DNA of 42,321 nt from a virus. Position numbers and translations under genes: made by a program. Positions 1 through 42,321 of the stretch are shown here, piece by piece; the stretch's first letter is position 1, and each line of letters begins with the position of its first letter. A model generated the notes under the pieces. That model worked only from the letters and a program-made list of their open reading frames with translations, did no database searches and was not told where the DNA came from. The stretch spans positions 1 through 42,321 of IMG/VR virus record IMGVR_UViG_3300047471_000188, one strand, 5' to 3'.

Positions 1-2
1 TT

Positions 3-1076
3 ACCGCGAGCGTTCCAGGTGTGGAACAGCGTGAGAGCGATTTGATGGTGACGTTTAATAGCGGAGCACGTGTGCGTTTGTATGGCTGCGACAATTACGA
101 CAGGCTGCGCGGCACATATCATGACGGCATGGTATTGGACGAGTTCGGCGACATGGACCCGCGCGCGTGGCCTGAAGTGTTGCGTCCATCGCTGGCGGAC
201 AGAAAAGGTTGGGCTGTGTTCATAGGAACACCGAAGGGGCGTAACCACTTCCACCAGATTTACGAACTGTCGCAATCTGACCCTGACTGGTTTTCATTGG
301 TATTGAGAGCCGACAAGACCGGCATTTTGGACGACGCCGAACTGGCCGAAATGCGGCGCATGATGACAGAGGACACCTATAGCCAGGAGCTTCTTTGTTC
401 ATTCGAGGCCGCTATTCGAGGTGCCATATATCGTAACGAAATGGCCGCGATGGACGCTGACGGACGCATTTGCGGTGTGCCGTACGATCCATCGGTGCCG
501 GTGTGGACCGGGTGGGATTTGGGAATCCGAGATCCTACCGTGGTCGTCTGCGCGCAGGTCGTGGGGCGCGAAATCCACGTCATAGATTATTACGAAGCGT
601 GCGACGAAGACCTCACGCACTACGTGAAGTGGCTCGACAGCAAGCCGTATCGGTACGCGACCCACCTGTTGCCGCACGACGCGGCGGCCCGTGAACTCGG
701 CAGTGGGAAGACCCGTCAGGAAACGCTGATCGGGCACGGTCTCAAGACGCGTGTGGTGCCGCAGCAGGCGAAGGCAGACAGCATTAACGCGGTGAAGATG
801 TTGCTACCCAGGTGTTGGCTTGATCGTGTGAAGACGGAGCGGTTGCGCGAGTGCGCGACCTATTATCACGCTGACTTCAACGACCGCATGGGCGTCTTTA
901 AGCCAGAACCGGTTCACGATTGGAGTTCACACGCGGTCGATGCCCTGGCGACGCTCGCTTTAGGTCTGCGCGAGGCCCGGCCCACCGACATCGACAGCAT
1001 CCTGACGCGCCCGCTGCGCGAGCCGGTCACGATGTATGAGGGCCTCGGCAACAACTCAGCGTGGATGGGCGTGTGA
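3..1076 (+). CDS. terL: Terminase large subunit, 5'-truncated copy 1
   Basis: C-terminal four fifths of a phage packaging ATPase/nuclease. The reading frame is open to the left edge, so the first roughly 85 residues, including the Walker A loop, lie outside the window. Visible: the Walker B strand VLDEFGDMD, the following GTPKGRNHF segment, and the nuclease-domain motifs WDLGIRDP and LLPHDAAARE expected of Terminase_6-type enzymes. The protein packages DNA into proheads through the portal vertex. It is a close but clearly diverged homologue of the complete copy at 40641-41963; nucleotide identity is patchy, being nearly perfect over the last 85 bases and much lower in the middle. It is followed four bases later by the helix-hairpin-helix gene. 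Confidence 0.96.
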   Translation, partial: TASVPGVEQRESDLMVTFNSGARVRLYGCDNYDRLRGTYHDGMVLDEFGDMDPRAWPEVLRPSLADRKGWAVFIGTPKGRNHFHQIYELSQSDPDWFSLVLRADKTGILDDAELAEMRRMMTEDTYSQELLCSFEAAIRGAIYRNEMAAMDADGRICGVPYDPSVPVWTGWDLGIRDPTVVVCAQVVGREIHVIDYYEACDEDLTHYVKWLDSKPYRYATHLLPHDAAARELGSGKTRQETLIGHGLKTRVVPQQAKADSINAVKMLLPRCWLDRVKTERLRECATYYHADFNDRMGVFKPEPVHDWSSHAVDALATLALGLREARPTDIDSILTRPLREPVTMYEGLGNNSAWMGV

Positions 1077-1080
1077 AACG

Positions 1081-1950
1081 ATGAGTGAAACCATCGAGGT
1101 CAGCGAGACCACCCTCGGCTCGATCACCCGGCTGACCCGCGATCTCAGGAACGCGGCGATCACGTTGAGCGATCACGAGGCGCGATTCCTGGTTGACGCT
1201 TACTACGCGATGCAACGTGACCGGATCAGGGCGGCACATCAGGAACGCACGTTGAGCCTTTCCGAGGAGCCACACGCCGTTATGTCGTGGTTGGCGGGTG
1301 AGCGTGAGACGTTGGAAAAGCAGGTGGCGCGGGCACTTGACGCCTACTCGGGCGGCAAGCCGCTCGGCGTGTGGGCGCGTTCCATCGTTGGCGTTGGGCC
1401 GATCATCACCGCCGGGCTGTTAGCCAACATCGACATCCGGCAGGCGCCCACGGTCGGCCACGTCTGGCGCTTTGCCGGGCTCGATCCCACCACCCGGTGG
1501 GACAAGGCGACGAAACGTCCCTGGAATGGTTCGCTGAAGCGGTTGTGCTTTCTGATCGGTGAGAGTTTCGTTAAGGTCTCCAATAACGAGCGCGATGTGT
1601 ATGGCAAGATATACCGTGAGCGGAAGGAGTATGAGACGCGGAAGAACGAGGCCGGGGACTACGCGGAGCAGGCCGAGACATCGCTAAAGGCAAAGAAATT
1701 CGGCGCAGATACGGAGGCGCGCAAGCAGTATGAGAAAGGACGGTTGCCTCTGGCGCGTATCCATCTGCGGTCGGAACGATATGCGGTCAAGAGATTCCTG
1801 AGTGATTACCATGCCGTGGCGCACTTCATCGAGTTTGGCATTTTACCGCCGAAACCGTGGGTGATCACGCACGGCGGACATGTGCATTATGTCAGGCCGC
1901 CGAACCTCGATGTGGTGCCGGGCATGGAGGGTGCTTATGACCGTTTATAG
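1081..1950 (+). CDS. Helix-hairpin-helix protein related to the IS110 transposase C-terminal domain
   Basis: 289 residues. Residues 95-165 resemble the Transposase_20 (IS110/IS116/IS902 C-terminal) fold: hairpin VGVGPIIT (103-110), FAGLDP (131-136), then the basic helix after NGSLKRL (149-155). The first 90 residues are helical and show no RuvC-like DEDD catalytic domain, so it is not a complete IS110 recombinase. Residues 170-250 are highly charged and helical, probably coiled coil. It ends in TAG, and the 18-bp repeat array begins 11 bases later. The homologous slot behind the second terminase (41963-42181) holds an unrelated 72-residue gene, so this gene looks like exchangeable cargo. A DNA- or RNA-binding role is inferred; the true function is unknown. 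Confidence 0.8.
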   Translation: MSETIEVSETTLGSITRLTRDLRNAAITLSDHEARFLVDAYYAMQRDRIRAAHQERTLSLSEEPHAVMSWLAGERETLEKQVARALDAYSGGKPLGVWARSIVGVGPIITAGLLANIDIRQAPTVGHVWRFAGLDPTTRWDKATKRPWNGSLKRLCFLIGESFVKVSNNERDVYGKIYRERKEYETRKNEAGDYAEQAETSLKAKKFGADTEARKQYEKGRLPLARIHLRSERYAVKRFLSDYHAVAHFIEFGILPPKPWVITHGGHVHYVRPPNLDVVPGMEGAYDRL

Positions 1951-1961
1951 CCGTGGTCGAC

Positions 1962-2177
1962 GAGAGTACCGAGGAGATCGAGCGAGCCGCATGGTTCGAG
2001 AGTACCGGTCGAGGTGAGTGAGCCGTCAGTCGGGAGAGCACCACGGCAATGGAGTGAGCCGCGCGCGTTGAGAGCACCGTGCTATGGGAGCGAGCCGAGT
2101 TAAGTGAGAGTTCCGCTAGGTTGGAGCGAACCGTGCAATGCGAGAGTACCGGAAGGGATGAGCGTCTGATGTGTTTC
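1962..2177. repeat. Twelve-unit, exact 18-bp-period array of two alternating decamers
   Basis: Units start at 1962, 1980, 1998 and so on every 18 bases to 2160. Each is a conserved decamer plus 8 variable bases. Odd units carry GAGAGTACCG (variants GAGAGCACCG, GAGAGCACCA, GAGAGTTCCG); even units carry GAGCGAGCCG (variants GAGTGAGCCG, GAGCGAACCG), giving a 36-bp higher-order period. The twelfth unit (GAGCGTCTGA) is degenerate and runs into the ATG at 2169. The spacers are all different. In the frame of the preceding gene, past its TAG, the array would read as R(V/A)PxxxSEPxxx repeats until a TAA at 2101-2103; the frame that leads into the next gene meets TGA stops in units 4 and 6. It is absent behind the second terminase copy. 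Confidence 0.9.
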
Positions 2178-2402
2178 TCCGCCGCCTGGTTCGTTTCGCT
2201 GCTGATCTGGCTCATCATTGTATGTGCCGTGGTCGCCATCGGCCGCATCGTGCTGCCGATCGTGCTGGGCTGGCTCGGCGTCGCGGGCGGCGTGGTGATG
2301 CAGGTCATCAACGTCGTTTTGATCGCGTTCGTGCTGATCGTTCTGGTGTGGTTCGCATTTGATTTGCTGACCTGTGCCGGTGGCGTGCCGAGGATGCGGT
2401 GA
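2169..2402 (+). CDS. Small two-helix membrane protein, holin candidate
   Basis: 77 residues beginning MCFSAAWF, with hydrophobic segments at about residues 7-26 and 32-67 (two, possibly three, membrane passes) and a short basic tail. Size and topology fit a class II phage holin, but no endolysin gene stands next to it, so the role is inferred. The ATG is chosen because the copy at 42181 starts at the same codon, overlapping the upstream stop as TGATG; an in-frame extension upstream would only read through repeat units. From base 16 onward it is identical to the gene fragment at the right edge of the window. Confidence 0.75.
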   Translation: MCFSAAWFVSLLIWLIIVCAVVAIGRIVLPIVLGWLGVAGGVVMQVINVVLIAFVLIVLVWFAFDLLTCAGGVPRMR

Positions 2403-2623
2403 GTGACGACCCGGATGAAGTCTGGGCTGGAGCCAGGGAAATCGCCAAGGAAGTACTCGCCGCGTTCTCCATGTTGCATCCGAATATCCGCATGAATCGG
2501 CACGAGTGGATGGACCTGGAAGAAATGATCGAGCGCGAGGTGCGTGGACATTACGAAAGAGACTCCCGAGGGGAGTTGGTGAATCTGAGGGCTTACGATC
2601 TGTTGGCGGAGGCCAATGAGTGA
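2399..2623 (+). CDS. Small acidic hypothetical protein
   Basis: 74 residues starting at GTG, which overlaps the stop of the membrane-protein gene as GTGA, so it is probably translationally coupled. The sequence is mostly acidic and helical (WMDLEEMIEREV in the middle) with no membrane segment. I do not recognise a family. It ends this short terminase-linked cluster; a non-coding stretch of 150 bases with repeats follows. Confidence 0.65.
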   Translation: MSDDPDEVWAGAREIAKEVLAAFSMLHPNIRMNRHEWMDLEEMIEREVRGHYERDSRGELVNLRAYDLLAEANE

Positions 2624-2666
2624 CGTTGTTAGCGATGTTTATCGCGCCCGTTAGCAAGAATGGGCC

Positions 2667-2768
2667 TGTCCGAAAACGACCGTATACGGACATCCCATTT
2701 CCCCCTGTCCTAAATATAGCTTTTAGGCGTTCTGAACACATGATCTTAACGGACACCGTTTCCGGACA
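2667..2768. promoter_or_regulatory. Repeat-bearing intergenic region (CGGACA motifs)
   Basis: The 150-base gap between genes holds TGTCCG at 2667-2672 facing CGGACA at 2687-2692 (inverted repeat, 14-base spacer), and direct copies CGGACA at 2750-2755 and 2763-2768 just before the next gene. An AT-rich inverted repeat, CCTAAA (2709-2714) with TTTAGG (2722-2727), sits between them. This looks like an operator/promoter region for the rightward structural genes. No convincing -35/-10 pair could be fixed by eye. Confidence 0.45.
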
Positions 2769-2773
2769 ATGAC

Positions 2774-3076
2774 GTGGCTGAATCCGTCGCCAGTTGGATC
2801 AGAACCAACCTCGGCGTCGCGGTCGCCATCACGGCGGTCATGGGCACCATCCTCGGCGGCGTCGTCGCCGGCACGCTCTGGGTCGGCTCGATCGCGCATC
2901 TGGAAAAGCGGGTCGATGTCATTCGCGGCGACGTAACGGTGATGCAGGCGACGATGTTAGAGAACCGCAAAGTCGTTGCTGACGTGCGCCGCTCGCTGGA
3001 GGCCAGCGACGCCACCACGCGCGAGTCGATGGCGCGGCTCGAGGAACGGATCAAGGCACAAGAGAAGGCGAAGTAA
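2774..3076 (+). CDS. Single-pass membrane protein with coiled-coil tail
   Basis: 100 residues from a GTG start. One hydrophobic segment at about residues 14-38 (GVAVAITAVMGTILGGVVAG region) is followed by a charged helical stretch with heptad character (HLEKRVDVIRGDVTVM and on to the C-terminus), ending in lysines. The layout suits a membrane-anchored phage protein such as an accessory lysis protein or a virion membrane component; nothing in the sequence decides between these. It lies downstream of the CGGACA repeats and two bases before the next gene. Confidence 0.65.
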   Translation: MAESVASWIRTNLGVAVAITAVMGTILGGVVAGTLWVGSIAHLEKRVDVIRGDVTVMQATMLENRKVVADVRRSLEASDATTRESMARLEERIKAQEKAK

Positions 3077-3077
3077 C

Positions 3078-3551
3078 ATGGCCCACACGCCCACGACGCA
3101 CCCCACGCACAAAGACGATGACGACAAGGCGGCGCCCGCCAAACCGGCGACCAGAGCCGCCACCCCACGCGACACCACGGCGGATCAGACGCGCCTGCTG
3201 CTGCTGCTCGCCGGAGACTGGGTCAACAATGACCGTACCCACGCTCGCGAGATCGCAGCCCTGGTGACCTCGCTCACCGCCGCCGCTGGGCCGCCGGTCA
3301 ACGTCGATGTGCCGTTCGTTTCGCAAGAGGGCGCCACGCTCACCTGCACGATGGGCAACTGGAACGGCGAGCCGACCGCGTATGCCTACGCGTGGATGGC
3401 CGATGGCGTGGCCAACGGCGGCACAGAGGCGACGTACACAGTGAAGCCCGAGGACGCGGGCCACGGCCTCGCCTGCGTCGTCACCGCGACCAACGCCATG
3501 GGCAGCACCGTCGCGCCGATGTCCAACGCCGTGGCGATCCCGGCCGTCTGA
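3078..3551 (+). CDS. Ig-like-domain virion protein
   Basis: 157 residues. The N-terminal 45 residues are Pro/Ala/Lys-rich and disordered and include KDDDDK. After a short helix (about 47-75) the C-terminal part, about residues 76-157, has the pattern of a bacterial Ig-like beta sandwich: GATLTCTMGNWNG, then YAWMADGV, then YTVKPEDAGHGLACVVTATNAMGS, as in the Ig-like modules attached to many phage structural proteins. Such domains decorate capsids or tails and can bind surface carbohydrates. The ATG is preceded by an AAG-rich ribosome site. It is followed four bases later by the tail-fibre gene. Confidence 0.72.
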   Translation: MAHTPTTHPTHKDDDDKAAPAKPATRAATPRDTTADQTRLLLLLAGDWVNNDRTHAREIAALVTSLTAAAGPPVNVDVPFVSQEGATLTCTMGNWNGEPTAYAYAWMADGVANGGTEATYTVKPEDAGHGLACVVTATNAMGSTVAPMSNAVAIPAV

Positions 3552-3555
3552 TACC

Positions 3556-4938
3556 GTGGCCGCGTCTGACCCGACATTCGGCGTCGCGACACCGACCGGC
3601 GTTCTGGAGGGCGTCGCCGCGTTCGGTTGGGACGGCAGTCAGTGGCAGCCGTCCGGACGCGCCGCTTATGGCGTTGGAACGCCGACCGGGGTCTTGCGAG
3701 GTGTCGCGCCGTTTACCTGGAGCGGTTCCGCGTGGGCACCGCCCGGACGGGCCGGGCCATCCGTGGCGACCCCGTCAGGCGTGTTGCAGGGCGTGGCCGT
3801 CTACATCTGGAACGGCTCGGCATGGACGCCGGCGGGTGGTGGTCCGGGATCGGCGACACCGACAGGCGTGTTGCGCGGTGTCGCGGCGTTCAGTTGGGAC
3901 GGCACCGCGTGGCAGCCGGCGGGGCAGGCCGGCCCGGATGTCGCCACGCCGTTCGGGGTGTTGCAGGGCGTGGCCATGTTCAACTGGAACGGCAGCGCCT
4001 GGGCCGTGCCGGCGCCCCCATCGCTTTCTCTCAACTTCATGACGCCCGGCACGCTTCCGCCCAACGTGACCGTCACGCGCGCCGGCACGGCCACGTATTT
4101 CGATGTCGCCGGCACGCTTCAGACGGCGGCGGCGAACGCGCCGCGTTGGGACTACGACCCCGTCAGCCATGCCCTGCGCGGCCTGCTGGTCGAGGACGGC
4201 CGGACCAATCTGCTGTTGAACAGCGCGACGTTGGGCACGCAGTCGGCCACCGTCACGGCGGCGGCGACCACGCTGTCGTTCTACGGCACGGGCAGTATCG
4301 CCTACAGCGGCGCGGCGACCGGCACGTTGGTCGGCGCCGGTGCTTTTCCGCAACGCGCCGCCGTCACGTTCACGCCGGCCGCCGGGACATTGACCCTGAC
4401 GGTAACTGGCTCCGTTCTGAACGCCCAACTTGAGACGGGCACGGCGGCGACTTCGTGGATTCCCACCACCGGCACGACGGTCGCACGCGCCATCGATGTC
4501 GTGGGGATGCCCAACGACGCGTCTTTCAACGCCACCACCGGCACCTGGCAGGCGGAGTTTATTCCAAACGGCGCTGCCAACGTCTCGGCCAACATCGTCA
4601 GCGGTAACATTGGTTCCCCTACCATTGGCGTCGGCACCGACGGCCGGCTCAATGCGTCCATTCGCGGTGCCGCCACCGTGCTCTCGGGACTGGGGCCGCT
4701 TTTCACCATGGGTGGCGTCAACAAGACCGCGTTCGCCTATCTGAGCGGCGCCAGCACGGGCGCCACCAACGGAACAACGGTCGGGCCGGTCGCGACGACG
4801 TTCACGATCAGCGGCACGACCGTCCGTTTCGGCACCGACGGTCAGAACAGCCTCTTCGCGCTGAACGGCTGGATCAGGCGCGCGGCTTACTGGCCGCGGC
4901 AACTTTCCTCCAGCGAACTCGTGGCGGCGACGACATGA
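3556..4938 (+). CDS. Tail fibre protein with five 30-residue repeats and a beta-sandwich C-terminus
   Basis: 460 residues from GTG. Residues 9-155 are five tandem copies of a motif resembling xVATPTGVLxGVAxFxW then GSAWxPxG, ending in Gly/Pro. Residues 160-250 carry TATYFDVAG and LVEDGRTNLLLNSA, a signature common in phage receptor-binding proteins. The remainder is Gly/Thr/Ala-rich beta structure, probably a concanavalin/laminin-G-like sandwich (GTWQAEF, WIRRAAYWPRQLSSSEL). Role: host surface recognition. Its stop overlaps the spike start (ATGA), so the two are coupled. The exact fold is inferred. Confidence 0.8.
   Translation: MAASDPTFGVATPTGVLEGVAAFGWDGSQWQPSGRAAYGVGTPTGVLRGVAPFTWSGSAWAPPGRAGPSVATPSGVLQGVAVYIWNGSAWTPAGGGPGSATPTGVLRGVAAFSWDGTAWQPAGQAGPDVATPFGVLQGVAMFNWNGSAWAVPAPPSLSLNFMTPGTLPPNVTVTRAGTATYFDVAGTLQTAAANAPRWDYDPVSHALRGLLVEDGRTNLLLNSATLGTQSATVTAAATTLSFYGTGSIAYSGAATGTLVGAGAFPQRAAVTFTPAAGTLTLTVTGSVLNAQLETGTAATSWIPTTGTTVARAIDVVGMPNDASFNATTGTWQAEFIPNGAANVSANIVSGNIGSPTIGVGTDGRLNASIRGAATVLSGLGPLFTMGGVNKTAFAYLSGASTGATNGTTVGPVATTFTISGTTVRFGTDGQNSLFALNGWIRRAAYWPRQLSSSELVAATT
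3580..4020 (+). repeat. Five in-frame tandem repeats of about 30 codons
   Basis: Each unit encodes a version of ATPTGVLxGVAxFxW followed by xGSAWxP and a Gly/Pro linker of variable length; the units are 28-30 residues. The nucleotide sequences have drifted, so the array is not a recent expansion, but short identities such as TGCAGGGCGTGGCC remain. Two conserved tryptophans per unit suggest small beta blades. Confidence 0.8.
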
Positions 4939-7166
4939 CCGGATACCCGTGGCAACCCGGCGAGCAACTTTTCGCCGACGATCTTAACGCGGCCATCGCG
5001 AATGCCGCCGGCGATCTGAGCGGCGGTACGCTAACGGGGCCGCTCTACTACACCGCGACCGGCGGCACCGTTGCTCGTTCGGCCCAGGATCGCGCCGCCG
5101 ATATCATCCACGCGCGTGATTTCGGGGCCGTCTTCGATGGCGCCTCGCACCCGCTCTCGGCGTATTACCCATCGCTGGCCGCCGCCCAGGCGGTCTATCC
5201 GCACGCCATTTCGCTGACCGACGAAATCGACGGCGTGGCGCTCCAGGCGGCGATCAATTTCTGTCAGGCGCGCGTTTTAAATTATAGCTATGGCGGGACG
5301 GTCTTTATTCCCAACGGGAACGGGCTCGTCAACCAACCGTTGGCTATTAGCAAAGAAAATATTTCGTTGGTCAGCCAGGGCGCCGAGTTCATGGTGAACT
5401 CCAACATTTCGCGCCCGGTTCCGTCCGCGCCGACCCGGCTGACCTGGACCGGTGCGCCAAAAACGCCGGGCCAGCGTCAGGCCAACATGCTGACGATCGC
5501 GCCGACCGATGGCGGGCGGCTGCTGTCCGGAACAAACCTTCGCGGCATCCTGTTTTATTGCAACCACATCGCGGGCGCGGCGGGACCGCTGATCGCCAGC
5601 GTGCGTCACGCGCTCATCGATGTGGCTACCTGGGAACCGGCCGGCGTGGCCTATCCCGGCGCGAACCTGACGGCCGGGTCGCAGGCCGTCGCGGTGTCGT
5701 CCACGGCTGGCCTGCGGGTCGGCGAGAGCGTGGTCAGCGCCAGTCTGCCGGGAGGGGCCTACGTCGCCTCGATCACGGACGGAACGCACTTCAACGCTTC
5801 CATGCAGGCGAACGCCACCGGCACGGAGACGGTGACGATCGGCGGCGAGGGTATCCGCTTCGATGTGGTCGATGGCATTTCCGACAGTAACGATACGCAA
5901 TTCATTCGTTGCCGTTTTGATGGTTACGCCTTGGCCGGCGCCGCCAACGCCACGGCGCCTCTGGTCATGATCGGCGGCTCCGGCGTTGTGGGCAGCGGCG
6001 GCGGCACGCATTGGGGCAATACCTCGCTCTGTTGGTTCGACGACCTTCAGGGCGTCTACAATAACGGTCACTTTTGCGTATGCAACAACAGCGATCACAA
6101 TTTCCACCAGAACATTACTCCGCAGAAAATCGGCTCCGGCCCCGGTAACGTGCTGGTCTGCAATGGCACGCTCGATCCGCATAACGGCGGCGCGCGGTTT
6201 CATAAGTTCTTCCACATGGGCGGCGCTTCGGTGTTCGCCGGGACCGATACCGGCGGCTTCACCAGCGGCGCCCTGGCCTGCGTCATAGAGTTTCTCGACC
6301 GGCAGAACGGTGCGCCGTTTCCGATCATCGGCGCGGGGGCCTCGGTGCGCGTCGGCGCCGATAACGCCGCGCCGGCTCTGGCGTTCGCCGGCGACGGCAG
6401 CAACCCGTTTTCCGGCTACGCGGTGTCCGCGCACATTCCCGACAACACCATCCTGGGCGGCAACAATCGCGGCATTCGTGCGGTTGACCTGCAGGCTAGC
6501 CGCGATGATCCGACCCAGGTCGCCAGCGGCCTAATGAGCGTGATCAGTGGGGGGTCTGGGAACATCGCGTCTGGCTGGGACTCGGTCGTGACAGGCGGTT
6601 CCGGCAACACCGCGTCCGGCATCGGCGCCGGCGTGCTCAACGGCGTCAACAACCTCGCCCTCGGCAGTTACAGCGTCGCGACCGGATACAATGCCACCGC
6701 CGAACTGTTCGCGGCCAGCGTCCATGCCGGTGGGAATATCTCCACTGGCCGTCACGCTCAACACACCAGACAGATCATTCGCGCCGTCTCGGCCCCGAAT
6801 ACGACGCCAGTCAGGTTGACCGCGGACGGCCTCGCGTCCGGTATCCGCAATGTCTGCAATCTGACTTTCAGCAATCAGGCCAACGCGCTCAAAGCGCAAC
6901 TGATCGCGATGGATGAGGCCGGGAACAATTACTTCGCATGGACGCAGCCGATGGGCCTGATCTGGCGCGTCGGCGCGAGCGGGTTGGTTTATAAACCGGG
7001 AACGCCGATCACGCAGAGTAATGGCACGACGGCCGGGATCGTCATTTCCGAGGCCGCCGATACCGTCAACGCCGGTTACAATCTGACCTTCACGCCGCCC
7101 ACCGGAAATACGTCGATCTGGCGTATCGTCGCCACCGTGGAATGGACCCGCGTCGATGGCCCGTGA
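4935..7166 (+). CDS. Beta-helix tail spike with shared fibre-anchor motif
   Basis: 743 residues. It opens with the anchor YPWQPGEQLFADDLNAA (residues 4-20), shared with the fibres at 14005 and 15039. Residues 55-130 have the entry of a pectate-lyase-type right-handed beta helix (ARDFGAVFDG, VALQAAINFCQ, GGTVFIPNG). The middle, to about 520, is a long Gly/Asn-rich beta-solenoid. Residues 530-590 hold YadA-head-like repeats (SGGSGNIASG, TGGSGNTASG, GVNNLALG). The last about 110 residues form a beta-rich C-terminal domain. Probably a receptor-binding spike that may cut or bind surface polysaccharide; no catalytic pair can be assigned by eye. It overlaps the portal start by 11 bases. Confidence 0.85.
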   Translation: MTGYPWQPGEQLFADDLNAAIANAAGDLSGGTLTGPLYYTATGGTVARSAQDRAADIIHARDFGAVFDGASHPLSAYYPSLAAAQAVYPHAISLTDEIDGVALQAAINFCQARVLNYSYGGTVFIPNGNGLVNQPLAISKENISLVSQGAEFMVNSNISRPVPSAPTRLTWTGAPKTPGQRQANMLTIAPTDGGRLLSGTNLRGILFYCNHIAGAAGPLIASVRHALIDVATWEPAGVAYPGANLTAGSQAVAVSSTAGLRVGESVVSASLPGGAYVASITDGTHFNASMQANATGTETVTIGGEGIRFDVVDGISDSNDTQFIRCRFDGYALAGAANATAPLVMIGGSGVVGSGGGTHWGNTSLCWFDDLQGVYNNGHFCVCNNSDHNFHQNITPQKIGSGPGNVLVCNGTLDPHNGGARFHKFFHMGGASVFAGTDTGGFTSGALACVIEFLDRQNGAPFPIIGAGASVRVGADNAAPALAFAGDGSNPFSGYAVSAHIPDNTILGGNNRGIRAVDLQASRDDPTQVASGLMSVISGGSGNIASGWDSVVTGGSGNTASGIGAGVLNGVNNLALGSYSVATGYNATAELFAASVHAGGNISTGRHAQHTRQIIRAVSAPNTTPVRLTADGLASGIRNVCNLTFSNQANALKAQLIAMDEAGNNYFAWTQPMGLIWRVGASGLVYKPGTPITQSNGTTAGIVISEAADTVNAGYNLTFTPPTGNTSIWRIVATVEWTRVDGP

Positions 7167-9330
7167 CGACGCCGAGACCATCCGCGAGGCGAAGACCAGA
7201 TTTGACCGCTGCGAGGCGTGGGAACGGCAATGGCGCGAGCGGGCGCTGTTCGATATCAAGTTCGCCAACGGTGATTCGCAAAATATGTGGCAGTGGGACA
7301 CCAACGTCCGCACGGAGCGCGGTTCGCGGCCCTCGCTGACCTACAATCAGGTGCGCCAGCACAACCTCCAGGTCGTGAACGACGCGAGACAGAACAAGGC
7401 CCAGATCAAGGTGACGCCGACCGGCGGCCGGGCGTCATACGAGGCCGCGCAGGTGTTCTCGGGTATCATCCGCCGCATTGAATACACCTCCAAGGCGGTC
7501 GATGCGTATTCCACGGCGACCTATCATCAGGTCGAGAGCGGCATGGGCTACGTCCGCGTCGAAACGGACTATGTTGACGACCAGAGTTTCGACCTCGACC
7601 TGTTCATTCGCCGCGTGCCCGATCCGCGCTGCGTCTACATGGACCCGGATTGCAAATTGTATGACAAAAGCGACGCCGCGTTCGCGTTCGTGTTCGAGGA
7701 CGTGCCGAGAGATCGTTACGAGGAAGAATACGGCGAGGAGGACAACACCGCGCCGGCCACGTTCGACAAGACGGACGGGTGGAACGACAAGGACCACGTC
7801 AGGATCGCGGAATACTGGCGCCGGGGCGAGGCCAACCGCACGATTCACATGCTGGACAATGGCGCGGTCGTGGACGACGACGAGATCCCCGAGGAACTGC
7901 GCGACGAGATCAAGAAACGCATCGTCAAATCGCGCGATGTCAGTGAACCCGAGATCGAGTGGTTCAAGATCGCCGGCGACAAGATTATTGATCGCAGGGA
8001 CTGGCCTGGGAAGTACATCCCGATCGTGCCCGTTATCGGCGAGGAAACGGTCATCGACGGCGTGATGGACCGCAAGGGCCACACACGCAGCCAGATCGAC
8101 GCGCAGCGCATTTACAACTATTGGGCGAGCGCGGCCGTCGAACAGGTCGCGTTACAGACGAAGACGCCATACATCGCCCGCGCCGACGCGATCGAGGGGC
8201 GGACGGAGCAGTGGGCCACCGCCAACGTCAAGAACTACAGCGTCCTGGTCTACAACGGCGTGGACGAGGCGGGGAAGCCGATCCCGCCGCCCGCGCGCGT
8301 CGAGCCGCCGACCATGGCGCAGGCCTACATTCAGGGCATGACCATCGCGCGGCAGGATCTGATGTCCGTCACCGGGCAATACCAGGCCGAACTGGGGATG
8401 CCGAGCAACGAACGGTCGGGCGTGGCCATCCAGCAGCGGCAGCGCCAGGGCGATACGGCGACGTATCATTACATCGACAATCAGGCCAAGGCGATCCGGC
8501 AAGTTGGACGAATACTTATAGACCTGATCCCGAAGATTTACGATGTGCGGCGCGTGGTGATGACGCTCGCCGAGGACGGGTCGGAGGCGAAGGTCGTCGT
8601 GGCGCCGGACGCTCCCGAGGCGCACCAGAACATGGGCCAGGGGCCGGGCGGGCAACCGGCGGCGCTGTCGAACGGACAGGCGCAGCAGCAGGCGGAAGAC
8701 CCGGAACAGCCCGACCCGACCGTGATATTCAACCCGAATGTCGGGACTTATGACGTTGAGGCCGATGTCGGCCCGTCCTACGGCACGCAGCGGCAGGAGG
8801 CGGCGAACGCGTTCAGCCAGATCATGCAACAGAACCCGGCGGCGTTTCAGATCGTGGGCGACTTTTGGGCCGATAATTCGGACTTCCCCGGCGCTGACGA
8901 ACTCGCCGACCGCCTGAAACGGGGCCTCCCGCCGCAGTATCGCGCGGGGCCTGATCCACAGGTTCAGCAGATCGCGCAACAGGCGCAACAGGCGCAGCAG
9001 CAGGCGCAGGGGTTGCTGCAGAAGGCCGACGCCGAGATCGCGATGCTCAAGGCGCAGCTTGTTCACCAGCAGGAACAGGCCAAGGACAAGAGCCAGGAAA
9101 TCGCCATCAAGGATTACGAGGCCGAGACGAACCGGCTCAAGGCGGTCGGCGGCATCGATCCGTTGGCGTTGCAGGTGATCGTGCGTGGCCTCGTACAGGA
9201 CATGCTCCAGACCGAGTTGCACCCCGTTCTCCAGCAGCACGCGGCGAACGAGAGCGAGTTGCAGCAGACGCTGGCGCCGCCGGTGCCGGTGAACGGGACG
9301 GCGAACGGAGCGGCCTCCGGTGGCCCGTAA
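7156..9330 (+). CDS. Portal protein, P22 gp1 type
   Basis: 724 residues, almost the length of P22 gp1 (725). The N-terminal half matches the P22 portal family: FDRCEAWERQWRERALFD, RPSLTYNQVRQHNLQV, then DLFIRRVPDPRCVYMDPD (about residues 145-165). The later part has the wing/stem and a Gln-rich helical stretch (about 600-650, QIAQQAQQAQQQAQG, then MLKAQLVHQQEQAKDKSQE), recalling the C-terminal helical barrel of P22-like portals. It forms the dodecameric ring through which DNA is packaged and ejected and to which gp4-type adaptors bind. It starts inside the end of the spike gene, and its own end overlaps the next gene by 11 bases. Confidence 0.95.
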   Translation: MARDDAETIREAKTRFDRCEAWERQWRERALFDIKFANGDSQNMWQWDTNVRTERGSRPSLTYNQVRQHNLQVVNDARQNKAQIKVTPTGGRASYEAAQVFSGIIRRIEYTSKAVDAYSTATYHQVESGMGYVRVETDYVDDQSFDLDLFIRRVPDPRCVYMDPDCKLYDKSDAAFAFVFEDVPRDRYEEEYGEEDNTAPATFDKTDGWNDKDHVRIAEYWRRGEANRTIHMLDNGAVVDDDEIPEELRDEIKKRIVKSRDVSEPEIEWFKIAGDKIIDRRDWPGKYIPIVPVIGEETVIDGVMDRKGHTRSQIDAQRIYNYWASAAVEQVALQTKTPYIARADAIEGRTEQWATANVKNYSVLVYNGVDEAGKPIPPPARVEPPTMAQAYIQGMTIARQDLMSVTGQYQAELGMPSNERSGVAIQQRQRQGDTATYHYIDNQAKAIRQVGRILIDLIPKIYDVRRVVMTLAEDGSEAKVVVAPDAPEAHQNMGQGPGGQPAALSNGQAQQQAEDPEQPDPTVIFNPNVGTYDVEADVGPSYGTQRQEAANAFSQIMQQNPAAFQIVGDFWADNSDFPGADELADRLKRGLPPQYRAGPDPQVQQIAQQAQQAQQQAQGLLQKADAEIAMLKAQLVHQQEQAKDKSQEIAIKDYEAETNRLKAVGGIDPLALQVIVRGLVQDMLQTELHPVLQQHAANESELQQTLAPPVPVNGTANGAASGGP

Positions 9331-9751
9331 CGCCCTCTCTTACGGTGACACGGACAGCGACAACCCGCTGGCCCGCGCCGCCGCCTACGCCGCTCCCTGG
9401 ACCACGGACGGGGCGGATACGAGCGTCGGCGCGCCGTCCATCGGCGCCGGGGCGGACGCGGTCGGCCAGTGGATGGCGGCGCGATTGGCCAAGACGCGCG
9501 GCGTCCAGCAGGCGCAGATGCAGATGCACCCGTATGACATGCTGCCTCTGTTCGCCGGCCCGAGCGACATGGACGGTCCAGCCCAGGCGACGCCGCCAAA
9601 GGACTGGCTGAGCCTCATGCTCGACAAAAGGCAGCCCGACGCGAACGTTGATCCGCGCCTGGAGATCAAACCGCCCGACCCGCTGGATTATTTGCGGGAC
9701 CGGCTGCCGTTCCGGGGTCAGCATGTTCCCCGCCCATTCACGGAGACGTAG
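9320..9751 (+). CDS. Hypothetical protein between portal and scaffold
   Basis: 143 residues from GTG inside the end of the portal gene. Ala/Pro/Asp-rich with a helical middle (VGQWMAARLAKTRGVQQAQMQM) and an acidic, proline-rich second half. No recognisable domain, signal or membrane segment. The position between portal and scaffold, with overlapping start, suggests a head-assembly accessory protein; this is inference from position only. Confidence 0.7.
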   Translation: MARNALSYGDTDSDNPLARAAAYAAPWTTDGADTSVGAPSIGAGADAVGQWMAARLAKTRGVQQAQMQMHPYDMLPLFAGPSDMDGPAQATPPKDWLSLMLDKRQPDANVDPRLEIKPPDPLDYLRDRLPFRGQHVPRPFTET

Positions 9752-9757
9752 TTCAGG

Positions 9758-9931
9758 ATGAGCGAGGACGCCGTCACCTCCGTCCAGGCCGCCGAGATCC
9801 ACCGCCTGCGCGCGATCATCGCCGAACTCGAGGCCGAGATCGCCGTGCTGCGCGGCACCATGGCCCGACCCGAACCCGACGACGATGGGCCGGTGACGCT
9901 CATCGAAGGCACGCCGAACGCACCAAGGTAA
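9758..9931 (+). CDS. Short coiled-coil protein
   Basis: 57 residues. Residues 8-37 form a clear leucine-zipper-like helix (AAEIHRLRAIIAELEAEIAV) followed by an acidic tail. The ATG follows a CAGGA ribosome site. It lies between two head-assembly genes and has the same dense packing as its neighbours. It may be a small scaffold-associated or neck protein; no family is recognised. Confidence 0.65.
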   Translation: MSEDAVTSVQAAEIHRLRAIIAELEAEIAVLRGTMARPEPDDDGPVTLIEGTPNAPR

Positions 9932-9946
9932 TACCGAGTAACCCCC

Positions 9947-10708
9947 ATGAGTGAATCAACAGACCAACCGCCCGTCGTTTCCGACCCCGGCGGCATTCCG
10001 CAACCCGCCGTTCCCGATCCCCCGGCACCGGCCGACACCGGCAACGCGCCGGAGGGCGAGGCGCCGGAGCACAAGGAACAGCCGGACCCGGAGGGCCGCC
10101 GCGTCGCCCAGGTCCGCGCCCGGCTGGCCGCGGCTGAGCGTCGCGAGGCCGAGCAGCGTGCCGAACTGGAGTTCTACCGGCGGCAGGCCGCCAACGTCGC
10201 GCCGGAGGATGAGACGCCCGAGCAACGCGAAGCGCGGCGGGACAGGGAGGCGGACGCCAGGGCTGAGACGCGGGCGATGACCCGGTTGTTTCACGAAGAA
10301 GGCGCGACGCAATACGCTGATTGGAAACAGCGGTGCGACGATTTGGTCAGTATGGGCGCCGACGCCAATTTCGCCTCGCTTCTGGTCGAGATGCCTGGAC
10401 GGGAGGGTGTTCGGGTCGCCGCGGCGTTGGCCGCCGATCCCGATGCTGTAGACCGCATCGCCCGCTTGCAGTCCGTAACGGCCAGGTCCGTGGCGCTCGG
10501 CAGATACGCGGCCACGCTGGACGACGCACCCGTGGCACGACGGACCAACGGCGGCGGTGCGCCGGCTCCCGTCGTCACCCGCGCCCCGGCGCCGATCCGC
10601 CCGGTGACGGGACGTGTCTCGCCGGTGTTTAACGAGTATACAGCGACGGCGGCGGAGTTGGCCGATCACTACATGCGGCAGAACCTGGAGCGGCAGCGGG
10701 GGCGGTGA
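9947..10708 (+). CDS. Scaffolding protein candidate
   Basis: 253 residues, highly charged and largely helical. Residues 1-45 are Pro/Glu-rich and disordered; 50-110 are a long charged helix (RVAQVRARLAAAERREAEQRAELEFYRRQ); the C-terminus is basic and helical (ADHYMRQNLERQRGR), as in scaffolding proteins that bind the inside of the coat shell by a basic C-terminal helix. Placement between portal and coat is the P22 order (1-8-5). Assignment rests on composition and position rather than on direct sequence similarity. Its stop overlaps the next start (GTGA). Confidence 0.8.
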   Translation: MSESTDQPPVVSDPGGIPQPAVPDPPAPADTGNAPEGEAPEHKEQPDPEGRRVAQVRARLAAAERREAEQRAELEFYRRQAANVAPEDETPEQREARRDREADARAETRAMTRLFHEEGATQYADWKQRCDDLVSMGADANFASLLVEMPGREGVRVAAALAADPDAVDRIARLQSVTARSVALGRYAATLDDAPVARRTNGGGAPAPVVTRAPAPIRPVTGRVSPVFNEYTATAAELADHYMRQNLERQRGR

Positions 10709-11007
10709 CGATGTTGACATCCACGCGCTGGTGGCCACTGACGCAAAGTCAGGAACGATATGGGATCAGTAGAACCACGATGAACAGGCTGATCGCCGAG
10801 CGACTTGTCGAAGCACGCAAAGTCGGCAGAATCGTCCTGATCAATGACGATAGCGTGGCTCGCTATATTTCCAGTCAGCCGCTGGCCAGGATTAAATCGG
10901 ATGATCGGTCGGCAAAACTGGCTGACCAGCATAACGGCATGAAACGCCGTTATCGGCGTAGCGGGGCGGAAGATATAAACGCTGTCCTGGAGCAAGACCC
11001 AGAGTAG
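10705..11007 (+). CDS. MerR/excisionase-like HTH protein between scaffold and coat
   Basis: 100 residues. The GTG start overlaps the scaffold stop; ATG at 10711 is an alternative. Residues 12-55 look like a winged-helix DNA-binding domain of the excisionase/MerR kind (LTQSQERYGISRTTMNRLIAERL, then a basic wing ARKVGRIVLINDDSVARYI). The C-terminal 40 residues are basic and polar. A DNA-binding protein inside the head-assembly operon is unusual. It could regulate late genes, bind packaged DNA or take part in packaging. Codons are less GC-biased than those of the neighbours, which may point to acquisition. Confidence 0.72.
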   Translation: MTMLTSTRWWPLTQSQERYGISRTTMNRLIAERLVEARKVGRIVLINDDSVARYISSQPLARIKSDDRSAKLADQHNGMKRRYRRSGAEDINAVLEQDPE

Positions 11008-11140
11008 TTGGCCTACGGGCAGCGGGCCGTAACACCGCGCGACGTGCCGAACCGAACGGGTAGCGGGTCCGACAATACCGCGTGGCGTGCGTATCCCGGC
11101 TGATCGCGTGGCTTCTCTGTTGCGACAGCGGACTGAACCG

Positions 11141-11160
11141 GCGCCAGTAAACGCTGGCGC
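11141..11160 (+). terminator. Strong hairpin upstream of the coat gene
   Basis: GCGCCAG (11141-11147) pairs with CTGGCGC (11154-11160) around a 6-base loop, followed by TTTACTTC. The run of T is short, so it may be an attenuator or RNA-processing/stabilising hairpin rather than a full terminator. The surrounding 185-base gap (11008-11192) holds no gene I can support and ends in the ribosome site AGAGG before the coat ATG. Such a gap just before the most expressed gene fits extra control of coat synthesis. Confidence 0.5.
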
Positions 11161-11192
11161 TTTACTTCAATCCGTAAAGCACAGAGGCAAAA

Positions 11193-12386
11193 ATGCCAGC
11201 TACAAATACTTTGTTGACTATCAACATGATCACCGCCAAAGCATTGGCGATCCTGCACCAGAAGTGCAACTTCATCGGATCGATCAACCGGGAATACGAT
11301 GATTCCTTCGCGAACGCCGGAGCCAAGATCGGCACCACGTTGCGGATCAGGTTGCCGGTCCAATACACCACCAGCACGACGCCGGCGCTGTCGCTCCAGA
11401 ACACGGTGGAGACGCAGGTCAGTCTGCCGATCACCAACCAGTATCACGTCGATTTCTCGTTCTCATCCAGCGAACTGACGCTGTCCATCGACGACTTCTC
11501 GGCCCGCTACATCGAGCCGGCCATTGCGCAACTCGCGGCCTCGATCGAGAGTCTCGTGATCAACTCGCTTTGGCCCACGGTCTACAACCAGATAGGAACG
11601 GCGGGGGTCGCGCAGTCGTTCAAAAACGTCCTCATGGCCCGCAAGGTCATGCTCGACGCGCTCACGCCGCAGAGCAAGCAATGGCAACTCCGCATCAATA
11701 CCCAGGATAACGTCGACATGGTCGACCAATTGAAGGGATTATTCCAACAATCCACGCAGATCGCGCGGCAATACACCGATGGCGTGATGGGCCTGGCGGC
11801 GGGCTTCGAATGGGCGGAAAATACCCATTTGAGCACACAGACGCGCGGTGCCGAGAGCGCGACGTATCTGGCCGCTCCGGCCGCTCAGACCGGCAGCACG
11901 CTGGCGGTGACGACCGGCACCGGCGCCGGGAACGCCGGCGACGTGTTCACCATCGCGGGTGTGTTCAAGGTCCACCCGGAAACGAAGGTGAATACCGGCG
12001 TGTTGCAGCAGTTCGTTCTGACGGCGGCTTACGCGGGCGGCGCGGGCAATATGTCGATCGCGCCGGCCATCGTGACGACCGGCCCGCAGCAAAACGTCTC
12101 GGGCTCTCCGAACGGCACCACGAGCACGTTGACCTTCATGAACACGGCCAGCACGGCCACGGGAATCAGCCTCGCATACCATCCGGACTTCGCCACCTTC
12201 GCCACGGCGGATCTGATCCTTCCCGGCGGCGTCGATATGGCCTCGCGTGTCGTAAAGGATGGAATCAGTATGCGCGCGGTTCGGCAATACTCGATTTCAG
12301 ACGACACCATGCCAATCCGCATAGATGTGCTTTTCGGGTGGGCGGCGTTACGGCCCCAACTCGCGGCGCGTCTCGTGGCGAATTGA
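11193..12386 (+). CDS. Major coat protein, P22 gp5 type
   Basis: 397 residues (P22 gp5 has 430). The N-terminus (NTLLTINMITAKALAILHQ) and the segment SINREYDDSFANAGAKIGTTLRIRLP are typical of the P22 coat family (HK97-fold). Residues 235-340 contain a Gly/Thr-rich inserted beta segment (GDVFTIAGVFKVHPETK, then QQFVLTAAYAGGAGNM) that corresponds to the telokin-like I-domain region. The C-terminus returns to the conserved core (VKDGISMRAVRQYSISDDTMPIRIDVLFGWAALRP). It forms the icosahedral shell on the scaffold and portal. A good ribosome site AGAGG precedes the ATG, and a hairpin lies just upstream. Confidence 0.95.
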   Translation: MPATNTLLTINMITAKALAILHQKCNFIGSINREYDDSFANAGAKIGTTLRIRLPVQYTTSTTPALSLQNTVETQVSLPITNQYHVDFSFSSSELTLSIDDFSARYIEPAIAQLAASIESLVINSLWPTVYNQIGTAGVAQSFKNVLMARKVMLDALTPQSKQWQLRINTQDNVDMVDQLKGLFQQSTQIARQYTDGVMGLAAGFEWAENTHLSTQTRGAESATYLAAPAAQTGSTLAVTTGTGAGNAGDVFTIAGVFKVHPETKVNTGVLQQFVLTAAYAGGAGNMSIAPAIVTTGPQQNVSGSPNGTTSTLTFMNTASTATGISLAYHPDFATFATADLILPGGVDMASRVVKDGISMRAVRQYSISDDTMPIRIDVLFGWAALRPQLAARLVAN

Positions 12387-12398
12387 GGGAGGCGGGAC

Positions 12399-12758
12399 AT
12401 GGCATACTCACCTGGCCCGCAACTGTTCGACCCGACGGGTATCGCGTCGTTTCAGAACAACATCACGGCGACGGCGGGGGGCACGCGGCCCCTCGCGCGC
12501 CCTCTCATCGCGGCGTTCAACCGCATCTCGGTCTGCGCCACGGCCAACGACAGCGTGGCCCTGCCGCCGGCCACGGGCGGGCAGGAGGTGACGGTCATCA
12601 ACTCCGGCGCCGCCTCGGCGCAGGTGTTCGCGGCCAACGGAACGAATGACACGATCAACGGCCTGGCGGCGGCGACCGGCGTGCCACTCGCGGCGGCCGG
12701 CAAGGCGCAGTTCGTCTCGCCGGACGTGGGCCTGTGGTTCTCGATCCTGTCGGCGTGA
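12399..12758 (+). CDS. Small beta-rich virion protein candidate
   Basis: 119 residues with no charge clusters and an alternating hydrophobic pattern (VALPPATGGQEVTVINSG, AQVFAANGTNDTINGL), as in small phage head-decoration or tail-associated beta proteins. The ATG follows GGAGGCGGG. It lies between the coat and the gp4-like adaptor. I do not recognise a named family; capsid decoration is a guess from position and composition. Confidence 0.7.
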   Translation: MAYSPGPQLFDPTGIASFQNNITATAGGTRPLARPLIAAFNRISVCATANDSVALPPATGGQEVTVINSGAASAQVFAANGTNDTINGLAAATGVPLAAAGKAQFVSPDVGLWFSILSA

Positions 12759-12788
12759 ACTGAACTTTACCGGGAACAGGAACGTCGC

Positions 12789-13991
12789 ATGACCGTCGCC
12801 AACGATTTTCTTCTGCTGGCGTTCAAAGGCGCGCTCATCAACGGTGTCGGCCAGACGCCGTCCATCGAGGATATGGCCGATGGATTCAAGATACTTAACG
12901 CCTGGATCAATGAACTGAACCTGGAACGGCGGGTCAAGGTCAATCGGATCGTCCTGCCGGTCTTTCCCGACCTCACGACGGACGTGTCGTTTTGGGAGCC
13001 TTACACCCACGTCCTCCTGACCTCGATGGCTGTCCGCCTCCGGCAGAACTGGTCGCGGACGCCGATCGATCTGGACGTGAAACTGGCGGTTTCGGCGCTT
13101 GAAGCGTTCAACGCGATCAACCTTCAGCAAATCGCCGCGCCGCACGGCGGGATTCCGGAAACCGTCGAACAGGTCATCTTTCTCGCGCTCCGCATGGCCG
13201 GACGCATCAATGACCAGCAGGGCGTGGCGGATACCAGCCAGGACGTGAACGACGCCTTTGGCCTGCTGGTGACGATGCTGGGGCAGTGGCAGCGCAAGCG
13301 GTGGCTGATATGGTCCGAGCAGGAACTTTCACTCGTTTCCACGGGGGACGCGTCCTACACGATCGGCTGGCATCAGCAATTTCACACGCCACGCCCCGAC
13401 AAGATCCACGCCGCTTTCGTTCGCCTCGGCAACGCGTTCGGAGACGACGGCTCGGCGTTGCCGGAGCAACTGCCGTTCCCTCTCGGCGCGCAGCCGACCG
13501 CGGCCCCGCCGAATCAGGTGGATATTCCGCTGGCGATCATCGAGGCACGGGAAGACTGGTCCCACATCACCATCAAAGACCTGAAATCGATCCCCGCCGC
13601 CGTGTTCTACGATAGCGCGTGGCCGGTGGGGAGGTTGCATTTCTGGCCGGTTCCCCCCGCCAATCATTATCAGTTGCATGTCGTCGTGACGGTTTCATTG
13701 CCGGTTTACGAGACTTTGAGCGACGACCTGGGCATGCCACCGGAATATACCGACGCCATCATCAACAATCTGGCGTGCCGGATCATCGTCGCCAGCGGTG
13801 GACAGATATCGCCGTTCCTTTTGGGACAGGCGCGGGCCAGCCTCGAAACAATCAAGCTGACCAACTCGCAAATCCCGCTCCTGTCCATGCCGGCGGCACT
13901 CTCCGGGCATCGCGGCGTGGACGTTTCGACCTGGAGCGGCGGCGGGTTGAACCAGGCGTGGATCACGAGCGGCGCCAGCGTGCTGAGTTGA
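12789..13991 (+). CDS. gp4-like tail adaptor (packaged-DNA stabilisation) protein with internal duplication
   Basis: 400 residues, far longer than P22 gp4 (166). Residues 4-50 (FLLLAFKGALINGVGQTPS, DGFKILNAWINELNLERR) and 124-170 (VEQVIFLALRMAGRI, DVNDAFGLLVTMLGQWQRKRW) are two versions of the same helical adaptor domain. The remainder (WSHITIKDLKSIPAAVFYDS, LHFWPVPPANHYQLHVVV, DDLGMPPEYTDAIINNLACRI) is the beta/helical part typical of larger podovirus tail adaptors. The family binds under the portal, closes the channel and connects it to the tail hub. Position after the coat matches P22. Confidence 0.85.
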   Translation: MTVANDFLLLAFKGALINGVGQTPSIEDMADGFKILNAWINELNLERRVKVNRIVLPVFPDLTTDVSFWEPYTHVLLTSMAVRLRQNWSRTPIDLDVKLAVSALEAFNAINLQQIAAPHGGIPETVEQVIFLALRMAGRINDQQGVADTSQDVNDAFGLLVTMLGQWQRKRWLIWSEQELSLVSTGDASYTIGWHQQFHTPRPDKIHAAFVRLGNAFGDDGSALPEQLPFPLGAQPTAAPPNQVDIPLAIIEAREDWSHITIKDLKSIPAAVFYDSAWPVGRLHFWPVPPANHYQLHVVVTVSLPVYETLSDDLGMPPEYTDAIINNLACRIIVASGGQISPFLLGQARASLETIKLTNSQIPLLSMPAALSGHRGVDVSTWSGGGLNQAWITSGASVLS

Positions 13992-14004
13992 TGGGAGATC
14001 GAAT

Positions 14005-15042
14005 ATGAGCGGATCACATTTGTCGGCGACACCGCGCACGACCTCCGGCGGCTACCCGTGGGCGGACGGCGATATTCTTTACGCGGACGATCTTAACGCG
14101 GCGTTCGTGCCCGCGAACGGCGGCGGCCAGATCACGGGCTCGATCAACGTGACGGGCGCCATCACGGCGGGGACGAGCATCGCGGCGAACGGGAGCATCA
14201 CGGCCGGTGGCGGTATCACCGCGAGCGGAACCGTCTCGGCGGGCGCGGACGTTCACGCCAACGGCAACGTGACATCCGGTAATAATGTCGCCGCGAACGG
14301 AGCGATCACGGCGGGGACGAGCATCGCCGCGAACGGAGCGATCACGGCCGGAACCAGCGTCACGGCGAACGGCGCCATCACGGCCGGCACGAGCATCGCG
14401 GCGAACGGGAGCATCACGGCCGGCGGCGGTATGAGCGCGGCTGGAGGTATAAGCGCCGGGACGAGTATCGTGGCCAACGGCAATGTCCAGGGCAGTCAGG
14501 TCATCAGCCAGGGCGATATCGCCTGGGGCCACGGCATCCGAACCGACAGCATCCTACACGCGGACGCGAGCGTCGTGGTGGTGCAGTTCGCGAACAATTA
14601 CGCCATCGAATACGACAACACCGCGGGCCAGTTCGACATCATTCTCAACGGCACGGTCGTGACCACGTTGGATTTTACCGCCAGGCTCGTCCACAACGGG
14701 ACGGCGTTCAAACCCGGTGGCGGCACCTGGAGCGCGACCTCCGACGACCGGACAAAACGCGATGTCGCCGACTACGGGGCGAGCCTCGCCGAGATCGAAC
14801 AACTCCGCCCGATCAGCTACTCGTATAACGGCGAAGGCGGCACCATCGATGATGGCGTGACCTATTACGGTCTGAGCGCCCAGGCCACGCAACCGATCAT
14901 GCCGGAACTGGTGACCGAGGCGCCGCCAACCAAAGACAGCCTGCCGGGGCAACTCAGCACGCAACTGGGGCCTCTGACGCTCGCGTTGCTGAACGCCGTC
15001 AAGGAATTAGCGGTGCGCGTGGCGGTGCTGGAGGCCGCGTGA
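14005..15042 (+). CDS. Tail fibre with 12-residue repeats and S74 self-cleaving chaperone domain
   Basis: 345 residues. The anchor YPWADGDILYADDLNAAF (17-34) is shared with two other fibres. Residues 45-165 are near-tandem 12-residue repeats around GAITAGTSIAANG, likely a trimeric beta-helical shaft. The C-terminus is an intramolecular chaperone of the Peptidase_S74 type: SDDRTKRD places the catalytic Ser at 246 and Lys at 251, followed by EIEQLRPISYSYN and YYGLSAQ. In this family the domain folds the trimer and then cuts itself off. The stop overlaps the next start (GTGA). Confidence 0.9.
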   Translation: MSGSHLSATPRTTSGGYPWADGDILYADDLNAAFVPANGGGQITGSINVTGAITAGTSIAANGSITAGGGITASGTVSAGADVHANGNVTSGNNVAANGAITAGTSIAANGAITAGTSVTANGAITAGTSIAANGSITAGGGMSAAGGISAGTSIVANGNVQGSQVISQGDIAWGHGIRTDSILHADASVVVVQFANNYAIEYDNTAGQFDIILNGTVVTTLDFTARLVHNGTAFKPGGGTWSATSDDRTKRDVADYGASLAEIEQLRPISYSYNGEGGTIDDGVTYYGLSAQATQPIMPELVTEAPPTKDSLPGQLSTQLGPLTLALLNAVKELAVRVAVLEAA

Positions 15043-17063
15043 AGGCTCCGGTTCATCGTTCGCGGCAACCCATGGGGCGGCTTTCGGTCAAGCCTCGCAC
15101 GGGACCGCCCGGCCCCTCGCCCGGCCGCTCGCCGGGCATCTCGCCGAGCACCTCGCCGGGGAGCGGGTTTCCGTGGGTCGATGGCGACGTGCTGTTCGCG
15201 GCCGACCTGAACGCGGCGTTTCTTCCGACCTCCGGCGGCACGTTGACTGGCGACAGCGCGATGTCGGCGGGCTATTTCACCCTCGCTCTCGATCCCACCT
15301 CGCCGATGCACGCGGCGACGAAACAGTATGTCGATGGCGGCGGCGCGGGGGGCGGTGGCGGGCCGTTCCTGCCGACGACGGGCGGCTCGCTGAACGGACC
15401 GGGCAATCTGGTCGTCGGCGGCACGCTCGGGGTGACGGGTAACGCCACGTTCAGCGGCACGCACGCGGTCACCGGCGTCTCGACCGCGACGGGCGGCTTC
15501 AACGGCAACACGGTTTTCGGCATTGGCGGCGGCGGCGTCGGCACGGGATTGACGGTCAACAACGGCGCCCAGGTGAGGGCGTTGACAACCGGCTCGAACC
15601 TTCAGGCCCCGGCTTCCGCTCCCCTCACGCCGCTTATCTTTTCAAGCGGGTTCGTGACGGGAACAGTGGTGGGCGCCGGCGCATGGAACTCGGCGTCAGT
15701 CTCAGGAGACACGGCCGACTTTACGAACGCGGCGGACAATTCCGGCAAGATATGGAACCTGCAATATAATTTCAGTGGCACGGCGAAGGGCGGCAGGCAC
15801 GCGATCTGGGCGCAATTGAACCCCTCCAATCTGGTCAGCCCCGTCGAAGTCGTGCCGATCCTCGCCTCGATCACGGCGAACACGCCCATGGGCGGCTCGT
15901 TTCTTCAACCGCTCGCCACGGTGTGCAACGTCAACGCCCTGGCCACTGCTGTCGGCAGCACGCTCAACGAGATGGACTACTCCGCCCAGGCCAACGTCGT
16001 CGGCGTGAAGGGCGCCCTTCAGATCACGCTGTCAGGCGGCGATTTATTCCAGGGCGTATCGGCGGACGCGGGGTTGTTCTTCTCGAATAGCAATCTTTAC
16101 AATACGTCGCCCGGCATGCGAGCGGCCATCGCGCTCGGCAACACGGCGCAGGGTTTCCCGGTCGGGCTGAACGGGTCGGTCCTGACGATCATCCCGCAGA
16201 CGGCGAACCAGGGCAGCGGACAAAGCGGCCAGTTCATCCAGACGGCGACAACGAACGGCATTGACCTGCAATACCTCAACACGACGCTGCAATCCGGATA
16301 TTCCTATCGAGCGCCGGGGTTCGCTGTTGACGGGACGGGACAGGTGCGCGCCGCGCAGGGCATCGTGATGGGGCGAAGCGGTGCCGCTTATACCATCGAC
16401 GTGCCGGCGACGTTCGCGGTCAATTCCGTCGTTCCGAATGTGGCGGGGCTGCCGGTCGTGTCGGCCGGCGCCAGCCGCGCCAATTATTATCCCGGCGACC
16501 TGGTGAGCGGCTCGGGTTCTCCCGCCGGGCAATACCAGGTCACCCACACCAAAGCCATGTCGGCGGCGGTCACGGCGGGCGGTTCGGGCGGGACGAACGG
16601 CGCTCAGGTCGTGACGCTCACCACCGGAACCGGTACGCAGGCCACGGTGAACGTCACGGTGTCGGGTGGCGCCGTCACGGCGGTCAACTCGATCGCCACG
16701 GCGGGCGACTACACGGTCAATCCGACCAATCTCAACGCCGTGCCGGTGACGGGAGCGGGCCTGACGGGGGCGACACTGGCGGTGGGCATGGGCGCGCTCA
16801 CCGTCGCGGTGCTGGTGCCTGATGTGTTCGCCACGAACATCACGGCGATCGCGGTGGTTGGCGGGTCCGGCACGGGCCTGACGCTGACGGCGACCAACCA
16901 GGCGCGCTCCGACATTTCGCTGCAACCATCGGGCGGGGCGCTGCGCCTGCCCGGTATCCCCGCCTCGACCAGCTACGCCAGTGACGCGGCGGCGGCCACC
17001 GGGGGCGTTCCGGTCGGGCAGCTTTACCGCAATGGATCAGTTCTGCAAGTGAGGGTGGCCTGA
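15039..17063 (+). CDS. Long tail fibre with proline-rich N-terminus and shared anchor motif
   Basis: 674 residues from GTG. Residues 1-43 are basic and rich in Pro/Gly/Ser (GPPGPSPGRSPG), collagen-like in flavour. FPWVDGDVLFAADLNAAF (44-61) is the anchor motif shared with the spike at 4935 and the fibre at 14005, followed by SGGTLTGDSAM and MHAATKQYVDGG, typical of phage fibre shafts. The rest is Gly/Thr/Asn-rich beta structure with hydrophobic turns. No S74 domain is seen. It probably forms a trimeric receptor-binding fibre. The stop overlaps the next start (TGATG). Confidence 0.82.
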   Translation: MKAPVHRSRQPMGRLSVKPRTGPPGPSPGRSPGISPSTSPGSGFPWVDGDVLFAADLNAAFLPTSGGTLTGDSAMSAGYFTLALDPTSPMHAATKQYVDGGGAGGGGGPFLPTTGGSLNGPGNLVVGGTLGVTGNATFSGTHAVTGVSTATGGFNGNTVFGIGGGGVGTGLTVNNGAQVRALTTGSNLQAPASAPLTPLIFSSGFVTGTVVGAGAWNSASVSGDTADFTNAADNSGKIWNLQYNFSGTAKGGRHAIWAQLNPSNLVSPVEVVPILASITANTPMGGSFLQPLATVCNVNALATAVGSTLNEMDYSAQANVVGVKGALQITLSGGDLFQGVSADAGLFFSNSNLYNTSPGMRAAIALGNTAQGFPVGLNGSVLTIIPQTANQGSGQSGQFIQTATTNGIDLQYLNTTLQSGYSYRAPGFAVDGTGQVRAAQGIVMGRSGAAYTIDVPATFAVNSVVPNVAGLPVVSAGASRANYYPGDLVSGSGSPAGQYQVTHTKAMSAAVTAGGSGGTNGAQVVTLTTGTGTQATVNVTVSGGAVTAVNSIATAGDYTVNPTNLNAVPVTGAGLTGATLAVGMGALTVAVLVPDVFATNITAIAVVGGSGTGLTLTATNQARSDISLQPSGGALRLPGIPASTSYASDAAAATGGVPVGQLYRNGSVLQVRVA

Positions 17064-17230
17064 TGGACGCTGTCGACTACGATCCCGACATCCTCGCCCG
17101 TGAGGCCCGTGCGCCACAGCCGCCGCCGCCGGAGAGCGAGGCGCTGCAACAGATGCTGTCGGAGGCGCTCAACCGCGAAATGATCCTCCGCGCCGAACTG
17201 GTGCGGCTGCGGCGGGCCGCGCCGGCGTGA
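17063..17230 (+). CDS. Small fibre-linked helical protein
   Basis: 55 residues; the ATG shares its A with the fibre stop (TGATG). The first half is acidic and proline-rich (PQPPPPESEALQQ), the second half an amphipathic helix (LSEALNREMILRAELVRLRR). Small proteins with this shape often sit between fibre and hub genes in phages, but no function is recognised. Coding is supported by the coupled start and by GC-rich third positions. Confidence 0.6.
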   Translation: MDAVDYDPDILAREARAPQPPPPESEALQQMLSEALNREMILRAELVRLRRAAPA

Positions 17231-17240
17231 CGAAGATCGC

Positions 17241-19136
17241 GTGAAACAGCCACTCCTTGGCGGGGCGTATCAGGCCAGGAGCGTTATCGCGTCGGCGCAG
17301 CGCTGCCTCAATCTCTTCTCCGAGCCGATGCCGCAGGCGCAGGGTGAACCCGCCCCCGCCGCTCATTATCCCACGCCGGGCACGCGGCCGTTGTCCACGA
17401 TCGGCGCCGGCCCGATCAGAGGCATTCGGCAGGTCGCCACGGGCGAGACGTTCGTGGTGTCGGGCCAAGGCGTTTATCTCGTCGGGCCAACCTATGTCGG
17501 AACGCACCTCGGCGACATCACACCCAGCCTGACGACGCCCGTCTCGATGTCCGACAACGGCCGGGATCTGGTCATCGTTGATGGCTCATCGAACGGTTGG
17601 CATGTCACGCTGCCGGAACATGCCTTCGCCCCGATCGTTCAGACCGGCGCGCTCAACCCCTCGGTCGCCAAGGTCACCGAGGCAATCGCCGCGAACGGCG
17701 CCCGGTATGTCCCCTTCATCCTGCCGTTCGACGGCGCCGTTACCAGCCTCACGGTCTCGCTCGCCGCCGGTTACTCGGGGCACATGAAATGCTCGGTGTT
17801 CGCCGACGACGGGTCGCCGGCCGCCGAACTCGCCTCCGCCAACACCATCACGAACCCCGTCACGGGGGTCAACACGTTTACCTTCACGTCGCCCTCGGCG
17901 CCGGCGGCGCTGACACGGAATACCATCTACTGGGTGGGCTTCGTGAGCGACGTGACGGCGGGAACCTGGAATGTCGATAATACCGTGCCGGGCGGATTCA
18001 GTAACACGCCCTACGCCAGCTTCCCGGTAGCGGGGCCGGGTATTGTCCTCGCCACCTCGGTCTGTGTTTCGTTGTTCTGGGACAGCGACCCCGGCGGTAT
18101 CTTCGCGGGCGGCGACCGGGTCGATTACCTGGATACTTATTTCCTGTTCAACAAACCCAACACGCCACAATTCTACTCGTCCAACAGCCTCGCGCTGACG
18201 TTCGACCCGCTGTGGTTCGCGAACAAAGAGAGTTACCCGGACCTGCTGCGGACTTTGATCGTCGCCAAGCGTGACATCTGGCTGATCGGCGACAAGACGA
18301 CGGAAGTATGGGCCAATGTCGGCGCGGCCGACTTCCCGTTCGCCAGTCAGAGCGAGATCATCATCGATCACGGCACGGCGGCGATTTACTCCGCCGCGAC
18401 CTACGATAACAGCGTGTTCTGGCTGAGCGCCGACAGAGCCGGGCAGGGCATCGTCATCCAGGGGTCGGGCTACACCGCGAAACGGATCTCGACCTACGCG
18501 ATCGAGAACGAGCTCGCCGGTTACGCGAAAATCGATGACGCCATCGGCTTTTGTTACCAGATCGGTGGTCACGCTTTCTATGTCCTGACGTTTCCGGCGC
18601 AAGACAAAACCTGGGTCTTCGATATCACCACGGGCGACTGGCATGAGTGGTGCTGGCTGTCGGGAAGCACTGAACACCGGCACCGGGCCAACTGTTACTG
18701 GCCGGTCAGTGGCGTGCCCGTTGTCGGCGACTGGCAAACCGGCGCCCTCTATGCGCTCGACCATCGCGTGCTCACGGACAGCGGCGCGCCGATTAAGCGC
18801 GTGCGCTCGTTCCCGCATATCGTCGCGGAGGGGGATCGTATTTTCTACCGGCAGTTCGTCGCCGATCTCGAAACGGGAACATCGACCGCCCCGGGCGACA
18901 CGATATCGCTGCGCTGGTCGAACGATCGCGGTCACACCTGGGGTAATCCCGTCGCGCAATCGATCGGCGATCCCGGCGAATACCTGACCAGCCTGCAATG
19001 GCAACGCCTCGGGTATGCGCGGGACCGGGTGTTCGAGCTGTCCTGGACCGCGCCCGTCGCGACGGCGTTGCAGGGCGCGTGGATCGACGCGATCCGCGGC
19101 GACGGCGGCGACCCGCGGCAAGGCCAGGGCGCATGA
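17241..19136 (+). CDS. Tail hub protein, P22 gp10 type, with inserted beta domain
   Basis: 631 residues from GTG (P22 gp10 has about 470). The start (LLGGAYQARSVIASAQRCLN, NLFSEPMP, HYPTPGTRPL) and the later propeller-like segments (GGDRVDYLDTYFLFN, LIGDKTTEVWANVGAADFPF, DNSVFWLSADRAGQG, DWHEWCWLSG) match the gp10 packaged-DNA stabilisation family. Residues about 132-282 are an extra Ig/jelly-roll-like module (LPFDGAVTSLTVSLAAGYSG, HMKCSVFADDGSP, NTIYWVGFVSD) of a type seen in many surface proteins. The hub joins the adaptor to spikes and needle. It overlaps the following gene by ATGA. Confidence 0.88.
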   Translation: MKQPLLGGAYQARSVIASAQRCLNLFSEPMPQAQGEPAPAAHYPTPGTRPLSTIGAGPIRGIRQVATGETFVVSGQGVYLVGPTYVGTHLGDITPSLTTPVSMSDNGRDLVIVDGSSNGWHVTLPEHAFAPIVQTGALNPSVAKVTEAIAANGARYVPFILPFDGAVTSLTVSLAAGYSGHMKCSVFADDGSPAAELASANTITNPVTGVNTFTFTSPSAPAALTRNTIYWVGFVSDVTAGTWNVDNTVPGGFSNTPYASFPVAGPGIVLATSVCVSLFWDSDPGGIFAGGDRVDYLDTYFLFNKPNTPQFYSSNSLALTFDPLWFANKESYPDLLRTLIVAKRDIWLIGDKTTEVWANVGAADFPFASQSEIIIDHGTAAIYSAATYDNSVFWLSADRAGQGIVIQGSGYTAKRISTYAIENELAGYAKIDDAIGFCYQIGGHAFYVLTFPAQDKTWVFDITTGDWHEWCWLSGSTEHRHRANCYWPVSGVPVVGDWQTGALYALDHRVLTDSGAPIKRVRSFPHIVAEGDRIFYRQFVADLETGTSTAPGDTISLRWSNDRGHTWGNPVAQSIGDPGEYLTSLQWQRLGYARDRVFELSWTAPVATALQGAWIDAIRGDGGDPRQGQGA

Positions 19137-19780
19137 CGCTCGCCCCCGGAGGCATGCGGAGGCAGACGCGGCGGCTTCGGAGCGTGGCGCCGGGGGCGGC
19201 CCCGCTCGCGACATCCGGGGCGTCCTCCAGCCGGATCGACTGCGCGTTGCCGCCGCCGCAGTTCGCCGTCGATCCCGATGGCACGCTATCGGCCGCGTGG
19301 TGGGCCTGTATCGGCGCGGTGCATAGTCGCACGGGCGGCGGCGAGGGCATCCCGACAGAGCAGGTCGTGACCGCGCTGGCCGCCGAGACAGAGGCGCGTA
19401 TCGCGGGCGACACCACGCAGACCGCCAATCTGGCCGCCGAGGCCGTCGCGCGGGCGAACGCCGATACGTCGCTGACGACGGCCCTGGCCAGCGAGACCTC
19501 CGCCCGCATCGCGGCGGACACGACGCTACAGGCGAACATCAACGCGCTGGCGCGTGTGCTTGGCGGCAGCGGCGCCACGGACGGCACCGGCCACGCGTCC
19601 GTCACATTCTCGACGCCGTTTGTCTCGCTGATGTCTTTCGTGGCGACGCCCCTCGCCACGTCGCCGACCGCGGTCAGCCTCGCGGCATCGGCCACGGCAA
19701 CGGGCGCGGACGTTTACGCGAGCGCCGCCGGCGCGGGCGTGGCCGTGGGGTTCTACTGGGCGGGAATCGGTACGGTATGA
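19133..19780 (+). CDS. Tail needle candidate (gp26-like position and architecture)
   Basis: 215 residues. Residues 1-75 are basic and then beta/loop; 76-145 are a long Ala/Thr heptad coiled coil with repeated AAETEARIAGDT and ASETSARIAADT; 150-215 are a small Gly/Ala-rich beta tip (VSLMSFVATPLA, YASAAGAGVAVGFYWAG). P22 gp26, the trimeric coiled-coil needle that plugs the tail, lies directly after gene 10 and has 233 residues; position, size and coiled coil agree. There is no direct sequence match that I can claim, so a trimeric fibre remains possible. The start overlaps the hub stop. Confidence 0.68.
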   Translation: MTLAPGGMRRQTRRLRSVAPGAAPLATSGASSSRIDCALPPPQFAVDPDGTLSAAWWACIGAVHSRTGGGEGIPTEQVVTALAAETEARIAGDTTQTANLAAEAVARANADTSLTTALASETSARIAADTTLQANINALARVLGGSGATDGTGHASVTFSTPFVSLMSFVATPLATSPTAVSLAASATATGADVYASAAGAGVAVGFYWAGIGTV

Positions 19781-20340
19781 GAAACTTTGAACTCGTCGCC
19801 ACCGGCATCGATGTGCTGCCGCTGATCGTCGCGCTGCGGGCGCGGCCGTCGTTGTGGAACGCGCACGACTTCCGCACCACCTACACCGGCACGCCGCACC
19901 GCGATGTGGACGACGTGCTGCTGCGCTTTTCAGCGCCGCCCAAGACCGCCGATCCGGGGCGCCTGGACGACGTGCTGGAGGACATGGAGCCGGTGGCCTA
20001 CCCGGCGTGGCGCGAACTGCCCCAGGTTCGGCCCATCGTGTTCGACCTGATGCGCCGCGTCGAGGCGGTCAGCCTGGGCCGTGTCATCATCACCCGCCTG
20101 CGCCCCGGCGGGCGTATCGCGCCGCACGCCGACGTGGACGGGGAATATTGCACGCGCGAGGACGGCATGCGGTTTCATATCGTGCTGCAAGGGCTCCCCG
20201 GCAGCCTGTATCACTGCGGAGACGAAACGATACAGATGTTGACCGGGACCGCCTGGTGGTTCCAGCACCGCGAGGTTCACGCCGTCGAAAATAACTCGGC
20301 GGATGACCGCGTACATCTGCTGGTGGACGTGCGGACTTGA
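19777..20340 (+). CDS. 2-oxoglutarate/Fe(II)-dependent oxygenase (aspartyl/asparaginyl beta-hydroxylase-like)
   Basis: 187 residues. The double-stranded beta-helix iron site is visible: HAD at residues 117-119 in IAPHADVDGEY, the distal His at 168 in QHREVHAVENNS, and the Arg in DDRVHLLVDV as likely 2-oxoglutarate ligand. RFHIVLQGLPGSLYHCGDE fits the Asp/Asn hydroxylase family core. It would hydroxylate a protein side chain or small molecule. It overlaps both neighbours (ATGA before, TGATG after) inside the tail operon, pointing to modification of virion proteins during assembly; this target is inferred. Confidence 0.82.
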   Translation: MRNFELVATGIDVLPLIVALRARPSLWNAHDFRTTYTGTPHRDVDDVLLRFSAPPKTADPGRLDDVLEDMEPVAYPAWRELPQVRPIVFDLMRRVEAVSLGRVIITRLRPGGRIAPHADVDGEYCTREDGMRFHIVLQGLPGSLYHCGDETIQMLTGTAWWFQHREVHAVENNSADDRVHLLVDVRT

Positions 20341-20792
20341 TGACCGCGCAGCCGGAGCCGTGGCGGCCGACCCTTGACGAGATGCTGCCGTTGCTGCCGC
20401 TGCACTGGGACGAACTGGCTCTGGACAAGGCGCACGCGCCGCTGGCGCCGCGGTGGGATGTCTACGACGCGCGCGACGCCGCCGGCGAGTTGCACATCGT
20501 CACGCTGCGCGAGGATGGCCGTCTGGTCGGCTATTATTGGGGCTTCATCGCGCCGGGGCTTCACTATTCGACGTGCCTGACCGCGCAGATGGACATCTTT
20601 TTCGTGCATCCGGAGCACCGGAACGGGCGCGGCGGGACGATCCTGTTTCAGGCGGTCGAGCGGGAACTGAAGCGCCGGGGAGTGCGGCGCTGGTTCGTCG
20701 GCGCCAAGCTGCACCGCGACGCCTCGCCGCTGTTCAAACGCCTCGGCTTCGCCCCGGTCGAGACCTATCACTCGAAATTGTTAGGAAGCTGA
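20340..20792 (+). CDS. GNAT-family N-acetyltransferase
   Basis: 150 residues. The acetyl-CoA-binding motif A is visible in MDIFFVHPEHRNGRGGTILF (R-N-G-R-G-G loop), followed by VERELKRRGVRRWFVG and the C-terminal LFKRLGFAPVETYHSK. The ATG overlaps the oxygenase stop (TGATG) and is preferred to the TTG three bases earlier. Known family reaction: acetyl transfer from acetyl-CoA to an amine. As the direct partner of the oxygenase in the tail operon it may modify a tail or ejection protein or a host component; the substrate is unknown. Confidence 0.85.
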   Translation: MTAQPEPWRPTLDEMLPLLPLHWDELALDKAHAPLAPRWDVYDARDAAGELHIVTLREDGRLVGYYWGFIAPGLHYSTCLTAQMDIFFVHPEHRNGRGGTILFQAVERELKRRGVRRWFVGAKLHRDASPLFKRLGFAPVETYHSKLLGS

Positions 20793-20793
20793 C

Positions 20794-21588
20794 ATGGTAG
20801 CGGCGGCGGCTGTAATGGCGGGCTCGGCGGTTCTGGGCGCCGGCACATCGATCCTCGGAAGCCAGACGGCGGCAGGATCGGCGAAGGCCGCCGCCGGGCA
20901 GCAGCAACAGCAATACAATCTCAACCGGACCACGTCGGCCCCTTATTTCGAGCGTGGCTCGGACGCGATGCAGAACGCGTTGCAGGTCGCGCAGACCGGG
21001 CAGACCGGCGGCGGTCCCGACTACGTGGCGCAGGCGGCGGCGCGCATCCCCGGCCAGATGACGCTGGCCGACCTGGAGCAGACGCCGGGCTATCAGTTCA
21101 CGCTCAACCAAGGGCTCAAGAGCACGCAGAGCGCGATGGCGGCGCGCGGGCTCGGCGTCAGCGGAGCGTCGATGAAAGGCGCGGCGAAGTATGCCACCGG
21201 GTTGGCGAACCAAACGTACCTCGATCAATTCAATGTCCAGCAGCAACGGTTCGGCGATTATTTGAACATGAACACAGCCCAGCAGGGCAACCTGACGAAC
21301 CAGTTCAACCGGTTGCAGAGCCTCGCCACGATCGGCGAGAACGCGGCCAACCAAACGGGCGCGCAGGGCACGCAGGCGGCGGCCACGGCGGGCGGGTATC
21401 TCAATCAGGCGGGTCTCGCGCAGGCGGCGGGCTATCAGGGCGTCGGCAACGCGCTGACATCTGGGGTGAACAACTACCTCGGCTATCAGGCGTTCAATAA
21501 CGCTCTGAAACAACCTGGACTGGGCGGCTACGGCAACACCGGCATATCTCCTGCTCAAGGGCAGGCGATCTACGACGCCGCGATATAG
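20794..21588 (+). CDS. Ejection (DNA-transfer) protein, gp7-like
   Basis: 264 residues, Ala/Gly/Gln-rich. The N-terminal hydrophobic segment (AAAAVMAGSAVLGAGTSILG) is followed by QQQQQYN and SAPYFERGSDAMQNALQ, and by LEQTPGYQFTLNQGLKSTQS and MAARGLGVSGASMKGA, a pattern very common in podovirus internal proteins that leave the capsid before the DNA. No cysteine, mostly helical. The order gp7-gp20-gp16 in P22 agrees with its place as first of three. The ribosome site (AGGA) lies in the end of the acetyltransferase gene. Confidence 0.8.
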   Translation: MVAAAAVMAGSAVLGAGTSILGSQTAAGSAKAAAGQQQQQYNLNRTTSAPYFERGSDAMQNALQVAQTGQTGGGPDYVAQAAARIPGQMTLADLEQTPGYQFTLNQGLKSTQSAMAARGLGVSGASMKGAAKYATGLANQTYLDQFNVQQQRFGDYLNMNTAQQGNLTNQFNRLQSLATIGENAANQTGAQGTQAAATAGGYLNQAGLAQAAGYQGVGNALTSGVNNYLGYQAFNNALKQPGLGGYGNTGISPAQGQAIYDAAI

Positions 21589-21603
21589 CGAAGAGGACGC
21601 GCC

Positions 21604-23196
21604 ATGGGCGATTCACTGAACGCATTGCTCCAGGGCCAGCGTGCCGGTTCCGTGCTCGAAGGCATCGCGCATCCGGCCGTCGTCAACCCGCTCGCCGCCA
21701 TCCAGGCCGGCACCCAGGCCGCGCAGCATGTGTATGAGACGCGCGGGCTTCAGGCGCAGCAGGCGCTCGGCAACATCCTCCAGCAATCCACGGACGAGAA
21801 CGGCAACGTGGACTATCAGGACGCGCAACGGCGGGCGGCGGCGGCGGGGCCGGTCGTGCAGATGGGGATGCAGAGTTACCTGACGAACAACGCCCAGTTG
21901 CGCGGGGCGCAGATCAATCAGGCCGGGGCGATGAACGGGCTGATGGCGATGCACGGCATGACGCTGACGAAAGACCCGTCAGACGCCAACGTGAACGCGG
22001 TCTTCGACAATCTGGCGGCGAACGGCATGCCCGCCGATGTCGTGGCGCGAGAACGGGCGCGCGTGTTGGCCATGTCGCCGGCCGACCGGCAGAACCACGC
22101 TTATCAGGAAGGGCTCGCCCATCTCGACCAGATGCGGCAGGTGCTCGGTCAGACGACAGCCACGAACGTCGGCCCAAGGATCGAGGCCACGACGCTTAAC
22201 CAACCCGCGCCGGGATCGCCTGGCGGTAGCATTGTCCTGGGAAACGGCGGTGTGGGAACCGGACTGGACCCCGGACAGAGCGCGGCATACCAACAATGGC
22301 TGCTGGCCCCGGTCGAGGCGCCGGACCCGGCGAACCCATCGCAGATGAAGCATTACGCCACGCGCGGAGCCTACTTCCAGGAACGCGGCGTCGATCCCGC
22401 CCAGGTGTGGCCCGGTGCGTTGCAGGGCGGAGGGGCGCCTGGAGCAGGGACGCCAGGAACACAGGCCCCCGCCCCGCCGGGCGGCGGCCCTGGACCATCC
22501 CCGAACAAGCCCGCCAAGGTGTTTGGCGCGGGTTCAAGCGTTAGTTCGCCGTCGCAGGCGGATCTGGACGCGCAGAAGGCATCAACCGACCTGTTCAACA
22601 CGTCCAACGCCAACGCGGCTAGCTACCAGCAGCGTATCTTCCCGATCGTCCAGGCGATTGATCTCCTGAAGTCTGGTAACGTAACGACCGGACAGGGCGC
22701 TGATGCCATGAACGCCGTCAAAAGCCGCCTGATGACCGTGGCATCAACATTTGGATGGGATGCTCAATCAATCGAACAGGCCGATTACGATAAGCTATCG
22801 AAATATACTCAGCAATATATCAACTCACAGGGACTGTCGGCACGATCGGATCAGGCACTGGCGTCGGCTGTCACAGGCAATCCCGGATCTCATGTTTCCA
22901 CGCTGGCGAATAAGGATGTCTGGCCGGTCCTGCTTGGGATGGAGCGCATGAATCAAATGATAAACACCGATTTCAAATCCCAGAGCGGAAAGCCGGCTGA
23001 CTTCGGAAATTTCGCGTCCAACTGGCAGAACACCCACGATCCTCGCGCGTTCCTGATTGATCAAATGGATGGCCCACAACGTACGAAGATGCTGGCCAGC
23101 ATGACCAATGAACAAAAGACCGCCTACTATCGCACCTTGAAACTAGTGGACCAAAATCCTGGTGTGATGCTGACCGCGCCAATGCCGGGACACTAA
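21604..23196 (+). CDS. Ejection protein, gp20-like position
   Basis: 530 residues, helical and Gln/Ala-rich for the first 200 (ALLQGQRAGSVLEGIAHPAV, IQAGTQAAQHVYETRGLQAQ), a Pro/Gly-rich linker at about 275-315, and a helical C-terminal domain (QRIFPIVQAIDLLKSGNVTT, DYDKLSKYTQQYINSQGL, MINTDFKSQSGKPADFG). No enzyme motif. Second in the ejection block, matching P22 gene 20 by position; the sequence alone only says internal virion protein. The ribosome site GAAGAGGA precedes the ATG. The 3' third uses noticeably more A/T-rich codons than the 5' part, suggesting a mosaic junction near 22600. Confidence 0.75.
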   Translation: MGDSLNALLQGQRAGSVLEGIAHPAVVNPLAAIQAGTQAAQHVYETRGLQAQQALGNILQQSTDENGNVDYQDAQRRAAAAGPVVQMGMQSYLTNNAQLRGAQINQAGAMNGLMAMHGMTLTKDPSDANVNAVFDNLAANGMPADVVARERARVLAMSPADRQNHAYQEGLAHLDQMRQVLGQTTATNVGPRIEATTLNQPAPGSPGGSIVLGNGGVGTGLDPGQSAAYQQWLLAPVEAPDPANPSQMKHYATRGAYFQERGVDPAQVWPGALQGGGAPGAGTPGTQAPAPPGGGPGPSPNKPAKVFGAGSSVSSPSQADLDAQKASTDLFNTSNANAASYQQRIFPIVQAIDLLKSGNVTTGQGADAMNAVKSRLMTVASTFGWDAQSIEQADYDKLSKYTQQYINSQGLSARSDQALASAVTGNPGSHVSTLANKDVWPVLLGMERMNQMINTDFKSQSGKPADFGNFASNWQNTHDPRAFLIDQMDGPQRTKMLASMTNEQKTAYYRTLKLVDQNPGVMLTAPMPGH

Positions 23197-23199
23197 GCC

Positions 23200-25479
23200 G
23201 TGGTCGATCTCACCCAGGTCACATCGCCCTCCGGCGTGAAGTTCACCGTCGCCAAGGACGCGGCCGAGGCGTTCACCGGCCTGCTCACCGACCTCGAAGG
23301 GCGCGGCTACAAGATCGATCAGGGGCAGAGCGGCGGCTATAACCCGCGCAACATCGCCGGCACCGATACGCCGAGCCTGCACTCTTTCGGGCACGCCATC
23401 GACATCAACAGCCAGTGGAACCAGAGGGGCGCCCACACCGACAGCGACCTGCCGTCCGACATTGGCGACATCGCCAAACAACACGGCCTGACCTGGGGCG
23501 GCGGATGGTCAGGCGACACGCGCGATCCGATGCACTTTGAATTTCATCCTGGGGGAGTGAAAACGGTGGCCACGGCCCCCTCAGATACCGACCTACAGGC
23601 GCTAATGAACAAGGTCGCGCCCATCGCGCCGCCGTCCCAAGGAAGCGGCGCCACGCCGACATCATCGGCGAAACAGGCCGCGCCCGATACCGCGACACCG
23701 TCAGACGCCGATTTGCAGGCGTTAATGAACAAGGTCGCGCCGCCAGCGCAGGCAGAACAATCAACAGCGCCAGCGCGAACGCAACCGCAACCGTCGCCGG
23801 CAATGCCCCCCGGCGACACGCAAATGACCACGGCGCAGGTGGCCGAGGAACAGCGGCGAGAGGGGACAGCGAATAAATCCGGGTATTTCGCGCTGGAGCC
23901 GAAGGAACCGGGTTTCAACCATTTGTTGTGGAGCCTGGGGGCGCCGTTCGCCGCGATCGGGCAGACCGCGATGGCCGAGCGGCCGTTTCCGACCGGGGTC
24001 AATGCGCTTCAGATGGCCGCCCCTATGGCGGGTGCTGGCGATCTCCGATTCAGCGGACCGGTGCGTCCAAATCCTCCAGGCGTCAGTTCTTATGATCTGG
24101 CGAGCATGCGTGATCCCGCTGTTCAGCAAAACATCGCAGAGGCTTATTTCAGAGCAAAAAATCAGGGAATAGATTTAACCCCAGGTCAGGCGAGTGGGTT
24201 GCCATCACTCCTCAATCTCGAAGACGTTTACGCCTCCGGTTCGGCTGGCCCGAGGGCAGCGAATACCGCGCAGAAATTCTATGCCGGACAACGCCCACAG
24301 GTAGTTGGCGCATTCAATCAGGCCGCCGAGAACATTTCGCCCGTCGCGGATAAGACAGAGGCCGCCTTACAGTTTCAGCAAGGCGCGGAGGACGCGCAAC
24401 GCATCGTCCGTCAGAAAGCGAATGCCGAGGCCCGCCCATCCTATGACGCGGCGAAGGCCGGAGGTCAGGTAATGTCTCCGGATCTCGCGCAACTCCAGGC
24501 GCTTCCCGCCGTTCAGGACGCACTCAAGGCCGCAGCGTCCGACTATCACAATCTGACCGGCAAAGCCGCGAACATCGACGCGCCAGATTTTGAATTGTGG
24601 GATCTGGCCAAGAGAAAACTTGATGACGCGGTGGGCACCGCGCGCAAGGCCGGGGAGCATACCAGTGAAATGGCGCTCGACAGTGTTCGCCAACGATTGC
24701 TTACAAACCTCGATAGTGCTTACCCGACATACGCCACTGCCCGCGAGACTGCCGCGCCTGGATTGCGCGAGGCGGCGCGCCTGGCCGATGTCGTCGGTCG
24801 CGGTGGTGAACTTGGAACCGAGAAATTACGCGCCATTCTCAATCCGGTGTTCGAGAGTTCCAATCCGCAGGCGATCGCCGCATCGAGGGATACATTCATC
24901 AAAGCGGGACGTGAATCCGAGTGGAACGCCGGGACGCGGGCCTATATTCAGGATATATTTGATAAAACCACGCAATCTCAGGAGGGTCTTAACCCGTCAA
25001 TGTTGCGTCGGCAGTTGTGGAGCGACACAAACAAACGGGAGGCGATCCGCGCCGCCATGGACCCCGATGCTTTTAAGGGACTGGAAAACTTCATGGGCAC
25101 ATTGGAAAACGTGGCCCGTTCGCGTGGAATGAACAGTCTCACCGCGCCACGTCAGGCCGGCGCCAATGCGTTGCAAGAGGCGGCGGGGAACACCGCTGGT
25201 GTCAGGGCTGTCGGGCTGCTCAAAGGACTGAGCCCGCAGCGGTTGCTGGATATGCCGGGGAGGGCGGCCGACGTTATCCAGAACTGGATGATAAAGCGGA
25301 ACATGGACAGTATCGGTGATTACTTGTTCTCGCAAAACGGCCAGAGATATTTGCGTGAGATGGCTGGACTTCCATCAGGAACACAACGGGCCTCGGTAGC
25401 GACCGCGCGCTTTCTCGGCCGGCAAGGCGGCCTCCCTGGCCCATCTTCCCAACAGGCAAACCCTCTGACGCCGCCTTAA
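23200..25479 (+). CDS. Ejection protein with N-terminal M15-type peptidoglycan peptidase domain
   Basis: 759 residues from GTG. Residues 1-119 are an M15 (D-Ala-D-Ala carboxypeptidase/L-Ala-D-Glu endopeptidase-like) domain: SLHSFGHAIDIN gives zinc ligands His61 and Asp68, and DPMHFEF gives His112 with Asp109 in the catalytic position. A linker follows with two copies of a 15-residue motif at 127-141 and 167-181 (PSDTDLQALMNKVAP). Residues about 205-759 are a long helical region as in gp16-type ejection proteins. Likely role: local opening of the cell wall during DNA entry. It is the last gene of the rightward late operon, ending four bases from a convergent gene. Confidence 0.85.
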   Translation: MVDLTQVTSPSGVKFTVAKDAAEAFTGLLTDLEGRGYKIDQGQSGGYNPRNIAGTDTPSLHSFGHAIDINSQWNQRGAHTDSDLPSDIGDIAKQHGLTWGGGWSGDTRDPMHFEFHPGGVKTVATAPSDTDLQALMNKVAPIAPPSQGSGATPTSSAKQAAPDTATPSDADLQALMNKVAPPAQAEQSTAPARTQPQPSPAMPPGDTQMTTAQVAEEQRREGTANKSGYFALEPKEPGFNHLLWSLGAPFAAIGQTAMAERPFPTGVNALQMAAPMAGAGDLRFSGPVRPNPPGVSSYDLASMRDPAVQQNIAEAYFRAKNQGIDLTPGQASGLPSLLNLEDVYASGSAGPRAANTAQKFYAGQRPQVVGAFNQAAENISPVADKTEAALQFQQGAEDAQRIVRQKANAEARPSYDAAKAGGQVMSPDLAQLQALPAVQDALKAAASDYHNLTGKAANIDAPDFELWDLAKRKLDDAVGTARKAGEHTSEMALDSVRQRLLTNLDSAYPTYATARETAAPGLREAARLADVVGRGGELGTEKLRAILNPVFESSNPQAIAASRDTFIKAGRESEWNAGTRAYIQDIFDKTTQSQEGLNPSMLRRQLWSDTNKREAIRAAMDPDAFKGLENFMGTLENVARSRGMNSLTAPRQAGANALQEAAGNTAGVRAVGLLKGLSPQRLLDMPGRAADVIQNWMIKRNMDSIGDYLFSQNGQRYLREMAGLPSGTQRASVATARFLGRQGGLPGPSSQQANPLTPP

Positions 25480-25483
25480 CTCG

Positions 25484-25864
25484 TCAGAAGACGTGCATCA
25501 CCGCCGCCAAACCAACCCCAAGTGCCCCGGCGGCGACGGCAAACCCCTTGCCCCTTTCATAAGCATTATGACGGCGCCATGCCGGGTCGGCCCATCGCCT
25601 TTCATGATCGGCGAACGGGGACACCGGCGGCGTCGGAGCGTGCGCGTAGGGATCGGGCGTTGGCGGGGCCTGGGGCGGCGGTGGAGGCTCAGGCTCCTGC
25701 CTGACGGCCTCCGGTGGCGGGGTGGCCAGCATCTGCTCCCACGTCAGCCCGTGGCGCTTGCGAAACGCCTCGGCCTGAAGCCCGGCGGCGGCGCGCTCGC
25801 CGTCGAACTCGGAGCCCAGCATCCCGAGGATGGCGGCGAGGCGGCGGCGGTCGGTGGGGGTCAT
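25484..25864 (-). CDS. Small protein with proline-rich linker and C-terminal membrane anchor
   Basis: 126 residues, leftward. Residues 1-50 are a small helical unit (RRLAAILGMLGSEFDGERAA, FRKRHGLTWEQML); 55-85 are strongly Pro-rich; the C-terminus is a single hydrophobic segment (GFAVAAGALGVGLAAVMHVF). The start overlaps the upstream gene's stop as ATGA. Last of a three-gene coupled set, it faces the ejection gene with only four bases between. Function unknown; tail-anchored membrane location is likely. Confidence 0.7.
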   Translation of the reverse strand: MTPTDRRRLAAILGMLGSEFDGERAAAGLQAEAFRKRHGLTWEQMLATPPPEAVRQEPEPPPPPQAPPTPDPYAHAPTPPVSPFADHERRWADPAWRRHNAYERGKGFAVAAGALGVGLAAVMHVF

Positions 25865-26058
25865 GGCGCGTCTGCCAATTCGAGCCTCACCTTGATCCGC
25901 TCGACATCGCCGCCCATGCGGTCCAGCCGCCGCGATACCGACGCGTAGCCGGCCTCCAGCAATCCCAATCGCTCCTTGACCTCGGCCACGTCGCCGCGGA
26001 TCGCGGAGATGTCGTCGCGAATGCCGCGCAGCAAAATCAGCACCAGATCCTCGCTCAA
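25861..26058 (-). CDS. Short coiled-coil protein
   Basis: 65 residues, leftward, probably starting at TTG that overlaps the upstream stop (TTGA). Almost the whole chain is a heptad-patterned helix (VLILLRGIRDDISAIRGDV, VKERLGLLEAGYASVSRRLD). No membrane segment. It overlaps both neighbours by four bases, so the three are translated as a unit; it may oligomerise with the membrane proteins on either side. No family is recognised. Confidence 0.65.
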   Translation of the reverse strand: MSEDLVLILLRGIRDDISAIRGDVAEVKERLGLLEAGYASVSRRLDRMGGDVERIKVRLELADAP

Positions 26059-26258
26059 TGGATGAACAGCTTGACGAAGATCGCGATCTGAAGCGCCGCG
26101 AGCAGCGCCATCAGGCCCTTGATCAGCACGATGTCGGCCTTGATCGAGACCACGTCGTCGTCTCGTCTGCCCAGCGCCGCGGCGGCCTTCAGGGCCTTGT
26201 CCTCGGGGATGTCGATGGCGCGGAACGCCTCGAACACCTCGGTTTGCATGGCGCTCAT
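26055..26258 (-). CDS. Small C-terminally anchored membrane protein
   Basis: 67 residues, leftward. The polar helical N-terminus (EVFEAFRAIDIPEDKALKAA) includes a conserved-looking ALGRRDDDVVSIKADI segment, then a hydrophobic C-terminal segment (GLMALLAALQIAIFVKLFIH). This layout is frequent in small proteins of alphaproteobacterial phages and prophages. It could be a holin- or antiholin-like factor, but the evidence is only topology. Its ATG overlaps a possible 15-codon leader. Confidence 0.68.
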   Translation of the reverse strand: MSAMQTEVFEAFRAIDIPEDKALKAAAALGRRDDDVVSIKADIVLIKGLMALLAALQIAIFVKLFIH

Positions 26259-26302
26259 CGGGTGACGAACCGGGTTGGCGGGATTATGTGATGCGTAGCC
26301 AT
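26255..26302 (-). CDS. Possible 15-codon leader peptide
   Basis: An ATG at 26302 preceded by AAGGA at suitable spacing opens 15 codons (MATHHIIPPTRFVTR) whose TGA overlaps the start of the 67-residue membrane-protein gene as ATGA. Two adjacent histidines and no similarity to anything known. It may exist only to couple translation. Too short to support by composition. Confidence 0.3.
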   Translation of the reverse strand: MATHHIIPPTRFVTR

Positions 26303-26386
26303 CGCGAGAGGTCCTTCTCGTGGTCGGTCAGGGCCGGTGACCGGCGTTACAGCGCCGCCCGGCCCGCCCTATTGCGCCATCCCGGC

Positions 26387-26640
26387 TCACTTCTCAACAA
26401 CTTCGTCGGGGAACGGGTGCAGGCCCACGTCCCTCGCCCGCTCGATCCACCAGTCGATGCCGGCCGCGTCAGGATCTCATCGACCTCCGCGAGTAGCCGC
26501 GTGACGCCCGGCGTGTGGCGGTGGTTGGCGTCCAGCCATGCGCGCAGCCACACCCGGATGATGGCGATGTCGGCGGCCGTCAGATGCTCCCCGCGCCGGT
26601 AGCGCCGGATGCTCGGCCGGGTCAGGTCGGATGCGCTCAT
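26387..26640 (-). pseudogene. Small helical protein with a single-base frameshift
   Basis: Leftward, with the start overlapping the HTH gene's stop (ATGA). The first about 60 residues read MSASDLTRPSIRRYRRGE to VTRLLAEVDEILTR; the open frame then runs on to 26347 with low-complexity Ser/Arg-rich sequence. In the neighbouring frame the DNA reads AGIDWWIERARDVGLHPF then PDEVVEK and TGA at 26387, a far more protein-like end. Restoring one G near 26465 (CGGCC to CGGGCC) joins the two. It is either a real mutation or a sequencing/assembly indel. Role unknown. Confidence 0.6.
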
Positions 26641-27113
26641 GTTTTGCCTCCGTTCGCGACCCGATTTCTTCGATCGCGCCATTCCTGAGCAATCTTCCTT
26701 TGCCTTTCGGCAAGCACGGCGCCCAGAGCGAGGCGCGCGTCGTGCGAATCGGGACCGACAGTAAGCAAGAAAGGATTCTTTTGCGAAGCTACCCGGACTC
26801 CCTGTCCGGTAGGCGGTTTTCCTGGGGTTTTCACGATCAGTGTGTAGAGATTGCTGGTCCGCTCGGTGCCCGCGCCCACGCGTTTCCGCCGCTCGCGCCA
26901 TGTCAGCAGGCCGAGTCCGGCGGCGGCGTTCAGGGCGCGCTGAACGGTCCTCACGCAACACCGCGCCTTGGCGGCGAGGCTCTCATGTGAAGGAAAAATA
27001 AGCCCGCCCCGACCGCGAAAATTCGGCAGCCGCAACAGCACGTCGCGATACAGCGGCGTGAGGTTATGCTCCCGATAATCGCACCAAACCTGGGTTTCCC
27101 ACGTATTCGCCAT
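26637..27113 (-). CDS. HTH protein, phage replication-initiator/DnaD-like N-terminal domain
   Basis: 158 residues, leftward. The ATG at 27113 is chosen because GAGGGGGA lies just upstream. Residues 5-85 match the helix-turn-helix_36 type domain of phage replication proteins: YREHNLTPLYRDVLLRLPNF, IFPSHESLAAKARCCVRTVQ and RALNAAAGLGLLTWRERRKR, that is, a winged helix read as load-check, recognition helix (CCVRTVQRALNAA) and wing. The C-terminal 70 residues are basic. It may bind an origin or act as a regulator. It lies downstream of the candidate structured RNA and heads a set of overlapping genes. Confidence 0.75.
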   Translation of the reverse strand: MANTWETQVWCDYREHNLTPLYRDVLLRLPNFRGRGGLIFPSHESLAAKARCCVRTVQRALNAAAGLGLLTWRERRKRVGAGTERTSNLYTLIVKTPGKPPTGQGVRVASQKNPFLLTVGPDSHDARLALGAVLAERQRKIAQEWRDRRNRVANGGKT

Positions 27114-27158
27114 CTGTCCCCCTCGCGGGAGGCGGGCCACCGAGGACGTGATTCACCC

Positions 27159-27258
27159 ACGCAACGCAGGGGTTGCAAAATCCAACCGGCTGTAGGATGT
27201 TCGGGATCGCGGTCAGGCGATCCAGCAGTTACCAGCTGCTTGAACATCCAGTTTGCGT
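27159..27258 (-). ncRNA. Candidate structured RNA with nested three-way junction
   Basis: Within the 248-base gap 27114-27361 several perfect stems nest. Outer stem ACGCAA (27159-27164) with TTGCGT (27253-27258). Hairpin GGTTG (27171-27175) with CAACC (27183-27187). An 8-bp stem GGATGTTC (27195-27202) with GAACATCC (27242-27249) encloses two adjoining hairpins: GGATCGC/GCGATCC (27204-27210 and 27217-27223) and AGCAG/CTGCT (27224-27228 and 27236-27240). It lies between two leftward genes, so the minus-strand transcript is the likelier RNA. The architecture recalls phage C4-type antisense RNAs, a comparison from memory. It is not a tRNA: no T-loop consensus or CCA. Confidence 0.5.
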
Positions 27259-27361
27259 TTTGGGGCGGTCCTTGTGGCCGCCTCTCGCATTTCTAGGCCA
27301 TTCGTCATTTCTCCGTTATTCCGCCATGACTGATTTCCACTGAGTCGGCAAGTCGTTACCT

Positions 27362-27847
27362 TCACGCCGCGCCGGGCGCGTGCGTTATCATGATGTTCTT
27401 GATCTCGTTGCCGCAGTGCGAGCAGGCGAATCGGGTTGTTCGCTCCGTCGCGTTGTCCTGCAACACAAACCACTGTGGATGATTGCACTCCCCGCACGAG
27501 ATGAAATTCTCCCCCGGCGGCGGCGTCAGGGTGCCGTCCGGCGCCGTCCTGATCTCCTTGGCTCGTGGCGCGGCGCGGTTGTGCTCGCCCCGTTTTTCCG
27601 GCTCGACGTGGCTGACCAGCTTCACGATCTTGCGCCCGGCCTCAGCCTGGGTCAGCGCCTCGGCGGCGACGACCAGCAGCGGCGCCATTTCCTCCGGGAC
27701 CAGATTTTGGCCCAGGACGTGGTAATCGCCGCTTTTCAGTTCGGTGATGACAACGGCTCTGACCACCATGTTCGACCGCTTCAGCGCCTCGTACTGGCGC
27801 AACGCCTTGGTTTTGTCGGCCGCCGTCTGGAATCTCGATCCCGGCAT
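27362..27847 (-). CDS. Zinc-ribbon protein
   Basis: 161 residues, leftward, with ribosome site AAAGGA before the ATG. Residues 1-75 are a mixed alpha/beta unit (LRQYEALKRSNMVVRAVVIT, EEMAPLLVVAAEALTQAEAG). The C-terminus has a two-knuckle ribbon: ISCGECNHPQWFVL (C-x2-C) and FACSHCGNEI (C-x2-C), spaced about 25 residues, able to bind one zinc. Such small ribbons in phages bind nucleic acid or proteins. The downstream gap carries the candidate structured RNA. Function unknown. Confidence 0.75.
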   Translation of the reverse strand: MPGSRFQTAADKTKALRQYEALKRSNMVVRAVVITELKSGDYHVLGQNLVPEEMAPLLVVAAEALTQAEAGRKIVKLVSHVEPEKRGEHNRAAPRAKEIRTAPDGTLTPPPGENFISCGECNHPQWFVLQDNATERTTRFACSHCGNEIKNIMITHAPGAA

Positions 27848-27866
27848 CGTCGTTCCTTTCGTTGTC

Positions 27867-28157
27867 TCACCACCCGAGTTTAGCCCGGTCCATCACGTTC
27901 AGGATGCCCGTCCTCACCTCGTCGGCCCACCGATCACCCTGCGCCTCAAGCGAATCGGCGGCCTCCAGGCGGCTGATGGTGTTGCCGCGCCCGCCGAAGC
28001 GGTTGCCGTCCGGGCAGGTCAGCGGCACCGGCCCCCAGCCCGCGGCGTATTCGCGCCTGAGATCGGCGGCGAGGCGGCGGCACGCCCGTTCCATCGCCCG
28101 CGCGTCGAGCGGGTGGTACTGAGCGGCCCGGCCGTTACCGCCGTCCGTCCGGGGCAT
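27867..28157 (-). CDS. Hypothetical phage protein
   Basis: 96 residues, leftward, from the ATG at 28157 that follows GGGAA and lies inside the end of the upstream gene; a longer start at 28193 is possible but less likely. Helical and charged (MERACRRLAADLRREYAAGW, ISRLEAADSLEAQGDRWADE). No domain is recognised. Placement in the leftward early cluster suggests a host-takeover or lysogeny-linked accessory role; this is inference only. Confidence 0.65.
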   Translation of the reverse strand: MPRTDGGNGRAAQYHPLDARAMERACRRLAADLRREYAAGWGPVPLTCPDGNRFGGRGNTISRLEAADSLEAQGDRWADEVRTGILNVMDRAKLGW

Positions 28158-28470
28158 GTTCCCGCTTTCGCGCCCGCTCAAGATCGGCGGCACGCTGGTC
28201 GATCCGGTCGGCGACGGCGTCGGTGCCGAGCAAGCCGGTCTTCCTGCCGCCGAGGCATTGGGCCGCGCGATCGATCACGAGCCGTCGCATCGCGTCCCCG
28301 GTTTCGTCCCGCGCCGCGCGCAGAAACGCGGCCTCCGCCCTGAGATGCCTGATGGTGGCGCGCTCCAGGGCCTGGCGCGCCCGGATGACGGCGACATTGG
28401 CCCGCCGCGCGTCGAGCGCCTCGGCCGCATACCGATCGAGGATGTCAGACCTGGCGGTGCGTAAGGCCAC
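28135..28470 (-). CDS. Hypothetical helical protein
   Basis: 111 residues, leftward, GTG start. Long amphipathic helices (ILDRYAAEALDARRANVAVI, RAEAAFLRAARDETGDAMRR, then DQRAADLERARKREHAPDG). Basic, no membrane segment, likely coiled coil. It overlaps the downstream gene by 23 bases and follows the upstream stop by six. No family is recognised. Confidence 0.65.
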   Translation of the reverse strand: MALRTARSDILDRYAAEALDARRANVAVIRARQALERATIRHLRAEAAFLRAARDETGDAMRRLVIDRAAQCLGGRKTGLLGTDAVADRIDQRAADLERARKREHAPDGRR

Positions 28471-28476
28471 GCCGGC

Positions 28477-28674
28477 CTATCCGGCCCGCCTGACGAGGGC
28501 CAGGACGGCGCCGTGCCGGGCCAGGGCCGTCTGCCTCGCGTCATCGACCAACTCATCGGCCGCCCGCTCCAGCCGCCCCACGCGCCACGCGACGGCCCGC
28601 AGCCGGGTCGCGATCGACGCGGACCACGGCGAGACCTCGTCGGCCAGTTGCTCGATGTCCGCCTGCTCGCTCAC
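28477..28674 (-). CDS. Short helical protein
   Basis: 65 residues, leftward, from a GTG that overlaps the upstream stop as GTGA. One acidic then basic amphipathic run (ADIEQLADEVSPWSASIATR, LERAADELVDDARQTALARH). No domain is recognised. The coupled start and codon bias support it over the longer reading in the same frame, which would lie inside the upstream gene. Confidence 0.62.
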   Translation of the reverse strand: MSEQADIEQLADEVSPWSASIATRLRAVAWRVGRLERAADELVDDARQTALARHGAVLALVRRAG

Positions 28675-29123
28675 GTCCGTTCGCCCCGTAGGCGCCCGAT
28701 GGCGGCCACGGCGGTGTAGAGCAGCGCGTAGGGGATGGCGTGCTCCCTGGCCCGGCAGTGGTCGGTCAGCGCCTCGATGGCGGCGAGGTCCGCCTCGGCT
28801 CTCAGGTGCGCGGCGCAATGCCCGCACAAATATTGCCCGTCCTCCACGGCGGTCGCATAACCAACGCAACCGGGCGTGTCGCAGCTTAGGTGTAGGACAC
28901 CAGACTCGCAGCCGGGCGCTTCGCATCTTTCCATGCGGCCATCAGGATCGTTGCCGCCGCGGCGTGGTCGCCAGACCCAACCGTCCTCACACTCGCAGCG
29001 TAATTGTACCACCTCCGTTACAAGACTCGGCTTGCCATATGGTGATCCATGCGTAGACTTACCTATGGTGTCGGGAAGCGTACTGACGCCGGAGAGTAGG
29101 GGAAAAGCGCGATGCGATGACAT
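28671..29123 (-). CDS. Cysteine-rich (zinc-binding) early leftward protein
   Basis: 150 residues from ATG 29123 with AAGG upstream; the first 35 residues are weakly protein-like, so a later start is possible. Residues 43-105 hold CECEDGW, RCEAPGCES, LSCDTPGCVG and CGHCAAH: four C-x2-4-C pairs in a J-domain-like/rubredoxin-like zinc-finger spacing. The C-terminus is helical (AAIEALTDHCRAREHAIPYA). First gene of the leftward operon, just downstream of the promoter/operator at 29154-29183. It may be a DNA- or protein-binding regulator. Confidence 0.68.
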   Translation of the reverse strand: MSSHRAFPLLSGVSTLPDTIGKSTHGSPYGKPSLVTEVVQLRCECEDGWVWRPRRGGNDPDGRMERCEAPGCESGVLHLSCDTPGCVGYATAVEDGQYLCGHCAAHLRAEADLAAIEALTDHCRAREHAIPYALLYTAVAAIGRLRGERT

Positions 29124-29153
29124 GATGGCCTTCAGCCGTGTTTGCTGGAGGCG

Positions 29154-29183
29154 ACAATAGGCTATTGCCTATCGGGTGGTCAA
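29154..29183 (-). promoter_or_regulatory. Leftward early promoter overlapped by operator
   Basis: On the minus strand TTGACC (29183-29178) and TATTGT (29159-29154) are separated by 18 bases, a sigma70-like pair. Between and across them lies CAATAGGCTATTGCCTAT (29155-29172, plus strand) with inverted arms ATAGGC/GCCTAT. Fifteen bases of this recur with one mismatch at 29767-29781 on the other side of the repressor-like gene, as expected for a shared operator. Confidence 0.6.
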
Positions 29184-29252
29184 GCGCCGGATAGGCCGTC
29201 GATCCGATAAAAAGATGCGATCAGGGGAGCACGCATGGGACAAATCGAACCA

Positions 29253-29746
29253 CTACGCGGCCATCGCGCCCGAGTCCTCGCGGCGCGGGGCGGCTTTCCC
29301 GGCCAGGCCAACCGCCGCCAAAATCATTTTATGGAGGAACGCCAGTTGTTTACCAGAGAGCTGGTCGAGCAGGTGGTTGATCTCTGCCTTGCTCGCGTTC
29401 TCCACCAGGTTGTCGCATCTGGGATTGATCCAGCTATCGTCGCCGGCGGCCTTCTCGCGCGAGCGGACGACACCGGTCGCCGCCTGATCGGGCGGACTGA
29501 TTTGCGCGGCGGCTTCAGCATCTCGGCGTCGAGGTCATAGGTCCGAGCCAACAGATCGCGGTCGGGTTCGGTCAGGAATTTCGGCTTCCCGCGCCTGATA
29601 TACTGCTGGATGAAGGCATGGTTGTGGCCGATTTTCTTGCTGGCCTCGGCCCAAATGCCAAGCGGCAGCGCGCCCTCCAGATAGGCTCTGGCGGCGGCTG
29701 ACTTCTGGTCCTCGATCATTTTCCGTCTGGCGGTCGGCGTTGGCAT
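29253..29746 (-). pseudogene. HTH repressor-like gene with a frameshift
   Basis: Leftward, between the two operator copies, divergent from the Cro-like gene. Residues 1-75 from ATG 29746: MPTPTARRKMIEDQKSAAAR, then IWAEASKKIGHNHAFIQQYI, an HTH (KKIGHNHAFIQQYIRRG), and FLTEPDRDLLARTYDLDAEM. The open frame then turns Arg/Ser-rich and stops at 29324. In the adjacent frame the DNA continues as AAAQISPPDQAATGVVRSRE, AEINHLLDQLSGKQLAFLH and ends with TAG at 29253. One missing base near 29510 (AAGCCGCC versus AAGGCCGCC) reconciles them. If real, the repressor is cut short and the phage would be virulent; it could also be an indel error. Confidence 0.65.
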
Positions 29747-29766
29747 CGACGCCATCCTAGGCGAGT

Positions 29767-29856
29767 CAATAGGTTATTGCCAAGTGGGAACCGTTCGTAG
29801 GCTACCCCGGTTGTCGCGCTTGACTACGTAGGCGTCATCCTATTGTGTGGCGGGTC
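29767..29856 (+). promoter_or_regulatory. Switch region: second operator and rightward promoter
   Basis: CAATAGGTTATTGCC at 29767-29781 repeats the leftward operator with one mismatch, and CCTATTG at 29839-29845 is a reversed half-copy. TTGACT (29820-29825) and TATTGT (29841-29846) form a possible rightward promoter with a short 15-base spacer; the first good ATG (29857) would then be almost leaderless. The region separates the repressor-like and Cro-like genes, as in lambdoid switches. Confidence 0.5.
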
Positions 29857-30063
29857 ATGTGCCCCGATCCCGACCTCGCCACCGACCCGCTGCTTGAGAC
29901 CGTCGAGTTGTTCCTGCGCGCCTCGGACATGAGCGCGTCGGCGTTCGGCATCGAGTGCATGGGCGATCCGGGGCTCGTCTACGAGTTGCGCCGGGGTCGC
30001 GAGCCGAGGCGGGCGACGCGGGCGCGCATTCGCGCGTTCATCGCCGCCGCGCTGGCCGACTAG
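29857..30063 (+). CDS. Cro-like small HTH regulator
   Basis: 68 residues from ATG 29857 (a GTG at 29845 would overlap the promoter). LLETVELFLRASDMSASAFG then VYELRRGREPRRATRARIRA fits a short helix-turn-helix protein: scaffold helices, a turn, and an arginine-rich end. First gene of the rightward early operon and divergent from the repressor-like gene, so a Cro role is inferred. The next gene starts directly after its stop. Confidence 0.68.
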   Translation: MCPDPDLATDPLLETVELFLRASDMSASAFGIECMGDPGLVYELRRGREPRRATRARIRAFIAAALAD

Positions 30064-30255
30064 GTGGCCGCGTTGTTCCCGTCCTGCGCATGCGGCTCGG
30101 CGGAGGTTTTCGCGCTGCGGCCGGGCGTGGAGCCGTCGCGGCTGGACGCCATCGACCTGTTCACACGCCGGGACAAAGCGGTGGAAGCGGGCGTGGCTGA
30201 CGCCGCGTGGTGCCTCGCGTGCTGGTCGAAACGATACGGGCGGCGGGCGGCATGA
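30064..30255 (+). CDS. Small cysteine-containing protein
   Basis: 63 residues from the GTG that follows the Cro-like stop without a gap. CACGS near the start and CLACWSK near the end give a C-x-C and C-x2-C pair that may bind zinc. The middle is acidic and helical. The stop overlaps the following ATG (ATGA). No family is recognised; coupled small genes of this sort are usual in early phage operons. Confidence 0.6.
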   Translation: MAALFPSCACGSAEVFALRPGVEPSRLDAIDLFTRRDKAVEAGVADAAWCLACWSKRYGRRAA

Positions 30256-30467
30256 GTCCGCTCCGCGACTTCGTGCCGATCGGCGAGTTGGTGGCCCGCG
30301 TCGTCGGGCGCGTCATGCGCCGGCAGCGGGAAATGGCATACGATCGGCAAAGCCAGAGCAAAACCGAAAACGCCGCGCAGCGAGGACGCGGAAAGTCCGG
30401 GGCGCCGATCCCGCGAAAATGTCCAACGCGGGAGGCCGGACCTGATCACCCGGCCGGCTGGCGATGA
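30252..30467 (+). CDS. Small basic protein
   Basis: 71 residues from ATG 30252, overlapping the upstream stop. The helical N-terminus (LRDFVPIGELVARVVGRVMR) is followed by a basic, Gly/Pro-rich tail. No domain recognised. Its stop overlaps the PAPS-reductase-like start (ATGA at 30464), so it belongs to the same translational chain. A nucleic-acid-binding role is possible from charge alone. Confidence 0.6.
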   Translation: MSPLRDFVPIGELVARVVGRVMRRQREMAYDRQSQSKTENAAQRGRGKSGAPIPRKCPTREAGPDHPAGWR

Positions 30468-31207
30468 GCGGGCGGCGGGTCCGCTGGTTCGGCTGCGGGG
30501 CGGCGTCCGCCGTCGCCATCGCCCTCGATCTGCGCGCCCACCCAGGCGGCGTGGTGGCCTACTGCGAGACCGGCGCCGAGCACCCGGACAACGAACGCTT
30601 CCTGGCCGACTGCGAACGCTGGTGGGGCGTGTCCGTCCTCCGGCTGCGGTCGGACGAATACGCCGACACCTGGGACGTGTGGGAACGGCGCCGCTTCATC
30701 GCCGGGCCGGACGGAGCGCCCTGCACCGGCATCCTGAAGGTCGCGCCGCGGCTGATGTTCCAGCGGCCCGACGATGTGCATGTGTTCGGCTACACCTGCG
30801 ACGCCAACGATCAGGCGCGGGCGAAGCGGCTGGCATCGACGTTCTTCGAACTGGAGATCGAGAACCCGCTGATCGTGGCCGGTCTCGACAAGTCGGCGTG
30901 CCTCGCGATGGTCGAGGGCGCGAGTATCGCGTTGCCCGTGATGTATTTGCTGGGCTTTCAGAACAATAATTGCATCCCGTGCGGCAAAGCGACCTCGCCC
31001 GATTACTGGTCGGCGATACGGCTGCACTTTCCGGCCCGGTTCGATCGCATCGCGGAACTGTCGCGGCGTCTCGGCGCGCGGCTGACGCGCATCGCGGGCG
31101 TCCGGCTGTTCATCGACGAGATCCCGCCCGATTGGCCGACGCTCAACCCCACGGCGCCGGCCTGCGACTTTCTTTGCCAGTTGGCGTCACAGGATCTGGT
31201 CGCGTGA
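30464..31207 (+). CDS. PAPS-reductase/PP-loop ATPase-like phage protein
   Basis: 247 residues. The opening RWFGCGAASAVAIALDL is the phage version of the PP-loop, followed by AYCETGAEHPDNERFLADCE and ERRRFIAGPDGAPCTGILK, as in the phosphoadenosine-phosphosulfate-reductase-like family (N-type ATP pyrophosphatase fold). The C-terminal part has NNNCIPCGKA with C170 and C173, and DYWSAIRLHFPARFDRIAEL. The family activates a substrate by adenylation, as in sulfate reduction and in nucleic-acid thiolation or phosphorothioation enzymes. Sulfate assimilation is unlikely for a lone phage gene; modification of nucleic acid or a role in host defence is inferred. It is coupled to both neighbours. Confidence 0.82.
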   Translation: MSGRRVRWFGCGAASAVAIALDLRAHPGGVVAYCETGAEHPDNERFLADCERWWGVSVLRLRSDEYADTWDVWERRRFIAGPDGAPCTGILKVAPRLMFQRPDDVHVFGYTCDANDQARAKRLASTFFELEIENPLIVAGLDKSACLAMVEGASIALPVMYLLGFQNNNCIPCGKATSPDYWSAIRLHFPARFDRIAELSRRLGARLTRIAGVRLFIDEIPPDWPTLNPTAPACDFLCQLASQDLVA

Positions 31208-31290
31208 GCCACCTTCCCCTCGCCGCTCGCGCCGTCGCCGCCGCCGTGGTCGGCGTGTGGCTGTGGGCGCTCTGGGCGCTGTTGCAGTGA
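31204..31290 (+). CDS. 28-residue single-pass membrane peptide
   Basis: The GTG overlaps the previous stop (GTGA) and opens 28 codons: VSHLPLAARA followed by VAAAVVGVWLWALWALL, a single membrane helix with three tryptophans. The stop again overlaps a GTG. Short hydrophobic peptides coupled in this way occur in phage operons, but coding is supported only by the overlap pattern and hydrophobicity. Confidence 0.45.
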   Translation: MSHLPLAARAVAAAVVGVWLWALWALLQ

Positions 31291-31442
31291 GACGAGCAAC
31301 GGAATTGGCGCCAACGATCCCCCGGCGCCGATCGCGCAAGGGCGGCGCGATGCCCGCCGACGTGCCGTGCGTACAATGCGATTGTGTTCATCAGACTCCC
31401 CGGCGTCAGACGCGCGACTCCCCAGGCGCCGGGGTCTTTTGA
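31287..31442 (+). CDS. Possible small Cys-rich peptide
   Basis: 51 codons from a GTG that overlaps the membrane peptide's stop, ending in TGATG with the radical-SAM start. CVQCDC is a possible metal-binding knot and the rest is basic. The end of this frame covers the hairpin with T-run described below, so the reading frame may be fortuitous. ATG at 31350 is an alternative start. Confidence 0.35.
   Translation: MRRATELAPTIPRRRSRKGGAMPADVPCVQCDCVHQTPRRQTRDSPGAGVF
31394..31440 (+). terminator. Terminator or attenuator in front of the radical-SAM gene
   Basis: CCCCGGCG (31398-31405) pairs with CGCCGGGG (31427-31434), followed at once by TCTTTT. A second GACTCCCC (31416-31423) competes for the same 3' arm, so two alternative folds are possible. 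It ends one base before the TGATG at the radical-SAM start, so termination here would switch that gene off: an attenuator-like arrangement. Confidence 0.55.
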
Positions 31443-32434
31443 TGCGTATCCGCCTCACCCAGATCGACGGCAGCCTGCCGAACCTGGCGCTGATGAAGCT
31501 GGCGCACTGGCACAAGGCGCGCGGCGACGAAGTGACGTTCACGCACCAGGCCGAGCGCGATCTGTTCGAGGGCGACTACGATCGCGTCTACGGCTCAACC
31601 ATCTTCAAATTCAGCGCGCCAAAGATCGCACGCTTCCTCGCCGCGTGGCCGGGCGCGATCCTGGGTGGAACCGGTACGACGAGCCAGCGCACGGTCGAAG
31701 ACGAGATCGGCCCATACGAGCATTACGACTATTCACTGTATCCGGCGTTCGAGCCGTCCATCGGCTTCACGCAACGCGGCTGCCGCCTGTCGTGCAAGTT
31801 CTGTGTGGTGCCCGCCAAAGAGGGCAAAGCGCGCTCGACCAACCGCATCGCGGAGATATGGCGCGGCGCCGGGCACCCGAAGAAGCTGCACCTGTTGGAC
31901 AACGATTTCTTCGGCGCCCCGGAATGGCGTGATCGCATCGCCGAAATCCGCGACGGCGATTTCAAGGTCTGTCTGAACCAGGGCATCAATGTACGCCACC
32001 TGTCGCCGGAAGCAGCCGAGGCGGTGGCGACGGTGGAATATCGCGACGACAGGTTTTCGGAGCGGAAGCTCTACACCGCATGGGACAACCTGAAGGATGA
32101 AGGGATATTCTTCCGGGGCGTGGCCATGCTGGAGGCGGCCGGCGTGCCCGCCCGGCATCTGCGCGCTTACATGCTGGTGGGCTGGGACAAGCACGAGACC
32201 TGGGAGCGCATCCATCATCGTTTCGAGCGGATGGTGGAGCGCGGGATAGAGCCATACCCCATGGTTTACGACTGCCGCGCCACCGATCCGGCACGCTACC
32301 GGGGCCTGAAGCAGTTCCAACGGTGGGCGATCACGGGACTTTACCGGGCGGTGCCGTTCTCCGCTTACGACGCCAACGCAAAACGCGACCGGTATCCCGA
32401 CACAAGGCAGATTGAACTGGCGGCCGCGTCATGA
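31442..32434 (+). CDS. Radical-SAM enzyme with N-terminal alpha/beta domain
   Basis: 330 residues from ATG 31442. Residues 1-85 resemble a B12-binding-type Rossmann segment (LALMKLAHWHKARGDEVTFT, YDRVYGSTIFKFS) but without the DxHxxG cobalamin motif. The radical-SAM cluster is CRLSCKFC with Cys114, Cys118 and Cys121 after SIGFTQRG. Later segments (KKLHLLDNDFFGAPEWRDRI, NQGINVRHLSPEAAEAV, LRAYMLVGWDKHETWERIHH) fit the TIM-barrel. The reaction is radical chemistry from S-adenosylmethionine on an unknown substrate. Direct association with the PAPS-reductase-like gene and zinc ribbons suggests a joint modification pathway. The stop overlaps the next ATG. Confidence 0.9.
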   Translation: MRIRLTQIDGSLPNLALMKLAHWHKARGDEVTFTHQAERDLFEGDYDRVYGSTIFKFSAPKIARFLAAWPGAILGGTGTTSQRTVEDEIGPYEHYDYSLYPAFEPSIGFTQRGCRLSCKFCVVPAKEGKARSTNRIAEIWRGAGHPKKLHLLDNDFFGAPEWRDRIAEIRDGDFKVCLNQGINVRHLSPEAAEAVATVEYRDDRFSERKLYTAWDNLKDEGIFFRGVAMLEAAGVPARHLRAYMLVGWDKHETWERIHHRFERMVERGIEPYPMVYDCRATDPARYRGLKQFQRWAITGLYRAVPFSAYDANAKRDRYPDTRQIELAAAS

Positions 32435-32607
32435 GCGGCCCGCCGTTCGTCGCTTCGGGCCGTTCCGCGTTCCATGGCGTCACGTGCGTCAGGTGTCAGG
32501 GACACGCGTCGTTTATCCAGTGGTGGCGGCCTTATTGCGGCGTCTGCCTGATACAAATCGCGGATGCGAATGGTGGGAAATACCCCGTCGCGGAACCCGC
32601 GCGGTGA
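32431..32607 (+). CDS. Zinc-ribbon mini-protein
   Basis: 58 residues from ATG 32431, overlapping the radical-SAM stop (ATGA) and ending in GTGA with the RusA start. CVRCQGHASF (Cys19, Cys22) and CGVCLIQIAD (Cys36, Cys39) form one four-cysteine ribbon with a WWRPY core between. Short zinc ribbons beside RusA-type genes are common in phages. It may bind DNA or a protein partner. Confidence 0.65.
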   Translation: MSGPPFVASGRSAFHGVTCVRCQGHASFIQWWRPYCGVCLIQIADANGGKYPVAEPAR

Positions 32608-33104
32608 GCGGGCACTGGTCAGACGCCACGCCCGATCGGGTGGTGACGATGCCGCGCTGTCCCAGCCTCAACGCGCTGTGGATCAGGGCACCGGGCCAGC
32701 CGCGCGTCCGCTCGCCCGCTTACCGCGCATGGGCATTCTCGGCGGGCTGGGAACTGCGCCGCCAACTCTGTGGCATCCCGCCCGTGGATTGCCGCTTCAA
32801 CGCGCTGATCGAGGTGCCGATCAGCCGCCGTGATTCAGATAATTGGGCTAAGGCAACTCTCGACTTATGCGAAACCGTAGGTCTCATCAGCAACGATGGG
32901 AACCTGCATGAGTTGATCGTGCGTCCCGTCGCGCGCGAGGACGTGATGGTGGCGATCTGGGCGCTGCCGGAGATGGGCGCGGTGCGGCGGGCGGCGAAGC
33001 CACGCGGGGCCAAGGGGGCCAAGGGGGCGGGGCGGACGGTGACGCGGACGAAGCCGGGCCTGACGTGGATCGCGCCGGCCCCTACCGGTGCGATCCGGCG
33101 GTGA
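32604..33104 (+). CDS. RusA-type Holliday junction resolvase
   Basis: 166 residues from GTG 32604, overlapping the zinc-ribbon stop. The RusA core is visible: MPRCPSLNALWIRAPGQPRV, then FNALIEVPISRRDSDNWAKA with the acidic pair in RRDSDN and the Lys in WAKATLD, followed by CETVGLISNDGNLHEL. In RusA, aspartates of these two segments bind the catalytic metal; here the second segment reads SNDGN with one Asp. The last 45 residues are a basic Lys/Arg/Gly tail. It resolves branched recombination or replication DNA before packaging. Its 3' end overlaps an antisense ribbon-helix-helix gene. Confidence 0.85.
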   Translation: MSGHWSDATPDRVVTMPRCPSLNALWIRAPGQPRVRSPAYRAWAFSAGWELRRQLCGIPPVDCRFNALIEVPISRRDSDNWAKATLDLCETVGLISNDGNLHELIVRPVAREDVMVAIWALPEMGAVRRAAKPRGAKGAKGAGRTVTRTKPGLTWIAPAPTGAIRR

Positions 33105-33309
33105 CCGGTTCGCGGCCCTTACGTCCGGCCGATTCAATCGCCGCCACTTCGCGGTCAAGGGCGTACGTCATCAACGACGTTAACGTGCGCTTTTGGTCAC
33201 GAGCGACTCGCTCGGCGCGCTCCCGCAAATCATCGTCTAACCTAAGCGTAAACGGCTTTTTATGCGTCGTCTTGTGCGTCACCGTGACACCTTTTGTCTT
33301 GCGCTCCAT
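33082..33309 (-). CDS. Arc-like ribbon-helix-helix regulator, antisense
   Basis: 75 residues leftward, from ATG 33309 (an ATG at 33336 is possible). KPFTLRLDDDLRERAERVAR has the ribbon (FTLRL) and helix A, and TLTSLMTYALDREVAAI helix B, as in Arc/Mnt/CopG dimers. It is the only leftward gene within the early rightward operon and overlaps the last 23 bases of rusA. P22 carries Arc and Mnt in an analogous immunity cassette; a regulatory role here is inferred. Confidence 0.75.
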   Translation of the reverse strand: MERKTKGVTVTHKTTHKKPFTLRLDDDLRERAERVARDQKRTLTSLMTYALDREVAAIESAGRKGREPVTAGSHR

Positions 33310-33357
33310 GGGTCGCTTGTGTAAGACAACGGCCATACATAGTCAAGGAACATCCGC

Positions 33358-34350
33358 ATGAGCGAACGAGCCCGCCAGCCATCCCGCCGCATCGACGCGC
33401 CCGAGCCGGGGTGGTTCCGCCTTCGCCTCGCCCGTGGGGCGCCCCCGGTGGGCGCGCGTATTTATACCCGCCTCGGCCAGTTGGTCGCCGAGATCAACGG
33501 CGCCGAGGCGGACGTGGACGCGGTCTGGACCTCGGGCGAGGCCATTTCCGAGGCGGAATACCGAAGATTGATCGAGGCGCCGCCCGCCGATCCAACGCGG
33601 CCGGTGAACCTCGCCACCGCCGCGCCGCCCTCTTTCGGCAACGCCCCCGCCGTGGATCTGGCTACCGCGTTGGACCCGGCCACGATCGCGGTCTGGCTCG
33701 ATGTTGAATACGCCACCCACGCCACCCGCGCCGACGCGCTGGCCGTCTCTTACGAACGCTTCCTGCCCGCCACCGCCGCCGGCATTGGAGATGAAGGCAC
33801 CGCCGGGCGGGCCACCGATCTGGCGCGGCTGATGAAAACGGCGCTGTCGGACACCGACGCCACCCGCAAACGCATCAAAGACCCGGTACTGCACGCGCAA
33901 CGGCTCATCGACGGCGGCGCGAAGCGCATCACCGACCGGCTCGCATCCATGTGCGGCGTGGTCGAGCAACGCATCATCGCTTTCCTGCGCGCCAAGGAAG
34001 CCGAGGCGCGGGAAGCCGCCATCGCCGAGGCCGCGCGGCTGGAGGTCGAGGCGGCGGAACTGGCGCGCGCTGGCACCGATGGAGAGGCGGCTGAAACGGC
34101 GGCGGAGGATGCGTTCCACGCCGTCCAACGCGCCAACGCCTCAGTCGCGGATCTCTCGCGCACCCATACCCAGACCGGCGGCGTGACCTCGCTGCGGGCC
34201 AACTGGAAATACGAAATCATCAACATCGAGGCGGTGCCCCAACACTGGCTGATGTTGAACGAGAAACTGGTCGCCGCCGCCATCAGGACAGGCACCAGGG
34301 CAATACCCGGATTGCGGATCTTCAACGACGTGAAGGCCACCATCCGGTGA
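33358..34350 (+). CDS. Coiled-coil protein of the recombination/replication cluster
   Basis: 330 residues. Residues 1-60 are a small beta unit (WFRLRLARGAPPVGARIY). From about 105 on it is helical: WLDVEYATHATRADALAVSY, DPVLHAQRLIDGGAKRITD, then a long Ala/Glu coiled coil (VEQRIIAFLRAKEAEAREAA). The C-terminal 70 residues are a compact domain (GVTSLRANWKYEIINIEAVP, QHWLMLNEKLVAAAIRTGTR) that recurs in many phage proteins next to SSB or RecT-like genes. It may be a recombination or single-strand annealing partner. No catalytic motif is visible. Confidence 0.7.
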   Translation: MSERARQPSRRIDAPEPGWFRLRLARGAPPVGARIYTRLGQLVAEINGAEADVDAVWTSGEAISEAEYRRLIEAPPADPTRPVNLATAAPPSFGNAPAVDLATALDPATIAVWLDVEYATHATRADALAVSYERFLPATAAGIGDEGTAGRATDLARLMKTALSDTDATRKRIKDPVLHAQRLIDGGAKRITDRLASMCGVVEQRIIAFLRAKEAEAREAAIAEAARLEVEAAELARAGTDGEAAETAAEDAFHAVQRANASVADLSRTHTQTGGVTSLRANWKYEIINIEAVPQHWLMLNEKLVAAAIRTGTRAIPGLRIFNDVKATIR

Positions 34351-34403
34351 TGAGCGTGTCGATGGCTCGAACAATCGACGACAATGGTGAAAGGTGAAAT
34401 GTC

Positions 34404-35075
34404 ATGGCTTTTGGAATGAAGACGACCACGGGCGATTTCTTGCCGATATGCAAGTATGACGCTCGCGCCGGCAAGATGTTCAAGGTGGACAAGCGCGTTG
34501 ACGGCGGTTCGGACGCGACCGAATTGCCGAACGGCACCCGCTTCGCGCTCGACATCGGAACGCTTGAGGCCGGTTACGTGATGTTCGGCCCACAAGGCCC
34601 CGTGCGGTTCATGGCGCCCTACATCGAAGGAAACCCGGCGCCGACGCGTCCGGAGGAAAAGGACGCGGAAGGCAAATACCTGTTCCGTCCAGGCTTCTGG
34701 GTGAAGATCGCGGGCAACGCGATCGACGGCGTACGCGAGTGGTGCAGCAACGCCGCCGTGCTGGTCAACGCCATGGACGACCTTTACCAGCAAATCATCC
34801 ACGCGCCGGAAACGGCGGCGGGGCAGATCCCGATCATCTGCATCGCCTCGACCGTGGCGGTGAAGTCGGGCACCGGCGCCCGGACCTCGACTAACTACGC
34901 CCCGGTGTTCCGCGTCGAGGGATACACACCCCGACCCGACGTGCTCGGCCCTCGCACGGTGCCGGTTTCTCAATCTCCCCAGGCCGCGCGTCCGATTCCG
35001 GAAGCGATGACACCGCCGCCGCGTCAGGCCGAGCAAACCCGAAGCGCCGCGTTGGAAGACGCGATGCCGTTTTAG
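34404..35075 (+). CDS. SSB-like phage protein with acidic SSB-type tip
   Basis: 223 residues. Residues 1-160 are beta-rich (FLPICKYDARAGKMFKVDKR, TRFALDIGTLEAGYVMFGPQ, FRPGFWVKIAGNAIDGVREW); 165-215 are disordered and Pro/Gln-rich; the end is ALEDAMPF, close to the acidic DDDIPF-type tip with which SSB recruits partner proteins. There is no obvious OB-fold match by eye, so single-strand binding is inferred from architecture and from its place between the coiled-coil protein and the primase-helicase. Ribosome site GAAAGG is upstream. Confidence 0.65.
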   Translation: MAFGMKTTTGDFLPICKYDARAGKMFKVDKRVDGGSDATELPNGTRFALDIGTLEAGYVMFGPQGPVRFMAPYIEGNPAPTRPEEKDAEGKYLFRPGFWVKIAGNAIDGVREWCSNAAVLVNAMDDLYQQIIHAPETAAGQIPIICIASTVAVKSGTGARTSTNYAPVFRVEGYTPRPDVLGPRTVPVSQSPQAARPIPEAMTPPPRQAEQTRSAALEDAMPF

Positions 35076-35138
35076 TCGCCCACGCCGCCACAGCCCGGCC
35101 CGTTGTTGGGCCGGGCCTGAAAGGGGAACGGGCAGACG

Positions 35139-37142
35139 GTGACGCAAAGCGACATATCCGCGATCCGCAACGCGGCAATTCCCCTGCTTCCGCATCTGCC
35201 GGACGCGGGATGGCTCCCGCACGCGCTGGTCCGCAAACCGGACGGGAAACTCGACAAGCCGCCATGCGAGGGCGCGACATCAAACAATCCGGCGTCGTGG
35301 TTCACCATGGAACGGGCGCTCGATAAGCTGATCAACAGCCCCATGGTCGCCGGTATCGGCTTCGCCATCGTCAAGGGACTGATCGCGCTGGATTTCGATC
35401 ACTGCCGCGACCAATACACCGGCGAACTGACCGAGGAAGTCCAGGCCGTCCTGATCCAGTGTAATTCCTTCGCCTACATCACTCCGTCACGCACCGGCAT
35501 CCGTATCGTCGGAATCAACGACACGACGAACCCCATACCAGGCCAGAAAACCAACCGATGGTTGCCAGGAGGGCACAAGGTCGAGTTGTTCATAGGGCCA
35601 GTGAATTTTTACAATACATTCACCGCCGACATCATCCCAGGATATGAAACGATCCGGGACATCTCAAGCGAAACCATGGAACTGCTGGCGTTCCTGGACG
35701 CCGGTAAGAAAATCGCCGCGGCGAAGTCGCCGCCCGCCACCTCGAACCCGGACCCGCAACGCTCCATCGGCGCCATCACCGCCGCTCTCGCCATCATTCC
35801 CAACACGGCACGGGACTGGGACGAATGGTGCCGGATCGGGATGGCGGTCTGGCGCGCGTCAGGTGGACGCGGCGAGGGTCTGAACGCCTGGCACGCCTGG
35901 TCCGCGAAACACGACAGCTACGATCCGGCGAAGTGCGACGAACGCTGGCAACACTGGTTCGACAGCCCACCCACCCGCATCGGCTACGGCACGCTCTACA
36001 TGGAGGCCAGGAAAACCCGGCCGCTGTTCGTGGCGCCGTTCAATCCCGTCCCGGCGGCGAATGGGCATGACACCGATGAAATCACCGCCGCCGGGGAAAC
36101 CGGACAGCCAAAACAACCGGCTATCCTCACCATCGCCGAACTGCTCGCCCTGCCGCCACCCCAATGGCTGGTAGCGGGACTGATCCCCGAACAGTCCCTC
36201 GTCGTGCCCTACGGGCCGCCCAAGTCGGGCAAGTCGTTTCTCATGATGTCGGTCGGCCTGCACATCGCGGACGGACGCCCATGGTTCGGGCACGCCGTCC
36301 AGCAAGGCGCCGTCGTCTACGTCATGGGCGAGGGTATCGGCGGCATGTCGCTCCGCGTGCGCGCCATGCTGAAACGCTACGACATGGCGCCGGATATCCC
36401 GTTCTTCATCGTCCGACGCGCCGTCAACTTTCGCGAGCCGGCCGAGGTCAACGCCCTCGAAGCCACCATCCGGGCGCGCATCGGCGACGTGCCCCTCCGG
36501 ATGCTCGTGGTGGACACGCTGGCCCGCGCCATGCCGGGAGCGGATGAAAACAGCGCGCAGGAAACCGGCGCCGTCATCGCCGCCGCCGACTACCTGAAAG
36601 AGGAACTGCGCTGCACCGTCGCCCTCGTACACCACGAGGGCAAGGACGGGTCGCGAGGCGCCCGCGGCACCTCCGCCCTGCGGGGCGCCTGGGATGCCGC
36701 CTACCAAATCGTCTCGCACGGCAAACGCATGACAGTGACCGTGGTGGACCAGAAGGAAGCCGAGGCCGGACAGGTGCTCCGCTTCATCATGGAAGAGGTC
36801 GCGGTCGGTATCGGGCGAACGTCCCTGGTGCCGGTGCTCGATGAGACCGCGGGTGCCGGTGAACATGACGCGGGACAGGCACGCCGGGAGATCGGCGGTC
36901 ACGCCGGACTGATGCTCGCCGTGCTGCGTCAGGCCATGAAAGGACCAGACGTGGCAATGGCGGGTACCGTCAAGAGACTGACAGTCGAGGTCTGGCGTCG
37001 TGGAATATATGAAAAAATGCCTGGGGTAGAGGCTGACGCTCGCCGTCAGGCGTTCCACAGGGGGATGCAAACCCTTATGCAAAAAGGATTGATCAATGTC
37101 AAAGATCCGTGGGTTTGGTTGTGCGATGAAAACGAAGCGTGA
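35139..37142 (+). CDS. Primase-helicase: AEP-like primase, PriCT_2 region and RepA/RecA-like ATPase
   Basis: 667 residues from GTG. Residues 60-175 look like an archaeo-eukaryotic-type primase/polymerase of the plasmid-phage kind: IALDFDHC (Asp85, Asp87), TPSRTGIR (115-122) and VELFIG (148-153). Residues 205-290 (DWDEWCRIGMAVWRASGGRG, DERWQHWFDSPP) match PriCT_2. Residues 345-570 are a RecA-fold helicase: Walker A GPPKSGKS (359-366), Walker B MLVVDTLA with Asp459, then ALVHHEGKDGSRGARGTSAL. The C-terminal 90 residues are a winged helix-like end. It is the main replication protein; the heptamer array begins in its last codons, as in replicons where the initiator gene abuts its origin. Confidence 0.88.
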   Translation: MTQSDISAIRNAAIPLLPHLPDAGWLPHALVRKPDGKLDKPPCEGATSNNPASWFTMERALDKLINSPMVAGIGFAIVKGLIALDFDHCRDQYTGELTEEVQAVLIQCNSFAYITPSRTGIRIVGINDTTNPIPGQKTNRWLPGGHKVELFIGPVNFYNTFTADIIPGYETIRDISSETMELLAFLDAGKKIAAAKSPPATSNPDPQRSIGAITAALAIIPNTARDWDEWCRIGMAVWRASGGRGEGLNAWHAWSAKHDSYDPAKCDERWQHWFDSPPTRIGYGTLYMEARKTRPLFVAPFNPVPAANGHDTDEITAAGETGQPKQPAILTIAELLALPPPQWLVAGLIPEQSLVVPYGPPKSGKSFLMMSVGLHIADGRPWFGHAVQQGAVVYVMGEGIGGMSLRVRAMLKRYDMAPDIPFFIVRRAVNFREPAEVNALEATIRARIGDVPLRMLVVDTLARAMPGADENSAQETGAVIAAADYLKEELRCTVALVHHEGKDGSRGARGTSALRGAWDAAYQIVSHGKRMTVTVVDQKEAEAGQVLRFIMEEVAVGIGRTSLVPVLDETAGAGEHDAGQARREIGGHAGLMLAVLRQAMKGPDVAMAGTVKRLTVEVWRRGIYEKMPGVEADARRQAFHRGMQTLMQKGLINVKDPWVWLCDENEA

Positions 37143-37272
37143 CATGCGTGACACCGTGACATCCCGTGACATTGTCACGGGCGTAGGGTGACAAGAAGGC
37201 GTGACAAAAAAATCCCCCTTTAGGGGGATTTTGTCACGGCCTGATGTCACGCCCCCCTTCGGCCATGTCACG
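37138..37272. repeat. Ten-copy CGTGACA heptamer array, candidate replication origin
   Basis: GTGACA begins at 37139, 37148, 37156, 37166, 37188 and 37201; its reverse TGTCAC begins at 37173, 37232, 37245 and 37266. Nine of the ten extend to CGTGACA/TGTCACG. The left group points one way and the right group the other, around the hairpin at 37209-37232. Spacings of 8-10 bases at the left end are near one helical turn. Location directly behind the primase-helicase gene supports iteron-like binding sites for an initiator, or an operator cluster. Confidence 0.72.
37209..37232. terminator. Perfect bidirectional terminator hairpin
   Basis: AAAATCCCCC (37209-37218), loop TTTA, GGGGGATTTT (37223-37232). 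The A-run before and T-run after make it a good factor-independent terminator in both directions. It ends the primase-helicase transcript and sits in the middle of the heptamer array; as DNA it may also extrude as a cruciform at the proposed origin. Confidence 0.8.
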
Positions 37273-37292
37273 CCAGTTTCAGAGGATCAAAA

Positions 37293-37940
37293 ATGTCATC
37301 CAGACGGTTTGAAGACGACACCCGGTTCCGCCTTGCCCTGGTTCCTGTTGATCAGGCTTTTTTTGACAGTGAGCAAAAGTGGGGCGTGGGGAGGTTGGAG
37401 AGACTAATTTCCCAACCAACCCTCGCCTCCTACCGCCGAGGCTGGGATCTCTACCGCGCTGCTTTGGAATCATCGGACGCGGCGGCGGTCGAGGCGGTCG
37501 GCCCCAAGATGGTGGCGGCGCTCGCCGTGATGGACCGCGAGGCATCGGTGGCGGGCCACAAGCCGCTCGCTCCGGACACCTGGGAGCACGCCCTGGGCAA
37601 CGGCGTCACGCTGGTGGTGGTCAGGACCGGGGCGGAGGCGTCGGCCGTCCTGCGTGCCTCCAGGGCCTCCGGCGAGGCGGTGTCATACGAGACGACGCTG
37701 CCGCCCGACCTCGCCGTCACCGTCCGCGACCAGCACGAGGGCCGCGCGCTGGTCGTCGTGACGATGGCGGAAATCGCCCGCCTGCTGCGGGCGCAGGAGA
37801 CCGGCCTGTGGGGCACCGTCTGGGAAGGCACGCCGGCGGAAAGCGGACGCGTGATGGAAGAAGGCGCGGCGGCGGATCTGGCGCGGAGCGGGTATCCTCT
37901 CCCGGCGCCGCTCGCCGCCGATGTCGTGCTGGCGTTTTGA
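37293..37940 (+). CDS. Hypothetical early protein
   Basis: 215 residues. N-terminus basic then helical (FRLALVPVDQAFFDSEQKWG), middle region mixed alpha/beta with a hydrophobic strand (WEHALGNGVTLVVVRTGAEA, GRALVVVTMAEIARLLRAQE), acidic end. No domain is recognised. It follows the heptamer array and its hairpin, so it must use its own promoter within the array region or read-through. Its stop overlaps a possible TTG start of the next gene. Confidence 0.7.
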   Translation: MSSRRFEDDTRFRLALVPVDQAFFDSEQKWGVGRLERLISQPTLASYRRGWDLYRAALESSDAAAVEAVGPKMVAALAVMDREASVAGHKPLAPDTWEHALGNGVTLVVVRTGAEASAVLRASRASGEAVSYETTLPPDLAVTVRDQHEGRALVVVTMAEIARLLRAQETGLWGTVWEGTPAESGRVMEEGAAADLARSGYPLPAPLAADVVLAF

Positions 37941-37957
37941 CCCGCCGCGCCCCGTTC

Positions 37958-38257
37958 ATGACCCCCGAGGCGTGGGAGCGGTTCGAGGCGTTGTGGTGCC
38001 GCACGCCGCTCTCCGCCGACGCCGTCCGCGAGCATATGCGCCGCGAACTGGGCATCGAACTCATCGACCCGCAGGAAACCGCCGCCCGGCGCGGCCTCGT
38101 GCGCCTCAACAGCACGAACCCGCACGCCCGAGAGGAACGCCGCCAACTCGCCGCGCTCATGCGCTGGTATGCCCCGCCAGAGCGCCTGGACGTGGTCAGG
38201 AAGCCCGCCCGCCGTTACCCCGTGCCAGCGGGCGGCTTCAGGCTTGGGCGCCCGTGA
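37958..38257 (+). CDS. Hypothetical early protein
   Basis: 99 residues from ATG 37958; a TTG at 37937 overlapping the previous stop (TTGA) would add seven residues. MTPEAWERFEALWCRTPLSA then VREHMRRELGIELIDPQETA suggests a small helical nucleic-acid-binding unit, ending in basic residues (PARRYPVPAGGFRLGR). No named family is recognised. It continues the operon after the origin region. Confidence 0.65.
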   Translation: MTPEAWERFEALWCRTPLSADAVREHMRRELGIELIDPQETAARRGLVRLNSTNPHAREERRQLAALMRWYAPPERLDVVRKPARRYPVPAGGFRLGRP

Positions 38258-38283
38258 CGGCGTTCTGAGGGCCAGGGAGCAAA

Positions 38284-38529
38284 ATGAAAGCCATGACCGA
38301 AACCGAGCGCGACGCCGATCATATCCGCCGCGCCCTGAGCATGCTGCTCATCTTGTGCGGCGACGACGGAGCCGACGACGCCGACCGCGTCATGCTCGCG
38401 CTCGCTCACGACGGCCTCGAAAGCCTGCTCAACCGCATCGCTACCCTCGAGGCACCCGACCGTCCGGCACCGGAGGCGGCGGATTCGCGAGCCGATGCGA
38501 CGCGAGACCCTCCAGCCAGTCGAGGATGA
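38284..38529 (+). CDS. Small acidic helical protein
   Basis: 81 residues with AGGGAGC before the ATG. RDADHIRRALSMLLILCGDD and ADRVMLALAHDGLESLLNRI are two amphipathic helices; the acidic Pro/Ala end overlaps, tail to tail by 89 bases, the convergent HTH gene. The overlap means the last 25 residues are constrained by the opposite gene or are dispensable. Function unknown. Confidence 0.62.
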   Translation: MKAMTETERDADHIRRALSMLLILCGDDGADDADRVMLALAHDGLESLLNRIATLEAPDRPAPEAADSRADATRDPPASRG

Positions 38530-38776
38530 CCTCGGGCAGCGGCTGCCGTCCCAACGTCCAGTTGCGCGTCGTGGACGGCGACAGGCCGAGTTCAACCGCG
38601 AGGGTGCCGGCCGTCCAGCGGATGATACGTAGCGCGGCGCTCAGACGGGCGCCCCGAGGGATGACGCCGGGCGGCGCGTGGGTGACAGCGGCGGGAGCCT
38701 CGGCGGCCTGTACGGCGCTCACAGGGGCGTCCAGGGGCGCGGGGCGAGGGACGGACAGGGGGGCGAAGCCGGTCAT
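38441..38776 (-). CDS. HTH DNA-binding protein
   Basis: 111 residues, leftward, from ATG 38776 beside the upstream stop. Residues 1-45 are Pro/Ala-rich; ARLSAALRIIRWTAGTLAVE followed by LGLSPSTTRNWTLGRQPLPE and VILDWLEGLA is a clear helix-turn-helix (TLAVELGLSPSTTRNWTLG). Last gene of the short leftward operon 39627-38441 and convergent with the small acidic gene. It may regulate the late/early junction or the heptamer region. Confidence 0.78.
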   Translation of the reverse strand: MTGFAPLSVPRPAPLDAPVSAVQAAEAPAAVTHAPPGVIPRGARLSAALRIIRWTAGTLAVELGLSPSTTRNWTLGRQPLPEVILDWLEGLASHRLANPPPPVPDGRVPRG

Positions 38777-38778
38777 GC

Positions 38779-39054
38779 TCAAGCCTCGATCGTGATGGTG
38801 CGCCTCGGCACGGCGCCATGGGCCAGCAGAGCATCGACAGACCTCGGCAGGGCGTAGACCTCCGCGTCAGTCATCCCCGGCCACTCAGGCATCTGGTAAA
38901 GCGTGAACGTGCCGGAGCCAAACCCGCGCAACTCGTGGCGTAACTCAGCGTCGTCGTGGGTCAGGCACTCGCCGAAATCGGAACCGCGTACCTTGCCTGT
39001 CTCGTCAACGATGGCGATGCGGGTCAGTTCAGTAATCGTGAGAATGTCAGTCAT
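38779..39054 (-). CDS. Hypothetical protein
   Basis: 91 residues, leftward. Mixed alpha/beta: ILTITELTRIAIVDETGKVR, FGECLTHDDAELRHELRGFG and GTFTLYQMPEWPGMTDAEVY. No domain is recognised. A 23-base element identical to one before the 39385 gene and carrying the ribosome site AAGGA lies just upstream of the ATG. The stop touches the HTH gene start. Confidence 0.68.
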   Translation of the reverse strand: MTDILTITELTRIAIVDETGKVRGSDFGECLTHDDAELRHELRGFGSGTFTLYQMPEWPGMTDAEVYALPRSVDALLAHGAVPRRTITIEA

Positions 39055-39061
39055 GGTCGCT

Positions 39062-39084
39062 GTTCCTTCGTTCGTTCAGGGGAA
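39062..39084. repeat. 23-bp direct repeat, copy 1 (ribosome-site element)
   Basis: Identical to 39393-39415. On the minus strand it supplies AACGAACGAAGGAAC, the ribosome site of the gene starting at 39054. It is preceded in the transcript by a GCGGG/CCCGC hairpin. The pair looks like a duplicated leader placed before two successive genes. Confidence 0.8.
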
Positions 39085-39091
39085 GCGGGGC

Positions 39092-39385
39092 TTACCCGCG
39101 GTGAGCGGAGTCGATGGTGGGGTTCATCGACAGCAGGGCGAACGCCTCGCGAGCAGCCGCCGCTGCCTCTTTGTCGCCGGACGCGTAAGCCGCGGAAACC
39201 TGATCGGCGACAATCGCCGCTTCCAGGACGGGCGTGGTGATGTGGTCCATGCGACCCGGCGCGCGGGCCTCCTGACGCTCGGCGAACGCCCGGAGATTGG
39301 CCGCGAAACCGGCGTAATTGGCGGCGCGGGCGACGTTGCGCTGCGCGACTGTCATGTCTGAAGTGATCGGCTGGTGAGTGGTCAT
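39092..39385 (-). CDS. Hypothetical alanine-rich protein
   Basis: 97 residues, leftward. Helical and Ala-rich (MTVAQRNVARAANYAGFAAN, VSAAYASGDKEAAAAAREAF). No motif is recognised. The ATG follows the second copy of the 23-base ribosome-site element, and the end is followed by a GCGGG/CCCGC hairpin. Second gene of the leftward operon driven from 39670-39698. Confidence 0.66.
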   Translation of the reverse strand: MTTHQPITSDMTVAQRNVARAANYAGFAANLRAFAERQEARAPGRMDHITTPVLEAAIVADQVSAAYASGDKEAAAAAREAFALLSMNPTIDSAHRG

Positions 39386-39392
39386 GGCGTGG

Positions 39393-39415
39393 GTTCCTTC
39401 GTTCGTTCAGGGGAA
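39393..39415. repeat. 23-bp direct repeat, copy 2 (ribosome-site element)
   Basis: Identical to 39062-39084 and placed at the same distance before the gene starting at 39385. Next to it CCGGGGC and GCCCCGG (39416-39422 and 39428-39434) form a strong hairpin directly after the upstream gene, possibly an RNA-processing or partial termination site between operon genes. Confidence 0.8.
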
Positions 39416-39438
39416 CCGGGGCCCGAAGCCCCGGAGGG

Positions 39439-39627
39439 TCAGGCGGCCGCCGCGAGAACCTGTGCGAAGGTCCAGATCCGGTGGCAGCCGGCGTCGTTCA
39501 CGGCGTAACCGCGATCGGCGCAGGCCCAGGGCATGGCCGAAGTCATGTCGGGGATGGCCACCGGCCGAAGGATCGAGATGCCCTTGCGAGCGAGGCGGCA
39601 GCGGGTCGAGGAAGAGAAGTCACGCAT
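39439..39627 (-). CDS. Hypothetical small protein
   Basis: 62 residues, leftward, first gene after the promoter. MRDFSSSTRCRLARKGISIL and CADRGYAVNDAGCHRIWTFA; three cysteines and a histidine could bind a metal, but the spacing is irregular. No family is recognised. AGACTTTCC-type leader sequence without a strong ribosome site; start uncertain. Confidence 0.55.
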   Translation of the reverse strand: MRDFSSSTRCRLARKGISILRPVAIPDMTSAMPWACADRGYAVNDAGCHRIWTFAQVLAAAA

Positions 39628-39669
39628 CGGAAAGTCTCCGTGGGCGGGATGCCCTGTGTTGATGACAGG

Positions 39670-39698
39670 GATATACGATCTGACGTGAAGTCCGTCAA
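39670..39698 (-). promoter_or_regulatory. Sigma70-like promoter of the leftward operon
   Basis: TTGACG (39698-39693) and TATATC (39675-39670) on the minus strand with an exact 17-base spacer, the best promoter in the window. A hairpin CCCTGT/ACAGGG (39652-39657 and 39665-39670) lies just downstream in the leader. It would drive genes 39627 to 38441. Confidence 0.7.
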
Positions 39699-39709
39699 TG
39701 GTTATTCGT

Positions 39710-39721
39710 GGGGGGGGGGGG
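39710..39721 (+). repeat. Run of twelve G
   Basis: A 12-base G homopolymer (39710-39721) inside the 203-base non-coding stretch 39628-39830 that separates the leftward promoter from the NusG-like gene. Unusual even for GC-rich phage DNA; length could vary between genomes or reads. Confidence 0.85.
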
Positions 39722-39830
39722 AGAGATTATTTTCGGGCGGCGGTCGCCGGGCGTCAGTCCGTAGGCGCCACGATAGGCATTTGACTACGAGATGCTTTTC
39801 TGGGCAGTGTCCGAAATATGGCGGGAATCC

Positions 39831-40403
39831 ATGCCTGACACGGTCACGACCGGCGCCTTGCCGTGCGGACGCAATGAGGCGAGCGTAGGCACCGACGGCG
39901 GAATCCGCTGGGCCGTCGCCCAAACGCACCCCAAAGCCGAGCCGATCGCCAGCGTCGGCCTCCGACTCGCGGGATACGACACATACCTCCCGCGCTACGC
40001 CCGCCGCCGCGGCGGCAACGGACCACGCCGCGCCGACATCGTTCATGCCCCATTGTTCAGCGGCTACGTGTTCATCGCCCTCCAGCCCGGACAGGGTTGG
40101 GTCGCCGCTCGCTACACGCGAGGCGTGCATCGCCTGTGCATGGCGGGCGATCATCCGACCTACGTCGCCACGGGCGCCGTCGAGGCGCTACAAGCGGGTG
40201 ACGCGTTCCGCCAGCACCTTCCCCCGGCCGATAGCGTGTGGCGCCCAGGCGCCCCGTGCAGGCTCAACGGCGGCTCGCTCGCCGGTCTCGACGCCGTGGT
40301 CTCAACGATCGCGGGCGAGGTCGCCGTCGTGCATGTGCTGATGCTCGGCGAGCTGCGCGCCGTCACCGTGGACGCGGCGTCTCTCGCGGTGAGGCGAGAC
40401 TGA
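39831..40403 (+). CDS. NusG/RfaH-like transcription elongation factor
   Basis: 190 residues from ATG 39831, with GGGA upstream; ATG 39792 is possible but lacks a good site. RWAVAQTHPKAEPIASVGLR and LAGYDTYLPRYARRR, then HAPLFSGYVFIALQPGQG, are the NusG N-terminal domain; WRPGAPCRLNGGSLAGLDAV to ELRAVTVDAASL is a KOW-type C-terminal domain. NusG homologues bind RNA polymerase and suppress pausing or termination. It stands alone in front of the terminase and the more than 20-kb late operon, so it likely acts as the phage antiterminator. Confidence 0.85.
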   Translation: MPDTVTTGALPCGRNEASVGTDGGIRWAVAQTHPKAEPIASVGLRLAGYDTYLPRYARRRGGNGPRRADIVHAPLFSGYVFIALQPGQGWVAARYTRGVHRLCMAGDHPTYVATGAVEALQAGDAFRQHLPPADSVWRPGAPCRLNGGSLAGLDAVVSTIAGEVAVVHVLMLGELRAVTVDAASLAVRRD

Positions 40404-40405
40404 TC

Positions 40406-40663
40406 GTGGCGGCTCGTTTCAGCCAAAAACACGACGCGCTGACAAGAGAGAAGATCCAGACGAGTCAGCTTATTAACCGGTTGAACGGTTTTGCTTTAGA
40501 CGCTGAAAATAAGATAAACATGACATCCGATCAGGTGAGGGCGGCGCTCGGGCTGCTCCGTAAGACGATACCAGACCTCGCCGTGACTCAGCATACCGGC
40601 GCCGATGGCGGGCCGGTCATGATCATAACAGGCGTTGACCGTGGCGACCGCGAGAGTTCCTAA
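40406..40663 (+). CDS. terS: Small terminase subunit candidate
   Basis: 85 residues from GTG 40406, three bases after the NusG-like stop. SQKHDALTREKIQTSQLINR and LNGFALDAENKINMTSDQVR followed by AALGLLRKTIPDLAVTQHTG suggest a short helical DNA-binding domain and an oligomerisation helix, as seen in many small proteins placed directly before terL in podoviruses. It overlaps terL by 23 bases or more. Recognition of the packaging start is inferred from position. Confidence 0.68.
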   Translation: MAARFSQKHDALTREKIQTSQLINRLNGFALDAENKINMTSDQVRAALGLLRKTIPDLAVTQHTGADGGPVMIITGVDRGDRESS

Positions 40664-41963
40664 ACTTAAACTCGGCTACGTCGCGCGTCCGCAGTTCGCC
40701 GGGTTTCATAAACGCAAGCAACGCTGGGCATGTATCGTCGCCCACCGCCGCGCCGGAAAGACGGTGGCCTGCGTGATGGATCTGATCGACGCCGCGCTTC
40801 GATGCTCAAGGGACGCGGGTCGATACGCTTACATAACTCCGACATATGCACAAGCCAAAGACATTGCGTGGTCGTATCTTAAACGCTTCACCGCCGGCAT
40901 TCCGGGAGTGGAACAGCGTGAGAGTGATTTGATGGTGACGTTTAACAACGGTGCCAGGGTCAGGCTCTATGGCTGCGACAATTATGACAGGCTGCGCGGC
41001 ACATATCATGACGGGATGGTATTGGATGAGTTCGGCGACATGGACCCTCGCGCGTGGCCCGAAGTGTTGCGTCCGTCGCTCTCCGATCGTCAGGGTTGGG
41101 CCGTGTTCATAGGTACTCCGAAGGGCCGCAACCATTTCCACGATATATTCAAACTATCAGAGAGCACGTCAGACTGGTTCTCCCTCGTGCTGCGGGCTGA
41201 CCAGACCAGCATATTGGACCCGGATGAGTTGGCGGACATCCGCAAGATGCTCACAGAGGACCAATATAGCCAGGAAATGCTCGTTTCGTTCGACGCGGCG
41301 ATCCGAGGCTCGATCTACCGCAACGAAATGCTGGCCTTGGATGTGGACGGTCGCCTCTGCGGCGTGCCGTATGATCCCGCCGTTCCCGTCTGGACTGGTT
41401 GGGACTTGGGCGTGGGCGATGCGACCTCGATCATCTGCGCGCAACTTGTCGGCCGCGAGGTTCACGTCATCGACTATTACGAGGCCACCGGCGAGCCGTT
41501 GACGCATTACGTGCAATGGCTCGACAGCAGGCCCTACCGCTACGGCACCGACCTGTTGCCGCACGATGCCGGGGCACGCGAACTCGGCACCGGCAAGACG
41601 CGCGAGGAACTGTTGCGCGCGAACGGCCGCAAGGTGCGCGTGCTGCCGCGCCAGGACATCGATGACGGCATCAACGCGGTCAAGATGCTGTTGCCGCGCT
41701 GCTGGTTCGACCGGGTCAGGACGGAGCGGCTGCGCGAATGCCTCGTGCATTACCACCGCGATTTCAACGACCGCATGGGCGTGTTCAAGGACGCGCCGGT
41801 GCATGATTGGTCGAGCCACGCGGCCGATGCCGCCAGGACACTGGCCATGGGGTTACGCGAGGCCCGGCCCGAGAGCGTCGACAGCATCCTGACGCGCCCG
41901 CTGCGCGAGCCGGTCACGATGTATGAGGGCTTCGGCAACAACTCGGCGTGGATGGGCGTGTGA
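40641..41963 (+). CDS. terL: Terminase large subunit, complete copy 2
   Basis: 440 residues from GTG 40641 (442 from TTG 40635). Numbering from TTG: Walker A AHRRAGKT (36-43), Walker B VLDEFGD (129-135), coupling GTPKGRNHF (160-168), nuclease motifs WDLGVGD (256-262) and LLPHDAGARE. This Terminase_6-type motor packages DNA and cuts the concatemer. It supplies the N-terminal part missing from the copy at the left edge, to which it is homologous along its length with clear divergence. The stop overlaps the next ATG (TGATG). Confidence 0.97.
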   Translation: MATARVPKLKLGYVARPQFAGFHKRKQRWACIVAHRRAGKTVACVMDLIDAALRCSRDAGRYAYITPTYAQAKDIAWSYLKRFTAGIPGVEQRESDLMVTFNNGARVRLYGCDNYDRLRGTYHDGMVLDEFGDMDPRAWPEVLRPSLSDRQGWAVFIGTPKGRNHFHDIFKLSESTSDWFSLVLRADQTSILDPDELADIRKMLTEDQYSQEMLVSFDAAIRGSIYRNEMLALDVDGRLCGVPYDPAVPVWTGWDLGVGDATSIICAQLVGREVHVIDYYEATGEPLTHYVQWLDSRPYRYGTDLLPHDAGARELGTGKTREELLRANGRKVRVLPRQDIDDGINAVKMLLPRCWFDRVRTERLRECLVHYHRDFNDRMGVFKDAPVHDWSSHAADAARTLAMGLREARPESVDSILTRPLREPVTMYEGFGNNSAWMGV

Positions 41964-42181
41964 TGCGGCACGGACAATGGCCGGAGCCATCGCCGATGCG
42001 GCTGGGGACGGCGATTCGGCTGGGGATGCCGCCGACGTACATTCCGGTACCTCCGCCATCGTCTGAAATCGCACGCTTCTGTCAGGTGGTTCGGTTGCTC
42101 AACGGCGACGAGGAACCGGCACCAGACGGCCCGTTGGGTAACGTCTGGGCGTGGCTCGGGAAACTCGGGGGCGCGGTGTGA
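41963..42181 (+). CDS. 72-residue gene occupying the post-terminase slot
   Basis: The ATG overlaps the terminase stop (TGATG) and the stop overlaps the ATG of the membrane protein (TGATG), so all three are coupled. MRHGQWPEPSPMRLGTAIRL, PPTYIPVPPPSSEIARFCQV and PLGNVWAWLGKLGGAV; no domain is recognised. It replaces the helix-hairpin-helix gene plus 18-bp array found at the same place behind the other terminase copy (1077-2168). Confidence 0.72.
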   Translation: MRHGQWPEPSPMRLGTAIRLGMPPTYIPVPPPSSEIARFCQVVRLLNGDEEPAPDGPLGNVWAWLGKLGGAV

Positions 42182-42321
42182 TGTGTTTCTCGGCGGCCTG
42201 GTTCGTTTCGCTGCTGATCTGGCTCATCATTGTATGTGCCGTGGTCGCCATCGGCCGCATCGTGCTGCCGATCGTGCTGGGCTGGCTCGGCGTCGCGGGC
42301 GGCGTGGTGATGCAGGTCATC
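42181..42321 (+). CDS. Two-helix membrane protein, 3'-truncated second copy
   Basis: First 47 codons of the same protein as 2169-2402, cut by the window edge. Compared with that copy there are two differences (bases 12 and 15 of the gene, both C to G and silent) and then perfect identity. Holin-like by topology. Confidence 0.8.
   Translation, partial: MCFSAAWFVSLLIWLIIVCAVVAIGRIVLPIVLGWLGVAGGVVMQVI
42196..42321. repeat. 126-bp terminal direct repeat of 2184-2309
   Basis: Bases 42196-42321 equal 2184-2309 without mismatch, and the window ends inside this identity, while sequences to the left of both copies differ. An exact match of about 126 bases at a contig end is what a de Bruijn assembler with k near 127 leaves at an unresolved repeat. 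Confidence 0.9.

Follow-up and report, generated by a model that had tools for sequence, protein, structure and literature searches.

A heptamer array at the 3' end of a phage primase-helicase gene: a probable iteron origin region read by the C-terminal domain of the upstream enzyme

Introduction

Which protein reads a dense array of short repeats that begins at the very end of a phage primase-helicase gene, and does replication start there? The locus lies in IMG/VR virus record IMGVR_UViG_3300047471_000188, which was analyzed over its whole length of 42,321 nt and is called the window below. Its phage genes include those for a terminase large subunit and a head-closure protein (PHROGs); a radical SAM domain protein (31367–32434; PHROG 9298) is also encoded. 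The first-pass annotation had taken the array for an initiator-binding site and a likely origin. Iteron origins beside self-loading helicases are already known. In the open-access papers searched we found no phage initiator of RepA type that combines a CRP-like reader with hypervariable heptamers and a residue-base code that can be tracked, and nothing relevant on CGTGACA or on the origin of phage 16-3.

Structure of the array

Ten heptamers were located within 135 nt (37138–37272), six of them direct and four inverted; nine are exact CGTGACA and one is GGTGACA. Four direct copies on the plus strand (37138–37144, 37147–37153, 37155–37161 and 37165–37171) are followed by an inverted copy on the minus strand (37173–37179, reading TGTCACG on the plus strand), the degenerate GGTGACA (37187–37193, plus) and another exact direct copy to the left of the palindrome (37200–37206, plus). 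Three more inverted copies, again TGTCACG on the plus strand, are located at 37232–37238, on the right of the palindrome, and at 37245–37251 and 37266–37272. The number and orientation of the copies agree with the first description of the locus, as does the start of the array in the last codons of the primase-helicase, where heptamer 1 overlaps the TGA stop (37140–37142).

Between the fifth exact direct heptamer and the first downstream inverted one there is a palindrome, AAAATCCCCCTTTAGGGGGATTTT (37209–37232, unstranded), flanked by inverted heptamers and composed of AAAATCCCCCT-TT-AGGGGGATTTT, that is, perfect 11-nt arms with a TT loop. The hairpin is thus as perfect as had been stated, and its position "in the middle" is approximate, with seven copies before it and three after.

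In 2000 shuffles of the 360-nt region the best 7-mer usually reached 2–3 copies and at most 6, so the array is not due to chance, in line with the earlier claim. Elsewhere in the 42-kb window exact CGTGACA occurs only five times, all scattered. Given this copy count and the shuffles, a chance or low-complexity origin of the array was rejected. Apart from the array, the contig has one dense 7-mer region, a CGCCGCC-rich low-complexity stretch at 25501–25980.

A change of GC skew had been suggested as a check on origin function, but the skew is uninformative: the window has a shallow local minimum near 36.5 kb, and the meta-profile of 128 loci shows no clear switch at the array (0.059 to 0.048). 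Since the meta-profile gives no support, the minimum in the window was not used as origin evidence.

The primase-helicase and its C-terminal domain

The gene that ends in the array (35139–37142, plus strand; assigned by Pfam, PHROGs, and AF2 with Foldseek) encodes a protein of 667 aa in which the Pfam scan detected PriCT_2 and AAA_25 only. The best fold match of the helicase core (AF2 model and Foldseek) is RSF1010 RepA (1nlf/1olo/1g8y), with an E-value of 2.5e-11 for 1nlf and a TM-score of 0.72–0.76 by target length; the RecA-fold core resembles RepA, as in RSF1010 RepA-type hexameric helicases. AF2 confidence is low for residues 1–327, the primase part.

In the full-length AlphaFold model residues 587–661 (codons 36897–37121, plus strand) form a winged helix with a recognition helix at 632–648 (37032–37082, plus strand), where pLDDT is mostly 80–89; the domain modeled alone again gives a winged helix, with a mean pLDDT of 82. 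The recognition helix contains R636, Q637, H640 and R641, and the codon for Q637 is CAG (37047–37049, plus strand). Among the best Foldseek matches of the domain, tied with other winged helices, are the DNA-binding domains of CRP/CAP, and its VIA-align comparison with 1i6x (CRP/CAP) has a Z of 8.9. A sequence profile search did not find CRP and returned only weak matches to ribosomal protein L23, which were taken as chance, so that sequence homology to CRP was rejected; no cyclic-nucleotide domain was present in the Pfam scan. The similarity of the predicted domain to CRP is therefore one of fold only.

Distribution of the array among related helicases

Three other contigs carry a gene for the same helicase, with 68–70% amino acid identity. 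All of them carry a heptamer array after the stop codon, around nearly the same palindrome (CCCCCTTTAGGGGG), and all their repeats are CGTATCA, not CGTGACA: the layout is kept and the heptamer word is altered in every copy.

A search of viral contigs for the pattern of dense CGTGACA arrays yielded at least 120 stretches. Among the array stretches listed, about 40 ORFs matched the window helicase, nearly all of them directly upstream of the array; one such match, with the array downstream, is p101 of Rhizobium phage 16-3. Later loci were gathered by protein match alone, which avoids motif bias. In 49 of the first 80 protein-selected loci the densest 7-mer array was found at the 3' end of the helicase gene (expected 4%). 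With further loci from viral contigs and bacterial genomes, the whole collection comprised 225 non-redundant helicase gene ends. At least seven copies of one hexamer were present at 141 of these ends, compared with 13 of 590 ends of other genes in these loci; among 225 shuffled sequences there were none. For the protein-selected loci the corresponding figure was 111 of 192, with 62 different hexamers. A clear array is missing in about one-fifth of the family loci (43 of 225 have fewer than five copies). The 3'-end array characterizes this phage and prophage helicase family in general. Circular plasmid records of 17–38 kb with the helicase gene and the array also exist; as these records are phage-like, they lend little weight to autonomous replication.

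Covariation of the recognition helix with the heptamer

We analyzed covariation in 68 dereplicated proteins and 323 alignment columns, with relatives collapsed at 45% identity. Residue 637 ranked first of the 323 columns by mutual information with heptamer positions 3–5 (z 4.0, p 0.0002), followed by 636, 633, 632 and 634 of the same helix; the ranking by partial correlation was headed by residues 641 and 637. In this set (i) Q637 is associated with TGACA (20/24 vs. 7/44); (ii) K637 in the absence of E640 with GGACA (20/23 vs. 0/45, p 2e-14); and (iii) R641 with the terminal CA (54/58 vs. 2/10). Plasmid pMRAD08 has K at 637 and the array word CCGGACA. In CGTNAC arrays residue 637 corresponded to base N as Q-G in 28 of 29 cases, T-C in 12 of 12, M-A in 7 of 8 and V-T in 3 of 3, counts that pool training and test loci, include close relatives and were compiled after the loci had been seen.

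Rules set beforehand were applied to 80 new loci and gave 16 correct predictions out of 27, while 2000 permutations gave a mean of 5.0 and a maximum of 11. The M rule failed in five related loci, where M-GCACA/TCACA was predicted and CGTAAC was found, and the T rule was wrong where residue 636 is not basic. In this helix context M is paired with A and not with C, the base anticipated from other contexts. The residue-base code is therefore contextual.

On a tree built without the winged-helix domain, residue 637 underwent at least 37 changes and the motif 34. For Q-CGTGAC, about 11 of 13 independent pairs on this tree were concordant and none discordant (p ~0.001); p was 0.016 for both T-CGTCAC and K-GGAC, and the M and V pairs were too few. 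Loci L015, L057 and L114, with RRQVW-type helices, and L182 count against the association on the tree.

In pairs such as L376 and L378 the helicase genes are about 95% identical in DNA sequence, with a fall to 83–87% in the winged-helix codons; the members of such near-identical pairs differ in the recognition helix and, in register, at base 4 of most heptamers. This fits an exchange or re-coding of a cassette of domain and array between near-identical helicases. Both in L376 vs. L378 and in L382 vs. L413 the sequence downstream of the array becomes abruptly unrelated, as if the array were a recombination boundary.

The palindrome and possible termination of transcription

A palindromic core, CC(TTTA/TAAA/TTAA/TATA)GG, was found in 61 of 161 array loci and in 6 of 777 random segments, and in 58 of 60 loci the iterons nearest to it on its two sides are mutually inverted. 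By analogy with the RSF1010 hairpins, the palindrome may be an opening or priming site.

It could be supposed instead that binding of the primase-helicase to the array serves chiefly to regulate its own gene or to end transcription, with a repressor site combined with a bidirectional terminator, and that the true origin is elsewhere. The window palindrome indeed looks like an intrinsic terminator on both strands, with a GC stem and T runs, and the array is situated between two co-directional genes. However, the T run is absent from the palindromes of most relatives, so termination is not the function that they have in common; the array is downstream of the helicase gene and not at its promoter; and SaPI Rep and Cch2, which have the same arrangement, bind origins (PMC7581432). 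We therefore regard this explanation as unlikely, although the palindrome of the window itself could also act as a terminator.

Other candidate readers and functions

The reader might also be another protein: the product of the gene directly after the array (37293–37940, plus strand), which belongs to a family that we call 'KWG..RL', the replication-initiation O-like HTH protein (26637–27140, minus strand; PHROG 391), or a host factor. Wherever the KWG gene is present (36 loci), it begins directly behind the array, and CGTGACA arrays also adjoin unrelated helicases. But only 36 of 155 array loci have a KWG gene, which is thus associated with the array and not required, and as a universal reader its product was rejected. 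The O-like protein, which the first-pass annotation had named as a possible binder, could not be found in six array-bearing records of relatives, some of them fragments, and was likewise dismissed. A host factor would leave unexplained the residue-base covariation within near-identical helicases. Altogether, a reader other than the primase-helicase seems quite improbable.

The window phage has the O-like protein alongside a self-contained primase-helicase. The 'KWG..RL' family has no match in Pfam, PHROGs or NCBIfam; its other members include L057:5277–5747, L145:4758–5297 and L161:3761–4360, and many have an acidic, SSB-like tip at their end (D-D/E-IPF; DDEIPF/NDEIPF), which suggests an SSB-like or SSB-partner-recruiting role.

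Plasmid iteron arrays commonly act in incompatibility, and the lineage-specific motifs agree with replicon immunity. The array could accordingly be, instead of an origin, a determinant of copy number or incompatibility or a site for partition or packaging. Yet incompatibility is compatible with origin function and hence no alternative to it, ParB-like genes are not regularly adjacent to the arrays, terminase genes are near few of them only, and the constant neighbor is the helicase. To this explanation we give the least credence.

Comparison with known initiators

In SaPI Rep with its ori, and in SCCmec Cch2 with its putative ori, the C-terminal domain binds iterons that closely follow the protein's own gene (PMC7581432). 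The likeness to the window system comprises a self-loading initiator helicase, a C-terminal reader and short iterons 3' of its own gene (PMC7581432), with inverted repeats nearby; in the window, too, the repeats are directly downstream and a C-terminal reading domain is predicted. The motors are different, DUF927 or D5/Primase_Cterm in SaPI Rep/Cch2 and RSF1010-RepA-like (AAA_25) in the window helicase, where Pfam found neither DUF927 nor D5/Primase_Cterm. Unlike SaPI Rep/Cch2, the window protein has a predicted CRP-like winged helix as its reader, and its family has hypervariable heptamers for which the residue-base relation can be traced. By analogy, the window protein would work like SaPI Rep and Cch2 without being a member of their group.

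The helicase fold, as judged by the best PDB match, is shared with the RSF1010 system of RepA, RepB' and RepC. In RSF1010, RepC binds the iterons and priming occurs at hairpins. That system consists of three proteins on a plasmid, whereas the window protein fuses a helicase, a primase-like module and an iteron-reading domain, and its repeats, unlike those of RSF1010, are 7-mers.

Phage P4 has short iterons in ori/crr. Its alpha protein uses a Toprim-type primase and a different type of helicase. Like the window protein as proposed here, it unites a primase, a helicase and origin binding by a winged helix in a single chain (PMC4234260). ORF904 of pRN1 and phage BIP-1 offer another primase-helicase with a C-terminal winged helix; an essential element including a stem-loop is located downstream of the gene, but the helicase is of SF3 type and the 100-nt stem-loop has no iterons (PMC4234260). 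A phage-satellite pair of initiator and iterons is known from PLE RepA and ICP1 Odn, with a RepA_N initiator that lacks a helicase and semi-palindromic iterons of ~30 bp; Odn attacks satellite origins via their iterons, and altered iterons evade its cleavage (PMC8263062). Escape from such an origin-directed nuclease is a possible reason for iteron diversification here as well.

When CRP binds TGTGA, Arg180 contacts G2, and Arg185 and Glu181 contact base pair 4 (PMC11253593). The predicted winged-helix fold and the helix motif R-x-x-x-x-R are common to CRP/CAP and the window protein, although CRP is a dimeric transcription factor without detectable sequence homology to the latter. Judged from alignment ranges and from an ungapped alignment made by eye, Q637 corresponds to Glu181. 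In the reversed heptamer TGTCACG (TGTNACG) the variable base is at position 4, as at base pair 4 of TGTGA. This agreement is suggestive. The arginine contacts need not equal those of CRP, because R641 is associated with positions 1–2 and not with position 4.

Discussion

We conclude, with a probability of roughly 0.8, that the array serves the phage as its iteron origin region and that its reader is the primase-helicase whose gene directly precedes it. Several short repeats are clustered beside an initiator gene, as in iteron-type origins. From the sequence comparisons we strongly infer that the C-terminal domain of the helicase binds the heptamers directly. The initiator-binding part of the first-pass proposal is thus upheld by the conserved 3'-end place, the lineage-specific heptamers and the covariation with the recognition helix, and the origin part follows by analogy: like the arrays of SaPI, Cch2 and P4, this one would fire as an origin. 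Origin firing, hexamer loading, the role of the palindrome and incompatibility are all assumed from such comparisons.

The following mechanism is proposed. The C-terminal winged helix would bind the heptamers through helix 632–648 (R636, Q637, R641), occupying the direct copies on the gene side and the inverted copies beyond the palindrome. Binding would collect hexameric motors of RepA type to the left and right of the palindrome. The palindrome could then open or be extruded and become a template for the primase module. With the motors gathered at the palindrome, the primase-helicase would therefore load itself without a separate initiator, and, by analogy with SaPI Rep, Cch2, pRN1 and P4, the bound protein would assemble as helicase rings and start replication at the array.

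The address of such an origin would be switchable, with residue 637 setting base 4 of CGTNACA (Q-G, T-C, M-A, V-T). Because the codons of the domain adjoin the array, we propose that the two could be replaced together. It is rather probable, though less so than the origin reading itself, that this four-letter code and the repeated swapping of the domain-array cassette have produced mutually private replicons within a large initiator family. Co-infecting phages, satellites and origin-directed nucleases are perhaps the drivers, and by comparison with ICP1 Odn, turnover of the motif under pressure from rivals is possible.

For hundreds of uncultivated phages and prophages these results provide origin candidates with a named putative reader and a specificity residue. 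They also offer a natural data set for a protein-DNA code, in which near-identical proteins differ at a key residue and their arrays at one base, and they make testable the question of whether phages diversify their origins to become invisible to rivals.

It should be added that CGTGACA arrays were also observed at or near the 3' ends of unrelated replication genes, namely VapE/Prim-Pol, DUF5906/D5_N and Zn_Ribbon_Prim (loci L106, L112, L076, L055, L101 and L012), the C-termini of which are dissimilar to the winged helix. A C-terminal domain common to the VapE/D5-type neighbors was considered and rejected, as the inspected tails are not similar. In six other loci (L018, L029, L042, L075, L086 and L102) GTGACA-type arrays are located between the gene for a small DnaA-domain-IV-like protein (HSTV..GIKM) and a BT4734-like primase gene.
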